Assembly (NCBI GenBank): GCA_013204395.1
Contig: JABMNZ010000013.1
Span: forward strand, 1 to 53,278
From: Parcubacteria group bacterium
GTDB lineage: Bacteria; Patescibacteriota; Patescibacteriia; UBA9934; GWF2-40-263
Length of the DNA: 53,278 bases
Reading direction: 5' to 3'
Both the position numbers and the translations under genes were made by a program. Positions within the stretch are counted from its first letter, which is position 1, and each line of letters begins with the position of its first letter. Shown here one piece after another: positions 1 through 53,278 of this stretch. The notes under the pieces were generated by a model, which saw nothing but the letters and a program-made list of their open reading frames with translations, did not search any database and was not told the origin of the DNA.

Positions 1-25
1 AAGCGGCGTTGAGCCACTTATTTTT

Positions 26-57
26 TTTAAAGAAAAATCCCGCCTGCGTTGGCGGGG
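26..57 (-). terminator. Intrinsic terminator of the first minus-strand gene
   Basis: Read on the minus strand, CCCGCC-AACGCA-GGCGGG forms a 6-bp GC stem followed by ATTTTTCTTT. It lies directly after the stop codon of the GC-rich membrane-protein gene and is oriented to end that transcript. Confidence 0.8.
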
Positions 58-83
58 GGGGGTCTGACTAGCCGGTCGTTGGG

Positions 84-695
84 CTAGCTTGGGTTGATGA
101 TCTCGACGCCGGAGATCTGATTGAGGCCTTTTTGGATAAGACCTTTGTGGATGGCGGCCCAGAACTTGAAGCCGAGTCCGAAGATGATCAGTCCCATGGC
201 CGTTACGAAGTGAGCCTGCACGACCACCGCGATCAGCAGAGTCAGCAGTATGAGCCTTAGGATCCACATCCTCCAGCGCTTCTCATTGACCAGCAGGCCA
301 ACCGTGCCCCGTTCCATGATCGAGTCTCTCATATCGCGGTCATCGTGATTGATTTTCTCGATGACTTCCAGCGACATCATGCCCATGCCGAGCGACAGGA
401 TCATCATCGACAGCCAGAAGAGGAAAATCGTGAGGTTCACGAGCCAGCTGGCTCCATCGAGGTAGAGGGGGCTGAGCACACCTGCGAGGAGTGCCGGGAT
501 TAGCAGTAGTCCGATGCAGTAGCCGACCAATTCACTGACGCTGATTTTGATTGACTTGCCCTCATCCTTGGGATGGCTGAGCCAGTACTCCCTGATCATG
601 CCGATCAGGTACTCAGGAAGATCCAGGCGCCCGAGTAGGGCATGATCCTTCTTGCTTAGTGTCTGTTGACCTGAAGCGTGGCGAACTAGGGTCAT
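84..695 (-). CDS. GC-rich orphan multi-pass membrane protein, unknown function
   Basis: I do not recognise this family. The 203-residue product has a polar N-terminus (TLVRHASGQQTLSKKDHALL), then about four hydrophobic segments, with a charged stretch (EKINHDDRDMRDS) in the middle. The open frame runs upstream to 764, but the ATG at 695 has a clear Shine-Dalgarno (GAAAGGGA) just before it, so I start there. Its own promoter (TTGACA, 17 bp, TATTCT) and its own terminator make it a single-gene unit diverging from secA. Codons end in G or C more often than in neighbouring genes, and it has a leader of about 40 bases, unlike secA. Transfer from another genome is possible. An integral membrane location is the only firm functional statement. 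Confidence 0.75.
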   Translation of the reverse strand: MTLVRHASGQQTLSKKDHALLGRLDLPEYLIGMIREYWLSHPKDEGKSIKISVSELVGYCIGLLLIPALLAGVLSPLYLDGASWLVNLTIFLFWLSMMILSLGMGMMSLEVIEKINHDDRDMRDSIMERGTVGLLVNEKRWRMWILRLILLTLLIAVVVQAHFVTAMGLIIFGLGFKFWAAIHKGLIQKGLNQISGVEIINPS

Positions 696-742
696 AGTGG
701 TCCCTTTCTGGACACGATGTTGCTGGGCATCAGCAAGACGTG

Positions 743-771
743 AGAATATTGGTAATATGCCCATTTGTCAA
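743..771 (-). promoter_or_regulatory. Promoter of the GC-rich membrane-protein gene
   Basis: On the minus strand the -35 TTGACA (771-766) and -10 TATTCT (748-743) are 17 bp apart. The predicted start near 736 leaves a leader of about 40 bases containing the Shine-Dalgarno of the gene that begins at 695. Confidence 0.7.
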
Positions 772-790
772 CAGTGCAGAGGCTATTTCC

Positions 791-819
791 TTGATTAAAT
801 TGGCTGAAAAGAGGATAAT
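791..819 (+). promoter_or_regulatory. secA promoter, apparently leaderless
   Basis: The -35 TTGATT (791-796) and -10 GATAAT (814-819) are separated by exactly 17 bp. Only 9 bases lie between the -10 box and the secA ATG at 829, so the mRNA should begin within a few bases of the start codon. No Shine-Dalgarno is present. Confidence 0.65.
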
Positions 820-828
820 CGGCCCCGT

Positions 829-3654
829 ATGAGCAAGCTATTAAAAGTACTTTTTGGAGATCCTAATAAGAAGATGTTGGCTGAGTTTGGTATTGAAGTT
901 GCCAAGATCAACGGTCTTGAGCCTGAGATAGCTGTGCTGTCGGATGAGCAGCTAAAAGACAAGACTCAGGAATTTAAAGACATTCTTGCCAAGGGTGCTG
1001 CTCTTGATGACATTCTTTATGAGGCCTTTGCTGTTGTTCGCGAGTCTGCAAAGCGAACGCTTCAGCAACGTCACTATGACGTGCAGCTTATCGGTGGACT
1101 AGCCATGCATCGTGGTCAGATTGCTGAGATGCGTACTGGTGAGGGAAAGACTCTTACATCAACACTCGCGATGTATACCAATGCATTGCGTGGCCAGGGG
1201 TGCCACTTGATTACGGTTAACGATTATCTGGCCCGACGTGATGCTGTGTGGATGGGGCAGATATTTCATTTTCTCGGATTGAGTGTGTCTGTCATCCAGC
1301 AGCAAGAGGCTTTTCTCTACGATCCTGGGTTTAAGCATCAGGAAGATAGCCTTGAGGGAGAGATGGCTGATAAAGAGCGTGATGCTACTGCAGAATTTTT
1401 AGTAAAAGAAGATTTCTTGCGTCCGTGTTCTCGGAAAGAAGCTTACGACGCTGACATTACCTATGGAACAAACAACCAGTTTGGTTTTGATTACCTGAGG
1501 GACAACATGGCCCCGACTCATGAGCAAACTGTCATGCGTGAGCTTCACTTTGCCATTATTGATGAGATTGACTCGATCTTGATCGATGAAGCGCGTACGC
1601 CATTGATTATTTCTGCGCCTGCTGAAAAATCTAATGAGTTGTATTCACGTTTTGCGATGATTGCGTCGACACTGAAAGAGAATGAAGATTTCAATATCGA
1701 TGAGAAGATGCGTGCGTCTACTCTTACAGAGGAGGGAATTGAGAAAATCGAAGCATCGCTTGGAATCGAGAACTTGTACGCCATTGAGCAGGGGATCTAT
1801 CAGCGTTATGCAGATACCGCCTTGCGTGCGCGCGCAAACTATCAGCGTGATGTCCATTATGTTGTGAAGGAGGGGGAGGTGATGATCGTTGATGAATTTA
1901 CTGGACGTCTCATGCCAGGACGACGTTTTTCAGAAGGGATTCACCAGGCCATCGAGGCCAAGGAGGGAGTGGACATTAAAAATGAAAGTCAGACTCTTGC
2001 AACAATTACGTTTCAGAATTTGTTCCGCATGTACCACAAGCTTTCTGGTATGACTGGTACGGCCGCAACAGAGGCTGAGGAGTTTGGAAAAATTTACAAT
2101 TTGGAAGTTGTTGAGATCCCCACAAATAAACCAATTGCACGTCTTGATCTCCAGGACCGAATCTTTAAGTCTGAGATTGGGAAGTATCAGGCGCTTGTTG
2201 AGGAGATTCGTGCAAAGCAAGAGCTGGGACAGCCAGTGCTTGTTGGTACTGCCAGTGTAGAGAAAAACGAAGCTTTACACTCGTTGCTCACAAAAAGTGG
2301 GATTAGGCATGAGGTTCTTAATGCAAAAAACCATGCCCGTGAAGCTGAGATTATTGCTCAAGCGGGTGCTGAAGGGGCCGTCACGGTTGCCACAAACATG
2401 GCTGGTCGTGGAGTTGATATTAAACTAGGTGGTAATCCAAGCACTCCAGAGACAGAACAGAAAGTCATAAGTTTGGGTGGTTTGCATGTGATCGGCACAG
2501 AAAGGCATGACTCTCGTCGAATTGACAATCAGTTGCGTGGACGTTCTGGTCGTCAGGGAGATCCTGGGTCAACGCAGTTTTATCTTTCAATGGATGACAA
2601 CTTGATGAGGATTTTCGGTTCTGACCGGGCCAGAGGAATGATGGACAAGCTTGGTATTCCAGATGACATGCCTATAGAGAACAAGTTCATTTCTGGATCC
2701 ATTGAGAAGGCCCAGACCCGTGTTGAAGGTCACCATTTTGATTCCCGTAAGCATCTTCTTGAATACGACGATGTATTGAACAAACACCGTGAGGTAGTCT
2801 ATGCCCGTCGTCTTGAGGTGCTCGATACGTTTCGTGACAACCCAGAAAAGATAAGAGACCGTGTCTTGGATGTGATTGAGGGTGAAGTCGAGCAAGTGGT
2901 TCTTTTTCACTCAAGCGAATTTGAGACTCCACCAAAGGGACCAAAAACAGAAGAAGAGCCCGGCGGAGCCGGCTCCGGCTCCGCCGGAAAGACACAGTGG
3001 GATGTTAAGGAAATAATCGAAACAACTGGAACAATTGTTGCGCTAACAGATGCGCAGAAAGGCGAGCTCTTAGACATTAGTTTAAAAGCCACACATGACA
3101 AGGAAGATATCGCTATAGGACGCAGCACGATTATCACAAAGATCATGGAGTTGGTGCGCGCGCAGTACGACAAGCTTGGAGATATTTTTGAAGAACCAAA
3201 AGACGTCCAGAATATTGAACGCGGAGTGATCCTGAGGGCGATCGACTTATTGTGGGTGGATCATCTTGCTGCTATGGGAGGACTGCGAACGGGTATTGGT
3301 CTACAGGGCTATGGTCAACGTGATCCATTGATCGAATACAAAAAAGAAGGGTTCAACATGTTCCAGACGCTTCTCGGATCTATCAATCATGAAATAACCC
3401 ACACATTTTTCAAGTACGCCAAGCACGCTGTGGACATGAAGGTTCAAAACGAATTAAATCGTTCAATGCTTAGCCGTGCTGGCGTGACAATGGCTGGAGC
3501 AGCAAAGACCATGGGTAGGAAGAATCCGATGCGTCTGGTTCAAGGAGCGGCTGTTGCGGGTGCGGCCCCGCAAGCAGAGCATGTAGAAAAAGTCGGTCGT
3601 AACGAACAATGTCCGTGTGGTAGTGGGAAAAAGTTTAAGAAGTGTCATGGTTAG
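829..3654 (+). CDS. secA: Preprotein translocase ATPase SecA
   Basis: SecA is the cytoplasmic ATPase that pushes unfolded preproteins through SecYEG. In the 941-residue product, Walker A (TGEGKT) is at 103-108, the DEID Walker B at about 245, and YGTNNQFGFDYLRDN precedes it. The motor motifs MAGRGVDIKLGG and QLRGRSGRQGD are intact, and the C-terminus is a zinc-binding CPCGSGKKFKKCHG tail. It is somewhat longer than many SecA proteins. There is an acidic insertion before the YGTNN motif (about residues 160-200) and a linker at about 706-725 that contains the in-frame palindromic repeat encoding PGGAGSGSAGK. It is transcribed from its own promoter. The partners SecD and SecF are about 10 kb downstream; SecYEG is not in the window. 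Confidence 0.98.
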   Translation: MSKLLKVLFGDPNKKMLAEFGIEVAKINGLEPEIAVLSDEQLKDKTQEFKDILAKGAALDDILYEAFAVVRESAKRTLQQRHYDVQLIGGLAMHRGQIAEMRTGEGKTLTSTLAMYTNALRGQGCHLITVNDYLARRDAVWMGQIFHFLGLSVSVIQQQEAFLYDPGFKHQEDSLEGEMADKERDATAEFLVKEDFLRPCSRKEAYDADITYGTNNQFGFDYLRDNMAPTHEQTVMRELHFAIIDEIDSILIDEARTPLIISAPAEKSNELYSRFAMIASTLKENEDFNIDEKMRASTLTEEGIEKIEASLGIENLYAIEQGIYQRYADTALRARANYQRDVHYVVKEGEVMIVDEFTGRLMPGRRFSEGIHQAIEAKEGVDIKNESQTLATITFQNLFRMYHKLSGMTGTAATEAEEFGKIYNLEVVEIPTNKPIARLDLQDRIFKSEIGKYQALVEEIRAKQELGQPVLVGTASVEKNEALHSLLTKSGIRHEVLNAKNHAREAEIIAQAGAEGAVTVATNMAGRGVDIKLGGNPSTPETEQKVISLGGLHVIGTERHDSRRIDNQLRGRSGRQGDPGSTQFYLSMDDNLMRIFGSDRARGMMDKLGIPDDMPIENKFISGSIEKAQTRVEGHHFDSRKHLLEYDDVLNKHREVVYARRLEVLDTFRDNPEKIRDRVLDVIEGEVEQVVLFHSSEFETPPKGPKTEEEPGGAGSGSAGKTQWDVKEIIETTGTIVALTDAQKGELLDISLKATHDKEDIAIGRSTIITKIMELVRAQYDKLGDIFEEPKDVQNIERGVILRAIDLLWVDHLAAMGGLRTGIGLQGYGQRDPLIEYKKEGFNMFQTLLGSINHEITHTFFKYAKHAVDMKVQNELNRSMLSRAGVTMAGAAKTMGRKNPMRLVQGAAVAGAAPQAEHVEKVGRNEQCPCGSGKKFKKCHG
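2957..2992 (+). repeat. In-frame palindromic GC-rich repeat, copy 1 (inside secA)
   Basis: A perfect 11-bp inverted repeat (CCGGCGGAGCC at 2960-2970, GGCTCCGCCGG at 2977-2987) encloses a 6-base loop. The 36-bp unit matches 17105-17140 in all but one base. It is read as PGGAGSGSAGK from residue 711 of SecA, in a linker between conserved SecA regions. Confidence 0.9.
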
Positions 3655-3670
3655 TGACTTGTGGTAAAAT
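3642..3670 (+). promoter_or_regulatory. hicBA promoter
   Basis: A -10 box TAAAAT (3665-3670) with a weak -35 (GTGTCA, 3642-3647) 17 bp upstream lies 8 bases before the hicB ATG. This is the same close spacing as at secA and again implies a leaderless or nearly leaderless mRNA. Confidence 0.5.
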
Positions 3671-3678
3671 TTTAATGT

Positions 3679-3897
3679 ATGAAACGCTTGAATCTTAAAA
3701 GTGTTGTCTGGAAAGAGGGAGACCGCTATATCTCCCAGTGTTTGAATGTGGACGTGGCAAGTTTTGGAAAAACAAAGAAAGAGGCATTGGCAAATCTTGA
3801 TGAGGCACTGAGTTTGTACTTTGAAGATGTGTCGCCAGAGACTGTGCAGAACGTTGGTCGCGCAGAAATCGTTCCCGTTCAAGTCAAGTATGCCTAG
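3679..3897 (+). CDS. hicB: HicB-family antitoxin
   Basis: This 72-residue protein shows the HicB fold pattern: an N-terminal strand (LKSVVWKEGDRYISQCLNVDVAS), then the G-T-KEALANLDEALSLYFED helix typical of the partially degraded RNase H-like antitoxin domain. HicB proteins bind and neutralise HicA and often repress their own operon. Here the C-terminus is short, with no obvious DNA-binding domain, so autoregulation is uncertain. The gene overlaps the downstream hicA start by 8 bases, which fits coupled translation. The order is antitoxin first, the reverse of the classic hicAB arrangement. Confidence 0.85.
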   Translation: MKRLNLKSVVWKEGDRYISQCLNVDVASFGKTKKEALANLDEALSLYFEDVSPETVQNVGRAEIVPVQVKYA

Positions 3898-4108
3898 TTC
3901 AATTTTGTTGAAACTCGTAGAAAGAGTCCTAAAAAAGAAGGGATTCTTTTTTGTTTCTCAAAAAGGAAGTCACATGAAATATCGAAAGAAGGGAAAACCG
4001 GGTCTGGTCGTTATTGTGCCAGTCCACGGCAAAGAGATTCCCTATGGAACATTTCGATCAATTCTACGACAATCTCAACTAGACGAAGCAGATTTTCGAT
4101 CGAAATGA
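3890..4108 (+). CDS. hicA: HicA-family mRNA interferase toxin
   Basis: HicA toxins are small double-stranded-RNA-binding-fold ribonucleases that cleave mRNA and tmRNA. The 72-residue product has the family pattern: an N-terminal helix (LKLVERVLKKKGFFF), then QKGSHMKYRKKG with the catalytic histidine in GSH, then VVIVPVHGKEIPYGTFRSILRQ. I start at the ATG at 3890, which overlaps the end of hicB; the open frame extends upstream to 3821 only inside hicB in another frame. With hicB it forms a complete type II toxin-antitoxin pair directly downstream of secA. Confidence 0.85.
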   Translation: MPSSILLKLVERVLKKKGFFFVSQKGSHMKYRKKGKPGLVVIVPVHGKEIPYGTFRSILRQSQLDEADFRSK

Positions 4109-4119
4109 CCACCTAGTAA

Positions 4120-4166
4120 TTATACATCCGCTAACTTTAGCTAAAACCTCGTCACTTGGTGACGAG
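4120..4166 (+). repeat. Duplicated control region, copy 1 (before the PPOX gene)
   Basis: This 47-bp block begins with TTATAC, contains the palindrome TTTAGCTAAA (4136-4145) and ends in a 9-bp hairpin CCTCGTCAC-TTG-GTGACGAGG (4147-4167). An ungapped copy with 8 mismatches lies at 4648-4694. Each copy ends 11-12 bases before a start codon, so promoter, operator and leader functions are possible. Confidence 0.7.
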
Positions 4167-4177
4167 GAAATCATCGT

Positions 4178-4636
4178 ATGAATGATGTTGATCTACAAGA
4201 ACTTGTATCTGAAATCATGGACGAAAGTTATTTAGTTTCACTTGCCATTGCTGACCAAGAGGGGGTCTGGGTTGCCGATGTTATTTTTGTTCGAGATGAA
4301 GAGTTGAATATTTACTGGCTGTCTAAAGATTGGCGACGACATTCAAAAGCCATTGAGAACGGTACTTCTGTTGCTTGTACGATCACATCAACAAAAGGTC
4401 CTGAAGATCCCGATAAGGGCCTTCAAATGATCGGTCAAGCAAGCCGGGTTGATGAAATTGATTACGAACTTGTAAAAAAATACTTCTCAAAAAGAAACAA
4501 ACCAGAGCCAGTAGATGGAGAAAATGTTATCGGAGATCATTTTTGGTACAAGTTGGTTCCCACTAAAATTGAGTTAATTTATGGACCAATGTTCGGCAAC
4601 GAGCGCCAAACATTCCAGCTGAATAATAAAGTATAA
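4178..4636 (+). CDS. Pyridoxamine-5'-phosphate-oxidase-like FMN-binding protein
   Basis: The 152-residue product fits the split-barrel flavin-binding family. It has an N-terminal helix (LQELVSEIMDESYLVSLAIAD), strands around WVADVIFVRDEELNIYWLSKDWRRHSKAI, a central GLQMIGQASRVDE strand and a C-terminal FWYKLVPTKIELIYGP typical of these proteins. Members bind FMN, F420 or heme and reduce or bind diverse small molecules; the substrate here cannot be told. It is preceded by the duplicated control region and by a weak ACGAGGAAA that could act as a ribosome-binding site. A hairpin (TATAAGCAC-CCG-GTGCTTATA, 4632-4652) overlaps its stop codon. Confidence 0.75.
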   Translation: MNDVDLQELVSEIMDESYLVSLAIADQEGVWVADVIFVRDEELNIYWLSKDWRRHSKAIENGTSVACTITSTKGPEDPDKGLQMIGQASRVDEIDYELVKKYFSKRNKPEPVDGENVIGDHFWYKLVPTKIELIYGPMFGNERQTFQLNNKV

Positions 4637-4647
4637 GCACCCGGTGC

Positions 4648-4694
4648 TTATACCAGAGCTAATTTTAGCTAAAACGCCGTCAGTTGGTGACGAG
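4648..4694 (+). repeat. Duplicated control region, copy 2 (before the Nudix gene)
   Basis: This block matches 4120-4166 without gaps at 39 of 47 positions. It keeps TTATAC and an extended palindrome TTTTAGCTAAAA (4663-4674), but the terminal hairpin is weakened (GTCA-GTTGG-TGAC). It ends 12 bases before the Nudix ATG at 4707. Confidence 0.7.
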
Positions 4695-4706
4695 AAGATT
4701 GAGCAT

Positions 4707-5129
4707 ATGACAGATCACATTAAAGTTGGGGCTGGGGTTGTTATCATCCAAGATGGTAAGACTTTGCTTGCAAAACGAATGGGATCGCATGCTGAGGGGT
4801 ATTATGGCTCTCTTGGCGGGCATGTTGAGTTCGGTGAGACTCCTGTTGAGGCTGTTAAGCGAGAAGCACTTGAAGAACTCGGAATCGAGATTGGGAATGT
4901 AAAGTTTGCAACGTGCACTAATATGATGAAGTACGGCAAGCATTATGTGGACATTTCGTTTACGGCTGAGATACTTAATGGTGAGCCGACTATCTGTGAA
5001 CCAGATAAGATTGCTCATGTTGGATGGTATGACCTCGACAATCTACCTGAGCCACTCTTTGAGCCCGTGAGAATTGTTCTTGATGCTATTAAAAACAAAC
5101 AAACTTACTTTGAAATCTGTGAAGAATAA
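4707..5129 (+). CDS. Nudix hydrolase
   Basis: The product contains a complete Nudix box, G-x5-E-x7-REALEELGI, starting at GGHVEFGETPVEAVKREAL, which binds the metal-diphosphate of nucleotide substrates. The N-terminal strand (VGAGVVIIQDGKTLLAKR) and the C-terminal HVGWYDLDNLPEPL match MutT-like dNTP or nucleotide-sugar pyrophosphohydrolases. The open frame reaches 4644, but that extension is encoded by the duplicated control region, so I start at the ATG at 4707 (140 residues). It overlaps the following HAD gene by 11 bases, suggesting a common transcript and perhaps nucleotide clean-up as a joint role. Confidence 0.85.
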   Translation: MTDHIKVGAGVVIIQDGKTLLAKRMGSHAEGYYGSLGGHVEFGETPVEAVKREALEELGIEIGNVKFATCTNMMKYGKHYVDISFTAEILNGEPTICEPDKIAHVGWYDLDNLPEPLFEPVRIVLDAIKNKQTYFEICEE

Positions 5130-5742
5130 CTACAAACATTTTCTATTCGATTTTGATGGGGTGATCGCAGACTCGTTTGAGGCTTGTTATGGCTTGTGCG
5201 ACGAGCTCGCATCTGGGCCTGTTACACGCGAGGAATATCGTCGCATGCACGAAGGGAATATTTACGAGCTTGAAAGCGAAGATGAGAAAATAGCTGAATC
5301 TATCACCTCAGAGCTTAACGAGGAACACTTCTATTTTAAGAAGTTTATTCCAATCATGCTTGAGATAAGTCCTTTTGATGGCATGGGTGAAGTGGTATCC
5401 AGCTGGTCACAGGGTGGGTCGTTACATGTCATAACCTCGTCGCTGACTTCGATTGTTGAGGAATTTTTGTCGCGCCATAAACTTCGTGATGATTTTCAAG
5501 GGGTATACGGCGCAGATGTGCACCCAAGCAAATTGAAAAAGATGGAGACCATTTTTGAGAAATATAACACCTCGCCATCGGACTGTTTGATGGTGACAGA
5601 CACTCTTGGCGACCTAAGAGAAGCTGAACGAGCTGGGGTGGATGCTGTGGCGGTTAGCTGGGGGTTCCACACTCCAGAGACATTAGCCAAAGGGAATCCA
5701 TTAAAAATACTTCATTCACCGCAGGAACTTCTTGATTTATAA
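5119..5742 (+). CDS. HAD-superfamily phosphatase
   Basis: The HAD motifs are in order: motif I DFDGVIADS near the N-terminus, motif II VITSS, a lysine region (HPSKLKKME) and motif IV MVTDTLGDLREAERAG, where the usual GD is TD. The cap region lies between motifs I and II. This is the phosphoglycolate/beta-phosphoglucomutase-like subfamily; the substrate is not evident. The start is uncertain. A GTG at 5119 gives 207 residues with motif I at the usual distance, while a TTG at 5074 would add 15 residues inside the Nudix gene. A terminator follows at 5741-5762. Confidence 0.8.
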   Translation: MKNNYKHFLFDFDGVIADSFEACYGLCDELASGPVTREEYRRMHEGNIYELESEDEKIAESITSELNEEHFYFKKFIPIMLEISPFDGMGEVVSSWSQGGSLHVITSSLTSIVEEFLSRHKLRDDFQGVYGADVHPSKLKKMETIFEKYNTSPSDCLMVTDTLGDLREAERAGVDAVAVSWGFHTPETLAKGNPLKILHSPQELLDL

Positions 5743-5762
5743 AACGCCTAACCGGCGTTTTT
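5741..5762 (+). terminator. Terminator after the HAD gene
   Basis: AAAACGCC-TAACC-GGCGTTTTT forms an 8-bp stem running into a T-run directly after the HAD stop codon. It closes the hicBA/PPOX/Nudix/HAD stretch. Confidence 0.8.
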
Positions 5763-5785
5763 CCTTTGTGATATCCTATGAGGGT

Positions 5786-6118
5786 ATGGCTTATGATGAA
5801 GAGCTTGCTAGTCGATTGAGACTTGCTGTCAAAGGTCGAGATGGTTTAAGCGAGAAGAATATGTTTGGCGGCCTAGCCATTTTTTTGAATGGGAACATGA
5901 CGGTTGGTCTGACAAACAAAGATGAGTTGATGCTCCGTGTTGGAAAGGATCACTATGAGACGATCCTTGAAATGGAGTATGCAAAGCCCATGACCTTTAC
6001 TGGGCGTTCGATGAAGGGATTCGTCTTTGTTGAACCAGAGGGGTTTGAAACGGATGGTGAGTTAGAGGGTTGGGTTGATCTTGCTTTTTCATTTACAAAA
6101 ACATTGCCAAAAAAATAA
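5786..6118 (+). CDS. TfoX/Sxy N-terminal-domain protein
   Basis: The 110-residue product consists of a TfoX N-terminal domain alone: KNMFGGLAIFLNGNMTVGL, then LMLRVGKDHYE and a FTGRSMKGFVFVEPEG strand. In Gammaproteobacteria TfoX/Sxy activates competence genes together with CRP, but stand-alone N-terminal domains are widespread and of unknown function. No regulon can be deduced here. The open frame extends upstream to 5732 through the terminator; the ATG at 5786 gives the usual MAYDEEL start. It lies 3 bases upstream of the broken gene at 6122. Confidence 0.8.
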   Translation: MAYDEELASRLRLAVKGRDGLSEKNMFGGLAIFLNGNMTVGLTNKDELMLRVGKDHYETILEMEYAKPMTFTGRSMKGFVFVEPEGFETDGELEGWVDLAFSFTKTLPKK

Positions 6119-6121
6119 GAT

Positions 6122-6343
6122 ATGTCTGAGTCTGGGCCACGAAGGGATTTTCATCAAAGAATTCCTGAACTTGCTAAAGAGCATGTGCTTGAACAAACCG
6201 GGGATGAAGAAGAGTCTGACTTTGAATTTGTTGGTCATGGGGGGGTCAAGTTGTTTTTAAAATACGCCAACGAGAAGGTCGTGAGGGAAAGTTTCGCTCC
6301 ATTGTTGCCAAGGCGAGTATGCCCCATATTCGCCGTGGTTTAG
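6122..6343 (+). CDS. N-terminal fragment of a frameshifted protein, unknown function
   Basis: I do not recognise this protein. The first 39 residues are polar and acidic, followed by FEFVGHGG. At that point the DNA has seven consecutive Gs (6239-6245), after which this frame runs 34 more residues to a stop. The -1 frame opens from the same place and is continuous with the coding frame at 6319-7125 (VVFKIRQREGREGKFRSIVAKAS leading into MPHIRRGLDLWAREQ). The simplest reading is one gene of about 334 codons (6122-7125) broken or frameshifted at the G-run. The causes could be a one-base assembly error, phase variation or programmed slippage. Confidence 0.55.
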   Translation: MSESGPRRDFHQRIPELAKEHVLEQTGDEEESDFEFVGHGGVKLFLKYANEKVVRESFAPLLPRRVCPIFAVV

Positions 6344-7125
6344 ATCTGTGGGCTCGTGAACAGATAAGAATTGCCCCCAGTGAAGCTTCTCAAGATTCCG
6401 TTCAGACGGGCACGTCATTTGTTGTAGAACAAAAAGAGAGGAATCGCATAATGATGGAGGGAGAGATTGCAAGAGAGAAGGATTTTTTTGATCAAGTGAA
6501 AAAGTTCTTTCCAAAAAAGACTCTTTTAAATAGTCGGGCAAAAATTCAAACCCTGAACGTTGGTCCAAAAATTGCAGCAGAGATTCTGGAAGATCTCGGC
6601 CATGAAGATGCATCCTCAGGACAGACGCATGAAGTTGAGGCCATTGTACGTTATCAAGAACTTTTACTTGAGGAAGTTGAGCTTGGAAAAGAGGGGGTGT
6701 CAAGCTTTGGTATGCGATATATTGAACGAATGAATATTCCCTTTGCGGAATATGAGCGTTTGAATCAGCAAACTTTACTTGATGTAGAAACTATCGATAC
6801 GAAGCTTTTTTTTAAGAGTCTTCATGGACAAACAGCGGAGTTATTGATGGAGGCTCGAGAGGATAAGGAGTTGGAAAAGGTTCTTAAAGATCTCGTTGAG
6901 AGAATTATTGATTTTACAAACACTTCTGGTGAGATGCTTGATATCGCTGGCCAGGGAAATATTCGAGTGTATAAAGATCCAGAGGGTAAATGGGGGTATT
7001 TGTTGATGGATGTTTATGCCGGAGTGGATTGGAAGAATGCTGTTGAAGCAGCCCAAGAGCTGACACATCTTCATTCTGCTTTGCCACGAGAGGTTATTAC
7101 TGACCTGGTAAACGGAATAAATTAG
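6319..7125 (+). CDS. Main part of the frameshifted protein, unknown function
   Basis: The 268-residue open frame is mostly helical and highly charged, with no signal peptide or membrane segment, and I know no matching family. The ATG at 6319 has no ribosome-binding site. The same frame is open upstream to the seven-G run at 6239-6245, so the true N-terminus is probably the ATG at 6122 in another frame. The C-terminal part (LLMDVYAGVDWKNAVEAAQELTHLHSALPREV) looks like a folded domain. It sits between a TfoX-N gene and a small unknown gene, probably in one transcript. Confidence 0.6.
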   Translation: MPHIRRGLDLWAREQIRIAPSEASQDSVQTGTSFVVEQKERNRIMMEGEIAREKDFFDQVKKFFPKKTLLNSRAKIQTLNVGPKIAAEILEDLGHEDASSGQTHEVEAIVRYQELLLEEVELGKEGVSSFGMRYIERMNIPFAEYERLNQQTLLDVETIDTKLFFKSLHGQTAELLMEAREDKELEKVLKDLVERIIDFTNTSGEMLDIAGQGNIRVYKDPEGKWGYLLMDVYAGVDWKNAVEAAQELTHLHSALPREVITDLVNGIN

Positions 7126-7143
7126 GCTCGTGCAGTCAATGGA

Positions 7144-7362
7144 ATGGCATCTATTTTAGGGGTAAAGAAAAAGATCAAAGTTTTTGATGAGCAGGTGACG
7201 TATGAGTCGACGATACGAATGTTTTCCGCCACCGCTATTCGCGTGCTTCAGAAAACGTTTTCTTGGCCAGACAGAAAAGAGTTCCCAGATCCTGGGCCGG
7301 GAACGGTCAACGCAGAATCACTTGAAGCAACGGTAAAACTTCCTCCAAAGAATAGAACATGA
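7144..7362 (+). CDS. Small hypothetical protein
   Basis: The 72-residue product begins with GVKKKIKVFDEQVTYESTIRMFSATAIRVLQKTF and ends in a proline-rich tail. It has no recognised domain or membrane segment. The stop codon overlaps the next start (ATGA), and the gene lies 18 bases after the frameshifted gene, which supports it as a real member of the run. The name and role remain open. Confidence 0.45.
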   Translation: MASILGVKKKIKVFDEQVTYESTIRMFSATAIRVLQKTFSWPDRKEFPDPGPGTVNAESLEATVKLPPKNRT

Positions 7363-7721
7363 TACTTCGACCTGTGGACAAAAAAGGCCTGCTTGTTTGG
7401 TTGCTACTCGGTGGTGGAATATATGCTTTGTTTAGATATACTTTACCTGTGGCAGGTATCCTAAACGTAATATTGGCTGCGAGTTTGGCTGCTTTTCTAG
7501 TGATGATGATCGATAAGGTGCAGGCAATCCAAGGCGGCAGGAGACTTTCTGAAAGGTCCTTGTATCTGATAGCATTGTTTGGTGGATCACCAGGAGTGGT
7601 TATAGGGGTCTACCTTCTCCATCATAAAAACCGTAAACTTAAGTTCAAGATTATTCTTTTCATGCTTGTATTCTTGCAGATGGTGATTGCATACTTTTTG
7701 CAGACAAGACTTGCTAATTAA
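7359..7721 (+). CDS. DUF1294-family membrane protein
   Basis: The 120-residue protein has about four hydrophobic segments and the family signature: DKVQAIQGGRRLSERSLYLIALFGGSPGVVIGVYLLHHKNRKLKF, in which R-x-SER, GGSPG and HK-x-RK-x-KF are the conserved parts. DUF1294 proteins are small inner-membrane proteins with no established function, sometimes fused to cold-shock domains in other bacteria. There is a four-base ATGA overlap with the previous gene. Confidence 0.8.
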   Translation: MILRPVDKKGLLVWLLLGGGIYALFRYTLPVAGILNVILAASLAAFLVMMIDKVQAIQGGRRLSERSLYLIALFGGSPGVVIGVYLLHHKNRKLKFKIILFMLVFLQMVIAYFLQTRLAN

Positions 7722-7730
7722 CAACCATAT

Positions 7731-8333
7731 ATGAAGAAAAATGTTTCAGGCGGAGTTATAGTTCTCATCGTTGTTTTGGTAATTGCTGCCACGATCGGTG
7801 TGTGGGCCATGAATACCTATAATGGTTTTATTGCTCTACGTACTGACACCCAAGGAGGTTGGGCTCAGGTTGAGACTCAGTATCAACGTCGAGCAGATTT
7901 GGTTCCTCAGCTAGTTGCAGTTGTTGAAGGTGCTGCTGATTTTGAGAAGTCTGTACTTGTAGATGTAACTGAAGCTCGCACAAACTGGTTAAATACAGTT
8001 GCTGATCCAAACGCGACAATCGACGATAATATTCAAGCAAGCTCCTCATTTGATTCTGCTCTTTCTAGATTGCTGGTGACCGTCGAGGCGTATCCGACAC
8101 TCACAGCGACTGAAAGTTTTGTCACACTTCAGTCTCAACTTGAAGGTACTGAGAATCGCGTGGCAGTAGCAAGGCAGGATTACAACGATCTTGTTCGTGT
8201 ATACAACACCGCCATCGAGCTTGTTCCAGCTTCAGTGATTGCTGGAATGTTTGACTTCGACGCGTTCCCATTCTTTGAATCAAAAGAGGGGGCAGAGAAT
8301 GCTCCAGAAGTGGAGTTTGAATTTGGTGAGTAG
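7731..8333 (+). CDS. lemA: LemA family protein
   Basis: LemA-type proteins have one N-terminal membrane anchor and a periplasmic or extracellular helical bundle. Here residues 6-26 are the anchor, followed by the family-typical sequence YNGFIALRTDTQGGWAQVETQYQRRADLVPQLV. The 200-residue length is typical. LemA genes are very often followed by a TPM-domain gene, as here 3 bases downstream. Biochemical function is unknown. Confidence 0.9.
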   Translation: MKKNVSGGVIVLIVVLVIAATIGVWAMNTYNGFIALRTDTQGGWAQVETQYQRRADLVPQLVAVVEGAADFEKSVLVDVTEARTNWLNTVADPNATIDDNIQASSSFDSALSRLLVTVEAYPTLTATESFVTLQSQLEGTENRVAVARQDYNDLVRVYNTAIELVPASVIAGMFDFDAFPFFESKEGAENAPEVEFEFGE

Positions 8334-8336
8334 ATT

Positions 8337-9221
8337 ATGAAACGATTCATCATCGCACTGCTCTTACTGGCGCCGTTTAGCGTTCTGGCTCTTGAGATTC
8401 CTGCCCCTCCAGAGAATTATGTTTTGGACAGCGCAGAGCTATTTTCAGAAACGTTCGAGCAAGAGCTTATCGCTCAGCTAACCGCATTAGAGAGAGATAC
8501 AAGTTCTGAAATCGCGATCCTGACGATTCCGACGCTTGATGGTGCTGATATCGAGAGATATGCATTAGACGTGTTCAGGGGGTGGGGAATAGGGCAGCAG
8601 GGGGTGGATAATGGACTCTTGTTACTCATTGCTCTTGAGGATAGAGGAATGCGTATTGAAGTGGGTTATGGCCTCGAGGGGCGTGTGACTGATGCAGATT
8701 CCAGTAGCATCATACGTAACAAGCTTGTTCCAGCTTTTCAGACTGAGGAGTATGAGAGGGGAGTCGCCGATGCGGTCAATGCTCTTGATGCAGAGGTTCG
8801 CGCAGAAGCCGATGAATATGGTTTTGCTGGGTCTACCTCAGATTCAACTATGCCTCCAATGGGTGCCATAGCCATTATTCTCTTTGCTCTAGCGTTTTTC
8901 CAAGTAATTTTGTTTGGAAGTCTTGGTAAAAAGAAGCGCAAGTCATATCAAAGGTTCCCATTCGTTTTACTAGTAGCTTTTGTTGCACTGTTACTGTCTT
9001 CTGGAGTTGGGATGTTCACATGGCTTATCGATGGGATAGTTGCACTCATCATTCACTTTAGTTTGAGAAGAATTGATTACGATAAAAAAAGAAAAGGACG
9101 ATCTGGAAAAGGAGGTGCTGGCAGCGGAGGATTCGGTGGAGGAAGTTTAGGGGGAGGAACATCGAGTGGTGGGTTCGGTGGCGGATCATCTGGTGGAGGT
9201 GGTGCTAGTGGAAGTTGGTAG
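8337..9221 (+). CDS. TPM-domain membrane protein (YgcG-like)
   Basis: The 294-residue product has a signal peptide (MKRFIIALLLLAPFSVLA), an extracytoplasmic TPM domain at about 25-160 (VLDSAELFS; SSEIAILTIPTLDG; GVDNGLLLLIALEDRGMRIEVGYGLEG), two or three membrane segments at about 172-240 and a glycine/serine-rich cytoplasmic tail. TPM domains have been linked to phosphatase activity and photosystem repair in plants; bacterial roles are unclear. The arrangement behind lemA is the usual one, and the two probably act together at the membrane. Confidence 0.88.
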   Translation: MKRFIIALLLLAPFSVLALEIPAPPENYVLDSAELFSETFEQELIAQLTALERDTSSEIAILTIPTLDGADIERYALDVFRGWGIGQQGVDNGLLLLIALEDRGMRIEVGYGLEGRVTDADSSSIIRNKLVPAFQTEEYERGVADAVNALDAEVRAEADEYGFAGSTSDSTMPPMGAIAIILFALAFFQVILFGSLGKKKRKSYQRFPFVLLVAFVALLLSSGVGMFTWLIDGIVALIIHFSLRRIDYDKKRKGRSGKGGAGSGGFGGGSLGGGTSSGGFGGGSSGGGGASGSW

Positions 9222-9228
9222 AAAATTT

Positions 9229-9258
9229 AAAACCACCCCGCGTCGCGGGGTGGTTTTT
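9229..9258. terminator. Bidirectional terminator between the TPM gene and the minus-strand ATP-grasp gene
   Basis: AACCACCCCGC-GTC-GCGGGGTGGTT, with A-rich sequence on the left and six Ts on the right, forms a strong stem. It can end plus-strand transcription of lemA/TPM and also minus-strand readthrough. Confidence 0.85.
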
Positions 9259-9260
9259 TG

Positions 9261-9292
9261 ATAAAGAAAATCCCCAGCGCAAGGCTAGGGGA
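9261..9292 (-). terminator. Terminator overlapping the stop of the ATP-grasp gene
   Basis: On the minus strand TCCCC-T-AGC / GCT-GGGGA pair with one bulged base, followed by TTTTCTTTAT. The stem includes the stop codon at 9285-9287, giving this gene a terminator of its own next to the bidirectional one. Confidence 0.6.
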
Positions 9293-10559
9293 GAGAGATC
9301 TGACCGACGATGCCGTCGGAGACCGCGTGGATCATGCGTGGGCCGCCTCGGAGGGCAGTTACGAGCTGTGCGTGAACGTCGTCTGGGACGGCGATGACGC
9401 CATTGTCCCGCAAGAGCGCAGCTTTTTCAGTGGGCTCACGGTTGTAGACCCTGGTGTGAGTGGTGTTGATCATCAGGACTCTTCTGGTGACTTGAAGCGC
9501 AATTCCAGAACTGAAGGCTCCCCGCATCTGGAAAAGTCCAAAGTCACTTGACGGGTCATTTTCCCAGACGACAGTTGGTGTTCCGTCGAAGCGTCCTTCT
9601 GGCTTGGCCAGGTCTGCATCAACTCCGAATATGGCTAGAAAGGACTCGTCATCGCTCGTAAGAAGACGAGCCATTGCCTTCGTGTTGAACGCTGAGCTGA
9701 CGATTCCGGTAGTGGTCAGGGGGTTTGCGAGAGTTTCAATCTCGACAGCCCCAACTCTCACTCGGTTCGGAGACGGACGAATCTGGACGAGGTTCCAGAT
9801 CCATGGTGTGTCAGGGTGCACTATGAGTTCGAGCTGAACGCCGAAGTCGATACCCAGATCCTTGACTCTGTACCAGAGCTCTTTTGCGATCTCCCACAAG
9901 GGGAGGTTCATGCAGGCACCGACGAACAGATTCCCGGTTCTTGTTTCCGCGATCTGTCTACCCGTGTTGGGTTCGTACAACTCGTGACGACCTTCGTAGT
10001 CCCACGTAGCTGAGGTGAAGGTTCGGACACCTGTCTCTGTGACAACCTCGCGTCCGGTCGCGACCCTTATGACTGGTTGGTCCAGGACGTGGCTGTGGGC
10101 GATGTCGACCACGATTCCAATCCCGGGAATGTGTTCTTGGATGACGACTGGTGATCGCCACCGAGAAACAACCTGTGCGTTCTGGAACACGTCTTCAGGA
10201 GAAGAGCGAACCGATGTGTGGCGTCCAGCCGCTCCATCGATCCAGTCTTCTGAACGAGCAGAACTTCGTACGTGCACTTGTCCGCACTGGCTGGCCAGCC
10301 AGGATGTGGATTCCGAGTTTCCTTGTGCGATTTGATCCTGGATAGACAGACCCATCCAAGATGGAATGGTCAAATGCTTGGCCCCACTTGCGATCATCTC
10401 GCAGATCTTCAGTCCAAGCGCCTTTCCTCCAGACCGACTAACCGTCGAGAGGATCTCGCTGTCGGGCAGTGTTACCTTCAGTTCCTCCGGCAGTTGCAGG
10501 AGGGTCTGAGCGGAGTCTACACGACCGTAGACCCACTTACTGGTTTCAAAGAGTTTCAT
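9285..10559 (-). CDS. GC-rich orphan PEP-synthase/PPDK-like ATP-grasp protein
   Basis: The first 265 residues resemble the ATP-binding domain of pyruvate phosphate dikinase and PEP synthase: SRSGGKALGLKICEM with GGK at 44-46, IPSWMGLS, VHVRSSARSEDWIDGAAGRHTSV at 96-117, VVIQEHIPG, and NLVQIRPSP at 257-264. The rest (about 160 residues) is not the usual swivelling phosphohistidine domain plus pyruvate-binding barrel, so this is not a complete PEP synthase. A phosphotransferase using ATP is an inference from the fold. The start has a strong ribosome-binding site, AGGAGGGAGAA-ATG. Codon use is visibly GC-richer than in neighbours. It stands alone on the minus strand between plus-strand operons, with its own terminator. 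Confidence 0.7.
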   Translation of the reverse strand: MKLFETSKWVYGRVDSAQTLLQLPEELKVTLPDSEILSTVSRSGGKALGLKICEMIASGAKHLTIPSWMGLSIQDQIAQGNSESTSWLASQCGQVHVRSSARSEDWIDGAAGRHTSVRSSPEDVFQNAQVVSRWRSPVVIQEHIPGIGIVVDIAHSHVLDQPVIRVATGREVVTETGVRTFTSATWDYEGRHELYEPNTGRQIAETRTGNLFVGACMNLPLWEIAKELWYRVKDLGIDFGVQLELIVHPDTPWIWNLVQIRPSPNRVRVGAVEIETLANPLTTTGIVSSAFNTKAMARLLTSDDESFLAIFGVDADLAKPEGRFDGTPTVVWENDPSSDFGLFQMRGAFSSGIALQVTRRVLMINTTHTRVYNREPTEKAALLRDNGVIAVPDDVHAQLVTALRGGPRMIHAVSDGIVGQISLP

Positions 10560-10701
10560 TTCTCCCTCCTATCCTCAACATCATGGCATCATAAAAGTTT
10601 TGGACTGTCAATGAATAGAGACTTTGTCCACTTGCGCGTCACGGTTGCATAACTTAAACTACCGCGGAATTTACAGGACGTAATACGTCCACATTATCCG
10701 T

Positions 10702-12753
10702 ATGCAAACTTGGAAATTAAAGAAGAAAGTTCAGAAAAAGACCCCTAAACCTTGGGGTATGCACGTTGGCGCAATTTTGTTCCTTCTGGCGACCGTCGGT
10801 TTGGCGGTTTACAATTTTCCGGCAATTTGGAATCATGGAGCAGATTTTGTTAGATCTCAGACGGGTTGGGCTCCACCTAGCCTTGTCGATGAGCCATTTA
10901 GATTAGGTCTGGACCTTCAGGGGGGCACTCACCTTATTTATGAGGCTGACATGAGCCAGATCCCTGAAGAGGATCGAGTTGAAGCTTTGGAGGGTGTTCG
11001 TGACGTGATTGAGCGTCGAGTGAATGCGTTTGGTGTTTCTGAGCCCGTGGTTCAGACAACGACCACTGGTGGAACATATCGAGTGATCATCGAGCTTGCT
11101 GGAGTACTGGATGTTTCAGAAGCCATCTCTCTTATCGGTGAGACGCCTGTTCTGGAGTTTAAGGAGCCGGGTGAAGATCTCAATGGAGAACCAACAGAAG
11201 ATCAACTTATTGAATTAGATCTTGTAAATGAAGCAGAGCGTTCCGCAGCTGACGCGGTGCTTGCTCGTGCACTTGCAGGGGAGCCGTTTGATGATCTTGT
11301 AAGCGAACTTAGTCTTGAGCCTGGGATCGAAGAGACGGGCGGTGTTTTGGAAAACATCAGTGGGAATTCGTCTCGCTCAGAATTTTTCATCGTCATCAAC
11401 GAAAAAGGATTGTACCCAGGGCAGGTTTACTGGAACACGCTCGAGACTCAAGAGGGGATCAACATTTTCAAATATTTGAATGCTGGAGAGCGTGCACAGA
11501 TGGAGCTTTCGCATATCTTGATTTGTTATGAGGGAACGATTGGGTGTGAGAGTGGTCTTACGGAGCTTGATGCTTCCATTCAGATAAATGAGGTTCTTGA
11601 ACTGGCAACAGCTGATAATTTTGCTGAAGTGGCAAAGCAGTACTCCACTGGCCCATCTGGTCCAAATGGTGGGTATCTTAGCTGGGGAGATCCTGAACAG
11701 TACGTAACGGCGTTTGGTCTTGCTTCAGCTGGACTAGAGGTTGGAGAAATTTCCTCTGTCGTTCAAACGGAATTTGGATATCACATCATTTATAAGCATG
11801 ACGAGAAGATAGAGAAGGCCTATACGGTTCAGAGGGTTTTGCTAGGTCTAACAGATATTTACGACATAGCTCCAGAATTGCTCGATCCATGGATCAACAC
11901 CGAACTTTCTGGAAAGCATCTAGAGCGTGCCGGAGTCGAATTCGATTCCAACACAGGTTCCCCTTACGTGACACTTACGTTCAACGCAGAGGGTGGGGAT
12001 ATGTTTGCCGCTTTGACCGAAGAGCATATTGGAGAGCCTATAGCCATCTTCTTGGATGGAGATCCAATCTCTACGCCAGTTGTGCAGACCGCAATCTATG
12101 GAGGGAGAGCAATCATTACCGGAGACTTCACGGTTGAGGAATCAAAATTGCTCGCACAACGCTTAACTGCGGGTGCACTCCCAGTGCCAGTTGATCTTCT
12201 TTCTCAGCAAACAGTTGGTCCTATTCTTGGAGCTGCATCCTTAGAAAAGTCTATCGTTGCTGCTTTGTACGGATTCTTACTGGTCGCACTTTACGTGGTG
12301 GCAGCATACCGATTGCCCGGATTGATTGCCGTGGTCGCGCTTCTATTATTCGCGTTCATGAACTTGGCTGCTTACAGAATGTTTGGAGTAACGATTACTT
12401 TGGCTGGTATTGCCGGTTTCGTTCTCTCGCTTGGTATTGCTGTTGATGCGAACGTGTTGATTATAGAACGCTTCAAAGAAGAATACGCATCAGGACGAGA
12501 TTTCCTAGGTGCTGTGGATGAAGCATTTGAACGCGCCTGGACAGCTATTAGGGACGGAAACATAACTACGCTTATTGCCGCTGGTGTTTTGTACTGGTTC
12601 TCATCAAGTTTCATTCGCGGATTCGCGCTCACGCTTTCTATTGGTGTGATCCTCTCTATGTTCACGGCGATTTTGGTAACACGTGTTTACTTAAAGAGTA
12701 TTCTCCAATCGAAGAAGATTCGTAAACCATCCCTATTTGGGGTCAAACGATAA
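10702..12753 (+). CDS. secD: SecD with embedded parvulin-like prolyl isomerase region
   Basis: SecD works with SecF and SecA in protein export, using the proton gradient from the outer side of the membrane. In the 683-residue product, TM1 is at about 20-38, the D1 motif FRLGLDLQGGTHLIYEAD at 66-83, the periplasmic P1 region continues to about 160 and resumes after about 370, and TM2-6 lie in the C-terminal third (LGIAVDANVLIIERFKEE is the conserved TM4 motif). Residues about 266-369 form a parvulin domain: LSHILI, FAEVAKQYSTGPSGPNGGYL, GEISSVVQTEFGYHII. Residues about 175-262 look like a degenerate second parvulin unit. An ordinary SecD lacks both. secF follows after one base. Confidence 0.93.
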   Translation: MQTWKLKKKVQKKTPKPWGMHVGAILFLLATVGLAVYNFPAIWNHGADFVRSQTGWAPPSLVDEPFRLGLDLQGGTHLIYEADMSQIPEEDRVEALEGVRDVIERRVNAFGVSEPVVQTTTTGGTYRVIIELAGVLDVSEAISLIGETPVLEFKEPGEDLNGEPTEDQLIELDLVNEAERSAADAVLARALAGEPFDDLVSELSLEPGIEETGGVLENISGNSSRSEFFIVINEKGLYPGQVYWNTLETQEGINIFKYLNAGERAQMELSHILICYEGTIGCESGLTELDASIQINEVLELATADNFAEVAKQYSTGPSGPNGGYLSWGDPEQYVTAFGLASAGLEVGEISSVVQTEFGYHIIYKHDEKIEKAYTVQRVLLGLTDIYDIAPELLDPWINTELSGKHLERAGVEFDSNTGSPYVTLTFNAEGGDMFAALTEEHIGEPIAIFLDGDPISTPVVQTAIYGGRAIITGDFTVEESKLLAQRLTAGALPVPVDLLSQQTVGPILGAASLEKSIVAALYGFLLVALYVVAAYRLPGLIAVVALLLFAFMNLAAYRMFGVTITLAGIAGFVLSLGIAVDANVLIIERFKEEYASGRDFLGAVDEAFERAWTAIRDGNITTLIAAGVLYWFSSSFIRGFALTLSIGVILSMFTAILVTRVYLKSILQSKKIRKPSLFGVKR

Positions 12754-12754
12754 T

Positions 12755-13642
12755 ATGAAAATGGCAATTGTAGAAAATCGAAAGTACTGGTTCATCTTAT
12801 CGAGCGTTCTCGTGTTGGGAAGTATTTTGCTGGTTGGCGGATGGGGGCTCAAATTCGGAATAGATTTTACTGGTGGAAGTCTTCTTGAGGTTCAGACCGC
12901 AGATGTGATTGACATTGATCAGGTTCGTGGTGACATGGAGGGTCTTGGGTATACATCTTTAGCCATACAGTCCAGTGACGACAACGTGCTTATTATTCGA
13001 ACGAAAGATCTAAGTGAGGAAGAGCATCAGGGGCTTCTTGGTGCTCTCTCTGGGGTTATGGGGGAGATAGATGAGTTGAGATTCGATTCAATCGGTCCTG
13101 TCATTGGGGATGAGCTTCGTAGAACAGCAACAATCGGTGTGATCGTAACACTTCTGCTTATTGGCCTTTATGTTGCCTGGGCATTTAGGAAGGTGACCGA
13201 ACCCATTGCTTCTTGGAAGTATGGAGCCCTCACGATTCTAGCTGCTTTTCATGACGTCATCATTACCGTTGGGGCGTTTGCTCTACTGGGACATTTTTAC
13301 GGATGGGAGATTGGGACGTCCTTTGTGGCGGCTACACTGACTATTCTAGGGTATTCGATTAATGACACGGTTGTTGTATTTGATCGCACGCGTGAGAACT
13401 TACTCAAACGCGCCGCAGATACGTTTGAAGAGACGGTTGAACTTTCTATAAGGCAGACCTTCATGCGTTCATTGAACACTTCTGTAACAACCCTCCTGGC
13501 CCTTGCTGCCATTTACCTATTTGGTGGTGATAGCACTCGCCCCTTTGCCCTGGCGTTGATTATCGGAATCGGTGTTGGAACCTACTCCTCGCTGTTTTTA
13601 GCCAGTCCGTTGCTTGTGCAATGGGAGCTACGAAAGAAGTAA
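12755..13642 (+). CDS. secF: Protein translocase subunit SecF
   Basis: The 295-residue product has the SecF pattern: TM1, the motif GLKFGIDFTGGSLLEVQT, a short periplasmic domain (VRGDMEGLGYTSLAIQSSDDNVLIIRTK), then five more membrane segments with GYSINDTVVVFDRTREN and the SLNTSVTTLLALAAIY motif. It forms a complex with SecD to assist late steps of Sec export. I start at the ATG at 12755, one base after the secD stop; an upstream in-frame ATG lies inside secD. A terminator follows. Confidence 0.95.
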   Translation: MKMAIVENRKYWFILSSVLVLGSILLVGGWGLKFGIDFTGGSLLEVQTADVIDIDQVRGDMEGLGYTSLAIQSSDDNVLIIRTKDLSEEEHQGLLGALSGVMGEIDELRFDSIGPVIGDELRRTATIGVIVTLLLIGLYVAWAFRKVTEPIASWKYGALTILAAFHDVIITVGAFALLGHFYGWEIGTSFVAATLTILGYSINDTVVVFDRTRENLLKRAADTFEETVELSIRQTFMRSLNTSVTTLLALAAIYLFGGDSTRPFALALIIGIGVGTYSSLFLASPLLVQWELRKK

Positions 13643-13656
13643 AGAGACAAAAAAAG

Positions 13657-13687
13657 AAAACAGGTTGATCAGTACGACCTGTTTTTT
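13657..13687 (+). terminator. Terminator after secF
   Basis: AAAACAGGT-11 bases-ACCTGTTTT forms a 9-bp stem running into TTTTTTT, 15 bases after the secF stop. Confidence 0.85.
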
Positions 13688-13738
13688 TGTTTCCACCATC
13701 GCCTCAACGATCTTTATTTGGTACAATTGGCTTAACTT

Positions 13739-15532
13739 ATGCTCCCTCTCTTTGCCATTCCAATAGTGAATGAGGCGAGTCAGATTGTCTCAACTAGCTC
13801 AACATACTTTGACCAACGGATAGACATCATTCTTTGGGATGTTTTTGTTTGGACAGCATGGATTCCAATCGTCATTACATTGTTCTGGGGTTTTATTGCC
13901 ATGTGGAAAAACTCACGGCAGGGTGGTTATGTAGGTACGTTAAAATTCGTGCTTCTAGCCATTGACGTTCCTTCCATGACTGAACAATCACCAAAGGCAT
14001 TGGAAAACTTATTCGCCACTTTGTATGGGGCCAAGTCATCTATCACCTGGAAAGAGGAATGGATTTACGGAAAACTTCACCCAGTCTTTTCTTTTGAGAT
14101 TATCTCAACGGAAGGATATATTCAGTTTTTAGTTCGTACTCAACCTCGCTTTCGTGATGTTGTTGAAGCGGGAATCTATGCAAACTATCCAGATGCTGAG
14201 ATTTTTGAAGTTGAGGATTATGTAACACCTTTTCCAAGCGAGTTTCCTGATGAGGAATATGACATGTGGGGAGGGGAGTTAACGCTTGAAAAGCATTACA
14301 TGTATCCCATCAGGACCTATGTCGATTTCGAGGACAAGATGACTGGGGAGATTAAGGATCCTCTTGGGTACATGCTCGAGCAGATGGCTAAGATGAAACC
14401 TGGAGAACATTTTTGGTTCCAGATGCTTGTACAACCCTCAACAAATAGTTGGTCGGAGCACGGCCTCAAATATGTCAGGGCGATTTATGGCGACGAGGAT
14501 AAGCCTAAAAGAAGTACTTTTATTGCAATCTTAGAACATATTATTTCATGGCCAAGTGGGCTGTTGAATGAAGCTTTGGGTATTGATTTAAATCCATTGC
14601 TTTTTGGTGAGGATGGTCCTGGTGCTGAAGAAGATCAGTGGAAGGTTTTTAAAATCACTCTGCCACAGCAAGATGAAGCTAAAGCTATTTTGGCAAAATC
14701 TACTAAAGTCGGGCATGGAGTAAAAATTAGGCTACTTTATTCAGCCAAGAAAAATGCTTTTGTAAAAGTTGAAAGAACAGCGATCATCAAGGGGATGTTG
14801 AATCAATACACTCACATGAATCTAAACCGGTTCTCCTTTTACATCCCAACAGTTCCAAAAGATGATTATTGGTGGATGAGATTGGCCTACGCTTCAAAAC
14901 AGAAAAAATTAATGAACGCATACAAGAGCAGAAGTTACGGAGTTGGGGCAACGCCTGTTTTCTTGAACGCAGAAGAGCTTGCTACATTGTGGCATTTCCC
15001 AACCATTACCATGAAAGCTCCTCTTGTGAGTAAGTCAGAATCTAAACGTGCTGAGCCACCAGTTGGATTGCCTATTACCTATCTAGAAAATATCTTGCCG
15101 GGATACGGCGAGGGTGAACAGGATATTCCTGGTTCGCCAACGGATGGTGATATTTCTCAGGTGGCAAGTAGTTTACCCACAGCGGTATCCGATGAACCAC
15201 TTCCAGATACACTCCCACAACCCATATCACCCACAGGACAGGATTATCATCAGGTTGAGGACAATCTCGCTGATCTCCCTGAAATGGTATTAGAAAAAAT
15301 TGTGCAACCCGAACCAGTTTCACGAGTTGTTCAAGAAGAACTAGTCAACTCAGGGGTGATTCCACCAAGACCTTCGATTATAGATCCAGAAAATCTAGGG
15401 GCTCTTATAAAACATTATGAGGCACTAGAGTCTGTTGTTTCAGTTACGACACCAACGGATGAACTGTCGGATGATAAAAAACCGCCATCGCAAGACGAGG
15501 ATGGTTTTGTTCCACCAAACCTGCCGATATGA
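13739..15532 (+). CDS. Membrane-anchored partner of the VirD4-like ATPase, unknown function
   Basis: The 597-residue product has one strong membrane segment at about 30-52 (DVFVWTAWIPIVITLFWGFIAMW) and then a large soluble region to about 440. The C-terminal 150 residues are proline-rich and low-complexity. I cannot name the domain. The soluble part includes FLVRTQPRFRDVVEAGIYANYPDAE and WFQMLVQPSTNSWSEHG. Its stop overlaps the start of the VirD4-like gene (ATGA), so the two are almost certainly translated together. By analogy with VirB10/VirD4 pairs it may anchor the ATPase at the membrane, but that is inference. A -10 box TACAAT (13722-13727) lies 11 bases before the start. Confidence 0.7.
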   Translation: MLPLFAIPIVNEASQIVSTSSTYFDQRIDIILWDVFVWTAWIPIVITLFWGFIAMWKNSRQGGYVGTLKFVLLAIDVPSMTEQSPKALENLFATLYGAKSSITWKEEWIYGKLHPVFSFEIISTEGYIQFLVRTQPRFRDVVEAGIYANYPDAEIFEVEDYVTPFPSEFPDEEYDMWGGELTLEKHYMYPIRTYVDFEDKMTGEIKDPLGYMLEQMAKMKPGEHFWFQMLVQPSTNSWSEHGLKYVRAIYGDEDKPKRSTFIAILEHIISWPSGLLNEALGIDLNPLLFGEDGPGAEEDQWKVFKITLPQQDEAKAILAKSTKVGHGVKIRLLYSAKKNAFVKVERTAIIKGMLNQYTHMNLNRFSFYIPTVPKDDYWWMRLAYASKQKKLMNAYKSRSYGVGATPVFLNAEELATLWHFPTITMKAPLVSKSESKRAEPPVGLPITYLENILPGYGEGEQDIPGSPTDGDISQVASSLPTAVSDEPLPDTLPQPISPTGQDYHQVEDNLADLPEMVLEKIVQPEPVSRVVQEELVNSGVIPPRPSIIDPENLGALIKHYEALESVVSVTTPTDELSDDKKPPSQDEDGFVPPNLPI

Positions 15533-17880
15533 GCATGAATCACGATCATGATAACGAGGTGATCTATTTCGCGAAGACGAACTTCAGAAATCAGATGACT
15601 AAGTTCGGGATCAAGACCGATGACCGCAGGCGACACATGTATGTCATCGGAAAGACTGGTATGGGTAAGACAACTCTGCTGGAGAATTTAATTTTGTCAG
15701 ATATTTATGCTGGGCATGGTTGTTGTTACGTGGACCCCCATGGAGACACCGCAGAGAAAATCATCAACTACATTCCATCTTGGCGATTGAATGACGTGGT
15801 GTATTTCAATCCAGCTGATTTGGATTACCCTGTTGGATTTAACATCCTTGAGGCTGTATCCGAACGTCATAAGCATTTAGTTGCTTCAGGAATGATGGGG
15901 GTGTTCGCAAAAATCTGGGAAAACATGTGGAGCTCACGAATGGAGTACATTTTGAATAACACGATCTTGGCCCTTCTGGATAATCAAGGTCAGACAATGC
16001 TTGGTATTAACAGAATGATGTCTGACGCCGAGTATCGCAAACGAATGGTGAGTAACGTGAAAGATCCTGTTGTAAAACAGTTTTGGGTTACAGAATTTGC
16101 GAGTTGGTCTGAAAAGTATGCCACTGAGGCGACAGCGGCTATTCAAAACAAGATTGGTCAGTTCTTGTCTGCGAGCGTTATTCGTAACATTGTGGCTCAG
16201 GTTAAATCGACCATTCACATCCGTGACATCATGGATCAGAATAAGATCTTTATCGTGAACCTGTCTAAGGGTCGTGTTGGTGAGGATAACTCAAAGTTGA
16301 TCGGTGGGCTTCTTGTTACAAAGATTCAGCTCTCTGCCATGGAACGAGTGGATACACCAGAAGATGAACGAGATGACTTTTATCTGTACGTTGATGAGTT
16401 TCAAAACTTTGCCGTGGAATCCTTCGCAAACATTTTGTCTGAGGCTCGTAAGTACCGATTATGTCTTTTGATGGCTCATCAGTACATTGCTCAGCTTACT
16501 GAAGAGGTGAGAGATGCTGTGTTTGGTAACGTTGGAACGATGGTGGTTTTTAGAGTTGGTTCTCCGGATGCAACATTTATGGAAGCGGAGTTCATGCCCA
16601 GGTTCATTCCAGAGGACATCATTAATCTCCCTAAGTACAACATTTATCTCAAGCTCCTTATTGATGGGGTTACGTCAATGCCATTTTCTGCCATCACACT
16701 GGGTCCTATAGCCGAAGTGACAAATAGTCAGGAAAAGGTGATCAAGATTTCTCGAGAGCGATATGCTTCTCCAAGAGAAGAGATTGAGGAGAAGATCATG
16801 CTCTGGAGTGGTATGGGTGAGAAAAGTGATGAGACCTCGTATAAGGAATCTGCTGAAAAGAAGAAGGCAAATACGGGACAGAGCGGCGGTAAACCTCGTC
16901 ACGAATATAATTGCACCCGCTGTGACACACAGGTGGTGTTGCCCGTTGAACTGGATCGCAGTAGGCCAATTTACTGTGATGACTGTATTACCATCGTGAG
17001 GGAAGAGAAAAAGAGTGGTGGAAGAAAGCCATCAATCGTTAAGTCTGCCCCAAGACCAAAGCCTGAAGAAAGCTCTGCTGAGAAAGTCGAGGAACGCGTA
17101 GAAAAGCCCGGCGGAGCCGGGTCCGGCTCCGCCGGAAAGATTGTCTCAGAGAAGAAAGAGGTTGTCGTTGAGAAAAAAGAAGTTGTGGCAGAGAGAAAAG
17201 AAACGGAGGTTATAGAAAAACCACTAGCAGACAAGCCTATCAGTTTGGATGTTCTGAAAAAAGAACCAGTGAAAGAAATGAGGACCCGTGCTGAGGAGTT
17301 GGTCGTGCAAGAAAAGGCTCCTGAGATTAAAAAGTCAGAAGAAGTTCCTGTTGCAAAAAGAGAAGACTCTAAAGCTGGCGGGTATACATGTTCTGATTGT
17401 GGAGATTCATTTGAAGCAAGTGTTAAGCTCGACCGTTCACGACCAATGTATTGTGGAAAGTGTTTAGAGAAGATTCGTGACGAACGAAAAAAGGGGGATA
17501 AGGATCGCAAAGATTTTAAAAGAATCGAGCCAGTAAAGACACCTGAAGTTAAAACGGAAGCTCCCAAAAAAATGACTGAGCCAGTTGAGATTAAAGTAGA
17601 GACAAAAAGGATGGAGGAAAAGAAGACAGAAGATCGTGGGTCTACTCCATCATATCTATCTGGTGAGGAAGTCAAAAGAAAACGAAAACGTAAGCGTAAG
17701 AAGCCGTCAGATGGAGACTCACGCTCAAGACCAAGTTCATCTCCACCATCACGACCAAATCCATCACCTCAATCAATTTCGATGGAAACAAAGCCTGCTG
17801 CCTCAACGCTGGCTACTCCAAAACCGTCGAGTGGAGATAGTGGGTCGCTTAAGTCAGGTCAGACTATAAGGTTTGATTAG
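15529..17880 (+). CDS. VirD4/TraG-like coupling ATPase with two zinc ribbons
   Basis: The N-terminal 420 residues are a TraG/VirD4-type hexameric ATPase: Walker A GKTGMGKT at 41-48, CCYVDPHGDTAEKI, VGFNILEAV, Walker B YVDEFQNF with D289/E290, and LLMAHQYIAQL. Two near-identical zinc ribbons follow, CxxC-17-CxxC, with cysteines at 462/465/483/486 and 621/624/642/645, each containing LDRSRPxYC. They are joined by a lysine/glutamate-rich linker that holds the palindromic repeat peptide PGGAGSGSAGK from residue 527. The C-terminus is basic and serine/proline-rich. No relaxase, VirB4 or other conjugation gene is near. It may pump DNA or protein across the membrane; the direction is unknown. Confidence 0.88.
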   Translation: MSMNHDHDNEVIYFAKTNFRNQMTKFGIKTDDRRRHMYVIGKTGMGKTTLLENLILSDIYAGHGCCYVDPHGDTAEKIINYIPSWRLNDVVYFNPADLDYPVGFNILEAVSERHKHLVASGMMGVFAKIWENMWSSRMEYILNNTILALLDNQGQTMLGINRMMSDAEYRKRMVSNVKDPVVKQFWVTEFASWSEKYATEATAAIQNKIGQFLSASVIRNIVAQVKSTIHIRDIMDQNKIFIVNLSKGRVGEDNSKLIGGLLVTKIQLSAMERVDTPEDERDDFYLYVDEFQNFAVESFANILSEARKYRLCLLMAHQYIAQLTEEVRDAVFGNVGTMVVFRVGSPDATFMEAEFMPRFIPEDIINLPKYNIYLKLLIDGVTSMPFSAITLGPIAEVTNSQEKVIKISRERYASPREEIEEKIMLWSGMGEKSDETSYKESAEKKKANTGQSGGKPRHEYNCTRCDTQVVLPVELDRSRPIYCDDCITIVREEKKSGGRKPSIVKSAPRPKPEESSAEKVEERVEKPGGAGSGSAGKIVSEKKEVVVEKKEVVAERKETEVIEKPLADKPISLDVLKKEPVKEMRTRAEELVVQEKAPEIKKSEEVPVAKREDSKAGGYTCSDCGDSFEASVKLDRSRPMYCGKCLEKIRDERKKGDKDRKDFKRIEPVKTPEVKTEAPKKMTEPVEIKVETKRMEEKKTEDRGSTPSYLSGEEVKRKRKRKRKKPSDGDSRSRPSSSPPSRPNPSPQSISMETKPAASTLATPKPSSGDSGSLKSGQTIRFD
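17105..17140 (+). repeat. In-frame palindromic GC-rich repeat, copy 2 (inside the VirD4-like gene)
   Basis: The inverted repeat arms are at 17108-17118 and 17125-17135 with a 6-base loop. The unit equals copy 1 in secA except G for C at 17121, a synonymous third-position change in a glycine codon. It is read in the same frame as PGGAGSGSAGK and lies in the linker between the two zinc ribbons. Confidence 0.9.
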
Positions 17881-17882
17881 GT

Positions 17883-18644
17883 ATGGATTTACTTCAGGCA
17901 TTTACTCTAGGGCTTGTTCAGGGAGTGACAGAATTTTTACCAATCTCTAGTTCTGGTTTTCTAATTTTGATTCCAGAACTTTTTGGTTGGGAGGTTCAGG
18001 ATGTTGCTTTCGATGCGGTGATTCACTTGGCTACACTTATGGCTGTTGTAGTGGCACTTTGGCCAGATATTGCGGCTGTAAAAAAAGGAAAGACTAGGAA
18101 TACATTGCTTAAGTGGTTGGCTTTGGCCACAGTTCCCGTTCTCATTGTTGGTGGAATTTTTGAGATGACTCATTTTGATCCACGTAGCGCTACGGTTGTT
18201 GCATGGTCGTTCATCGTTTGGGGGATCGTACTTTATCTTGTGGATCGACGCGCAACATCTCCTAGAGATACTGTTGAAAAAGTTGGGATTACTAGAGCGG
18301 TTTGGATTGGACTTGCTCAGGCCGTTGCTTTAATCCCAGGTACCTCCAGATCTGGAATTACTATCACAGCGGGATTGCACTTGGGTCTTTCTCGGGAAAC
18401 AGCCACAAGGTTTTCCTTTTTACTTGGTATCCCTACTATTGCCATCGCTGGCCTAGTGAAGCTAAAAGACGTTGCCGATGGGTCAGCTGCTGTGGATGCC
18501 CTTCCGCTTCTTGTTGGATTTATCACAGCAGGTATAACAGCATTTTTAACAATCAAAGTCCTTCTAGCTTTCCTTAGAACACATAGTTACGCAGAATTGG
18601 CGATCTTCAGGGTGATACTGGGCGTCTTCATCCTCCTCATGTAA
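17883..18644 (+). CDS. uppP: Undecaprenyl-diphosphatase UppP
   Basis: UppP (BacA family) dephosphorylates undecaprenyl diphosphate on the outer face of the membrane so the lipid carrier can be reused for cell-wall and polysaccharide synthesis. The 253-residue product has the two signature motifs, LGLVQGVTEFLPISSSG near the N-terminus and IPGTSRSGITI at about 153-163, and about eight membrane segments. It starts 2 bases after the VirD4-like gene. It fits the MurJ and glycan operons elsewhere in the window. Confidence 0.96.
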   Translation: MDLLQAFTLGLVQGVTEFLPISSSGFLILIPELFGWEVQDVAFDAVIHLATLMAVVVALWPDIAAVKKGKTRNTLLKWLALATVPVLIVGGIFEMTHFDPRSATVVAWSFIVWGIVLYLVDRRATSPRDTVEKVGITRAVWIGLAQAVALIPGTSRSGITITAGLHLGLSRETATRFSFLLGIPTIAIAGLVKLKDVADGSAAVDALPLLVGFITAGITAFLTIKVLLAFLRTHSYAELAIFRVILGVFILLM

Positions 18645-18655
18645 GGTGCTGGTAT

Positions 18656-19948
18656 ATGAGCTACGAACTACGGGACCCGATTCATAAGCGCATTCCTTTC
18701 AGCGAGTTTGAACGGGGGATTATTGATCACCCGTTTTTTCAACGGCTACGCTTTATTTCACAATTAGGCTTTCTCCAGTCCTATGTGTATCCAGGGGCAG
18801 TGCATGATCGATTTACCCATGCCTTAGGGGCCATGCACGTGTCAGGAAGATTATTTGGGCGAGTCACAAGTAGTTCATCAATTTTCACAGACAACTTATC
18901 TTCTGATGAGATAAACAATCTTCGTCAAAGGGTGCGACTTGCTGGTCTCTTGCATGACATTGGTCATGGCCCGTTTTCACATGCTTCCGAAGCTGTCTTT
19001 CCGCAACTTGCAGATTTGCCATTGGATTGGTCATGGTGGAGAGAAAAACCTGAACGTCAGGCCGTTCATGAGGACTACAGTGTTCTTTTGATACAGACTA
19101 TGGCACGGGAGGGTGCCTTGGAACTAGGAATGGCTCAGGACATCGCTTCACTTGTTCATGGGTCCATCGCACCATCCTCTTGGTTCTATGAGCTTATAGA
19201 GAAGATCCCGAGCCTTCAGCGAGTTCTTAAGGGTTTGATCTCTGGTGAAGTTGATGCGGATCGAATGGATTATCTTCTGCGCGATAGTTATTACTGTGGT
19301 GTGGCATATGGGCAGTATGATATCGATTGGTTAATTACCTCCATGGGGGTAGCTCAACAGGGCGAAGAACTTGTTTTTACAATATCGGAAAATGGGGTGC
19401 GTGCGTTTGAAGATTTACTTCTGGCGCGTTACCACATGGTAGATCAGGTTTATTTTCATAAAACAAAGGCTGGGTTTACTCACTATCTAGAGCAGGCCAT
19501 TACTACAGGCGAGGTTGAGCTAACAATCCCGACAGACCCTCACGATTATGTTGCACTGCACGACGGCGTGGTTATCGAAAAACTTTTCGAAGCCGCTCGT
19601 GATGAAAAGAACTATTGGTCACATCATCTCATGCGGCGTTTACCAGCAAAAAGAATTCTGCGTTTACAGGACAGGAATGAGGATGATCGAGAGACACTTA
19701 CAACGCTAAAAGAACGTTGTAAGAAAAAAGGAGTTGAGTGGTTTACGCATTCTGTGGCTCGTGAACTGACGCACTTGGGTGAGATTGGTAAGGCTCAGCC
19801 TATTTATGTGAATAAAAAGATTTTGGATGGGCGTAAATTAGTTCCTATTTTTGAATACTCTGATCTGCTTAAAAAATATAATGAGAAGTTGCAGTTTACT
19901 GATTTCTTTGTTTTGAGAGAGGACTTTGGGAAGTTTCAAAATAGCTGA
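18656..19948 (+). CDS. HD-domain phosphohydrolase (dGTPase/SAMHD1-like)
   Basis: The 430-residue product opens with RDPIHKRIPFSEFERGIIDHPFFQRLRFISQLG and has the metal-binding set H...HD...D: HALGAMHVSG, LAGLLHDIGHGPFSHASE, and VDADRMDYLLRDSYYCGVAYG. This arrangement is shared with dNTP triphosphohydrolases and the YwfO/SAMHD1 group. A role in dNTP or nucleotide turnover is likely but the substrate is unproved. It follows uppP by 11 bases, and its end abuts the structured-RNA candidate. Confidence 0.85.
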   Translation: MSYELRDPIHKRIPFSEFERGIIDHPFFQRLRFISQLGFLQSYVYPGAVHDRFTHALGAMHVSGRLFGRVTSSSSIFTDNLSSDEINNLRQRVRLAGLLHDIGHGPFSHASEAVFPQLADLPLDWSWWREKPERQAVHEDYSVLLIQTMAREGALELGMAQDIASLVHGSIAPSSWFYELIEKIPSLQRVLKGLISGEVDADRMDYLLRDSYYCGVAYGQYDIDWLITSMGVAQQGEELVFTISENGVRAFEDLLLARYHMVDQVYFHKTKAGFTHYLEQAITTGEVELTIPTDPHDYVALHDGVVIEKLFEAARDEKNYWSHHLMRRLPAKRILRLQDRNEDDRETLTTLKERCKKKGVEWFTHSVARELTHLGEIGKAQPIYVNKKILDGRKLVPIFEYSDLLKKYNEKLQFTDFFVLREDFGKFQNS

Positions 19949-19949
19949 T

Positions 19950-20130
19950 CTTACTGGACGATTGTCTTGCTGGAGTTGGGCGACACCATCCCCCGGTACG
20001 AACTTCCGAGATCGGACACAGATAGGCCGACTCGAAGTTGTTCCGGTGTATGGGTCGCCGGCGATGACCGAACTTGGGTGGGTGGGGAGATGACAAAACA
20101 CACAGCGTAGAGCTGTGTGTTTTGTTTTTT
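19950..20130 (+). ncRNA. Candidate structured RNA before mnmA
   Basis: The stretch between the HD gene and mnmA is clearly GC-richer than its surroundings and folds on paper. GGCGAC (19979-19984) pairs with GTCGCC (20054-20059), CCGG (19993-19996) with CCGG (20043-20046), and a core arm AACTT-CGAG-TCGG (20001-20015, two bulged bases) pairs with CCGA-CTCG-AAGTT (20027-20039) around an 11-base loop. A 14-bp terminator ends it. It lacks features I would expect of 5S rRNA, SRP RNA, tmRNA or RNase P RNA. Expression has not been shown; the strand is taken from the terminator. Confidence 0.45.
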
Positions 20131-20131
20131 G
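20093..20131 (+). terminator. Strong terminator after the HD gene / RNA candidate
   Basis: ACAAAACACACAGC-GTAGA-GCTGTGTGTTTTGT is a perfect 14-bp stem followed by TTTTT. It lies more than 140 bases after the HD stop codon, which suggests it terminates something in between. Confidence 0.88.
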
Positions 20132-20193
20132 GAAACAGCGGTTGTGGCGGGTTTGGCTTGAGGATGTACGGGAAATGGGTTATCCTCCGGCCT

Positions 20194-21219
20194 ATGTCAA
20201 AGCAAAAAGTTTTATTGGGAATGTCTGGAGGTGTGGATTCTAGTGTATCTGCAGCTCTTTTGATTGAGCAGGGCTATGAGGTGATTGGGGCGTTTATGAA
20301 AAACTGGTCGGACTGTGAGTGGCGGGCTGATAAGCGAGACGCTGCTCGTGTGGCGGCCAAGTTGGATATTCCATTTGTAACTTTCGATTTCGAAGATGAG
20401 TACAGAGAGAAAGTAGTTAACGATCTGTTTGAACAGTCTCGGATCGGACGTACACCAAATCCAGACGTGTTGTGCAACAAGTACATTAAGTTCGACAGGT
20501 TCATGCAGGAGGCAGATCGCCTTGGGTGTCAGTATGTTGCCACTGGTCATTACGCGCAGACTAGTGATGGGAAACTTTTATCTGGACACGATAAGAATAA
20601 GGATCAGACCTATTTCTTGTGGGCCATGCCACCCACAGCACTGCCCCGTGTCTTGTTTCCTATCGGGAATATGGAAAAGCCAGCTGTTCGTGCCAAGGCT
20701 CTTGAGTTAGAACTGGACGTGGCAAATAAAAAAGATTCCACCGGAGTATGTTTTATTGGTGAGGTGGACATGAAAGCATTTCTTCAGGAGCGCTTACCAA
20801 AGGATCCTGGGAATGTTGTGACAGTTGATGGAGAAGTAATTGGTACCCATGAGGGTCTTGCGTTTTATACTATTGGACAGCGACATGGATTGAATATCGG
20901 TGGTGGGGAGCCATGGTATGTCGTGGAGAAGCGGGCTGAGACAAAAGAGATCATCGTTGCAAGCAATTTTCATCCGTCGCTATTTCAGCCAGGTCTAACC
21001 GCTAGGCAGTTGAACTGGTTTAATGAGCCAAGGACCCTTCCGTTTGGGTGTAAGGCGCGGATACGATATCGACAAGCACTCCAAGACTGTATGATTGAAT
21101 CGAATCAAGATGGGGTTGTGACCGTGAGTTTCAATGAGCCCCAGCGCGCAGTGACACCAGGCCAGTCAATTGTGTTCTATCAAGGTGAAGAAGTGCTTGG
21201 TGGGGGAATCATAGATTAA
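20194..21219 (+). CDS. mnmA: tRNA-specific 2-thiouridylase MnmA
   Basis: MnmA uses ATP and a sulfur relay to make 2-thiouridine at wobble position 34 of tRNA(Lys, Glu, Gln). The 341-residue product has the PP-loop GMSGGVDSSVSA near residue 9-20 and both catalytic cysteines, C94 in NPDVLCNKYIKF and C186 in STGVCFIGE, plus the GQRHGLNIGG motif. I start at the ATG at 20194 (MSKQKVLLGMSGG); the open frame continues upstream through the terminator. A weak -10 (TTATCC, 20180-20185) lies 8 bases before the start. A terminator follows. Confidence 0.97.
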   Translation: MSKQKVLLGMSGGVDSSVSAALLIEQGYEVIGAFMKNWSDCEWRADKRDAARVAAKLDIPFVTFDFEDEYREKVVNDLFEQSRIGRTPNPDVLCNKYIKFDRFMQEADRLGCQYVATGHYAQTSDGKLLSGHDKNKDQTYFLWAMPPTALPRVLFPIGNMEKPAVRAKALELELDVANKKDSTGVCFIGEVDMKAFLQERLPKDPGNVVTVDGEVIGTHEGLAFYTIGQRHGLNIGGGEPWYVVEKRAETKEIIVASNFHPSLFQPGLTARQLNWFNEPRTLPFGCKARIRYRQALQDCMIESNQDGVVTVSFNEPQRAVTPGQSIVFYQGEEVLGGGIID

Positions 21220-21240
21220 AGTCAAACACTCCTGTGAATA

Positions 21241-21274
21241 AAAAAATCCGTCCTCAATTCGAGGGCGGTTTTTT
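21241..21274. terminator. Bidirectional terminator between mnmA and the FecR-like gene
   Basis: CCGTCCTC-AATTC-GAGGGCGG (one G-T pair) is flanked by AAAAAA on the left and TTTTTT on the right. It can end both the plus-strand mnmA transcript and the convergent minus-strand gene. Confidence 0.85.
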
Positions 21275-21301
21275 GTCGTACATCTTATTAATGATTCTAG
21301 G

Positions 21302-21886
21302 CTATTTAGGGTTAAAATTTTCAGTTTCAGTTATTGTTACATCAGTCCACGAATAAAAGTCGGCGGCTGGCCCGGTTGTTAGGGTTACTTCTATGGCCTG
21401 ATAACTAACTGGGTCTGTTTCGTGGATTGAAAGAGGTAATGGGGTAAGAAGATAATCATTAGTCCCTCGGATAGTTGTTTGAACAGATCCACTAATTGGA
21501 ATTACATGGATGGTTTCTAACCAGTCGTAGTTGATAAAGCTTGCCAAGCCCTTATGGATAAGGTGATCGGTGTGGTTTGTCTCGACAACCAATGGAATGT
21601 TTCCAGTTGCATCTACGAGCAGTCGACCTTTTGTGAGTGTAATGGTTAGTTGGTCTGTATATATGCGATCAAGCTCCAGAACCGTGTTCTTACCCAGATA
21701 CACACGACTTTCTCCAATTTGGATAGCAAGGTAGCCGTCAGTCGTTTTTATCAACTCTCCGCGTTCGTATGTTTCTTCTGAGTTTATGTCGAAAACAGTC
21801 ACTTCAGGTGGTAGCGAAAAACGCTGCATGATTAGCAGCGCCATAATGGCAAGGAAGGTACTGACTGTGAGCACTTGTTTAAGCAT
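21302..21886 (-). CDS. Membrane-anchored FecR-like protein
   Basis: The 194-residue product has an N-terminal membrane segment (VLTVSTFLAIMALLIM) and an outer domain rich in beta strands. The pattern GYLAIQIGESRVYLGKNTVLELDRI followed by LTITLTKGRLLVDA resembles the FecR domain, which in other bacteria senses or relays signals, or occurs in surface proteins. No sigma factor is adjacent, so an iron-signalling role is not supported. A -10-like TAGAAT sits 6 bases before the ATG. It diverges from the thioredoxin-like gene. Confidence 0.5.
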   Translation of the reverse strand: MLKQVLTVSTFLAIMALLIMQRFSLPPEVTVFDINSEETYERGELIKTTDGYLAIQIGESRVYLGKNTVLELDRIYTDQLTITLTKGRLLVDATGNIPLVVETNHTDHLIHKGLASFINYDWLETIHVIPISGSVQTTIRGTNDYLLTPLPLSIHETDPVSYQAIEVTLTTGPAADFYSWTDVTITETENFNPK

Positions 21887-21929
21887 GATAGAATTCTAAC
21901 AGAACTTACTGAACTTAGAAAAATTTACT

Positions 21930-22196
21930 ATGCTTTATTTCTTTTATGGAGAAGAATGCCCACATTGTCATGACATGTTGCCAATTGTGGATAAGTTGAA
22001 TGAAGGGGGTGCGAAGATAGAAAAATTGGAGACTTGGCACAATGATGGCAACGCTTCCAAGCTTGAGGCTATTGATAAAGGTAAGTGTGGAGGTGTCCCG
22101 TATTTTTGGAATGATGAGTCAGAGCAATGGATTTGTGGTGCTACCACTGAAGAACGTGTTAAAGCCTGGGCTGCAGGTGAAGATCTGTCCCAATAA
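21930..22196 (+). CDS. Small thioredoxin-fold protein with a CPHC motif
   Basis: The 88-residue product starts MLYFFYGEECPHCHDMLPIVDKL, a thioredoxin/glutaredoxin fold with the CPHC redox pair, and has the cis-proline in GGVPYFWN. There is no signal peptide, so it is probably cytoplasmic unless exported by another route. It starts 33 bases after the divergent FecR-like gene's promoter region, and the lipoprotein gene follows one base later, suggesting one transcript. The redox partner is not evident. Confidence 0.8.
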   Translation: MLYFFYGEECPHCHDMLPIVDKLNEGGAKIEKLETWHNDGNASKLEAIDKGKCGGVPYFWNDESEQWICGATTEERVKAWAAGEDLSQ

Positions 22197-22197
22197 T

Positions 22198-23163
22198 ATG
22201 TATTTCAATATAAGACTAGCTTCAGTCGGATTAATCATGCTCGTTTTGGTTGGCACTGGTTGTTCAACCGAATTTACCTCTAGTCTTACGGCAGAGGAGG
22301 CGACAGACCAACTCGTTTTCGATGTTGGTACACAGGTGACGGTTCGACCAACCGTCATGGGTGTTGGGGGAATGATAGTAGGTTGGCTTGGTGCTGACTC
22401 AGAGGAACGTGAAGTTGTGCTCACTCAATGGACTCCAGGAGAAGGCGCGGGCCTTTCTTGGTCAATCACAACTCAGGTAGAAACGGATGAATCTATAGCA
22501 GCTCGTCAGGCACACGAGACAACATATGCTGAGATGCCAATCGGGGAAGAGATTCCTGATGCACCAGATGTGAAATATGTAGACGTGGTTCAAGAGGGAA
22601 CTGTATCAACCAAAGCGTTGGGTGACGGTACAAAATTGTTGATGCCTGACATGTGGACAGAAGGTGGTGCCGGAGAGGTGGAAGAAACTCTTATCTGGCT
22701 TTCGCGTGCCCAGTATGACGAATTGTCCTCGACAAGAAAAACAACGTTATCATTCGGGCTTTTTGACGAGTCGCTAGCTAAGGTAGAAGAAGTTGGTGGA
22801 AAGCTACAGGGGTATATAGATCAAATCGTCAGTATCTTTGATGATAAAGACGCTACAGTGACAGAAGGCGAAGATGTGGAGGAAGAAATCGTGGAAACAG
22901 ATGGTGCCGACCTTACAACCGTCGAGGCTTCTGGAGATTGGGGAACCTACTCACTTTCAATTGATGGAATAAGAACAACGGTTAGAACGATAGAAGCAGA
23001 AAATAGTTTTGGGTCTGTAACAGTTCTGGCTAGCCCTGAAAATCCAATCGTACTCGAGGTGCAGTTAACACCACTTGCACAGGGAAACTTAGAAGTCCTG
23101 ACACCAGGTGGTTTTGTGGAGGGGTTTGCCGGGTATGAAGTTTCTGCGATAACAACAAAATAG
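22198..23163 (+). CDS. Putative lipoprotein, unknown function
   Basis: The 321-residue product has a lipoprotein-like signal (hydrophobic stretch LASVGLIMLVLVGTGCS with C22 as the probable lipidated cysteine; the -3 residue is unusual). The mature part is acidic, and residues about 105-190 include VDVVQEGTVSTKALGDGTKLLMPDMW and LIWLSRAQYDELSSTRKTTLSFG. I know no family. I start at the ATG at 22198, one base after the thioredoxin-like gene; the longer frame reaches into that gene and is spurious. A surface location is likely. Confidence 0.7.
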   Translation: MYFNIRLASVGLIMLVLVGTGCSTEFTSSLTAEEATDQLVFDVGTQVTVRPTVMGVGGMIVGWLGADSEEREVVLTQWTPGEGAGLSWSITTQVETDESIAARQAHETTYAEMPIGEEIPDAPDVKYVDVVQEGTVSTKALGDGTKLLMPDMWTEGGAGEVEETLIWLSRAQYDELSSTRKTTLSFGLFDESLAKVEEVGGKLQGYIDQIVSIFDDKDATVTEGEDVEEEIVETDGADLTTVEASGDWGTYSLSIDGIRTTVRTIEAENSFGSVTVLASPENPIVLEVQLTPLAQGNLEVLTPGGFVEGFAGYEVSAITTK

Positions 23164-23226
23164 CGGGGATATACCACAAATAGTTCGAATGTCCAATGCC
23201 ATTGTCTGTCAAATTTACTTACACTT

Positions 23227-24249
23227 ATGAATAAAGAAAGTGGACACAAATTTATCCCCTCAAACACTAATGAGCGCAGATCGATCGAATCACGGATCAC
23301 GAATCCAGAAACACAGAAGTTATTAGAACTAGCTCGAACATTTCCGGGTGTTGAAAATGAACTGTTTACAGCTGAACAAGCTGCCTACTTTATGTCCTGG
23401 AAGTCGATAACGAACCCTGAGTCAAAACCCCATCGGCTGCTTGCTCCAGGAAGAGGTCCAGATATGGCAAGTGCTTTACTGGCCACAAATGCAACAGAGA
23501 CAATTGTTCCTGATAGACAACCTTTTAACAGGGGGAAATTTTTGGACGCGGTTGAGAACTTAGATGAAATTGGGGGTGACTCAAAGAATCAACGTGCTGT
23601 TTTAGATTATGTGAAAGAAAACGGCTACGTAGCCATGCTGCACATTAGGAAATTTGGATTCGAGCGTCTGGTTGCAATATTTTTGGAAAAAATTGGCGTG
23701 GCAGCCGATACTATTGAGTGTAAAGATACGGATATGGGCGTGGAATTATCCTACGATTTCTCTTGGCCTGGGGAAGATCCAAAAAGACGAAAAACAATCT
23801 TTATACAAGGCGACCTTCAGGATCATGATTTCGTAGATTCGCTGATGTCATCAAACGTCAAATTCAATAGCGTTCTTCAGAAGGCACATATGGATGAAGC
23901 TGTTGTCTTTGGTCCATTCAGGACTGGTGGTCTGTCATATCCGCGACAATACTCTCTACGAGATGCATTAGTAGAAGATGGTGTTTTCATGACGACGGTC
24001 TCACCATTGCCCCGAAAAAGTTTTGGTGGGGAGGTGCACGAGATTTTTGTTGCACAGGATAGGCGATGGAACACAAAGACAATTACAAGGGTTCTGGGTG
24101 AGTTAGGATTCTCAGATGTTTCTCCGCCATTGTCAGCACAGAAACTTATTGTTGATGCAGCTGCCAGGGTTGCAGAAAAAGGCGACCGTAAGGATTATGT
24201 ATATTACGGTTCATATTTTGTTGGTGCGAAGAAAAATACACCACTTTAG
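23227..24249 (+). CDS. Unknown protein, possibly methyltransferase-like
   Basis: The 340-residue product is soluble. HRLLAPGRGPDMASALLATNATETIVPDRQPFN has the shape of a class I methyltransferase motif I (hydrophobic-x-P/G-GxG...VxxxDxxxxN). Further on, LRDALVEDGVFMTTVSP resembles the strand near motif VI. The central residues differ from active enzymes, so this may be a degenerate or divergent member; confidence in activity is low. It has no close operon partner and ends at a terminator. Confidence 0.55.
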   Translation: MNKESGHKFIPSNTNERRSIESRITNPETQKLLELARTFPGVENELFTAEQAAYFMSWKSITNPESKPHRLLAPGRGPDMASALLATNATETIVPDRQPFNRGKFLDAVENLDEIGGDSKNQRAVLDYVKENGYVAMLHIRKFGFERLVAIFLEKIGVAADTIECKDTDMGVELSYDFSWPGEDPKRRKTIFIQGDLQDHDFVDSLMSSNVKFNSVLQKAHMDEAVVFGPFRTGGLSYPRQYSLRDALVEDGVFMTTVSPLPRKSFGGEVHEIFVAQDRRWNTKTITRVLGELGFSDVSPPLSAQKLIVDAAARVAEKGDRKDYVYYGSYFVGAKKNTPL

Positions 24250-24262
24250 GGGGTGTATTTTA
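24233..24262 (+). terminator. Terminator overlapping the stop codon of the methyltransferase-like gene
   Basis: AAAATACACC-9 bases-GGTGTATTTT is a 10-bp stem ending in Ts, with the stop codon (TAG, 24247-24249) in the loop. The convergent era gene ends at 24273. Confidence 0.7.
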
Positions 24263-24272
24263 ACTACTCAAG

Positions 24273-25130
24273 TTATACAAATCGTTTCATCCAGTGCTCA
24301 TCAACCTCTACACGCAGGTCGATGAAGACTTTTGTTTCCATTACAGCCTCAAGTTCTTTTCTGACACTTTGACCTATCTCTTTAACCCCACGGCCACCCG
24401 CACCTATGATCATGCGTTTATAGCGTTCTGTTGTGGTGAATATGGTCGCCTTTATATACATCATGCCGTCCGCTCTCTCTTCTAAATCACTAACTTCAAC
24501 GTGAGTAGAGTAGGGTAGCTCTTGCCTAAGGCGTAGGAATAGTTTTTCACGGACAAGCTCAGCTAGCCAGTACTTGTTTGGCATATTAGTTAGCTGACCC
24601 TCTGGGTAATAGAACACTCCTTCTGGTAGAAGATCTTGAAGTTTTTCAACAAGAGTTCCGACATGTCTGTTGTGAAGTGCGGAGAGCTCGACTGTGTCGG
24701 TGTAGTTTTCTGCAAGGTCACGATAAAAGTCTAGGTATGGCTTGCGGTCCAGATCCATCTTGTTGATCACGAGGATCGATGGCTTGTCTATGGATTCTAT
24801 GAGGCGCATTACCTCACGCTCTTCTTGACCAATCTGTCTTGTGGGATCAACTACATATACGACAGCGTCCACTTCTTCAAGTGAGTCGTGAACTGACTTG
24901 GCTAGTTTTTTTGAAAGAAGATCTTTAGCTCCCTTAAGGATTCCCGGAGTGTCAACGAAGATAATTTGAGTATTTTCTCGTGTGAGGATTCCTTGGATTG
25001 GAAGACGTGTTGTTTGTGGCTTGGGAGTTGTGATGGCTATCTTTGAGCCAATGATTGAGTTCATTAGAGTGGACTTTCCCACATTTGAGCGTCCAATCAT
25101 GACAACGAATCCTGATCTTGTATTTTTCAT
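24273..25130 (-). CDS. era: GTPase Era
   Basis: Era binds 16S rRNA near its 3' end and guides 30S maturation. The 285-residue product has G1 GRSNVGKS at about 13-20, the switch region TTPKPQTTRLPIQG, G3 DTPG, G4 NKMD, and a C-terminal KH domain with the GAGGRGVKEIG turn. Length and order match the family. No Shine-Dalgarno precedes the ATG (TAAAATATG). It lies downstream of the rRNA methyltransferase gene on the same strand, both acting on ribosomal RNA. Confidence 0.97.
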   Translation of the reverse strand: MKNTRSGFVVMIGRSNVGKSTLMNSIIGSKIAITTPKPQTTRLPIQGILTRENTQIIFVDTPGILKGAKDLLSKKLAKSVHDSLEEVDAVVYVVDPTRQIGQEEREVMRLIESIDKPSILVINKMDLDRKPYLDFYRDLAENYTDTVELSALHNRHVGTLVEKLQDLLPEGVFYYPEGQLTNMPNKYWLAELVREKLFLRLRQELPYSTHVEVSDLEERADGMMYIKATIFTTTERYKRMIIGAGGRGVKEIGQSVRKELEAVMETKVFIDLRVEVDEHWMKRFV

Positions 25131-25167
25131 ATTTTAGGTAGTCAGGGCGCTTATTTGCGCACAAGTC

Positions 25168-25209
25168 TAGTGAACGTAAAAGTACCAGGTGGGATTATTA
25201 GGTTCACTA
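25168..25209. repeat. Inverted repeat between the rRNA methyltransferase and era genes
   Basis: TAGTGAAC (25168-25175) and GTTCACTA (25202-25209) form 8-bp arms around 26 bases, overlapping the methyltransferase stop codon. No T-run follows on the minus strand, so it may be a processing or operator site rather than a terminator. Confidence 0.35.
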
Positions 25210-26328
25210 TTTTTTGCTTAGTTTTGTTATGAGTTCTACGTGGGGGGTGTGAGGAAACATGTCTATGGCCCTCATGGCCTCTACTTTATAATGCTCTTGA
25301 AGCTGAATCATCTCTCTGGCGAAGTTTTTTGGGTTACATGACACATAGACGATAACCTCAGGTTTTGCCTCGATGACGTCTGCAAGGGCCCTATCATGCA
25401 TGCCAGAGCGTGGCGGGTCAAGTATGACCACATCAGCTCCAAGTGTTTTCCAATCAAAGTCTTCCGTTTTTGCGTCATGGAATTCAACAGAGGCATTGTT
25501 CAACTCGGCATTGACTCGGGCGTCTGCGATCGCCTCAGCGACCATTTCCACTCCTGTGGTTTTCTTTGCTCTAGGAGCAAGTGCGACGGAGAAGAAACCT
25601 GAGCCGCAGTACAGATCAAGAAGAGTCTTGTCCGTAAGATCGCCGCAGAACTCATCTACCGTATCAAGAAGAGCAACGGCAGCATGGGGGTTGGTTTGAA
25701 AAAAAGCGTTGGGGCTAATGCGAAAGTTTGAACCACGGATTTCTTCTTCGATGTAGCCAGGTCCAGTGATGGTTTCTAAAATGTCACCGAAACTGACATC
25801 GCCGACCGTCGAGTTTTGTGACCAGATCAGTGTTGAAATCCGTTCGTCACCAGAAAGTTTTGCCAGAGCCTCGCGAATTAGCACGTCATCTTCAGGGACA
25901 CTTGTGACAATGTTGACCATTGCTTGACCAAGGGTGGTCGTGCGAATGACGGCATAGCGTAGCAATCCTGTGTGTGCCTTTCGATCGAAGTAACTCAAGC
26001 CAGAGGACTTTGACCACTCTCGAATGTAATGAAATAGCTCCTCGATTTTCTCGTCAGAAATAAAACAGGTGTGATCATCAATAACTTTCCACCACTTACC
26101 CTTGTGGCGCATACCAACTCTTCCTTCAAAGTCGATCACAAAATCCATTCGATTCCTGTAATGTTCTGTGTATGGAGAAGGAATGATTTCTTTTACCTGA
26201 AGATCAACCCCTTTAAGGGCAAACGATCCGTTGATATCGGAAAGTTTTTGCAGGAGTTGTTTCTCGTAGGGGATGTGAGACCAGCTGCAAGATCCACAGA
26301 GTTCTTTATTTGGACAAGGTGATGACAT
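25207..26328 (-). CDS. rRNA (uracil-C5) methyltransferase, RlmD/RumA type
   Basis: The N-terminal cysteines CPNKELCGSC (C-x5-C-x2-C), with a later cysteine in HTCFISD, match the [4Fe-4S] site of RlmD-type enzymes, which make 5-methyluridine in 23S rRNA using S-adenosylmethionine. The methyltransferase domain shows LLDLYCGSGFFSVALA, ILDPPRSGM and the catalytic YVSCNPKNFARE. The open frame extends to 26748, but that part lies antisense to a real glycosyltransferase. I choose the ATG at 26328 (373 residues), leaving a 67-base divergent spacer. The ATG at 26406 would add 26 residues and is also possible. RlmC and TrmA are close relatives, so the target base is not certain. Confidence 0.88.
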   Translation of the reverse strand: MSSPCPNKELCGSCSWSHIPYEKQLLQKLSDINGSFALKGVDLQVKEIIPSPYTEHYRNRMDFVIDFEGRVGMRHKGKWWKVIDDHTCFISDEKIEELFHYIREWSKSSGLSYFDRKAHTGLLRYAVIRTTTLGQAMVNIVTSVPEDDVLIREALAKLSGDERISTLIWSQNSTVGDVSFGDILETITGPGYIEEEIRGSNFRISPNAFFQTNPHAAVALLDTVDEFCGDLTDKTLLDLYCGSGFFSVALAPRAKKTTGVEMVAEAIADARVNAELNNASVEFHDAKTEDFDWKTLGADVVILDPPRSGMHDRALADVIEAKPEVIVYVSCNPKNFAREMIQLQEHYKVEAMRAIDMFPHTPHVELITKLSKK

Positions 26329-26359
26329 ATCGGCGCAAGGGTAATGCCAAATGAGACGC

Positions 26360-26388
26360 TTGTCCAGGGAGTGATGGCGAGGTAAAAT
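26360..26388 (+). promoter_or_regulatory. Promoter of the glycosyltransferase-corA-pduL-murJ operon
   Basis: The -35 TTGTCC (26360-26365) and -10 TAAAAT (26383-26388) are 17 bp apart. The ATG at 26396 is only 7 bases beyond the -10 box, so the transcript should begin at or next to the start codon. No Shine-Dalgarno is visible. Confidence 0.65.
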
Positions 26389-26395
26389 AGAACCA

Positions 26396-27124
26396 ATGTT
26401 AACCATAGTCATTCCAACAATGAATGAGGAGTCTTGTTTACCAGGACTTCTTGCTTCAATAAAAAGACAAACGCTGCAACCAGCGGAGATTATTGTTGCC
26501 GATGCTGGATCTTCAGATCGGACGAGAGAGATTGCAATAGAGTATGGGGCAATCGTTGTCGATGGAGGGACCGTGTCTGTGGGACGTAATGCAGGCGCCG
26601 TCTTAGCAAAAACTGACCTGATACTTTTTCTTGATGCAGACGTCGAGCTTCGTGATCCAGAATTTTTGGAAAAGTCTATTGGTGAGATGATGGAGCGAAA
26701 ACTTGACTTGGCTACCTGCGATGTATTTCCTCTTTCAGATGCGTTCATTGATCACTTCATGCATAAGGCTTACAACACCTACGTGCGTGCTTGGGGGTCT
26801 GTATTTCCACATGCTCCAGGATTTTGCATGTTAGCAAGACGTGATCTGCACGAGCGTATAGGAGGTTTTGATGAGGAGATTACTTTTTGTGAAGACCATG
26901 ATTATGCCCGTCGGACAAAAGGAATAGGGAAGTTTGGTTTTTTAAAATCAACAAAGATACCCGTATCGATTAGGCGAATGGATAAGGATGGAAGGATGAA
27001 GATTGCTATGAAGTACTTATTTGCAGAATTGCACCTAGCTCTACTTGGGCCAATCAAACATGACAAGTTTAATTATCAGTTTGGACATGATCACAAGCAA
27101 AAGGATATCCAGAAAGAAAAATAA
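26396..27124 (+). CDS. Family 2 glycosyltransferase
   Basis: The 242-residue product has a GT-A fold pattern: LTIVIPTMNEESCLPGLLASIKRQTLQPAEIIVADAGSSDRT at the N-terminus, the metal-binding DxD as FLDADVEL, and GGFDEEITFCEDHDYARR as the acceptor-side motif. There is no signal peptide; it probably acts on the inner face of the membrane. It heads an operon with corA, pduL, a surface protein and murJ, read from a leaderless-type promoter. The sugar donor and acceptor cannot be assigned. Confidence 0.9.
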   Translation: MLTIVIPTMNEESCLPGLLASIKRQTLQPAEIIVADAGSSDRTREIAIEYGAIVVDGGTVSVGRNAGAVLAKTDLILFLDADVELRDPEFLEKSIGEMMERKLDLATCDVFPLSDAFIDHFMHKAYNTYVRAWGSVFPHAPGFCMLARRDLHERIGGFDEEITFCEDHDYARRTKGIGKFGFLKSTKIPVSIRRMDKDGRMKIAMKYLFAELHLALLGPIKHDKFNYQFGHDHKQKDIQKEK

Positions 27125-27126
27125 CT

Positions 27127-28044
27127 ATGGGATCAAACGTCGTGGAAGCAAAAGGGGTGTTGTGGCATCACATCAGCCAAGCGAGCGAATCAGATCTGGA
27201 GGGTCTTCAGAAGGATTTTAGGTTTCACCATCTTGATTACGACGATATCCGTGCAGAGTCGCCAATCTCAAAGATGGACCCATACAAACATTACGTATTT
27301 TTCGTTTTTCACATTCCAACTATCCACAAGGATACTGGACATGTTTATGGAGAAGAGGTTTACATGTTTTTGAGTAAGGACGCATTAGTCACCGTGACCC
27401 ATGTGGAAATTCCTGTATTAAACGAACTGTTCGAGCGAATGCAGAGAAGCACAAAGTTGAGAGCCTCAGTGCTAGGTAATGGAACAGCCTTTGCCATGCA
27501 TAGGGTTTTGGCCGATCTGTTCCGTGATTCCATGCGAATCGTTGGGCAATTGACCCAAGAAACACATCGCCTTGAGGATGCTATTGAAAAAAGGCATGAC
27601 AAAAAACTTACGGTAGATCTTGCTCATGCTCGTCGCAATGTATTGTTTTTACGCCACGTGATTGATCCGCAGCGTTCCATACTTACATCACTTGCCAATC
27701 TTAAACGAACGTTTATCCCATTGAATGTTCACGTTTACTTTGATGACGTTCATGATGTTTTGGATACCGTGTGGCTTTCGGTAGACAATTTGAAATTAAT
27801 TATCGATGGTCTCTTTGACGTTAACGAGGCGCTTCTTTCACACAAGACGAATGAAATAGTTACGGTTTTAACAATCGTTTCGGTCGCATTCATGTTCCCA
27901 ACTTTGTTAGGAAGTTTTTACGGTATGAATGTGCCTTGGCTCCCGTGGTATGACTCACCTAAGATTGTCTACACGCTTTATGCAACAGGTTTTGTTGGCA
28001 TGTTAGTTTTGGCGTTGGTGATTGTTAAAAGACCACGGTCATAG
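27127..28044 (+). CDS. corA: CorA-family divalent metal transporter
   Basis: CorA forms a pentameric magnesium (or cobalt) channel. The 305-residue product has the large cytoplasmic N-terminal domain, a long helix (about 190-250) and two C-terminal membrane segments, with the signature YGMN in LGSFYGMNVPWLPW between them. The last residues are basic (KRPRS), as expected. It starts 2 bases after the glycosyltransferase. The ion specificity is not determined by the sequence. Confidence 0.95.
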   Translation: MGSNVVEAKGVLWHHISQASESDLEGLQKDFRFHHLDYDDIRAESPISKMDPYKHYVFFVFHIPTIHKDTGHVYGEEVYMFLSKDALVTVTHVEIPVLNELFERMQRSTKLRASVLGNGTAFAMHRVLADLFRDSMRIVGQLTQETHRLEDAIEKRHDKKLTVDLAHARRNVLFLRHVIDPQRSILTSLANLKRTFIPLNVHVYFDDVHDVLDTVWLSVDNLKLIIDGLFDVNEALLSHKTNEIVTVLTIVSVAFMFPTLLGSFYGMNVPWLPWYDSPKIVYTLYATGFVGMLVLALVIVKRPRS

Positions 28045-28046
28045 CT

Positions 28047-28595
28047 ATGAAAGTTCCAGTGGTGATTCAGTATAGACATGTACACTTATCGTCGGAAGAT
28101 CGAGGGGTTCTTTTTGGAGACATGGACTTAGGTAGCGAACAGGTAATTGAGCATCGTGGCCAGTTTGTTTCAAAGGAGCGCGTGCAAGTAATTGGACCGG
28201 CTGGGATATTTGAAAAGGTTTGTGTAATTGGCCCTGAACGTTCGGTAACACAGGTTGAGCTTTCTGCAAGCGATGCACATTCAATAGGTGTTAAAGCACC
28301 GCTTAGAATCTCAGGTGATTTGGATCGATCTGCAACCGTCACCCTAAAAGGGCCTCACGGACAAGTGGAGGCAAAGATGAGTACCATCATTCCCATAAGA
28401 CACATGCATCTTCCAACGGCTTTAGCTAATGAAAATGAGTTGGCTCAAGGTGATGTGGTAAGCGTCCGTCTTGGAGAAAAAACTATCGATCATATAATCG
28501 TTCGGGTACACCCAACGTTTGCACCCGCAGTTCATGTTAGTATTGATGAGGCGGCAGAACTTTGGCTGCAACCAGGTGATACTGTAATTTTATGA
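28047..28595 (+). CDS. pduL: PduL-type phosphotransacylase
   Basis: PduL interconverts acyl-CoA and acyl phosphate and can replace Pta in acetate fermentation. The 182-residue product has the two-half structure with zinc-binding histidines: YRHVHLSSED, GPAGIFEKVCVIGPERSVTQVELSASDAHSIGVKAPLRISGD, and IPIRHMHLPT in the second half. No acetate kinase or microcompartment genes are near, so it is probably a cytosolic enzyme feeding substrate-level ATP formation. It begins 2 bases after corA and overlaps the next gene by 4 bases. Confidence 0.92.
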   Translation: MKVPVVIQYRHVHLSSEDRGVLFGDMDLGSEQVIEHRGQFVSKERVQVIGPAGIFEKVCVIGPERSVTQVELSASDAHSIGVKAPLRISGDLDRSATVTLKGPHGQVEAKMSTIIPIRHMHLPTALANENELAQGDVVSVRLGEKTIDHIIVRVHPTFAPAVHVSIDEAAELWLQPGDTVIL

Positions 28596-29776
28596 AGAAA
28601 TTTTTACTTGTCGCAATTATATTCCTCGCTCCGTTTGGTGTTCATGCGGCAGCGGACTTAAGTATTGGTCAAAACGACATTCGATTTTCAGAAGATCCTC
28701 TTATTGTCGGTGATACTGTTAGAATTTATGCCTCCATTACCAATAGTGGCGATGAGGATGTTTCAGGGTACGTGACGTTTTATCAAGGTGCTGCTGCTAT
28801 CGGCCAGTCACAAGTTATTTCAGTTATTGCTGGTGGAAATCCTGAGGATGTATATCTAGATTTTGTTGTGCCACCAGGAAGTTTTAACATCCAGGCAATA
28901 ATTCAGGGAACAGATCCGGAAGACATGAATACCGGAAATGATTTTACAATCACCAATACGTTGGTACCTATAGAGGATTCTGATCGTGATGGGGTAGAAG
29001 ACAGTCAAGACAATTGTCCGCAAACATCAAACGCAAATCAACAAAATACAGATGGTGACTCTTATGGAGATGCTTGTGACAGCGATGATGATAACGATGG
29101 GTTGTCTGATGATGTTGAAGTGGAACTTGGTTCAAGTACCACAATAACTGACACGGACGCAGACGGGGTCGATGATGCTTCAGATGCATATCCCACAGAC
29201 CCGAATCGCTCCGTGATTGAGGTTGTACCTGTGGTGATTCCTGTTATCACTGATACCTCAGAGCGGTTTAAGCAAATCATTGCTGATCTTGCCGTTGAAA
29301 TTGAGGAAACTAATAATGGTAATTTAAGTGACACCTCTATTGTTTCCGCTGGTAACAATACAGATGATTTGCCAGTTGATTCAGTACGGGACATCTCAAT
29401 TAAAGAAGCTTCGATTGAGATATCCCCAAACGCCGTCTTCTCTTTTCAGAGAAATAGCTGGAACACTTACACCTTTACACTTCTCTCACCAGAGGAGTCT
29501 GGTGCCGTGTATCGATGGGACTTTGGTGATGGAGTAAGTTCGTCAAAGACGTCTGTTTCTCACACCTACGCGACGAGTGGGGCGTTTCAAGTAACGCTTT
29601 CAATTCAAAACGACACAGGGGTTTATGATCAGGAGTCATCAACAGTGTTGGTACCATTCCTTTCTCTTGGTAATAGGATTGTTTTGGTGGCTGTACTCTT
29701 TTTAACTCTACTACTTATAGTTGGATGTGGAGTTCTTGTTATGACGTTCAGGCGATCAAGAAATCATAAGAGGTGA
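28592..29776 (+). CDS. Secreted surface protein: CARDB-like, thrombospondin type 3 and PKD domains
   Basis: The 394-residue product has a signal peptide (MKKFLLVAIIFLAPFGVHA) and a CARDB-like beta domain at about 24-125 (VGDTVRIYASITNSGDEDVSG). Calcium-binding thrombospondin type 3 repeats at about 128-200 (DSDRDGVEDSQDNCP; DGDSYGDACDSDDDNDGLSD; DTDADGVDDASDAYP) follow. A PKD domain at about 290-350 (YRWDFGDGVSSSKTSVSHTYATSGAFQVTL) and a C-terminal membrane segment with a basic tail complete it. It is therefore an envelope-anchored, calcium-stiffened surface protein, perhaps for attachment; this role is inferred. It overlaps pduL by 4 bases. Confidence 0.88.
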   Translation: MKKFLLVAIIFLAPFGVHAAADLSIGQNDIRFSEDPLIVGDTVRIYASITNSGDEDVSGYVTFYQGAAAIGQSQVISVIAGGNPEDVYLDFVVPPGSFNIQAIIQGTDPEDMNTGNDFTITNTLVPIEDSDRDGVEDSQDNCPQTSNANQQNTDGDSYGDACDSDDDNDGLSDDVEVELGSSTTITDTDADGVDDASDAYPTDPNRSVIEVVPVVIPVITDTSERFKQIIADLAVEIEETNNGNLSDTSIVSAGNNTDDLPVDSVRDISIKEASIEISPNAVFSFQRNSWNTYTFTLLSPEESGAVYRWDFGDGVSSSKTSVSHTYATSGAFQVTLSIQNDTGVYDQESSTVLVPFLSLGNRIVLVAVLFLTLLLIVGCGVLVMTFRRSRNHKR

Positions 29777-29777
29777 C

Positions 29778-31394
29778 ATGTTTAAAATTCTAAATCGAGA
29801 ATCTAAGACGATCATAGGCGCCGCGACTATCGTGGGCGTCCTTTCGTTTGTAAGTAGAATTGTTGGATTAGTTAGAGATAGAATTCTGGCTGGTCAGTTC
29901 GGGGCAGGGGATACGCTAGATGTGTACTACGCAGCGTTCAAAATTCCCGACCTACTTTTTAGTCTTATTGTGATTGGTGCGCTTTCCGCTAGTTTCATTC
30001 CGATATTCTTGTCTCATTATAGTCGAGCCTCGCGACGAGCGAAGGCCTGGGAATTTACAAATAATACTCTGCACCTTGTAGCTGGGGTGATGGTTCTGCT
30101 GTCACTCTGTCTCATTTTGTTTGCAGAGCCTTTGGCTCAAATTGTCGCTCCAGGGTTCGCTCAATATAAACAAATGCGCGTAGCACAGCTTATGCGCATT
30201 ATGTTTTCAGCGCAGGTTTTGCTATCAATATCAATGATTTACGGATCAGTCCTTCAGAGCCTAAAAAGATTTTTACTTTATGCTCTAGCGCCGATTTTCT
30301 ATAATGTCGGAATTATTATTGGTGCACTTTATTTTGTTGAGCCGTTCGGTATCATTGGACTAGCATGGGGCGTGGTTCTTGGAGCAGCTCTTCACCTACT
30401 AACTCAGGTAATGGGTGTGATGCAGACAGAATATCGATTCAAATTTCGTCCCCATCCGTTTGATAAGGATGCTGTCACCATGCTCAAGCTCATGGGCCCG
30501 AGAACGCTTGGGTTAGCTGTGAATCAAGTCCTTTTTGTTATCTTAACCATTATAGCCTCAACATTAACCATTGGTTCTGTGACAATATTTCAGTTTGCTT
30601 ACAATATTCAGTTTTTTGCCGTTGGAATTATCGGAGTATCGTTTGCCATTGCTGTATTCCCTTCACTTTCTGAAGCCATTGAATCAAGTGAGAAGGAGAA
30701 GTTTGTTGAATTGTTTATTTCAACAACACGCCAGGTTCTTTACTTAATGATTCCAATGATGTTGCTGTTTCTTATTCTTCGCGCCCAAATTGTTCGAGTG
30801 GTTGTAGGGGCTGGTGCTTTTGATTGGGCATCAACAATAGCCACAGCAGACACTCTTGCCTTTTTTTCACTCACTTTTATTCCTCAAGCACTAATATTTC
30901 TTCTTGCCAGAGCATTTTATGCTCTACATGACACTGTTACACCCCTAATGACAGGGGCTGTTTCGGCGCTTGTTGGTCTTTTGGCAGCTTTTGCTCTGAG
31001 AGATAGTTTTGGTGTAACAGCCCTTGCCATGGCTTATTCTCTTGCCGCTTTGACTAATGTGATATTAATGTGGGTTATTCTTCGTCAACGAATGGGGTCA
31101 TTGGCAGAGTCTCAACTTTTAGTGACTATTCACAAGTTGTCTGCCGCTGGACTTGTTGCGACGGTGGTAATGCAGGCCCTGAAGCCTGTAGCCATTTCAA
31201 TTATCTCACTCGATACGTTTATGGGAGTTTTGACACAAGGTCTTTTTGCAGGAGGGCTTGGCCTACTGGCTTACGTGGGAGTTTGTTCATTATTAAAGGT
31301 GGAAGAACAGGAACTGATGTCAAATGCTCTTAGACGGAATGTATTGCGACGAATAAGGCCTGGAGAGGCTTTAGATTCACTAGACTCGATATAG
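29778..31394 (+). CDS. murJ: Lipid II flippase MurJ
   Basis: MurJ moves lipid II across the cytoplasmic membrane for peptidoglycan synthesis. The 538-residue product has about 14 membrane segments and starts with the family-typical sequence GVLSFVSRIVGLVRDRILAGQFGAGDTLDVYYAAFKIPDLL. The PRTLGLAVNQ and RAFYALHDTVTPL motifs are also characteristic. Here an SD-like AGAGGTGA does precede the ATG. It follows the PKD protein by one base and precedes alaS, which has its own -10 box. Confidence 0.96.
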   Translation: MFKILNRESKTIIGAATIVGVLSFVSRIVGLVRDRILAGQFGAGDTLDVYYAAFKIPDLLFSLIVIGALSASFIPIFLSHYSRASRRAKAWEFTNNTLHLVAGVMVLLSLCLILFAEPLAQIVAPGFAQYKQMRVAQLMRIMFSAQVLLSISMIYGSVLQSLKRFLLYALAPIFYNVGIIIGALYFVEPFGIIGLAWGVVLGAALHLLTQVMGVMQTEYRFKFRPHPFDKDAVTMLKLMGPRTLGLAVNQVLFVILTIIASTLTIGSVTIFQFAYNIQFFAVGIIGVSFAIAVFPSLSEAIESSEKEKFVELFISTTRQVLYLMIPMMLLFLILRAQIVRVVVGAGAFDWASTIATADTLAFFSLTFIPQALIFLLARAFYALHDTVTPLMTGAVSALVGLLAAFALRDSFGVTALAMAYSLAALTNVILMWVILRQRMGSLAESQLLVTIHKLSAAGLVATVVMQALKPVAISIISLDTFMGVLTQGLFAGGLGLLAYVGVCSLLKVEEQELMSNALRRNVLRRIRPGEALDSLDSI

Positions 31395-31403
31395 GCCCAT
31401 GTG

Positions 31404-31409
31404 TAGAAT
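31404..31409 (+). promoter_or_regulatory. -10 box of alaS
   Basis: TAGAAT lies 9 bases before the alaS ATG, the same spacing as at secA. The -35 region is not convincing, so this is a moderate call. It would give alaS a leaderless transcript. Confidence 0.45.
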
Positions 31410-31418
31410 GCGACTAAT

Positions 31419-33287
31419 ATGACAATTCACGAAATCAGAACTAGTTTCCTTAATTATTTTCAAAAGCAAGCTCATGTTGTGATCCCATCAGCATCGCTTG
31501 TGCCAGATAATGACCCAACGACTTTGTTCACAGGGTCCGGAATGCAACCAATGGTCCCTTTTCTGCTTGGAGAAACCCATCCATTAGGGGTACGTGTTGC
31601 GGACTCTCAAAAATGTTTCAGGTCTCAGGATATTGACGAGGTCGGTGATAATCGACACACAACATTTTTTGAGATGCTTGGAAACTGGTCATTAGGTGAT
31701 TATTTCAAAAAAGAGCAACTCCCTTGGGTGTTTGAATGGTTAACAAAAGAAATTGGTTTAAACCCAAAAAATCTTTACGTGACCGTTTATCGGGGCAATG
31801 ATGATGTTTCTAGGGATGAGGAGTCAGTTGGACTCTGGCAGAAAATATTCTCTGATGTTGATATTGACGCGGTAGTTATTGATAATTCAGAAAAAGATGG
31901 GTTGCAGAATGGACGAATTTTTTACTACGATGACTCAAAGAACTGGTGGTCACGTTTTGGCTCACAAGAAAAAATGCCTCAAGGGGAACCAGGAGGACCT
32001 GATTCTGAAATGTTTTGGGACTTTGGGGAGAGCCTTAAACTTCACGATGCTTCTAAGTTTAGAACAGAGCCATGTCATGTGAATTGCGATTGTGGAAGAT
32101 TTTTAGAGATCGGCAATAATGTCTTCATGGAGTTCATTAAGACGGAGTCGGGCTTTGAATTCCTTCCAAAAAAGAATGTTGATTTTGGTGGTGGATTACT
32201 ACGCATAGCAGCAGCTGCTGCTAATGATCCCGACGTATTCAATACACATATATTTTCAGGAATGAAGACAGTGCTAGAGTCTCTGTCAGGGAAAGATTAT
32301 GTTGGGAACACTCATGCTTACCGAGTGATTCTTGACCACCTCAGAGCAGCGGTATTTCTCATAGGAGATGGCGTGATTCCATCAAATAAGGATCGGGGTT
32401 ATTTTTCCCGTCGCTTAATCAGACGCACTGTCCGTTTTGGTAGAAATTTGGGCATTACCGAATCATTTTGTGGAAAAGTCGGAGAACAGGTAATTAAAGA
32501 ATATTGTGATGTATACAGAAATCTTTTAGACAAGAGGGTCTTGATACTAGAAGAGCTTACTCGTGAAGAGGAGAAGTTTGTTAGGACATTGGAAAAAGGA
32601 GAAAAGGAGTTTGTAAAGATGTTTAGTGCTTCTAAATCCATTTCTGGAGAGAATGCGTTCGTTTTATATTCGACTTATGGTTTCCCGATCGAGCTAACAG
32701 AAGAAATGGCCGTGGAGCAAGGGCAGATTGTGGACCGAGAAAAATTCACTCAAGAATTTAAGAAACATCAAGATCTTTCACGTTCTGGTTCGACACAGAA
32801 ATTTGCTGGAGGTCTCGCTGATCATTCGGATGCTACCGTTCAGTTACATACCGCGACACACATGCTTCACAAAGCCCTGAGAACAGTTTTGGGGACTCAT
32901 GTTGAACAACGTGGGTCGAATATCACTCCTAAACGATTGCGCTTTGATTTTTCTTATGGTGAAAAATTAACTGATGAGCAAAAACAGCAGGTTGAAGACT
33001 TGGTGAATACAAATATAAATAAAGATTTGAATGTTCACTATGAAATTCTCAGTCTTGAAGAGGCGAAGAAAATGGGAGCCATTGGGTTGTTTGAAGATAA
33101 GTATGCTCAGATTGAGGGAAAGATTAAGGTTTATTTTATAGGTGGAGAGGCTGCAGAAGAATCGTTTAGCAGAGAAGTTTGCGGTGGTCCACACGTGAAC
33201 CAGACAAGCGAACTTGGTCACTTTAAGATAACAAAAGAGGAGTCGTGTGCCAGTGGTATTAGACGAATCAAAGCTATTCTTGACTAA
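31419..33287 (+). CDS. alaS: Alanyl-tRNA synthetase without the C-terminal domain
   Basis: AlaRS charges tRNA(Ala). The 622-residue product has the class II catalytic domain (GSGMQPMVPFLLG; CFRSQDIDEVGDNRHTTFFEMLGNWSLGDYFKKE), the tRNA-recognition region and the editing domain with HxxxH in HTATHMLHKALR and the CGGPHV zinc motif. It ends at CASGIRRIKAILD. The C-Ala (DHHA1) domain that takes many bacterial AlaRS proteins to about 870 residues is absent. This short form may be lineage-typical; it suggests reduced oligomerisation or editing cooperation. Confidence 0.95.
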   Translation: MTIHEIRTSFLNYFQKQAHVVIPSASLVPDNDPTTLFTGSGMQPMVPFLLGETHPLGVRVADSQKCFRSQDIDEVGDNRHTTFFEMLGNWSLGDYFKKEQLPWVFEWLTKEIGLNPKNLYVTVYRGNDDVSRDEESVGLWQKIFSDVDIDAVVIDNSEKDGLQNGRIFYYDDSKNWWSRFGSQEKMPQGEPGGPDSEMFWDFGESLKLHDASKFRTEPCHVNCDCGRFLEIGNNVFMEFIKTESGFEFLPKKNVDFGGGLLRIAAAAANDPDVFNTHIFSGMKTVLESLSGKDYVGNTHAYRVILDHLRAAVFLIGDGVIPSNKDRGYFSRRLIRRTVRFGRNLGITESFCGKVGEQVIKEYCDVYRNLLDKRVLILEELTREEEKFVRTLEKGEKEFVKMFSASKSISGENAFVLYSTYGFPIELTEEMAVEQGQIVDREKFTQEFKKHQDLSRSGSTQKFAGGLADHSDATVQLHTATHMLHKALRTVLGTHVEQRGSNITPKRLRFDFSYGEKLTDEQKQQVEDLVNTNINKDLNVHYEILSLEEAKKMGAIGLFEDKYAQIEGKIKVYFIGGEAAEESFSREVCGGPHVNQTSELGHFKITKEESCASGIRRIKAILD

Positions 33288-33330
33288 AATGAGCAAAAAA
33301 ACATCGACAATTTTATCCACGGATAGATCC

Positions 33331-33359
33331 TTGACAGCACAGGGGGGCGTCGGTACAAT
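33331..33359 (+). promoter_or_regulatory. Promoter of the infA-ribosomal protein-rpoA operon
   Basis: The -35 TTGACA (33331-33336) and -10 TACAAT (33354-33359) are separated by 17 bp, the best consensus promoter in the window. The infA start at 33432 leaves a leader of about 66 bases. It heads nine translation and transcription genes. Confidence 0.85.
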
Positions 33360-33431
33360 GCCGGCGCCTCAGATATTCAGATTCCTTGCTGTTTTACAGA
33401 ACGAATGCTAGAATTTCCGCTGTATTTCATT

Positions 33432-33653
33432 ATGAGTAAAGGAACAAAAGATTTCATTGAAATGAGGGGTACAGTAGAAGAACTTCTTCCTGCTGCAAAC
33501 TTCAAAATAAGATTAGAGAATGGGCAAGAAATCACTGGCCACCTCTCTGGAAAGATGCGAAAGTTCAGAATACGCATTCTTCCAGGAGATGAGGTGAAGC
33601 TGGAGATCAGCCCATATGACCTAACTAAGGGTCGAGTTGTGTATCGTTTTTGA
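33432..33653 (+). CDS. infA: Translation initiation factor IF-1
   Basis: The 73-residue product is an S1/OB-fold IF-1: [65 protein letters not shown]. It binds the A site of the 30S subunit during initiation. The frame is open to 33405, but the ATG at 33432 gives the standard start. It heads the conserved infA-rpmJ-rpsM-rpsK order. Confidence 0.97.
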
Positions 33654-33687
33654 AGCGTTACTGTGATACCGGTAACGTTTATAGATT

Positions 33688-33801
33688 ATGAAAGTAAGAG
33701 CATCAGCTAAGAAAATTTGTCGAGATTGTAAAGTCATCCGTCGGAAAGGGCGGGTGGTTGTTATTTGTAAGAATCCTCGACATAAGCAACGACAAGGTTA
33801 A
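33688..33801 (+). CDS. rpmJ: 50S ribosomal protein L36
   Basis: The 37-residue product [20 protein letters not shown] continues with [17 protein letters not shown]. It has the four zinc ligands typical of L36 (CxxC...C...H). It is too short for most ORF filters and sits in its conserved place between infA and rpsM. Confidence 0.97.
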
Positions 33802-33806
33802 ACGTT

Positions 33807-34193
33807 ATGGCACGAATCGCTGGAGTAAATATTCCATCCAACAAACGTATTGTGATCGCCCTCACATATATTTATGGGGTTGGGCCCACAATCTCAAAAA
33901 AGACTTTAGCTGAGGTTGGTGTTGATGAGAATGTTCGCACAAAAGACCTGACAGAAGAGCAGGTTAATGCCATACGCACCTTGCTTGAGAAAAATCACCG
34001 TCTCGAGGGTGATCTTAAACGAGATACTTTTTCACACATAAAACATCTAAAAGAAACTGGTTCTTTTCGCGGAACTAGACACTCTAAGCGTCTCCCCGCA
34101 CGTGGACAGCGTACAAAGAGTAACTCACGGACGGTTCGTGGCAACGTGCGTCGCACAACTGGTAGTGGACGCAGAGCCCTTACTAAGACTTAG
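33807..34193 (+). CDS. rpsM: 30S ribosomal protein S13
   Basis: The 128-residue product starts [21 protein letters not shown], with the helix-two-turn-helix GVGPTISKK and the basic C-terminus [25 protein letters not shown]13 sits in the 30S head and forms bridges with the 50S subunit. It begins 5 bases after rpmJ. Confidence 0.97.
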
Positions 34194-34198
34194 ACCTT

Positions 34199-34597
34199 AT
34201 GGCTGAACAGAAAAAATCAAAAAGTCGTTCAAAGAAAAAGACAGTGCGTCAGGTGTCGCAAGGTTGTGTTTATATTCAAGCAACTTATAACAACACCATT
34301 GTGACAATAACTGACTTAACTGGAAATACTCTAGGGTGGTCTAGTGCTGGTAATTGTGGTTTCAAAGGACCTAAGAAATCTACTCCGTATGCCGCAAGTA
34401 TTATTGTTAAAAAAGTAGCTGAACGAGTAAAAGAAACTGGAATCAAGGAACTTAATGTTTTTGTAAAAGGAGTTGGGTCAGGACGTGATTCAGCTGTACG
34501 TGCCCTGAATGCTAATGGCTTCCACGTGCTTTCAATCAAAGATGTGACACCTCTGCCTCATAATGGTTGTCGTGCACCTAAACCAAGACGTGTCTAG
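34199..34597 (+). CDS. rpsK: 30S ribosomal protein S11
   Basis: The 132-residue product has a lysine-rich N-terminus and the conserved core: [51 protein letters not shown] and the C-terminal [19 protein letters not shown]11 is part of the 30S platform near the mRNA exit. There is no Shine-Dalgarno before the ATG. Confidence 0.97.
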
Positions 34598-34599
34598 AT

Positions 34600-35214
34600 A
34601 TGGCTCGCGATAGAACAAATATTGTAAAGCGCTCACGCCGTCTTGGAATTACTCTCGGAAAGGAAAAGTATGTTCGTCGTCGTGCATACCCACCGGGAAT
34701 ACATGGTCCAAAGCAGATGAGACGCCGTCCTCGAATGAGTGCCTATGGTGAGCAGCTTCAGGAGAAGCAAAAAGCTCGAGCCATTTATGGTGTTATGGAG
34801 CGTCAGTTTCGTAATTACTTTGAAAAGGCATCTCGAAAAGAGGGGAATACTGGTCAAAGCATGATTATTGCTCTTGAGCTTCGATTGGACAATGTTATAT
34901 TCAGACTTGGATTTGCTCGAACTCGACGACAAGCAAGGCAAATGGTTAACCACGGCTTCATTCTTGTGAATGGCGATCGTGTAGACATCCCTTCTTATAC
35001 CGTGTCTATTGGAGATGAGATCTCTATCAAAGAATCAAAGAAAGAGAAGGAACTTGTAAAGATGATTCCTGAAGCAATTAACCTTGGTACATTGCCAAAG
35101 TGGATTTCTCGTGATGATAAAGTCTTTACTGGAAAAATTACTTCAAAACCTGAGGGGGAGGATCTAGACCAAGGTTTCGATCCAACACTCATCGTTGAGT
35201 TTTACTCACGATAA
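34600..35214 (+). CDS. rpsD: 30S ribosomal protein S4
   Basis: The 204-residue product has the S4 N-terminal domain (RSRRLGITLGKEKYVRRRAYPPGIHG) and the S4 RNA-binding domain (LELRLDNVIFRLGFARTRRQARQMVNHGFILVNG). S4 nucleates 30S assembly and in many bacteria represses its own operon. It begins 2 bases after rpsK with no visible ribosome-binding site. Confidence 0.97.
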   Translation: MARDRTNIVKRSRRLGITLGKEKYVRRRAYPPGIHGPKQMRRRPRMSAYGEQLQEKQKARAIYGVMERQFRNYFEKASRKEGNTGQSMIIALELRLDNVIFRLGFARTRRQARQMVNHGFILVNGDRVDIPSYTVSIGDEISIKESKKEKELVKMIPEAINLGTLPKWISRDDKVFTGKITSKPEGEDLDQGFDPTLIVEFYSR

Positions 35215-35226
35215 TCTATTTATTCT

Positions 35227-35985
35227 ATGGAAAACATTCTTCTTCCTTCACGTATCCAATATGAGGATGGTGAGCGCCCAAATGAGGGCGTGCTCATTGT
35301 AGAACCTTGTTTCCACGGATATGGAACGACTCTTGGAAACGCATTGCGTCGCGTTTTACTTTCATCACTTCCAGGTGCTGCGGTTACAGCGATGAAAATT
35401 AAGGGTGTGAATCACGAATTCCAGGCAGTTGAGGGGATTAAAGAAGATGCGCTTGAGATCATCTTGAATCTTAAGTCACTTCGCCTCAAATGTTTTTCAG
35501 ACGAACCTGTTAAGCTCACATTGTCAGTTAAAGGAGCAAGAGCTATTACTGGTGCGGACATTGCCCCAAATGCTGACGTGGAGATTGTGAATCCCGAGAT
35601 GATTATTGCGACATTGACGGACGATAGTAAGGAAATTGAGATGGAATTGACCGTTCGACGTGGTCGCGGCTATGTGCCAAGCGAAGAACGTCCAGATGAG
35701 GATAATGATCTTGGAACAATTTCTATCGATGCACTCTTCTCTCCTATTCGTAATGTTGGGTATCGTGTAGAAGACACTCGTGTTGGTGAAATTACCAACT
35801 ACGATCGTCTGATCATGAATATTGAAACAGATGGAACAATAACTCCACAAGAAGCTGTTGAGAAATCATCCAATATTCTAATTGACTATTTTTCAATTTT
35901 GACCAATAATCAGGCACCAACGGATTTTGCTGAACCCACAACACTCAATTCTTTTGACGGGCCTGTGGAATCTGAGGTTGAATAA
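35227..35985 (+). CDS. rpoA: RNA polymerase alpha subunit lacking the C-terminal domain
   Basis: The 252-residue product matches the alpha N-terminal domain throughout: FHGYGTTLGNALRRVLLSSLPGAAVTA, GVNHEFQAVEGIKEDALEIILNLK, and GYVPSEERPDEDNDLGTISIDALFSPIRNVGYRVE. That domain dimerises and holds beta and beta-prime. The protein ends in a short acidic tail (DGPVESEVE). The helix-hairpin-helix C-terminal domain that contacts UP elements and activators in most bacteria (total about 310-330 residues) is missing. Confidence 0.96.
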   Translation: MENILLPSRIQYEDGERPNEGVLIVEPCFHGYGTTLGNALRRVLLSSLPGAAVTAMKIKGVNHEFQAVEGIKEDALEIILNLKSLRLKCFSDEPVKLTLSVKGARAITGADIAPNADVEIVNPEMIIATLTDDSKEIEMELTVRRGRGYVPSEERPDEDNDLGTISIDALFSPIRNVGYRVEDTRVGEITNYDRLIMNIETDGTITPQEAVEKSSNILIDYFSILTNNQAPTDFAEPTTLNSFDGPVESEVE

Positions 35986-35991
35986 CTATTT

Positions 35992-36342
35992 ATGCGTCAC
36001 AGAAATAAAGGCATCATTTTAGGTCGAAAAAAAGCTCCTCGTGAAGCCTTGCTTCGGAATCTGGCTGCAAGTGTCATTCTTCATGAGAAGGTTCAAACTA
36101 CCGAAGCGAAGGCCAAGGCCATTCGTCCATTGGTAGAAAAAGCAATAACGTCAGGGAAACAGCCCACTCTTGCAACAAGACGTAACTTGATGAAGTTTTT
36201 CTACACAGAACATCCTGTAAAGAAAATTCTTGAAGTTCTTGGACCTCGCTATGCGTCAAGACCTGGAGGATATACTCGAATTGTAAAGATCGGACATCGA
36301 AAAAATGATGGTGCCGATATGGTACAGATTGAACTTGTTTAA
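35992..36342 (+). CDS. rplQ: 50S ribosomal protein L17
   Basis: The 116-residue product begins with MRHRNKGIILGRKKAPREALLRNLAASVILHEKVQTTEAKAK and ends with GGYTRIVKIGHRKNDGADMVQIELV, both standard for L17 near the peptide exit tunnel. It follows rpoA in the usual order. Confidence 0.97.
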   Translation: MRHRNKGIILGRKKAPREALLRNLAASVILHEKVQTTEAKAKAIRPLVEKAITSGKQPTLATRRNLMKFFYTEHPVKKILEVLGPRYASRPGGYTRIVKIGHRKNDGADMVQIELV

Positions 36343-36343
36343 T

Positions 36344-36703
36344 ATGTTGAATTCTACACGAGACATTCATACACTAGACGCAGAAGGGAAGGCTCCTGGA
36401 CGATTAGCAACGGAGATTGCCACTTTGCTTATAGGAAAGCATAAGCCTGCCTTTGCTCCGAATCTTGATATTGGCGACCATGTTCAAATTATGAATGCGG
36501 CAAAAATGGTGGTTACAGGCAAGAAGCTTTTGCAAAAAAATTACTATCATCACACAGGTTATGCAAAAGGATTGCGAACTGTGCAGATGAAAAAAGTTTG
36601 GGAGGATGATCCAGGTGAGGTATTGCGCAGAGCTGTTTCACGCATGCTTCCAAAGAACAAGCACAGAACGGAGCGTCTTAAGCGTTTGATGATCAGCAAT
36701 TAG
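36344..36703 (+). CDS. rplM: 50S ribosomal protein L13
   Basis: The 119-residue product has the L13 core: [56 protein letters not shown] and [19 protein letters not shown]. It is shorter than the 140-residue E. coli protein. I start at the ATG at 36344, one base after rplQ; the upstream extension in the ORF lies inside rplQ. Confidence 0.96.
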
Positions 36704-36707
36704 TATT

Positions 36708-37112
36708 ATGACAGAACAAGTACACAATTATCTTGAGGCTGTTGGTCGACGGAAGCGTTCTGTTGCTCGTGTGAGACTTCATCACAGTGGTTCTGGATCT
36801 ATAATGATCAATGATCGGGATCTGTCTGAATATTTTCCACTTGAAACATTGCAGCAATCTATAATGTCTCCATTAAGGGAAACTGGAACAGAGAACGTAT
36901 TCGATATCACTGTTCATACCAATGGTGGTGGTATTCATGGACAGGCTGATGCTATACGACTAGGAATTTCAAAATGTCTTGTTGAGTTTAATCCTGAGTT
37001 CAGAACTGTACTGAAGGCTCTTGGTTTTTTGACCACAGATGCTCGAAAGAGAGAGAGAAAGAAGTATGGATTACGAGGAGCTCGACGAGCACCACAATGG
37101 TCAAAACGATAA
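36708..37112 (+). CDS. rpsI: 30S ribosomal protein S9
   Basis: The 134-residue product has the S9 pattern: [58 protein letters not shown] and the basic C-terminal tail [14 protein letters not shown] that reaches the P-site tRNA. L13 and S9 are adjacent as in most bacteria. A terminator follows within 4 bases. Confidence 0.97.
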
Positions 37113-37115
37113 AAG

Positions 37116-37138
37116 AAACCGCGCGAAAGCGCGGTTTT
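37116..37138 (+). terminator. Terminator of the ribosomal protein operon
   Basis: AAACCGCGC-GAAA-GCGCGGTTTT is a 9-bp stem with a stable GAAA tetraloop directly after the rpsI stop. The T-run is short, but the position is right. Confidence 0.85.
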
Positions 37139-37165
37139 GACTTTATTGTGTTTGAGTGCTTAAAT
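37137..37165 (+). promoter_or_regulatory. Promoter of the GC-rich unknown gene at 37186
   Basis: The -35 TTGACT (37137-37142) overlaps the end of the preceding terminator and is 17 bp from the -10 TTAAAT (37160-37165). An AAGGAGG Shine-Dalgarno (37172-37178) follows before the ATG at 37186. Confidence 0.6.
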
Positions 37166-37185
37166 CCGGACAAGGAGGATCGCAC

Positions 37186-38181
37186 ATGACGCATCCAGAT
37201 ACAGAAGTGACCGTACTTCACGTTGCACGTGTCTCCATTCGAGATCAGCTCACTAGCACGGCTCGTCGCAAGGAAGTCCAACCCGACTTCGACTTTGCGA
37301 GCTCACAGAACATCGCCTTGGTAGAACTCACCACAGGTGGACAGCGTGTTCCGGCCGCGGTCGGCCTGCGTACGACTCTGACGGGCGTTACGCCCACGGC
37401 TACTCGGACGACCTACAGCTGGCACGTCACACTCTCACCGTTCACCGATGGGTTGCTACGTCGACTCTTCGCGGAGAGGAACAAGACGGCAATGGCCCCA
37501 GAGGATGCGCCGCTACCCGATTTGGTCTCGGCTCGTTACGACGCTGTTGCGGCAATCGACGCTGCGCACAAGCCACTCTGTGAGCTTCGCCCTGAACACA
37601 TCGGCACTCACCTCCAGATGGTGTTTGCCATCAGGGATGACCTGACTCGATGCATGGCCTATTCGGCAAGTGAAATCGCAGCGATCAAGAGGGCGCACGA
37701 TCGGGCCAATAGGTTGAATGATGTGAAGCGTCGGACACATGCTCGTGCCCAAGAACTGTGGCAGGCTAATCACATCTTCATGTTCGGTAGACAGCTCTGG
37801 CCCATGTTCAAGAAGATTCCGGTACCTGATGTGCCGACCCTCAGGCCCGTTCCTGAGATCCCGGCTCTGGATCGGTGGACACATGACGCCGAGCACTACA
37901 TGACTCTGGGTGACGTTGTTGCTCGAGACTTTGCTCCTGTTCTGGAGAGCCTGTGGAAGGCAACGTTCGCACAGGACGATTACATCGCTGCGCAGCTCGG
38001 CAGGGCTGGATACAAGCTCGGACAACTGGATGCGACGAGAATGGGATTTGAGCCCCTGCGTCAGCTGATGGAGGGATACCGAGATGGAAGGCACATGACC
38101 ATGGTGGGATCCATGGACCTGCTGGATGATCTCGGCCCCGAACACATCGCAGCCATGACCGTGGGGGCAGCAGACGAGTAG
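37186..38181 (+). CDS. GC-rich orphan protein of unknown function
   Basis: I do not recognise this 331-residue protein. It is soluble, rich in alanine, arginine and histidine, with an N-terminal beta-rich part (TEVTVLHVARVSIRDQL; VALVELTTGGQRVPAAVGLRTTL; SWHVTLSPFTDGLL) and a helical C-terminal half. The start at 37186 is set by a perfect AAGGAGG seven bases upstream. It has its own promoter and a strong terminator (38189-38216). Third codon positions are clearly GC-richer than in the flanking ribosomal and polysaccharide genes, which suggests recent transfer or a different expression class. Confidence 0.72.
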   Translation: MTHPDTEVTVLHVARVSIRDQLTSTARRKEVQPDFDFASSQNIALVELTTGGQRVPAAVGLRTTLTGVTPTATRTTYSWHVTLSPFTDGLLRRLFAERNKTAMAPEDAPLPDLVSARYDAVAAIDAAHKPLCELRPEHIGTHLQMVFAIRDDLTRCMAYSASEIAAIKRAHDRANRLNDVKRRTHARAQELWQANHIFMFGRQLWPMFKKIPVPDVPTLRPVPEIPALDRWTHDAEHYMTLGDVVARDFAPVLESLWKATFAQDDYIAAQLGRAGYKLGQLDATRMGFEPLRQLMEGYRDGRHMTMVGSMDLLDDLGPEHIAAMTVGAADE

Positions 38182-38188
38182 GACCACT

Positions 38189-38216
38189 TCGACGAGCACG
38201 CTCTCGTCGATTTTTT
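38189..38216 (+). terminator. Terminator after the GC-rich unknown gene
   Basis: TCGACGAG-CACGCT-CTCGTCGA followed by TTTTTT is a textbook intrinsic terminator 8 bases after the stop codon. Confidence 0.88.
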
Positions 38217-38230
38217 ATTACCTTTTGTTT

Positions 38231-38269
38231 TTGCCGTGTGTGTATATTTTACCTAAAATCCTATACAAT
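38231..38269 (+). promoter_or_regulatory. Promoter region of the polysaccharide operon
   Basis: Two readings are possible: TTGCCG (38231-38236), 17 bp, TAAAAT (38254-38259); or a -10 TACAAT (38264-38269) with a poor -35. In the second case the GTG start at 38279 is 9 bases past the -10 box, as in other genes here. Confidence 0.5.
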
Positions 38270-38278
38270 GACCTCACT

Positions 38279-39709
38279 GTGACCGATCGTTTAGCGAAAA
38301 ATACATTGTATCTTACCCTCGCGTCTGTTGGACAAAAGGTGATTGCTTTTGTCTACTTTTTGTTTCTGGCACGCATAATGATGCCCGACCTGACTGGTCA
38401 GTATTTCCTTGCTGTGTCCATAACAGTGATCTTTACCGTGGTGGCAGACATGGGTATCACTCCAGTTGTTATTCGTGAAATAGCCAAAACACCTGAGAGG
38501 GCAAAAGAGCACCTGAGTCACGCGTTGGCAATGAAGATCCCGTTGATATTTATCGCCATGGTGGCGGCAACAGCCACGGGGTCCGCACTTGGATATGACG
38601 TTTCTCTTCAGCGCTTAATCACGTTTGCAACACTCATTCTTGGACTCGATGCGATTCACTTACTTTTCTATGGGGTGTTGCGAGGTTTCCAGGCACTGAA
38701 GTTTGAGTCCATCGGAATCTTCTCTGGGATGGTAGTCACCGGTACTTTTGGTGGACTTGTTCTATGGCTCTCACCATCACTAATGCTTCTTATTGCTGCA
38801 TTGCTCATGGGAAGCGTGGTAAATGTTTTTGTGAGTGGAACAAAGATTGTTCGATTGCTTGGGTGGTCCGCTCTACGTCCCAGGTGGCACAAGCGAGAGA
38901 TTTTATGGATAATGAAGACTGCATTACCATTTGCGCTAGCTTCAGTTTTTGTAAAAGTGTATTCCTACATCGATACAATTTTCATATCGAAGATGCTTGA
39001 TACAACAGCAGTGGGGATATACTCCATTGCTTATAAGTTTACTTACGCGTTTCAATTTTTGCCCCTGGCATTTGTGGCCGCGCTATATCCCGGCATGAGT
39101 GCCGTGGTGGGGAAGGATCCAAAAGCTCTAAAAAGACTTTTTAATAAGGCTGTCTGGTATATGGCTTTATTGTCTACGCCAATCGTTTTGGGTTTGTGGG
39201 CCATTGCCCCAGAGGTGGTTCAGCTTGCGGGACCAGAATATCTTGCCTCTGCAGTTGTTCTTCAGACATTAGCTTTTGTTTTGTTGCCGATCTTCCTCGA
39301 TTTTCCAATTGGATCACTTCTAAACGCGGCTGATAGACAGAGCACAAAAACAGCTATCATGGGGGTTACAATGGTTATCAACGTTGTGCTCAACTGGACA
39401 CTGATTCCAATCCTTGGTGTTCTTGGAGCAGCTTATGCAGCACTGGCAAGTTTCATATTCATGTTCCTGGCGGGTCTGTATTTTGTGAAGTCGATCATTC
39501 CTTCTTTTTCACTTTGGGGGTTTGTGAAACCAGTATTACTTATGTACACATCCGGTATTGTTATGGCGGTTGTGGTTGTTCTTCTCAAGCCATACATAGG
39601 ATGGGTTGCAGTGATTCCAGTGGGTGGGGTTGTCTACGTAGCTGGTCTCTGGGTCACTCGATCAGTTTCGATGGATGACGTTTTGCAAGTGAGAGCGTTG
39701 ATTAAATGA
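38279..39709 (+). CDS. Wzx-like polysaccharide flippase (MOP superfamily)
   Basis: The product has about 12-14 membrane segments and starts RLAKNTLYLTLASVGQKVIAFVYFLFLARIMMPDLTGQY, the typical beginning of Wzx/RfbX flippases that move undecaprenyl-linked glycans across the membrane. SYIDTIFISKMLDTTAVGIYSIAYKF is the second-half counterpart. The start is not certain: GTG at 38279 (476 residues) gives the usual N-terminus, and a TTG at 38225 would add 18 residues inside the promoter. It heads a five-gene surface glycan operon and overlaps the next gene (ATGA). Confidence 0.88.
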   Translation: MTDRLAKNTLYLTLASVGQKVIAFVYFLFLARIMMPDLTGQYFLAVSITVIFTVVADMGITPVVIREIAKTPERAKEHLSHALAMKIPLIFIAMVAATATGSALGYDVSLQRLITFATLILGLDAIHLLFYGVLRGFQALKFESIGIFSGMVVTGTFGGLVLWLSPSLMLLIAALLMGSVVNVFVSGTKIVRLLGWSALRPRWHKREILWIMKTALPFALASVFVKVYSYIDTIFISKMLDTTAVGIYSIAYKFTYAFQFLPLAFVAALYPGMSAVVGKDPKALKRLFNKAVWYMALLSTPIVLGLWAIAPEVVQLAGPEYLASAVVLQTLAFVLLPIFLDFPIGSLLNAADRQSTKTAIMGVTMVINVVLNWTLIPILGVLGAAYAALASFIFMFLAGLYFVKSIIPSFSLWGFVKPVLLMYTSGIVMAVVVVLLKPYIGWVAVIPVGGVVYVAGLWVTRSVSMDDVLQVRALIK

Positions 39710-40806
39710 TTATGAGTGAAAAAAAACTTCTTCTAATTACACCAGACTTTCCACCCAATCGGGGTGGGGTGGCTCGCTATCTCAGCGCGCTCGCTTCATA
39801 TTTAAAAGATGATATTGAGGTTGTGGCTGGAATTGATTCGCACTGGCAGGAGTTTGATCCTTCGGCTGGATACCCAATTTTCCGACGTGAGCTTCTCAGT
39901 AAGTGGGGGTGGCCAAAGTGGAGAAAGACAGTCAAGTATCTCAAGTCCTATTCTGAAAGATACCGACTTGTCTTAACCTCTCATGTTTTGCCATATGGTA
40001 GTGCTGTAATGATTGCGGCTCGTAAAACAAAAACGCCTTACATTGTTTTTGTTCATGGCATGGATGTTCGTCTGGCTCAGAGATCTTCGCACAAGCGTGC
40101 CTTAGCAAAAAAGGTTTTCGCGGGCGCTCGGCTTGTCGTTTGTAATTCGAATGCTCTGGCAAGAGAAGTGGCCCGTGTATTTGGTGTCACAGAGATCTTA
40201 GTGGTTTACCCATGTCTAGAAAGCATTCCAGAACCTGTAGCAGGTGAGAAAGATGGACTCTTCACGATCACTACTGTCGCGAGGCTCGTTGAACGAAAGG
40301 GGCACACTCATGTTTTGAATGCGCTAGCAAATTTGCGTGGAACCGGGCAGCTTACAGATTTTGTTTACAATATCGTTGGCGAGGGCCCAATGGAGGATAC
40401 TCTTAGGGGGATCGTAACTACGCTTTCCCTTGATCAACACGTTACTTTTCATGGGAATCTAGATGATGCATCCAGGAATATTCTTTATGCGCGCTCACAT
40501 GCTTTTGTCATGCCAGTGTCAAAAGACCCCGTTGATAAGGAGGGGTTCGGACTTGTTTTTCTTGAAGCTGCTCAGTATGGCGTTCCATCTATCACAACAA
40601 ATATCGAGGGGGTAGACGAGGCTGTTATAAACGGAGATACTGGAATTCTTTTGCAGGATCAGAATGAGGAAAATCTTGCAGAAGCGATTTTGTTACTGGC
40701 AAAAAATAGGGAGTATGCCACGCGTCTTGGTGAGGCAGCGCGAGAACGTTCAAAAGAGTTTTCTTGTGAGAAGCAGTTTGAGAAATTGAAACCGTACCTG
40801 GTATGA
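39706..40806 (+). CDS. Family 4 glycosyltransferase
   Basis: The 366-residue product is a GT-B retaining transferase: LLLITPDFPPNRGGVARYLSALASYL, VFVHGMDV, ARLVVCNSNALAREV, and the GT4 donor-binding signature TVARLVERKGHTHVLNAL plus EGFGLVFLEAAQYGVPSITTNIEGVDEAV (the E-x7-E motif). It probably extends a surface glycan. The flippase stop overlaps its start (ATGA), and it overlaps the following GT2 gene by 4 bases. Confidence 0.93.
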   Translation: MIMSEKKLLLITPDFPPNRGGVARYLSALASYLKDDIEVVAGIDSHWQEFDPSAGYPIFRRELLSKWGWPKWRKTVKYLKSYSERYRLVLTSHVLPYGSAVMIAARKTKTPYIVFVHGMDVRLAQRSSHKRALAKKVFAGARLVVCNSNALAREVARVFGVTEILVVYPCLESIPEPVAGEKDGLFTITTVARLVERKGHTHVLNALANLRGTGQLTDFVYNIVGEGPMEDTLRGIVTTLSLDQHVTFHGNLDDASRNILYARSHAFVMPVSKDPVDKEGFGLVFLEAAQYGVPSITTNIEGVDEAVINGDTGILLQDQNEENLAEAILLLAKNREYATRLGEAARERSKEFSCEKQFEKLKPYLV

Positions 40807-41504
40807 GCATTTCCGTGATCATACCAACCTATCAGCATGCCAAGACACTTGTGCGATGTGTTGATTCGATTCTGTCTCAAACATTAAAACCAGATGAGAT
40901 TATAGTTGTTGATGATGGGTCCACTGATGACACTGAAAAAGTACTGACTCCATACCTTGATCGAATCCAATATATCAAACAAGATAACCAAGGAGCTCCA
41001 GTTGCTCGCAACAGAGGTTTTGATGAGTCGACCGGAGAATATGTGATCTTCTGGGACGCTGATGTGGTTGGACATACACATAAGTTAGAAACACTACAAA
41101 AGGCCCTTACAGAGCATTCTGAGACCTCTTGGGCATATCCCAGCTTCAGGTGGGGACGAAAAGTGTTCAAGGGCAAGCCATTCGATACTGGTGCACTCAG
41201 AGAGGCTAATTATATTCATACAACCTCTTTGATCAGGCGCGAGGATTTTCCTGGCTTTGATCCGTCTTTGAAACGTTTCCAAGATTGGGACCTATGGCTC
41301 ACCATGTCAGAACAAGGAGCCAGGGGGGTGTGGGTTGATGAGGTTTTGTTCGATGTCTTAATTGAGAAAAATCGTGATAGCTATTCTCAATGGCTGCCAT
41401 CTGTGACGTATAAAATTCCATGGCCAATATTTGGATGGACACCTAAAGCTATCTTGAATCATAAGGCCGCCCGCGATGTGATAGCTAATAAGCATCAATT
41501 ATGA
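40803..41504 (+). CDS. Family 2 glycosyltransferase
   Basis: The 233-residue product has a GT-A domain: SISVIIPTYQHAKTLVRCVDSILSQTLKPDEIIVVDDGSTDDT at the N-terminus, GAPVARNRGFDESTGEYVIFWDADV with the DAD metal site, and FQDWDLWLTMSEQG as the late catalytic region. Sugar specificity is unknown. It overlaps both neighbours by 4 bases. Confidence 0.9.
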   Translation: MSISVIIPTYQHAKTLVRCVDSILSQTLKPDEIIVVDDGSTDDTEKVLTPYLDRIQYIKQDNQGAPVARNRGFDESTGEYVIFWDADVVGHTHKLETLQKALTEHSETSWAYPSFRWGRKVFKGKPFDTGALREANYIHTTSLIRREDFPGFDPSLKRFQDWDLWLTMSEQGARGVWVDEVLFDVLIEKNRDSYSQWLPSVTYKIPWPIFGWTPKAILNHKAARDVIANKHQL

Positions 41505-42343
41505 TTTCCGTTGTTACGGTAAATTACAAAACGATAGACTACACGATTCGCATGCTTGAGTCGCTGTTTAAATATCACAAAGATGAGGTCGAGGTGTTTG
41601 TTGTTGAGAATGATTCTGGGGATGATCTGACTACTCTTAAGAAAACGTTTCCACAAGTTAAGGTAATCGAAAGTTTTACAAATCTCGGGTTCGCGGGTGG
41701 ATGTAACCTTGGCATAGATGATGCTAAAGGTGAGTACATTGTTCTCGTTAATCCAGACATTCTTTTTGATAACGACGCCCTGTATCAAATCGAAAGAGAA
41801 ATGAATAATGCACAGGCTGTTGGCATAGGTGGAGTTTCACTAAAGAATCTTGATGGCTCACAACAGGCAAGTGTCTGGTCATTTCCACGTCCCATTGATC
41901 AACTTTTGCTTCTACTCAAGGTTAATCATATCGCACCAAATCTTGCTCCACTGAAGCGATGGTTGAGAAAAGAGTTCGATTATTCACGATCACAAGATGT
42001 TGATCAAGTCATGGGTGCCTTCTTTTGTATCCGTCGTGAACTTTTGGATCAGATCGGAAAGTTAGATGATGGTTTTTTTATCTGGTATGAAGAAGTGGAT
42101 TATTGCAGGCGAACTGTGTTGGCAGGTTGGCGAGTGCGATACTTCAAGAACATTTCGGCGCGCCATAAGCGTGGCTCGAGCTTTGATAAAGTGGCTACCA
42201 TTGAAAAACAAGCCATCCTAAGAAAGAGCATCCGCAGATACATGCGCAAGCACCATGGCCCACTAGCATGGGTGCTGTTCATTCTTGGAGAACCCGTGTT
42301 CTGGTGCATGAGTTTTGTTGCGTCGCTAGTCAAACCCAAATGA
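41501..42343 (+). CDS. Family 2 glycosyltransferase, rhamnosyltransferase-like
   Basis: The 280-residue product resembles WbbL/RfbF-type transferases: ISVVTVNYKTIDYTIRMLESL, NLGFAGGCNLGIDDAKGEYIVLVNPDI, DQVMGAFFCIRRELLDQIGKLDDGFFIWYEEVDYCRR. The NLGFAGGCN and WYEEVD motifs are typical of this group, which often adds rhamnose. The C-terminus ends in hydrophobic helices that may touch the membrane. It is separated from the ligase gene by one base. Confidence 0.9.
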   Translation: MISVVTVNYKTIDYTIRMLESLFKYHKDEVEVFVVENDSGDDLTTLKKTFPQVKVIESFTNLGFAGGCNLGIDDAKGEYIVLVNPDILFDNDALYQIEREMNNAQAVGIGGVSLKNLDGSQQASVWSFPRPIDQLLLLLKVNHIAPNLAPLKRWLRKEFDYSRSQDVDQVMGAFFCIRRELLDQIGKLDDGFFIWYEEVDYCRRTVLAGWRVRYFKNISARHKRGSSFDKVATIEKQAILRKSIRRYMRKHHGPLAWVLFILGEPVFWCMSFVASLVKPK

Positions 42344-42344
42344 T

Positions 42345-43865
42345 ATGAAACAGTTTTTTGGACGAGCATTTAGAGATTCTCTTATACTTGCCGCCGTATT
42401 GTACGGTTTGGCACTATTGGCTTATCAGACAAATTTCTCTGGTGTGCTTATTGTCGCCATGATTCTAGCTAGTGCCCTGGTTGCATTTAAGCGTTTGGAC
42501 CGAGCTTTGTACTTAGTTTTTCTGGAGCTATTTATAAACCCTCATGGGGTTTTGATTACGTCAACAATTGGTAGTTTTTCTCTATCACTTCGAATGGCGA
42601 TTTTTTTGGGAATCATGGTGGGGTGGGGGATTGGATTGGCAACGCATAGATATAAAGTGAGTCGCAAAGAACTAATCGAACAGCCACATTTTGGAATGTT
42701 GGTTCTGGCAGCAGCCATTGGCTTGATAATAGGCACACTTTCGCGTGACCCGTCATTAGTTTTTGCAGACGGCAATGCTTATCTGTTTGTTCTTTACTTG
42801 CTACCAATTCTTTCTGTTGATTGGACCTCAAGACGCAAGCATGAGCTATTGCAAGTCCTTGCAGCTGGGGTCGTTTGGGTTAGTTCGATATCAATCATTT
42901 TGCTGTTCATTTTTTCACACATGGACGGGATGATATTAAGACCGATCTACACAATGTTTCGAGATCTTCGAATCGCAGAAATTACAGCTCTTGATAGCGG
43001 GCTCTATAGAGTTTTCATGCAATCACAGTTCTACGTTCTGGTATTTGGACTTATCGTGCTTTCAATGGTTGGAAGCGAGGCTCGTTTGCGATGGTTGCTT
43101 GGGCTAAGCACTCTTACATTTGCCGTCGTTCTCCTGTCACTCTCAAGAAGTTTTTGGGTTGGATTGATTCCCGCTGTTATATTTGTTCTTTGGATACTTT
43201 GGCAAAAGCATCGACCCAAAAAAATCCAAATCGTAAAATATTTGGGCTGGATAGTTTTTGTAAAAGTTACTGCAATGATTGGTTTGGTAGCTATAGTACT
43301 TTTTCCATTCCCATCACAGGATCTCTCTGGAGCTGATCTCATTGGATCGTTGCGTGATCGGACAAGTGATAATGATGTAGCCATCACCAGTAGATGGAAC
43401 CTTCTCTGGCCAATGTTGGATAAGATTGTTGAGAGCCCGCTGGTTGGGCATGGGTTTGGTGCAACTGTAACTTTCACAACAGATGATCCAAGGGCACGTG
43501 CCATTAATCCAGACGGTAAGTGGACAACAAGTTCTATGGAGTGGGGTTGGTTGGAACTCTGGATAAAAATGGGGGTTCTAGGACCAATAGCATTTCTAGC
43601 GATTGGTTGGCACATCGCTAGTCGTTTGTGGAGTTATCGTTGGACTGATCAGTCTTGGCTTGGAACTGGATTGATTGCCGGTCTGATTTTTCTCTTCGCC
43701 GCACACTTTTTCTCACCGTATCTCAATCATCCAATAGGGATCGGATATCTATTATTTCTTGTACCTTTCCTTTCACATAAAAAAACCGCGACCGTACAGG
43801 TCGAGGAATTCGTAGCAGCTCCAATTGAGGTGGTTCGATCAAAAGCGATGGCCTCACGTCAATAA
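42345..43865 (+). CDS. O-antigen ligase/polymerase-like membrane protein
   Basis: The 506-residue product has about 10-12 membrane segments and a large outer loop at about 335-395. The Wzy_C/O-antigen ligase pattern is seen in LSLSRSFWVGLIPAVIFV, SRWNLLWPMLDKIVESPLVGHGFG and WGWLELWIKMGVLGPIAFL. Such proteins join or polymerise undecaprenyl-linked glycans on the outer face. It is the last gene of the glycan operon, and its end overlaps the convergent fmt gene by 12 bases. Confidence 0.85.
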   Translation: MKQFFGRAFRDSLILAAVLYGLALLAYQTNFSGVLIVAMILASALVAFKRLDRALYLVFLELFINPHGVLITSTIGSFSLSLRMAIFLGIMVGWGIGLATHRYKVSRKELIEQPHFGMLVLAAAIGLIIGTLSRDPSLVFADGNAYLFVLYLLPILSVDWTSRRKHELLQVLAAGVVWVSSISIILLFIFSHMDGMILRPIYTMFRDLRIAEITALDSGLYRVFMQSQFYVLVFGLIVLSMVGSEARLRWLLGLSTLTFAVVLLSLSRSFWVGLIPAVIFVLWILWQKHRPKKIQIVKYLGWIVFVKVTAMIGLVAIVLFPFPSQDLSGADLIGSLRDRTSDNDVAITSRWNLLWPMLDKIVESPLVGHGFGATVTFTTDDPRARAINPDGKWTTSSMEWGWLELWIKMGVLGPIAFLAIGWHIASRLWSYRWTDQSWLGTGLIAGLIFLFAAHFFSPYLNHPIGIGYLLFLVPFLSHKKTATVQVEEFVAAPIEVVRSKAMASRQ

Positions 43866-44801
43866 AGCGCCGCTGATATCAGGGTACCCTTGGATGAATG
43901 CACCAGCGTTCATTTTTGGTTTGCCCTCAAGTTGAATTTGTAAAATTTCAAGTGTTCCGTTCGCACAGTCTATAAATAGTCTACCCTCATGAGTGGTAGC
44001 CGTGCCTGGTGGAACGTCTGCAATAAAGTCAGATGGTCTTACTTCTAAAAATTTAAGTCGCAGACACACACCTCTTGCTCTGTCCCACATGCTCCATAGC
44101 CCAGGCCACTGTTCCCACGCACGACTCTTCCTTTCAATTTCTCCCATTGTCTGTGACCAAACAACATGACCATCTTCGCGATGGAGCAAACTTGTGAGCG
44201 TTGCTTTATCTTCATCTTGGGTGACAGGCTCTATCTGACCAACTGCATATCTATGAAGCGTTTCGACTAGTAGCTGTGGGCCATGCAAGTGAACCTTTTT
44301 CTCAAGAGTGCTGTATGTTTCATTTTCGTCAATATCTATAGTTTCAGTTGCCAAGAGGGGTCCTGTGTCCATTCCTTCGTCCAGGAGCATGATGGCCACA
44401 CCAGTTTGTGTGTCACCTAGTTCTATTGCTCCTTGCATAGGCGATGGGCCGCGGTGCCTTGGTAGAAGTGATGGGTGAACATTGATTGCCCCAAGTTTTG
44501 GAATGTTCAAGACCTCAGCTGGCAAAATTTTTCCGTATGCTACTACCACGAATAGGTCAGCTTCGTAGCGTTTGAGAGTTTCCAAAATATTTGGATCAGT
44601 CTTGAGACTTTTTGGTGTGAGCACTGGAATCAGGTGATCCTGAGCCAGCAACTTTACTGCAGACGCCTGCATGTTTCCTCCACGCCCAACGGCCTTATCT
44701 GGCTGAGAAAAAACAGACACTATATCAACGTTTGTATCGTTGACTAGTGCCTGTAAAAACGGGCATGAAAATGCTGGTGTTCCAAAAAAGACTATTTTCA
44801 T
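43854..44801 (-). CDS. fmt: Methionyl-tRNA formyltransferase
   Basis: Fmt formylates initiator Met-tRNA with 10-formyl-tetrahydrofolate. The 315-residue product has the Rossmann core (MKIVFFGTPAFSCPFLQALV), the catalytic GAINVHPSLLPRHRGPSPMQGAI and LLDEGMDTGPLL, and the C-terminal OB-like domain. It overlaps def by 4 bases in a priA-def-fmt order common in bacteria. An end-to-end overlap with the ligase gene leaves no room for a separate terminator. Confidence 0.97.
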   Translation of the reverse strand: MKIVFFGTPAFSCPFLQALVNDTNVDIVSVFSQPDKAVGRGGNMQASAVKLLAQDHLIPVLTPKSLKTDPNILETLKRYEADLFVVVAYGKILPAEVLNIPKLGAINVHPSLLPRHRGPSPMQGAIELGDTQTGVAIMLLDEGMDTGPLLATETIDIDENETYSTLEKKVHLHGPQLLVETLHRYAVGQIEPVTQDEDKATLTSLLHREDGHVVWSQTMGEIERKSRAWEQWPGLWSMWDRARGVCLRLKFLEVRPSDFIADVPPGTATTHEGRLFIDCANGTLEILQIQLEGKPKMNAGAFIQGYPDISGALLT

Positions 44802-45283
44802 AATTCTAACTTTGGCGGCTTGGTATATTCGAAAACTTTATCAATAAAGAGCACACCGTCCAAGTGGTCTACCTCGTGCTGGAAAACAATTGAAAGGAGA
44901 CCTTTCGCTCGAAACTTCATTTCATTCCCATGACGGTCTAAAGCTCGTGCCTTGATTTCTCTATGACGCTTCACCATCCCATAAACTCCAGGAACAGATA
45001 AACAACCCTCCTCACTTTCAACCTTTCGTAATGAGCGAGCTGTGACCTCTGGATTAATCAAAGCCTGCGGCCCATCTCCGGTATCGATAATAATAATGCG
45101 TTTGTGAACACCGATCTGTGGCGCTGCAATACCGATCCCATTCTCTATCTCCATTGTCTCTATCAAGTCATCTATCAAGGTGTCTAGTTCCTTGGTGCCG
45201 ATTTCTTTATCAGAAACTTTCTCCGATATTTTTCGGAGTTCATCGTTTGGATCCGTTAATACAGGTCGTGATGTCATAAGCAA
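44798..45283 (-). CDS. def: Peptide deformylase
   Basis: Def removes the N-formyl group from new proteins. The 161-residue product contains the three metal-site motifs: GIGIAAPQIG, EEGCLSVPG and QHEVDHLDG. A second ATG two codons later (MTSRPVL) is an equally good start. It follows priA by 6 bases and overlaps fmt. Confidence 0.97.
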   Translation of the reverse strand: MLMTSRPVLTDPNDELRKISEKVSDKEIGTKELDTLIDDLIETMEIENGIGIAAPQIGVHKRIIIIDTGDGPQALINPEVTARSLRKVESEEGCLSVPGVYGMVKRHREIKARALDRHGNEMKFRAKGLLSIVFQHEVDHLDGVLFIDKVFEYTKPPKLEL

Positions 45284-45289
45284 GCTAGA

Positions 45290-47119
45290 CTACCCATTAT
45301 AAATGTTCGTGTCAATGATATATCGGTCATCGAGCGCTGTGAAGATGCCAAGAAGTTCATCGATCTGATCTTGTGGAACTCCCACATCAATTTGCTGTGA
45401 TCCATTAGGTCCACTATTCACAGCGCCAACACGAGCCCTTTCTATATCATCTATTGAATGCTTCAACTGCTCAATGGCTATTTGGGTTTTACGTGGCTCA
45501 TCACTTCTATGAGAAACGCGCGTCCATCGATAGACAGGAGGGAGATTATAATCCTGTCGTGCGGCGAGTTCCTCTTTAGCGGCATCAAACGGCTTGTCCA
45601 GTATTCGCTGAGCCAGTTGACTACTTGAGGTTTGAATGACGTAAGGGGCCCGACAGGCATAAGCCACAGACCTCCATTGCCAAAGTGACTGCATGAAAGA
45701 CTGGATGGCCGTTGGCGAGGTACTGTAAAGCGGTGTATCTGCATCTATCTGTATAACGGCCTGAACTGAAAGTTTTTTAAATGGTTGAAAAAGCGCCTCG
45801 TACCAGTATGAGGTTACCACAAGAATTTGTGCATCAGGGTCGCCCGCGTGCTCCCGATCAATAATAGAAATACTCACCGTGGGAAATATCTTTGCCAGCT
45901 CACGAGCAACTTCTTGATTACCAGGTCCAAAGGGTTTAAGTTTTACTCCGTTACAACTTGGACATCGAATGGGGGTAGAAACTCTCAATCTGCACCTGGG
46001 ACATTCAAGTGTATGTGTTTGAGCTACCTGCACGGTAGCGCAAGAAGAACAGGTTAGGGTCATGGCACAGTCCAAACATCTTAGTGCGCTAGCAACACCT
46101 TTCCTATTATGAACACATAGCACACGTCCTTCACTTGAGAGCACCTCTTCCATCAAACGTACAGCAGAGTGTGTGAGTGAGCTTGATGCGCTTCCAGGTC
46201 GCTCTCGATGAATGTCAATTACATCAACAGGTGCCGATGTGCCCCATGAGAGTTGTTCGGTTTCTGGGAACCTGCTTATAGTCTCTGGAGAGGGAGAAAC
46301 GTCAAACAGAAAGAGATTTGCAGAAAAACGTTTATGAATATCCCAAACGATTTGTCTGGCATCATATCGAGGATTGCGGTCACTTGACTTAAAATTTCTA
46401 TCTCCTGACCGCAGAACAAATACCGATGTTGTGTCCTGGTCTACACAAAGCGCGGCCGTTCTTGTACCAAGAAGCACGCCTGACTCTTGTGACCTGAACT
46501 TCTGCCATATTTTGAATCGTTCATTATTCGTCTCTTCGCCCGTGATGACGATGGGGTCCATGCCGGTTAAACGCGAACGAACTAACTCAACATCTCTTGT
46601 GGTGGGAGCTAGAATGATCGATTTTTGTTTAGGGTTCTTGTTTAAGTAACCCATGATCACTGCCGTTGAACGGCGGATGTCAGGAGACTGAACGAAGGCC
46701 TTAGCTCGATCACTTAGTTGACTCACGATTCTAACAACATGATCTGCTTCAGATGACGGAATGGTGAGTGGGAGCCAAGAAATAGGTTGGTGCTTTATGG
46801 ACGTTCTTTTTGGAGGACGTGGAATAGCTGCAAGTAAAATAGAAGCAGGTGACTGAGCCAAGTCTGCAGCCAGCCATTCAAAAAAAGAGAGTTCTTCCTC
46901 CCTTAGCGTAAAATCATCATAAACAGCTAGAACACGTTTCAGTTTGATCCCCCTTGGGGGTTTATCCTTCACCTCTTTTACGATTCCCCAAATAGTTTTG
47001 GTTCGATATGGGATTTGGACGAGCGAGCCTCTTTTAAGTTCTATCTCCTCTGGGGCTATGTAATCAAAAAACGCTATTTTTCTAGGTAGACGTTTAAGTG
47101 GATACACCTCAGCGATCAT
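45290..47119 (-). CDS. priA: PriA-like primosomal protein without helicase motifs
   Basis: PriA recognises stalled forks and reloads the replicative helicase. The 609-residue product keeps the N-terminal fork-binding domain (VQIPYRTKTIWGIVKEV), the eight-cysteine zinc region (CLDCAMTLTCSSC; CPRCRLRVSTPIRCPSC) and the C-terminal LPPVYRW...R region. The helicase motifs are gone: no GxTGSGKT Walker A, no DEEH (VLRSGDRNFKSSDRNPRYDARQ stands in its place), no GTQMxxKG and no QVAGRAGR. Actinobacterial PriA proteins are known to lack helicase motifs, so a structural, non-unwinding role is plausible. The start overlaps the MEMO-like gene by 4 bases. Confidence 0.85.
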   Translation of the reverse strand: MIAEVYPLKRLPRKIAFFDYIAPEEIELKRGSLVQIPYRTKTIWGIVKEVKDKPPRGIKLKRVLAVYDDFTLREEELSFFEWLAADLAQSPASILLAAIPRPPKRTSIKHQPISWLPLTIPSSEADHVVRIVSQLSDRAKAFVQSPDIRRSTAVIMGYLNKNPKQKSIILAPTTRDVELVRSRLTGMDPIVITGEETNNERFKIWQKFRSQESGVLLGTRTAALCVDQDTTSVFVLRSGDRNFKSSDRNPRYDARQIVWDIHKRFSANLFLFDVSPSPETISRFPETEQLSWGTSAPVDVIDIHRERPGSASSSLTHSAVRLMEEVLSSEGRVLCVHNRKGVASALRCLDCAMTLTCSSCATVQVAQTHTLECPRCRLRVSTPIRCPSCNGVKLKPFGPGNQEVARELAKIFPTVSISIIDREHAGDPDAQILVVTSYWYEALFQPFKKLSVQAVIQIDADTPLYSTSPTAIQSFMQSLWQWRSVAYACRAPYVIQTSSSQLAQRILDKPFDAAKEELAARQDYNLPPVYRWTRVSHRSDEPRKTQIAIEQLKHSIDDIERARVGAVNSGPNGSQQIDVGVPQDQIDELLGIFTALDDRYIIDTNIYNG

Positions 47120-47904
47120 AGATGAAATTCTGCCACCATATACCCAACACCAAAGGGTGCTTCGTACGATAAAATTTCAGGACGAGTTGTTTTGCGTTCG
47201 ATAACTCCAAACAGAACAAGAAGTTGCTTATACAAGCAAGATCCAGCCTCTTTTGGTAAATCTTCTCCCATGGCTATGAGGACAGAAGTCGATCCAGATG
47301 AAACGGCTTGGCGAATGGTTTCATCAAATTTATCCCCCTCTTTTTTAAATCCAAGTGGTGCGTCGGATGAAAGACAGTGTGAAAGATCTCCTGAAGCAAT
47401 AATTCCGATACGTCCTGACGACTGTTCAATTATATCCTTTAGAAACGAACCGAACTTCAGATGTTCTTTTGGAGAAAGGCCGCTGTAAGAAATAGGCACT
47501 ATTTTTAGGGATGGAGACGTTTGGATCAAGTAATGCAAAGGCACACCTACACCGTGATCCAATGCTGAGGAGGAGTTTAGTGTGAAAGGAATGTCTTGAT
47601 CCCTGGCAGCCTGTTGAACCTGAGTAATAAATTCAACATCGGGAACAAACTCTTTTGATGTACTCATGTCCCCAAAGTCGCTGAAGTCCGTATGGTACTC
47701 ATCGTGCAGATTTATAGAAAAAGCATCTTCGTGCTGAGTGGTATGTGAGGAGATAATAAGTAGAGTTTCGACATCAGCTGCATCAAACGACTGAGCCAGA
47801 GTTTCAAGAGCCTCAACGGTTACACTAAGTTTTTTGACATTGTCCTTTCCAATGGTCGGGATCAATAAAGGGGAATGTGGTGTTATGGCAGCAAATGAAA
47901 GCAT
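47116..47904 (-). CDS. MEMO / AmmeMemoRadiSam B-like, class III extradiol dioxygenase fold
   Basis: The 262-residue product has the fold's landmarks: AITPHSPLLIPTIGKDNVKK at the N-terminus, LLIISSHTTQH, SSALDHGVGVPLHYLI and IIASGDLSHCLS, with histidines suited to a metal site. The family includes LigB-type dioxygenases and MEMO proteins found with AMMECR1 and radical SAM partners. Neither partner is in the window, so the reaction is unknown. It overlaps priA and follows the secreted hydrolase gene by one base. Confidence 0.8.
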   Translation of the reverse strand: MLSFAAITPHSPLLIPTIGKDNVKKLSVTVEALETLAQSFDAADVETLLIISSHTTQHEDAFSINLHDEYHTDFSDFGDMSTSKEFVPDVEFITQVQQAARDQDIPFTLNSSSALDHGVGVPLHYLIQTSPSLKIVPISYSGLSPKEHLKFGSFLKDIIEQSSGRIGIIASGDLSHCLSSDAPLGFKKEGDKFDETIRQAVSSGSTSVLIAMGEDLPKEAGSCLYKQLLVLFGVIERKTTRPEILSYEAPFGVGYMVAEFHL

Positions 47905-47905
47905 A

Positions 47906-49318
47906 TTAGTTTGACGCTACTTCAAGATCTCCAGTGGCAAGCTCAGTTGTGAGAGCTTCTCCCAATGGGTGCAACAGCACAGAACGTTCATTCGTCCACA
48001 CGACTTGATTAAAACTCCATCTGTACTCACGGAACGTAATCTCATCACCAATGTGTCGACGCAGTCCTTCAGAAATCACGAACACATCTGGAGATCCAAC
48101 TGCCGCAACAAGTGTTCCGTCTTGGAAACCAACTGCGTCAGATAATTCGAACGTATCAAGCGACGCGGGATCAACAGGAATAACCACTAGGTTTGCGAAC
48201 TGGTTCTGCATGATTTCACGAGACATGATTGGGTGCTTCAATCCATTTTCGACATAGAAGACCCCGCCTGTTGTGTTGTTCTGCAGCAATGTACCTTGTG
48301 GGTAAACAGAATCAGTCGAGATTGGCTCGCCCTCGGTGTAAGCATCTAAATCTTCCCAGCTGACAGGAATAATTTCATCAGGTGAGAACCCTATTTGTCT
48401 AAAGGCCTCTTGAGATGTGAATCCACGTCGAGTGTCATCAACAATCAGGAAAACAGTTCCTGTAGGGGCTCTGAGTAGGGAATAGTTTGGGAAACTTATC
48501 GCTACACCCATTGGGTATCGATCAAGCTCTGAACTTGAAACTTGAATCAAAGCGTCTGGATTGAATCGAGAATAAAAAGCTGATCTAGATGTGATTGGCC
48601 TGCGGGTCCCGTGCTGGATCAACCATATGCCACCACTGTCGGCGTCCTGCAAAAGTGTGCCTGACAAATATTCATGAACAAACCATTTCTCCCAGATGCG
48701 CGCAAAGTTTTCATTGCCATGTAGGTGGGGGGTATAGGTATAGAGCGAAGCTGTTGCGTAGTTCACTGGGACAACAATCGTGTTATCGATTGTTTTTTCT
48801 ATACCAGGCCCCATGCCGGTCTCCGTATGCCCGTGATCCTCTAGGTCATCGAGGTAGTTGGTGCGGATGCGCTCAGCGGCCCAGTAGACCTGTTTACCAA
48901 ATCCTTTAAATTTTTGAATACGTGGATCTGACTTTGAACAATCATCGCAAACGGCATAGCCCATAGCCCAGTCTAGTTGGTCTTGAGAAGGGGAAGGGTG
49001 CTCAACAAGGCTTTGCTCTCGTTGGAGCAGTACTAACAAAAACTTTGGGCTGAGATCAAACTCAAGGGATACGTTGTAAATAATTTCAGCAGCTGTTCTT
49101 TGAATGTCATTCACGTCCAGGGTGACCAGAGAACCAAGTGACCCACGAGTAAGGAACCGCTGTAGATCATCAAGAGTCATGGAATACGTATCTGTCATCT
49201 CTCTATCTGAAACTAGATAGTTCGGATTAAACAGAAAATCACCCTCCGCGACCACCATAAGAGGGGACGATGAAAGGATAACTGCAAATAAAAGCCCTAA
49301 AGATATCGCTCTTTGCAT
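47906..49318 (-). CDS. Secreted protein with lysozyme-like domain and four C-terminal repeats
   Basis: The 470-residue product has a signal peptide (MQRAISLGLLFAVILSSSPLMVVA). A helical domain at about 70-215 (IIYNVSLEFDLSPKFLLVLLQREQSLV; DWAMGYAVCDDC; GFGKQVYWAAERIRTNYL) resembles lysozyme-like or transglycosylase proteins found in Gram-positive bacteria. Four related units of roughly 55-65 residues follow, each with G-T/S-L...G-x-V/W-x-L/V-I...R-x-I...F...V...L..Y/F. These may bind cell-wall or surface glycans. I start at the ATG at 49318, 9 bases after a consensus TATAAT; the longer frame is non-coding. It heads the operon with MEMO, priA, def and fmt. Confidence 0.78.
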   Translation of the reverse strand: MQRAISLGLLFAVILSSSPLMVVAEGDFLFNPNYLVSDREMTDTYSMTLDDLQRFLTRGSLGSLVTLDVNDIQRTAAEIIYNVSLEFDLSPKFLLVLLQREQSLVEHPSPSQDQLDWAMGYAVCDDCSKSDPRIQKFKGFGKQVYWAAERIRTNYLDDLEDHGHTETGMGPGIEKTIDNTIVVPVNYATASLYTYTPHLHGNENFARIWEKWFVHEYLSGTLLQDADSGGIWLIQHGTRRPITSRSAFYSRFNPDALIQVSSSELDRYPMGVAISFPNYSLLRAPTGTVFLIVDDTRRGFTSQEAFRQIGFSPDEIIPVSWEDLDAYTEGEPISTDSVYPQGTLLQNNTTGGVFYVENGLKHPIMSREIMQNQFANLVVIPVDPASLDTFELSDAVGFQDGTLVAAVGSPDVFVISEGLRRHIGDEITFREYRWSFNQVVWTNERSVLLHPLGEALTTELATGDLEVASN

Positions 49319-49327
49319 AGCCAAGAC

Positions 49328-49333
49328 ATTATA
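49328..49333 (-). promoter_or_regulatory. Consensus -10 box of the secreted-hydrolase/priA/def/fmt operon
   Basis: TATAAT on the minus strand lies 9 bases before the ATG at 49318. The -35 is weak. The spacing again predicts a leaderless mRNA. Confidence 0.55.
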
Positions 49334-49363
49334 CCGGAAATGCAGGAAAACGTGCATGAACGA

Positions 49364-49392
49364 TTGACGAACAGTCCTTTTTATGGTACAAA
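49364..49392 (+). promoter_or_regulatory. Promoter of the GC-rich repeat protein gene
   Basis: The -35 TTGACG (49364-49369) and -10 TACAAA (49387-49392) are 17 bp apart. The leader of about 56 bases holds a hairpin (TCGGAC at 49410, GTCCGA at 49427) and an AAGGAGAG Shine-Dalgarno before the ATG at 49455. Confidence 0.6.
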
Positions 49393-49454
49393 CTTTCGTC
49401 ATCCGACTCTCGGACTGTAACTTCCGGTCCGAAGACATGATCAAGGAGAGTGCC

Positions 49455-50063
49455 ATGGATGAAGAAATGGAAATCCTACCAAATGGATGGTTGAGAGAGG
49501 ACGAGTGGGAAGACACAAACCGCCTCCGTTGCTCTCAACGCGATCCGGCGCGTGGAGAGATTCGATCCGACGGATTTGCCTCCTACGCTGAAGAGCTCTC
49601 CCCACAGGAGCTCGGGGCCATGGACAACCTCGTCCTTCGACGCGAAGACGACGGGTTCTGGGTCGACTGGGATGGTGAGTCCTACGGACCATTCAACAAC
49701 TACTCCCCGTGGCCACACGTCTGTCGTATCGACGGCGTTCTGGTGGTGCACGCGGGCAGGAGAGTGGAAGGAGTGTTCCAAGCGTTCCTCATCGCACAGG
49801 GTGTGATGCGAGGACCGTTCAGGAACGCTTCCACGCCACGCTTCAAGCGAGGCTACTTCCACACGGAACCCCGATTCGATGGCGACTATGTCGTCTGGGG
49901 CAACTGCGTCAGCGGACCGCACGAGGGCGTGTCCTGCGCTCGTCTGACCTGTACCAACATCCGTGTCTTCAGGATTGCGGACACATCGAGGAACTCCTGG
50001 GGACATCGCGTTCTTACTGACCTGAGCCGTCGAGCTCAGTTCCCCCGACACACCACTCTCTAG
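49455..50063 (+). CDS. GC-rich orphan protein with a beta-repeat (DGxxYGPF type)
   Basis: The 203-residue product is soluble and made largely of short beta-hairpin units: FWVDWDGESYGPFNNYSPWP, VCRIDGVLVVHAGRRVEGVF and HTEPRFDGDYVVWGNCVSGPHEG. The DGxxYGPF-like spacing recalls repeat proteins with propeller-type folds, but I cannot assign a family. The start is set by AAGGAGAG five bases upstream; the longer frame to 49383 is not needed. It is a single-gene unit with its own promoter and terminator and visibly GC-rich codons, between the divergent priA operon and the convergent clpB. Confidence 0.68.
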   Translation: MDEEMEILPNGWLREDEWEDTNRLRCSQRDPARGEIRSDGFASYAEELSPQELGAMDNLVLRREDDGFWVDWDGESYGPFNNYSPWPHVCRIDGVLVVHAGRRVEGVFQAFLIAQGVMRGPFRNASTPRFKRGYFHTEPRFDGDYVVWGNCVSGPHEGVSCARLTCTNIRVFRIADTSRNSWGHRVLTDLSRRAQFPRHTTL

Positions 50064-50092
50064 AGAGCACGACGCGCGCATCCGTGGAGACG

Positions 50093-50140
50093 ACAAGAGC
50101 CATCTGGTTTCGACTCGTCCCCGGATGCGCTCTTGTTTTT
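50093..50140 (+). terminator. Terminator after the GC-rich repeat protein gene
   Basis: ACAAGAGC with CATCTGG pairs with CCGGATG and GCTCTTGT (one mismatch or bulge on each side), followed by TTTT. It ends the unit that starts at 49364. Confidence 0.75.
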
Positions 50141-50144
50141 AAAC

Positions 50145-50178
50145 AAAAGAGCAGATCCAAGTTTAGACCTGCTCTTTT
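50145..50178. terminator. clpB terminator, bidirectional
   Basis: AAAAGAGCAG-14 bases-CTGCTCTTTT is a 10-bp stem with A and T runs on both sides, placed just after the clpB stop. It can serve clpB on the minus strand and back up the preceding plus-strand terminator. Confidence 0.85.
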
Positions 50179-50189
50179 TAATTTAGCTG

Positions 50190-52847
50190 TTAAGCCTTTA
50201 CCAATTTTCTGCTTCCAAGTGTTATCACGCCTGCCTTGGCACCGATTGATACAGTCTGATCTTCCTTGAGCTCTCCTGTGATGATCTTCATTGCAAGTGG
50301 ATCAAGGATCTCGCTTTGTATTACGCGCTTGAGAGGGCGTGCACCGTAGACGGGGTCGTAGCCTTTCTCTGCCAGCAATTTCTTCGCCGCATCAGATACC
50401 TTAAGAGATATTCCGCGTTGTTCTTGCAGACGTTTTTCAACTATCTCCAGCTGCAAGCCAACAATCTGTTCGATGTGCTTTTCAGAAAGGGCATGAAAAA
50501 CGATTGACTCATCAATTCTGTTCAAAAACTCAGGGCGAAAGTGATCCTTGAGTCGTGCAAGAACCATGTCGCGGGTTTGTTGGTCCTCTGTTTTTATTGA
50601 CTCACCATCCTCAAACCCCATTTTCGCCATGCTCGTTCCAGTACTTAAGATGAGATCCGAGCCAATGTTACTCGTCATAACAATGATTGTGTTCTTGAAG
50701 TTCACCTTGCGACCCTTGGCATCTGTCAGGTGACCATCATCAAGAATTTGCAACAAGAGGTTAAAGGTATCCGGATGGGCTTTTTCAATCTCGTCGAGCA
50801 GGAGCACACTGTAGGGCTTACGCCGGACGATCTCCGTAAGCTGACCACCCTCATCATATCCAACATACCCAGGAGGGGATCCGATGATCTTTGAAACGGA
50901 ATGCTTTTCCATGAACTCGGACATGTCCAATCGCACAAGGGCTGATTCATCATTAAACATGAATTCCGCCAGAGCGCGGGCCAGTTCTGTTTTACCAACG
51001 CCCGTTGGGCCCAAGAAGATGAATGAACCAATAGGTCGGTTCTCCTCACCAATTCCAGCACGAGAACGACGCAAGGCATTTGAAACAGCCGTGATGGCTT
51101 CCATTTGACCAACGACTCGCTCTGAAAGCACCTCTTCCATGGTTGCCAGCTTCTCAAGTTCAGACTCAAGCATTTTACTAACTGGGATACCTGTCCAACG
51201 AGACACCACCATGGCAATGTCTTCTTCTTCAATAACTTCTTTGAGGAGCCCACGTTCTTTTTGAAGATGAACCAATTCTTTTTGCGCTTTTTCAAAACGT
51301 TTCTGTGCGACAGGGATTTGTCCATACCGGATCTCGGCAACTTTTTCCAAATCACCGCGTCTTTCTTCGATCTCAGCTTCCGCACGCAACTTTTCTACAT
51401 GAGAAGCAATTTCACGAATCTGAGTAATCTTTTCTTTTTCATTTTGCCAGCGACCCTCTAAGGCTGATGTCTTCTCACGTTGGTTTGCCAAGAGTTCCTC
51501 AATTTCCTTCAATCGAGCCTTCGACGCCTTGTCATCTTCTTTTGCCAGCGCCTTCTCCTCAATCTCAAGCCTCATGAGGTCACGTTTAAGAACATCCAGC
51601 TCTTCAGGCAGTGACTCAATTTGCATACGGAGGGCTGATCCAGCCTCATCCATAAGATCAACAGCCTTGTCAGGAAGATTGCGATCAGTGATGTATCGAT
51701 TTGAAAGTTCAGCTGCAGCAACAATCGATGGGTCAGAGATACGTATTCCGTGATGTACTTCGTACTTTTCTTTAATACCTCTCAAGATAGCGATGGTGTC
51801 CTGAACTGATGGTTCTTCAACGACCACTGGCTGGAACCTTCTCTCAAGAGCAGAGTCTTTCTCAATATGTTTTTGGTATTCCTTTAGTGTTGTTGCACCA
51901 ATGGCACGAAGATTCCCGCGTGCAAGGGCTGGTTTAAGCATGTTGCTTGCGTCGAGTGAGCCCCCTTCTGTTGTCCCGGTACCTACCAGGGTATGTAGTT
52001 CATCAATGAATAAAATAATGTGTCCATTAGAACTTTCGATTTCTTTTATTACGGCCTTTAATCGATCTTCAAATTCACCACGATACTTTGTTCCTGCCAC
52101 CATGGCCCCAAGATCGAGACCAACAACAACCTTATCTTTAAGCATCTCAGGAACGTCGCCCGCAGCAATCCGCTGAGCAAGACCCTCAACAATGGCCGTC
52201 TTACCAACTCCAGCCTCACCAATGAGCACTGGATTATTTTTTGTTCTACGGGACAGAACCTGCATAATGCGACGAATCTCCATGTCTCGACCAATAATAG
52301 GATCGAGTTTGCCCTCCCGTGCTAGTTCAGTTAAATCCTGTCCGTATTTTTCAAGAGCCTGATATCGAGCTTCAGGCTCTGGAGAATCAACACGTTGATT
52401 GCCACGAATCTCCTTAAGGGCCGCCATGACATTCTCCTCGTTAACCTCGTAACTGAGGAGTAGACGTGCAATCGGCTTACTCGTAAGCAATCCAAGCAGA
52501 AGGTGCTCTGTTGAAATAAACTCATCATTGAAAGCCTTGGTTTTTTTGTGTGCTTGTGAAAGTACGTTAGCCATCTGTTGGCTCATGTAGATTTGTGCAA
52601 TTCCACCAGCCGGGGCAGGGGATCCAGAGGCAGGCAAGGATTTTAAGATCTTGTCGACCTCACCACGAAGCTCAGCCTGGCGAGTGGTAATCTTATCCAC
52701 AACAGCACCAACAACACCGTCATCTTGACCTAAAAGGGCTCCAAGAAGGTGGATCGGCTCAAGGGCTTGTTGACCATGATCTATAGCGATTGTGTGCGCC
52801 ATCTGTAGCGCTTCTTGGGATTTATGCGTAAAATTGTTAGGCATCAT
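50190..52847 (-). CDS. clpB: ATP-dependent disaggregase ClpB
   Basis: ClpB is a hexameric AAA+ machine that pulls aggregated proteins apart together with DnaK. The 885-residue product has the N-domain repeats ([32 protein letters not shown]), NBD1 with GEAGVGKTA and DELHTLVG, a full-length coiled-coil middle domain at about 410-520 that separates ClpB from ClpA/C, NBD2 with GPTGVGKTE and DEIEKAHPD, and the C-terminal RPLKRVIQ sensor-2 region. A CIRCE operator overlaps its promoter, predicting HrcA repression relieved on heat shock. Confidence 0.97.
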
Positions 52848-52857
52848 ATATATAGCA

Positions 52858-52887
52858 ATTGTCTATCTGTGACTACTTAGCACTCAA
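52858..52887 (-). promoter_or_regulatory. clpB promoter, overlapping CIRCE
   Basis: On the minus strand TTGAGT (52887-52882) and GACAAT (52863-52858) are 18 bp apart, 10 bases before the clpB ATG. The -35 hexamer lies inside the CIRCE element, so HrcA binding should block polymerase. Confidence 0.55.
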
Positions 52888-52903
52888 TAGTATAGAGTGC
52901 TAA
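52877..52903. promoter_or_regulatory. CIRCE element (HrcA operator)
   Basis: TTAGCACTC-N9-GAGTGCTAA is an exact match to the CIRCE consensus bound by the heat-shock repressor HrcA. It lies in the 71-bp spacer between divergent clpB and the WecG/TagA-type gene and overlaps promoter elements of both. Confidence 0.95.
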
Positions 52904-52906
52904 TAT
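52898..52906 (+). promoter_or_regulatory. Extended -10 of the WecG/TagA-type gene
   Basis: TG-C-TAATAT reads as an extended -10 element, 12 bases before the ATG at 52919; an overlapping TATATA (52904-52909) is an alternative, 9 bases before it. No good -35 is seen. The extended -10 lies partly in the right arm of CIRCE. Confidence 0.4.
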
Positions 52907-52918
52907 ATACCAGTCAAC

Positions 52919-53278
52919 ATGTCTCATAAAATTTTGAACGTACAAATCGATGATATTCCTCTGGAAGAGGTTCGTGCAATCATTGCCGGTTGGTTAGAGC
53001 ACGACCATGGAAAAGTAATCGTAACTCCTAACGCGGAAATGATTGTTCAAGCTCAGCATGACGAGAAGTTACGCGGCAGACTCAATATGGCAGACATGGC
53101 TGTGGCCGATACGGTTTCCATTAGATATGCCGTCGCTGCTCTTAGTCAAGGACACCTAAAAAATCGTATTCCTGGAGTAGATTTGCTTCAGGAGATTTCT
53201 GAACTCTGTCATACACAAGGTAAACAGCTTGTGTTGCTTGGTGGTGCGCCCGGTGCGGCTCTTGGTGCTTCAAAAAAG
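52919..53278 (+). CDS. WecG/TagA/CpsF-family glycosyltransferase, partial (runs off the window)
   Basis: The frame is open from the ATG at 52919 to the end of the window (120 codons). The beginning of a family 26 transferase is clear: VIVTPNAEMIVQAQHDEKLRGRLNMADMAVADTVSIRYA, then NRIPGVDLLQEI, then LVLLGGAPGAALGA. In other bacteria these enzymes add N-acetylmannosamine-type sugars to lipid-linked intermediates of wall teichoic acid or surface polysaccharide. The product fits the envelope theme of the window. Its promoter shares the CIRCE region with clpB. Confidence 0.88.
   Translation, partial: MSHKILNVQIDDIPLEEVRAIIAGWLEHDHGKVIVTPNAEMIVQAQHDEKLRGRLNMADMAVADTVSIRYAVAALSQGHLKNRIPGVDLLQEISELCHTQGKQLVLLGGAPGAALGASKK

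Follow-up and report, generated by a model that had tools for sequence, protein, structure and literature searches.

A tandem parvulin insert in the P1 domain of patescibacterial SecD, a candidate prolyl isomerase at the Sec exit

Introduction

In Thermus thermophilus SecDF, proton flow moves the P1 head, which pulls substrate from SecYEG. One way for periplasmic chaperones to meet the chains that leave SecYEG is suggested by Escherichia coli SurA, which binds the holo-translocon; binding data, EM and AlphaFold have led to the proposal that it contacts SecDF P1, and AlphaFold puts both SurA parvulin domains on the P1 head (PMC9987972). A further parvulin protein of E. coli, PpiD, has lost a critical histidine of its parvulin domain, which is inactive yet kept at the translocon (PMC9797188). 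The window analysed here, a 53,278-nucleotide stretch of DNA from a Parcubacteria group bacterium, encodes a SecD that carries parvulin domains in P1 and so unites in one chain a partnership thought to involve separate proteins in other bacteria. Patescibacteria, the group in which such SecDs occur, is large and consists of tiny bacteria that are uncultured.

The secD locus and its insert

The Sec genes of the window and the SecD segments outside the insert are as follows.

829..3654, plus strand: secA (941 aa), the cytoplasmic Sec motor
10702..12753, plus strand: secD with a tandem parvulin insert in P1 (683 aa)
10894..11172, plus strand: P1 base, N-terminal part (residues 65-157), with the GG motif and SecD_1st
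11899..12186, plus strand: P1 head subdomain (residues 400-495)
12199..12696, plus strand: SecD transmembrane bundle (residues 500-665)
12737..13642, plus strand: secF (301 aa), with an uncertain start codon and an overlap with the 3' end of secD

The secD reading frame (10702-12753) is intact, with no interruption. Its 683-aa product is identified as SecD by a match to TIGR01129 (E 4e-108), by the profile layout of SecD_1st (98-155), P1 head (400-495) and SecD_SecF_C (499-663), and by the GG motif, the C-terminal transmembrane bundle and the adjacent secF. Directly 3' of secDF lies a large membrane protein without a Pfam match (13739-15532), which adjoins a TrwB/TraD-like coupling ATPase with zinc-ribbon matches (15529-17880). 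Two minus-strand frames elsewhere in the window, 9285-10559 (424 aa) and 47906-49516 (536 aa), have no Pfam match at E 0.001.

The parvulin tandem sits between the P1 base and the P1 head, and in an alignment with T. thermophilus SecDF it takes the place of about 27 residues (query 162-391 against chain 124-152). Pfam searches gave matches above the curated cut-off to Rotamase_3 (255-366, E 1.9e-22, in two stretches) and Rotamase (271-367, E 1.3e-19), and in the genome scan the two copies scored 64 and 24 bits, both above the Pfam cut-off. The first-pass annotation had placed a parvulin region at residues 266-369 of SecD and a second, degenerate copy at 175-262, both within P1; the profile search and the predicted fold bear out both domains, with limits correct to within a few residues. 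Their location at the exit of the Sec channel, proposed at the same time, follows from the topology of SecD, in which P1 is extracytoplasmic. A profile search of the SecD protein for SurA_N found none, and the insert thus lacks the combination of SurA_N and parvulin seen in PrsA, SurA and PpiD.

The same insert protein is carried by 15 loci of other assemblies at 51-85% identity (13 full-length, 2 cut off), nearly all labelled Uhrbacteria, and this conservation shows the insert to be neither chance nor misassembly. The dN/dS ratios of both copies are well below 1, with copy 2 usually under tighter constraint than copy 1, although synonymous sites are saturated and only the direction of these values is safe. 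AF2 modelling of the isolated insert from 15 sequences gave a mean pLDDT of 94.3 and a pTM of 0.73. Searched with Foldseek, this model retrieved SurA first, followed by Pin1, PEB4 and PrsA; alignments with isolated PPIase domains cover 105-117 columns at a target-normalised TM of about 0.8, so the predicted structure of the insert has the parvulin fold. Prediction of the whole SecD protein was less uniform: the insert is again good, in blocks mostly of 80-95, but the overall model is weak (pTM 0.36) and does not establish the position of the insert relative to SecD.

Two unequal parvulin copies

11197..11487, plus strand: parvulin copy 1, degenerate (residues 166-262), with no first-strand His and with N254 in place of the second His
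11497..11799, plus strand: parvulin copy 2 (residues 266-366), with pocket residues H271, L326, F338 and H361, and G317 at the Asp/Cys position
11524..11547, plus strand: conserved cysteines C275 and C282, a predicted disulfide in the loop that follows the first strand

The two histidines and the aromatic residue of a parvulin pocket are present in copy 2 and missing from copy 1. Among tandem-type relatives, the first-strand histidine of copy 2 (H271) is kept in 71 of 71, and the second histidine (H361) and the phenylalanine (F338) are kept in 63 of 63. In copy 1 of these tandem relatives, the second histidine occurs in 8 of 63 and the phenylalanine in 9 of 63. The pocket on which the earlier parvulin assignment depended is therefore present in the homologues, and the degeneracy ascribed to the other copy is seen in the loss of its pocket histidines. 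The position equivalent to Pin1 C113 is occupied in the window's copy 2 by Gly317, neither Asp nor Cys; copy 2 of the 63 tandem relatives has 30 Asp, 26 Glu and 5 Gly there. The D154A variant of Bacillus subtilis PrsA loses only half its activity (PMC2678132), which indicates that PrsA activity does not strictly require the Asp.

Of the 71 tandem relatives, 64 have both residues of the C-x6-C pair, 7 have neither and none has a single Cys. This both-or-neither pattern, together with two VKOR matches in the window's genome, makes a disulfide likely; a C275-C282 bond would probably close off the loop that follows the first strand.

Strand arrangement of the tandem

11458..11523, plus strand: long strand (residues 253-274), in which the last strand of copy 1 continues as the first strand (SHIL) of copy 2, from DSSP of the AF2 models
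11809..11844, plus strand: additional segment that resembles a first strand (residues 370-381; includes AYTVQRVLL) and is predicted to complete copy 1

The segment behind copy 2, absent from the first-pass annotation, reads like LSHILIK in relatives such as L022. Both AF2 models contain two strands of unusual length, 252/253-274 and 359-381; in either of them the last strand of one copy continues without a turn into a first strand. The register sums of the two are equal (H271 + H361 = N254 + R378 = 632), as fits a single continuous antiparallel ribbon. From strand limits and register, rather than from model coordinates, we infer a strand-swapped arrangement in which copy 2 would pair with the SHIL strand that precedes it and copy 1 with the strand behind copy 2. 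A permuted tandem in which each body pairs independently with the strand after it is disfavoured because the models show no turn between a last strand and the next first strand.

Single-copy SecDs of one family (f5; L047, L094 and L095) nest among tandem SecDs (L023 and L031). Their body groups with copy 1, in a tree of 81 columns that is poorly resolved and serves for gross grouping alone, and their tail is the rear strand of the tandem. These proteins look like a tandem from which the middle has been removed, leaving body 1 and the rear strand, in agreement with the swapped pairing.

Permuted order in single-copy inserts and stand-alone proteins

In single-copy SecD inserts the match to the Rotamase profile starts only at position 9-14 of its 97, and a nearly invariant HIL strand is located behind the body, with none before it. 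The stand-alone parvulins of the class have the same order, running from a transmembrane helix through SurA_N and the body to a C-terminal HIL. In both groups the first strand is missing before the body and present after it, and the same analysis applied to E. coli SurA as a control returned the classical strand order. Judged by sequence order, circular permutation has occurred both in the single-copy inserts and in the stand-alone parvulins of the class. Permuted parvulins appear to be the rule in the class (SecD: L044, L088, L043 and other single-copy loci; stand-alone: L127, L128, L131, L137 and L143). A scan of viral contigs for SecDs with a single-copy insert found unrelated SecDs alone.

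Distribution of the insert

The survey of patescibacterial SecDs found the insert in most of 287 genomes of the class, 281 of which have a match of some kind to a profile that covers parvulin and P1 head together. Among 381 genomes drawn from the phylum the insert also occurs in several other classes, and many others have SecD without it. At the same P1 site it takes the form of a tandem, a single copy or a part of SecDF fusions; loci from other classes (L076-L086 and L113-L114) have it in SecDF fusions of 1040-1110 aa or in a longer 820-aa layout. On a tree of the SecD core, with the insert left out, presence switches at least 5 times, and changes in copy number are more frequent. At this site some lineages instead have low-complexity linkers of unrelated sequence, or nothing, and the several relatives without the insert indicate that SecD can in general function without it.

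Stand-alone parvulins and other prolyl isomerases

Of the 67 class genomes with a completeness of 95% or more, the SecD insert is present in about 63, counted as parvulin matches in frames of SecD length, and 34 also have a parvulin in a shorter frame, a lower bound because PF13616 missed the stand-alone parvulin of the window's genome. The absence of such a protein from that genome, as PF13616 had suggested, was overturned by a profile of the family's own stand-alones, which detects one of 325 aa on contig C3 (E 4.3e-109); nearly all relatives have one. This stand-alone of the window's genome (L190; contig C3, 229-1104, minus strand) is membrane-anchored and combines SurA_N and a parvulin with a decayed pocket in a single chain. 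Also encoded there is a lipoprotein cyclophilin (L205; 1474-2079, minus strand), a further candidate extracytoplasmic prolyl isomerase, which rules out copy 2 as the sole extracytoplasmic PPIase. An FKBP match was rejected for that role, as it lies in a 431-aa protein that resembles the cytoplasmic trigger factor.

The second pocket histidine is kept in none of 31 stand-alone parvulins examined from the window's order, as against 18 of 18 from other families of the class. Within the order, copy 2 of SecD is, by its residues, the only parvulin found with a full pocket, and catalysis may have moved into SecD. The first-pass annotation had supposed that the insert replaces separate PrsA/SurA-type proteins, which fails for the window's genome and for the 34 of 67 class genomes in which stand-alones coexist with it. 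The accompanying idea that stand-alone PrsA-like genes had been lost survives in a weaker form, since the gene is present and it is the pocket histidine that is gone, in 31 of 31 proteins of the order.

Proposed role and alternatives

It is probable that SecD P1 here contains a built-in prolyl isomerase, copy 2, together with a scaffold copy, at the Sec exit. Copy 2 would most likely be a working, or recently working, prolyl isomerase, and copy 1 a degenerate domain that serves as a scaffold or binds peptides; by prediction the long two-stranded ribbon is common to both, with a loop closed by the probable disulfide. Because the proton-driven P1 head of SecD/SecF pulls substrate, the insert would be located where SecD grips the emerging unfolded chain. 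Activity and substrate are what we infer from this placement and from the pocket: the insert would isomerise or hold Xaa-Pro segments during exit, and the SecD-parvulin chain would be the built-in, covalent counterpart of the contact suggested between SurA and SecDF in E. coli.

Two points speak against an isomerase, namely that a pocket may be conserved for peptide binding alone and that Gly317 stands at the Asp/Cys position of the window's copy 2. Both modules might then act only as a holdase that binds the unfolded chain, the pocket being kept for binding or fold stability. The glycine fits such a role, as do the retention of the degenerate copy 1, the suggestion that the two histidines of Pin1 are perhaps mainly structural (PMC2678132) and the PpiD parvulin domain, inactive but retained at the translocon (PMC9797188). 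The pattern of conservation nevertheless looks catalytic, with the first histidine of copy 2 invariant in 71 relatives and the second histidine and Phe in 63, while copy 1 and the order's stand-alones drift, and we regard the holdase as rather unlikely. It is improbable that the insert is a structural spacer that makes the P1 arm longer or more stable, for instance for docking on another envelope protein, its parvulin ancestry being irrelevant. Insert length and copy number do vary, and some lineages have low-complexity linkers or nothing at the site, but a spacer would not conserve pocket residues, and the linker types show no such conservation.

Slightly more improbable still is that the insert makes up for stand-alone PrsA/SurA-type proteins lost from a reduced genome. 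The empty PF13616 search of the window's genome and the missing pocket histidine of the order's stand-alones pointed that way. Against it, the sensitive profile detects a stand-alone both in the genome of the window (E 4e-109) and in almost every relative, many genomes of the class carry insert and stand-alone side by side, and the lipoprotein cyclophilin is encoded as well; replacement as gene loss is largely refuted. Extending the preferred reading of a built-in isomerase, we tentatively consider a radiation-wide Sec motor with an integral isomerase, possible though short of probable, in which a permuted, strand-swapped, disulfide-closed parvulin pair would couple proton-driven P1 movement mechanically to the isomerisation of prolines in the emerging chain and, in the window's order, the stand-alone protein would be a PpiD-like pseudo-enzyme.

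The natural fusion of tandem parvulins into P1 provides independent, evolution-made evidence for the SurA-SecDF contact, and the insert offers a single soluble fragment with which that contact can be tested. The permuted, strand-swapped parvulin would additionally be an example of how a fold can be inserted into a different protein and reshuffled as modules are gained and lost.

Comparison with known systems

T. thermophilus SecDF (3aqp) and E. coli SecD share with the present protein the GG motif, the P1 base and head, the six-helix bundle and the neighbouring secF, but their P1 has no parvulin where this SecD has the insert. SurA of E. coli likewise has tandem parvulins, is extracytoplasmic and has the SecDF P1 head as its proposed docking site; it is, however, a soluble protein with SurA_N and a strand-body-strand-body order, whereas the insert runs body-strand-body-strand within SecD and has no SurA_N. 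The parvulin of PrsA resembles copy 2, at 31-32% identity to the B. subtilis and Staphylococcus aureus PPIase domains, in a lipoprotein that, unlike the insert, has its own N-terminal chaperone domain and lies outside the translocon. PpiD-YfgM at SecYEG also presents a membrane-anchored parvulin at the Sec exit, and the order's stand-alones are similar to it (transmembrane helix, SurA_N and a parvulin without the His); PpiD is a separate protein with an inactive parvulin domain, whereas here the copy that bears the pocket is within SecD. Automatic domain annotation of such SecD-parvulin proteins in public databases is likely, and the literature searched contained no description of a SecD-parvulin fusion or of a circularly permuted parvulin. 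The parts of this system are known; their combination and arrangement are new.
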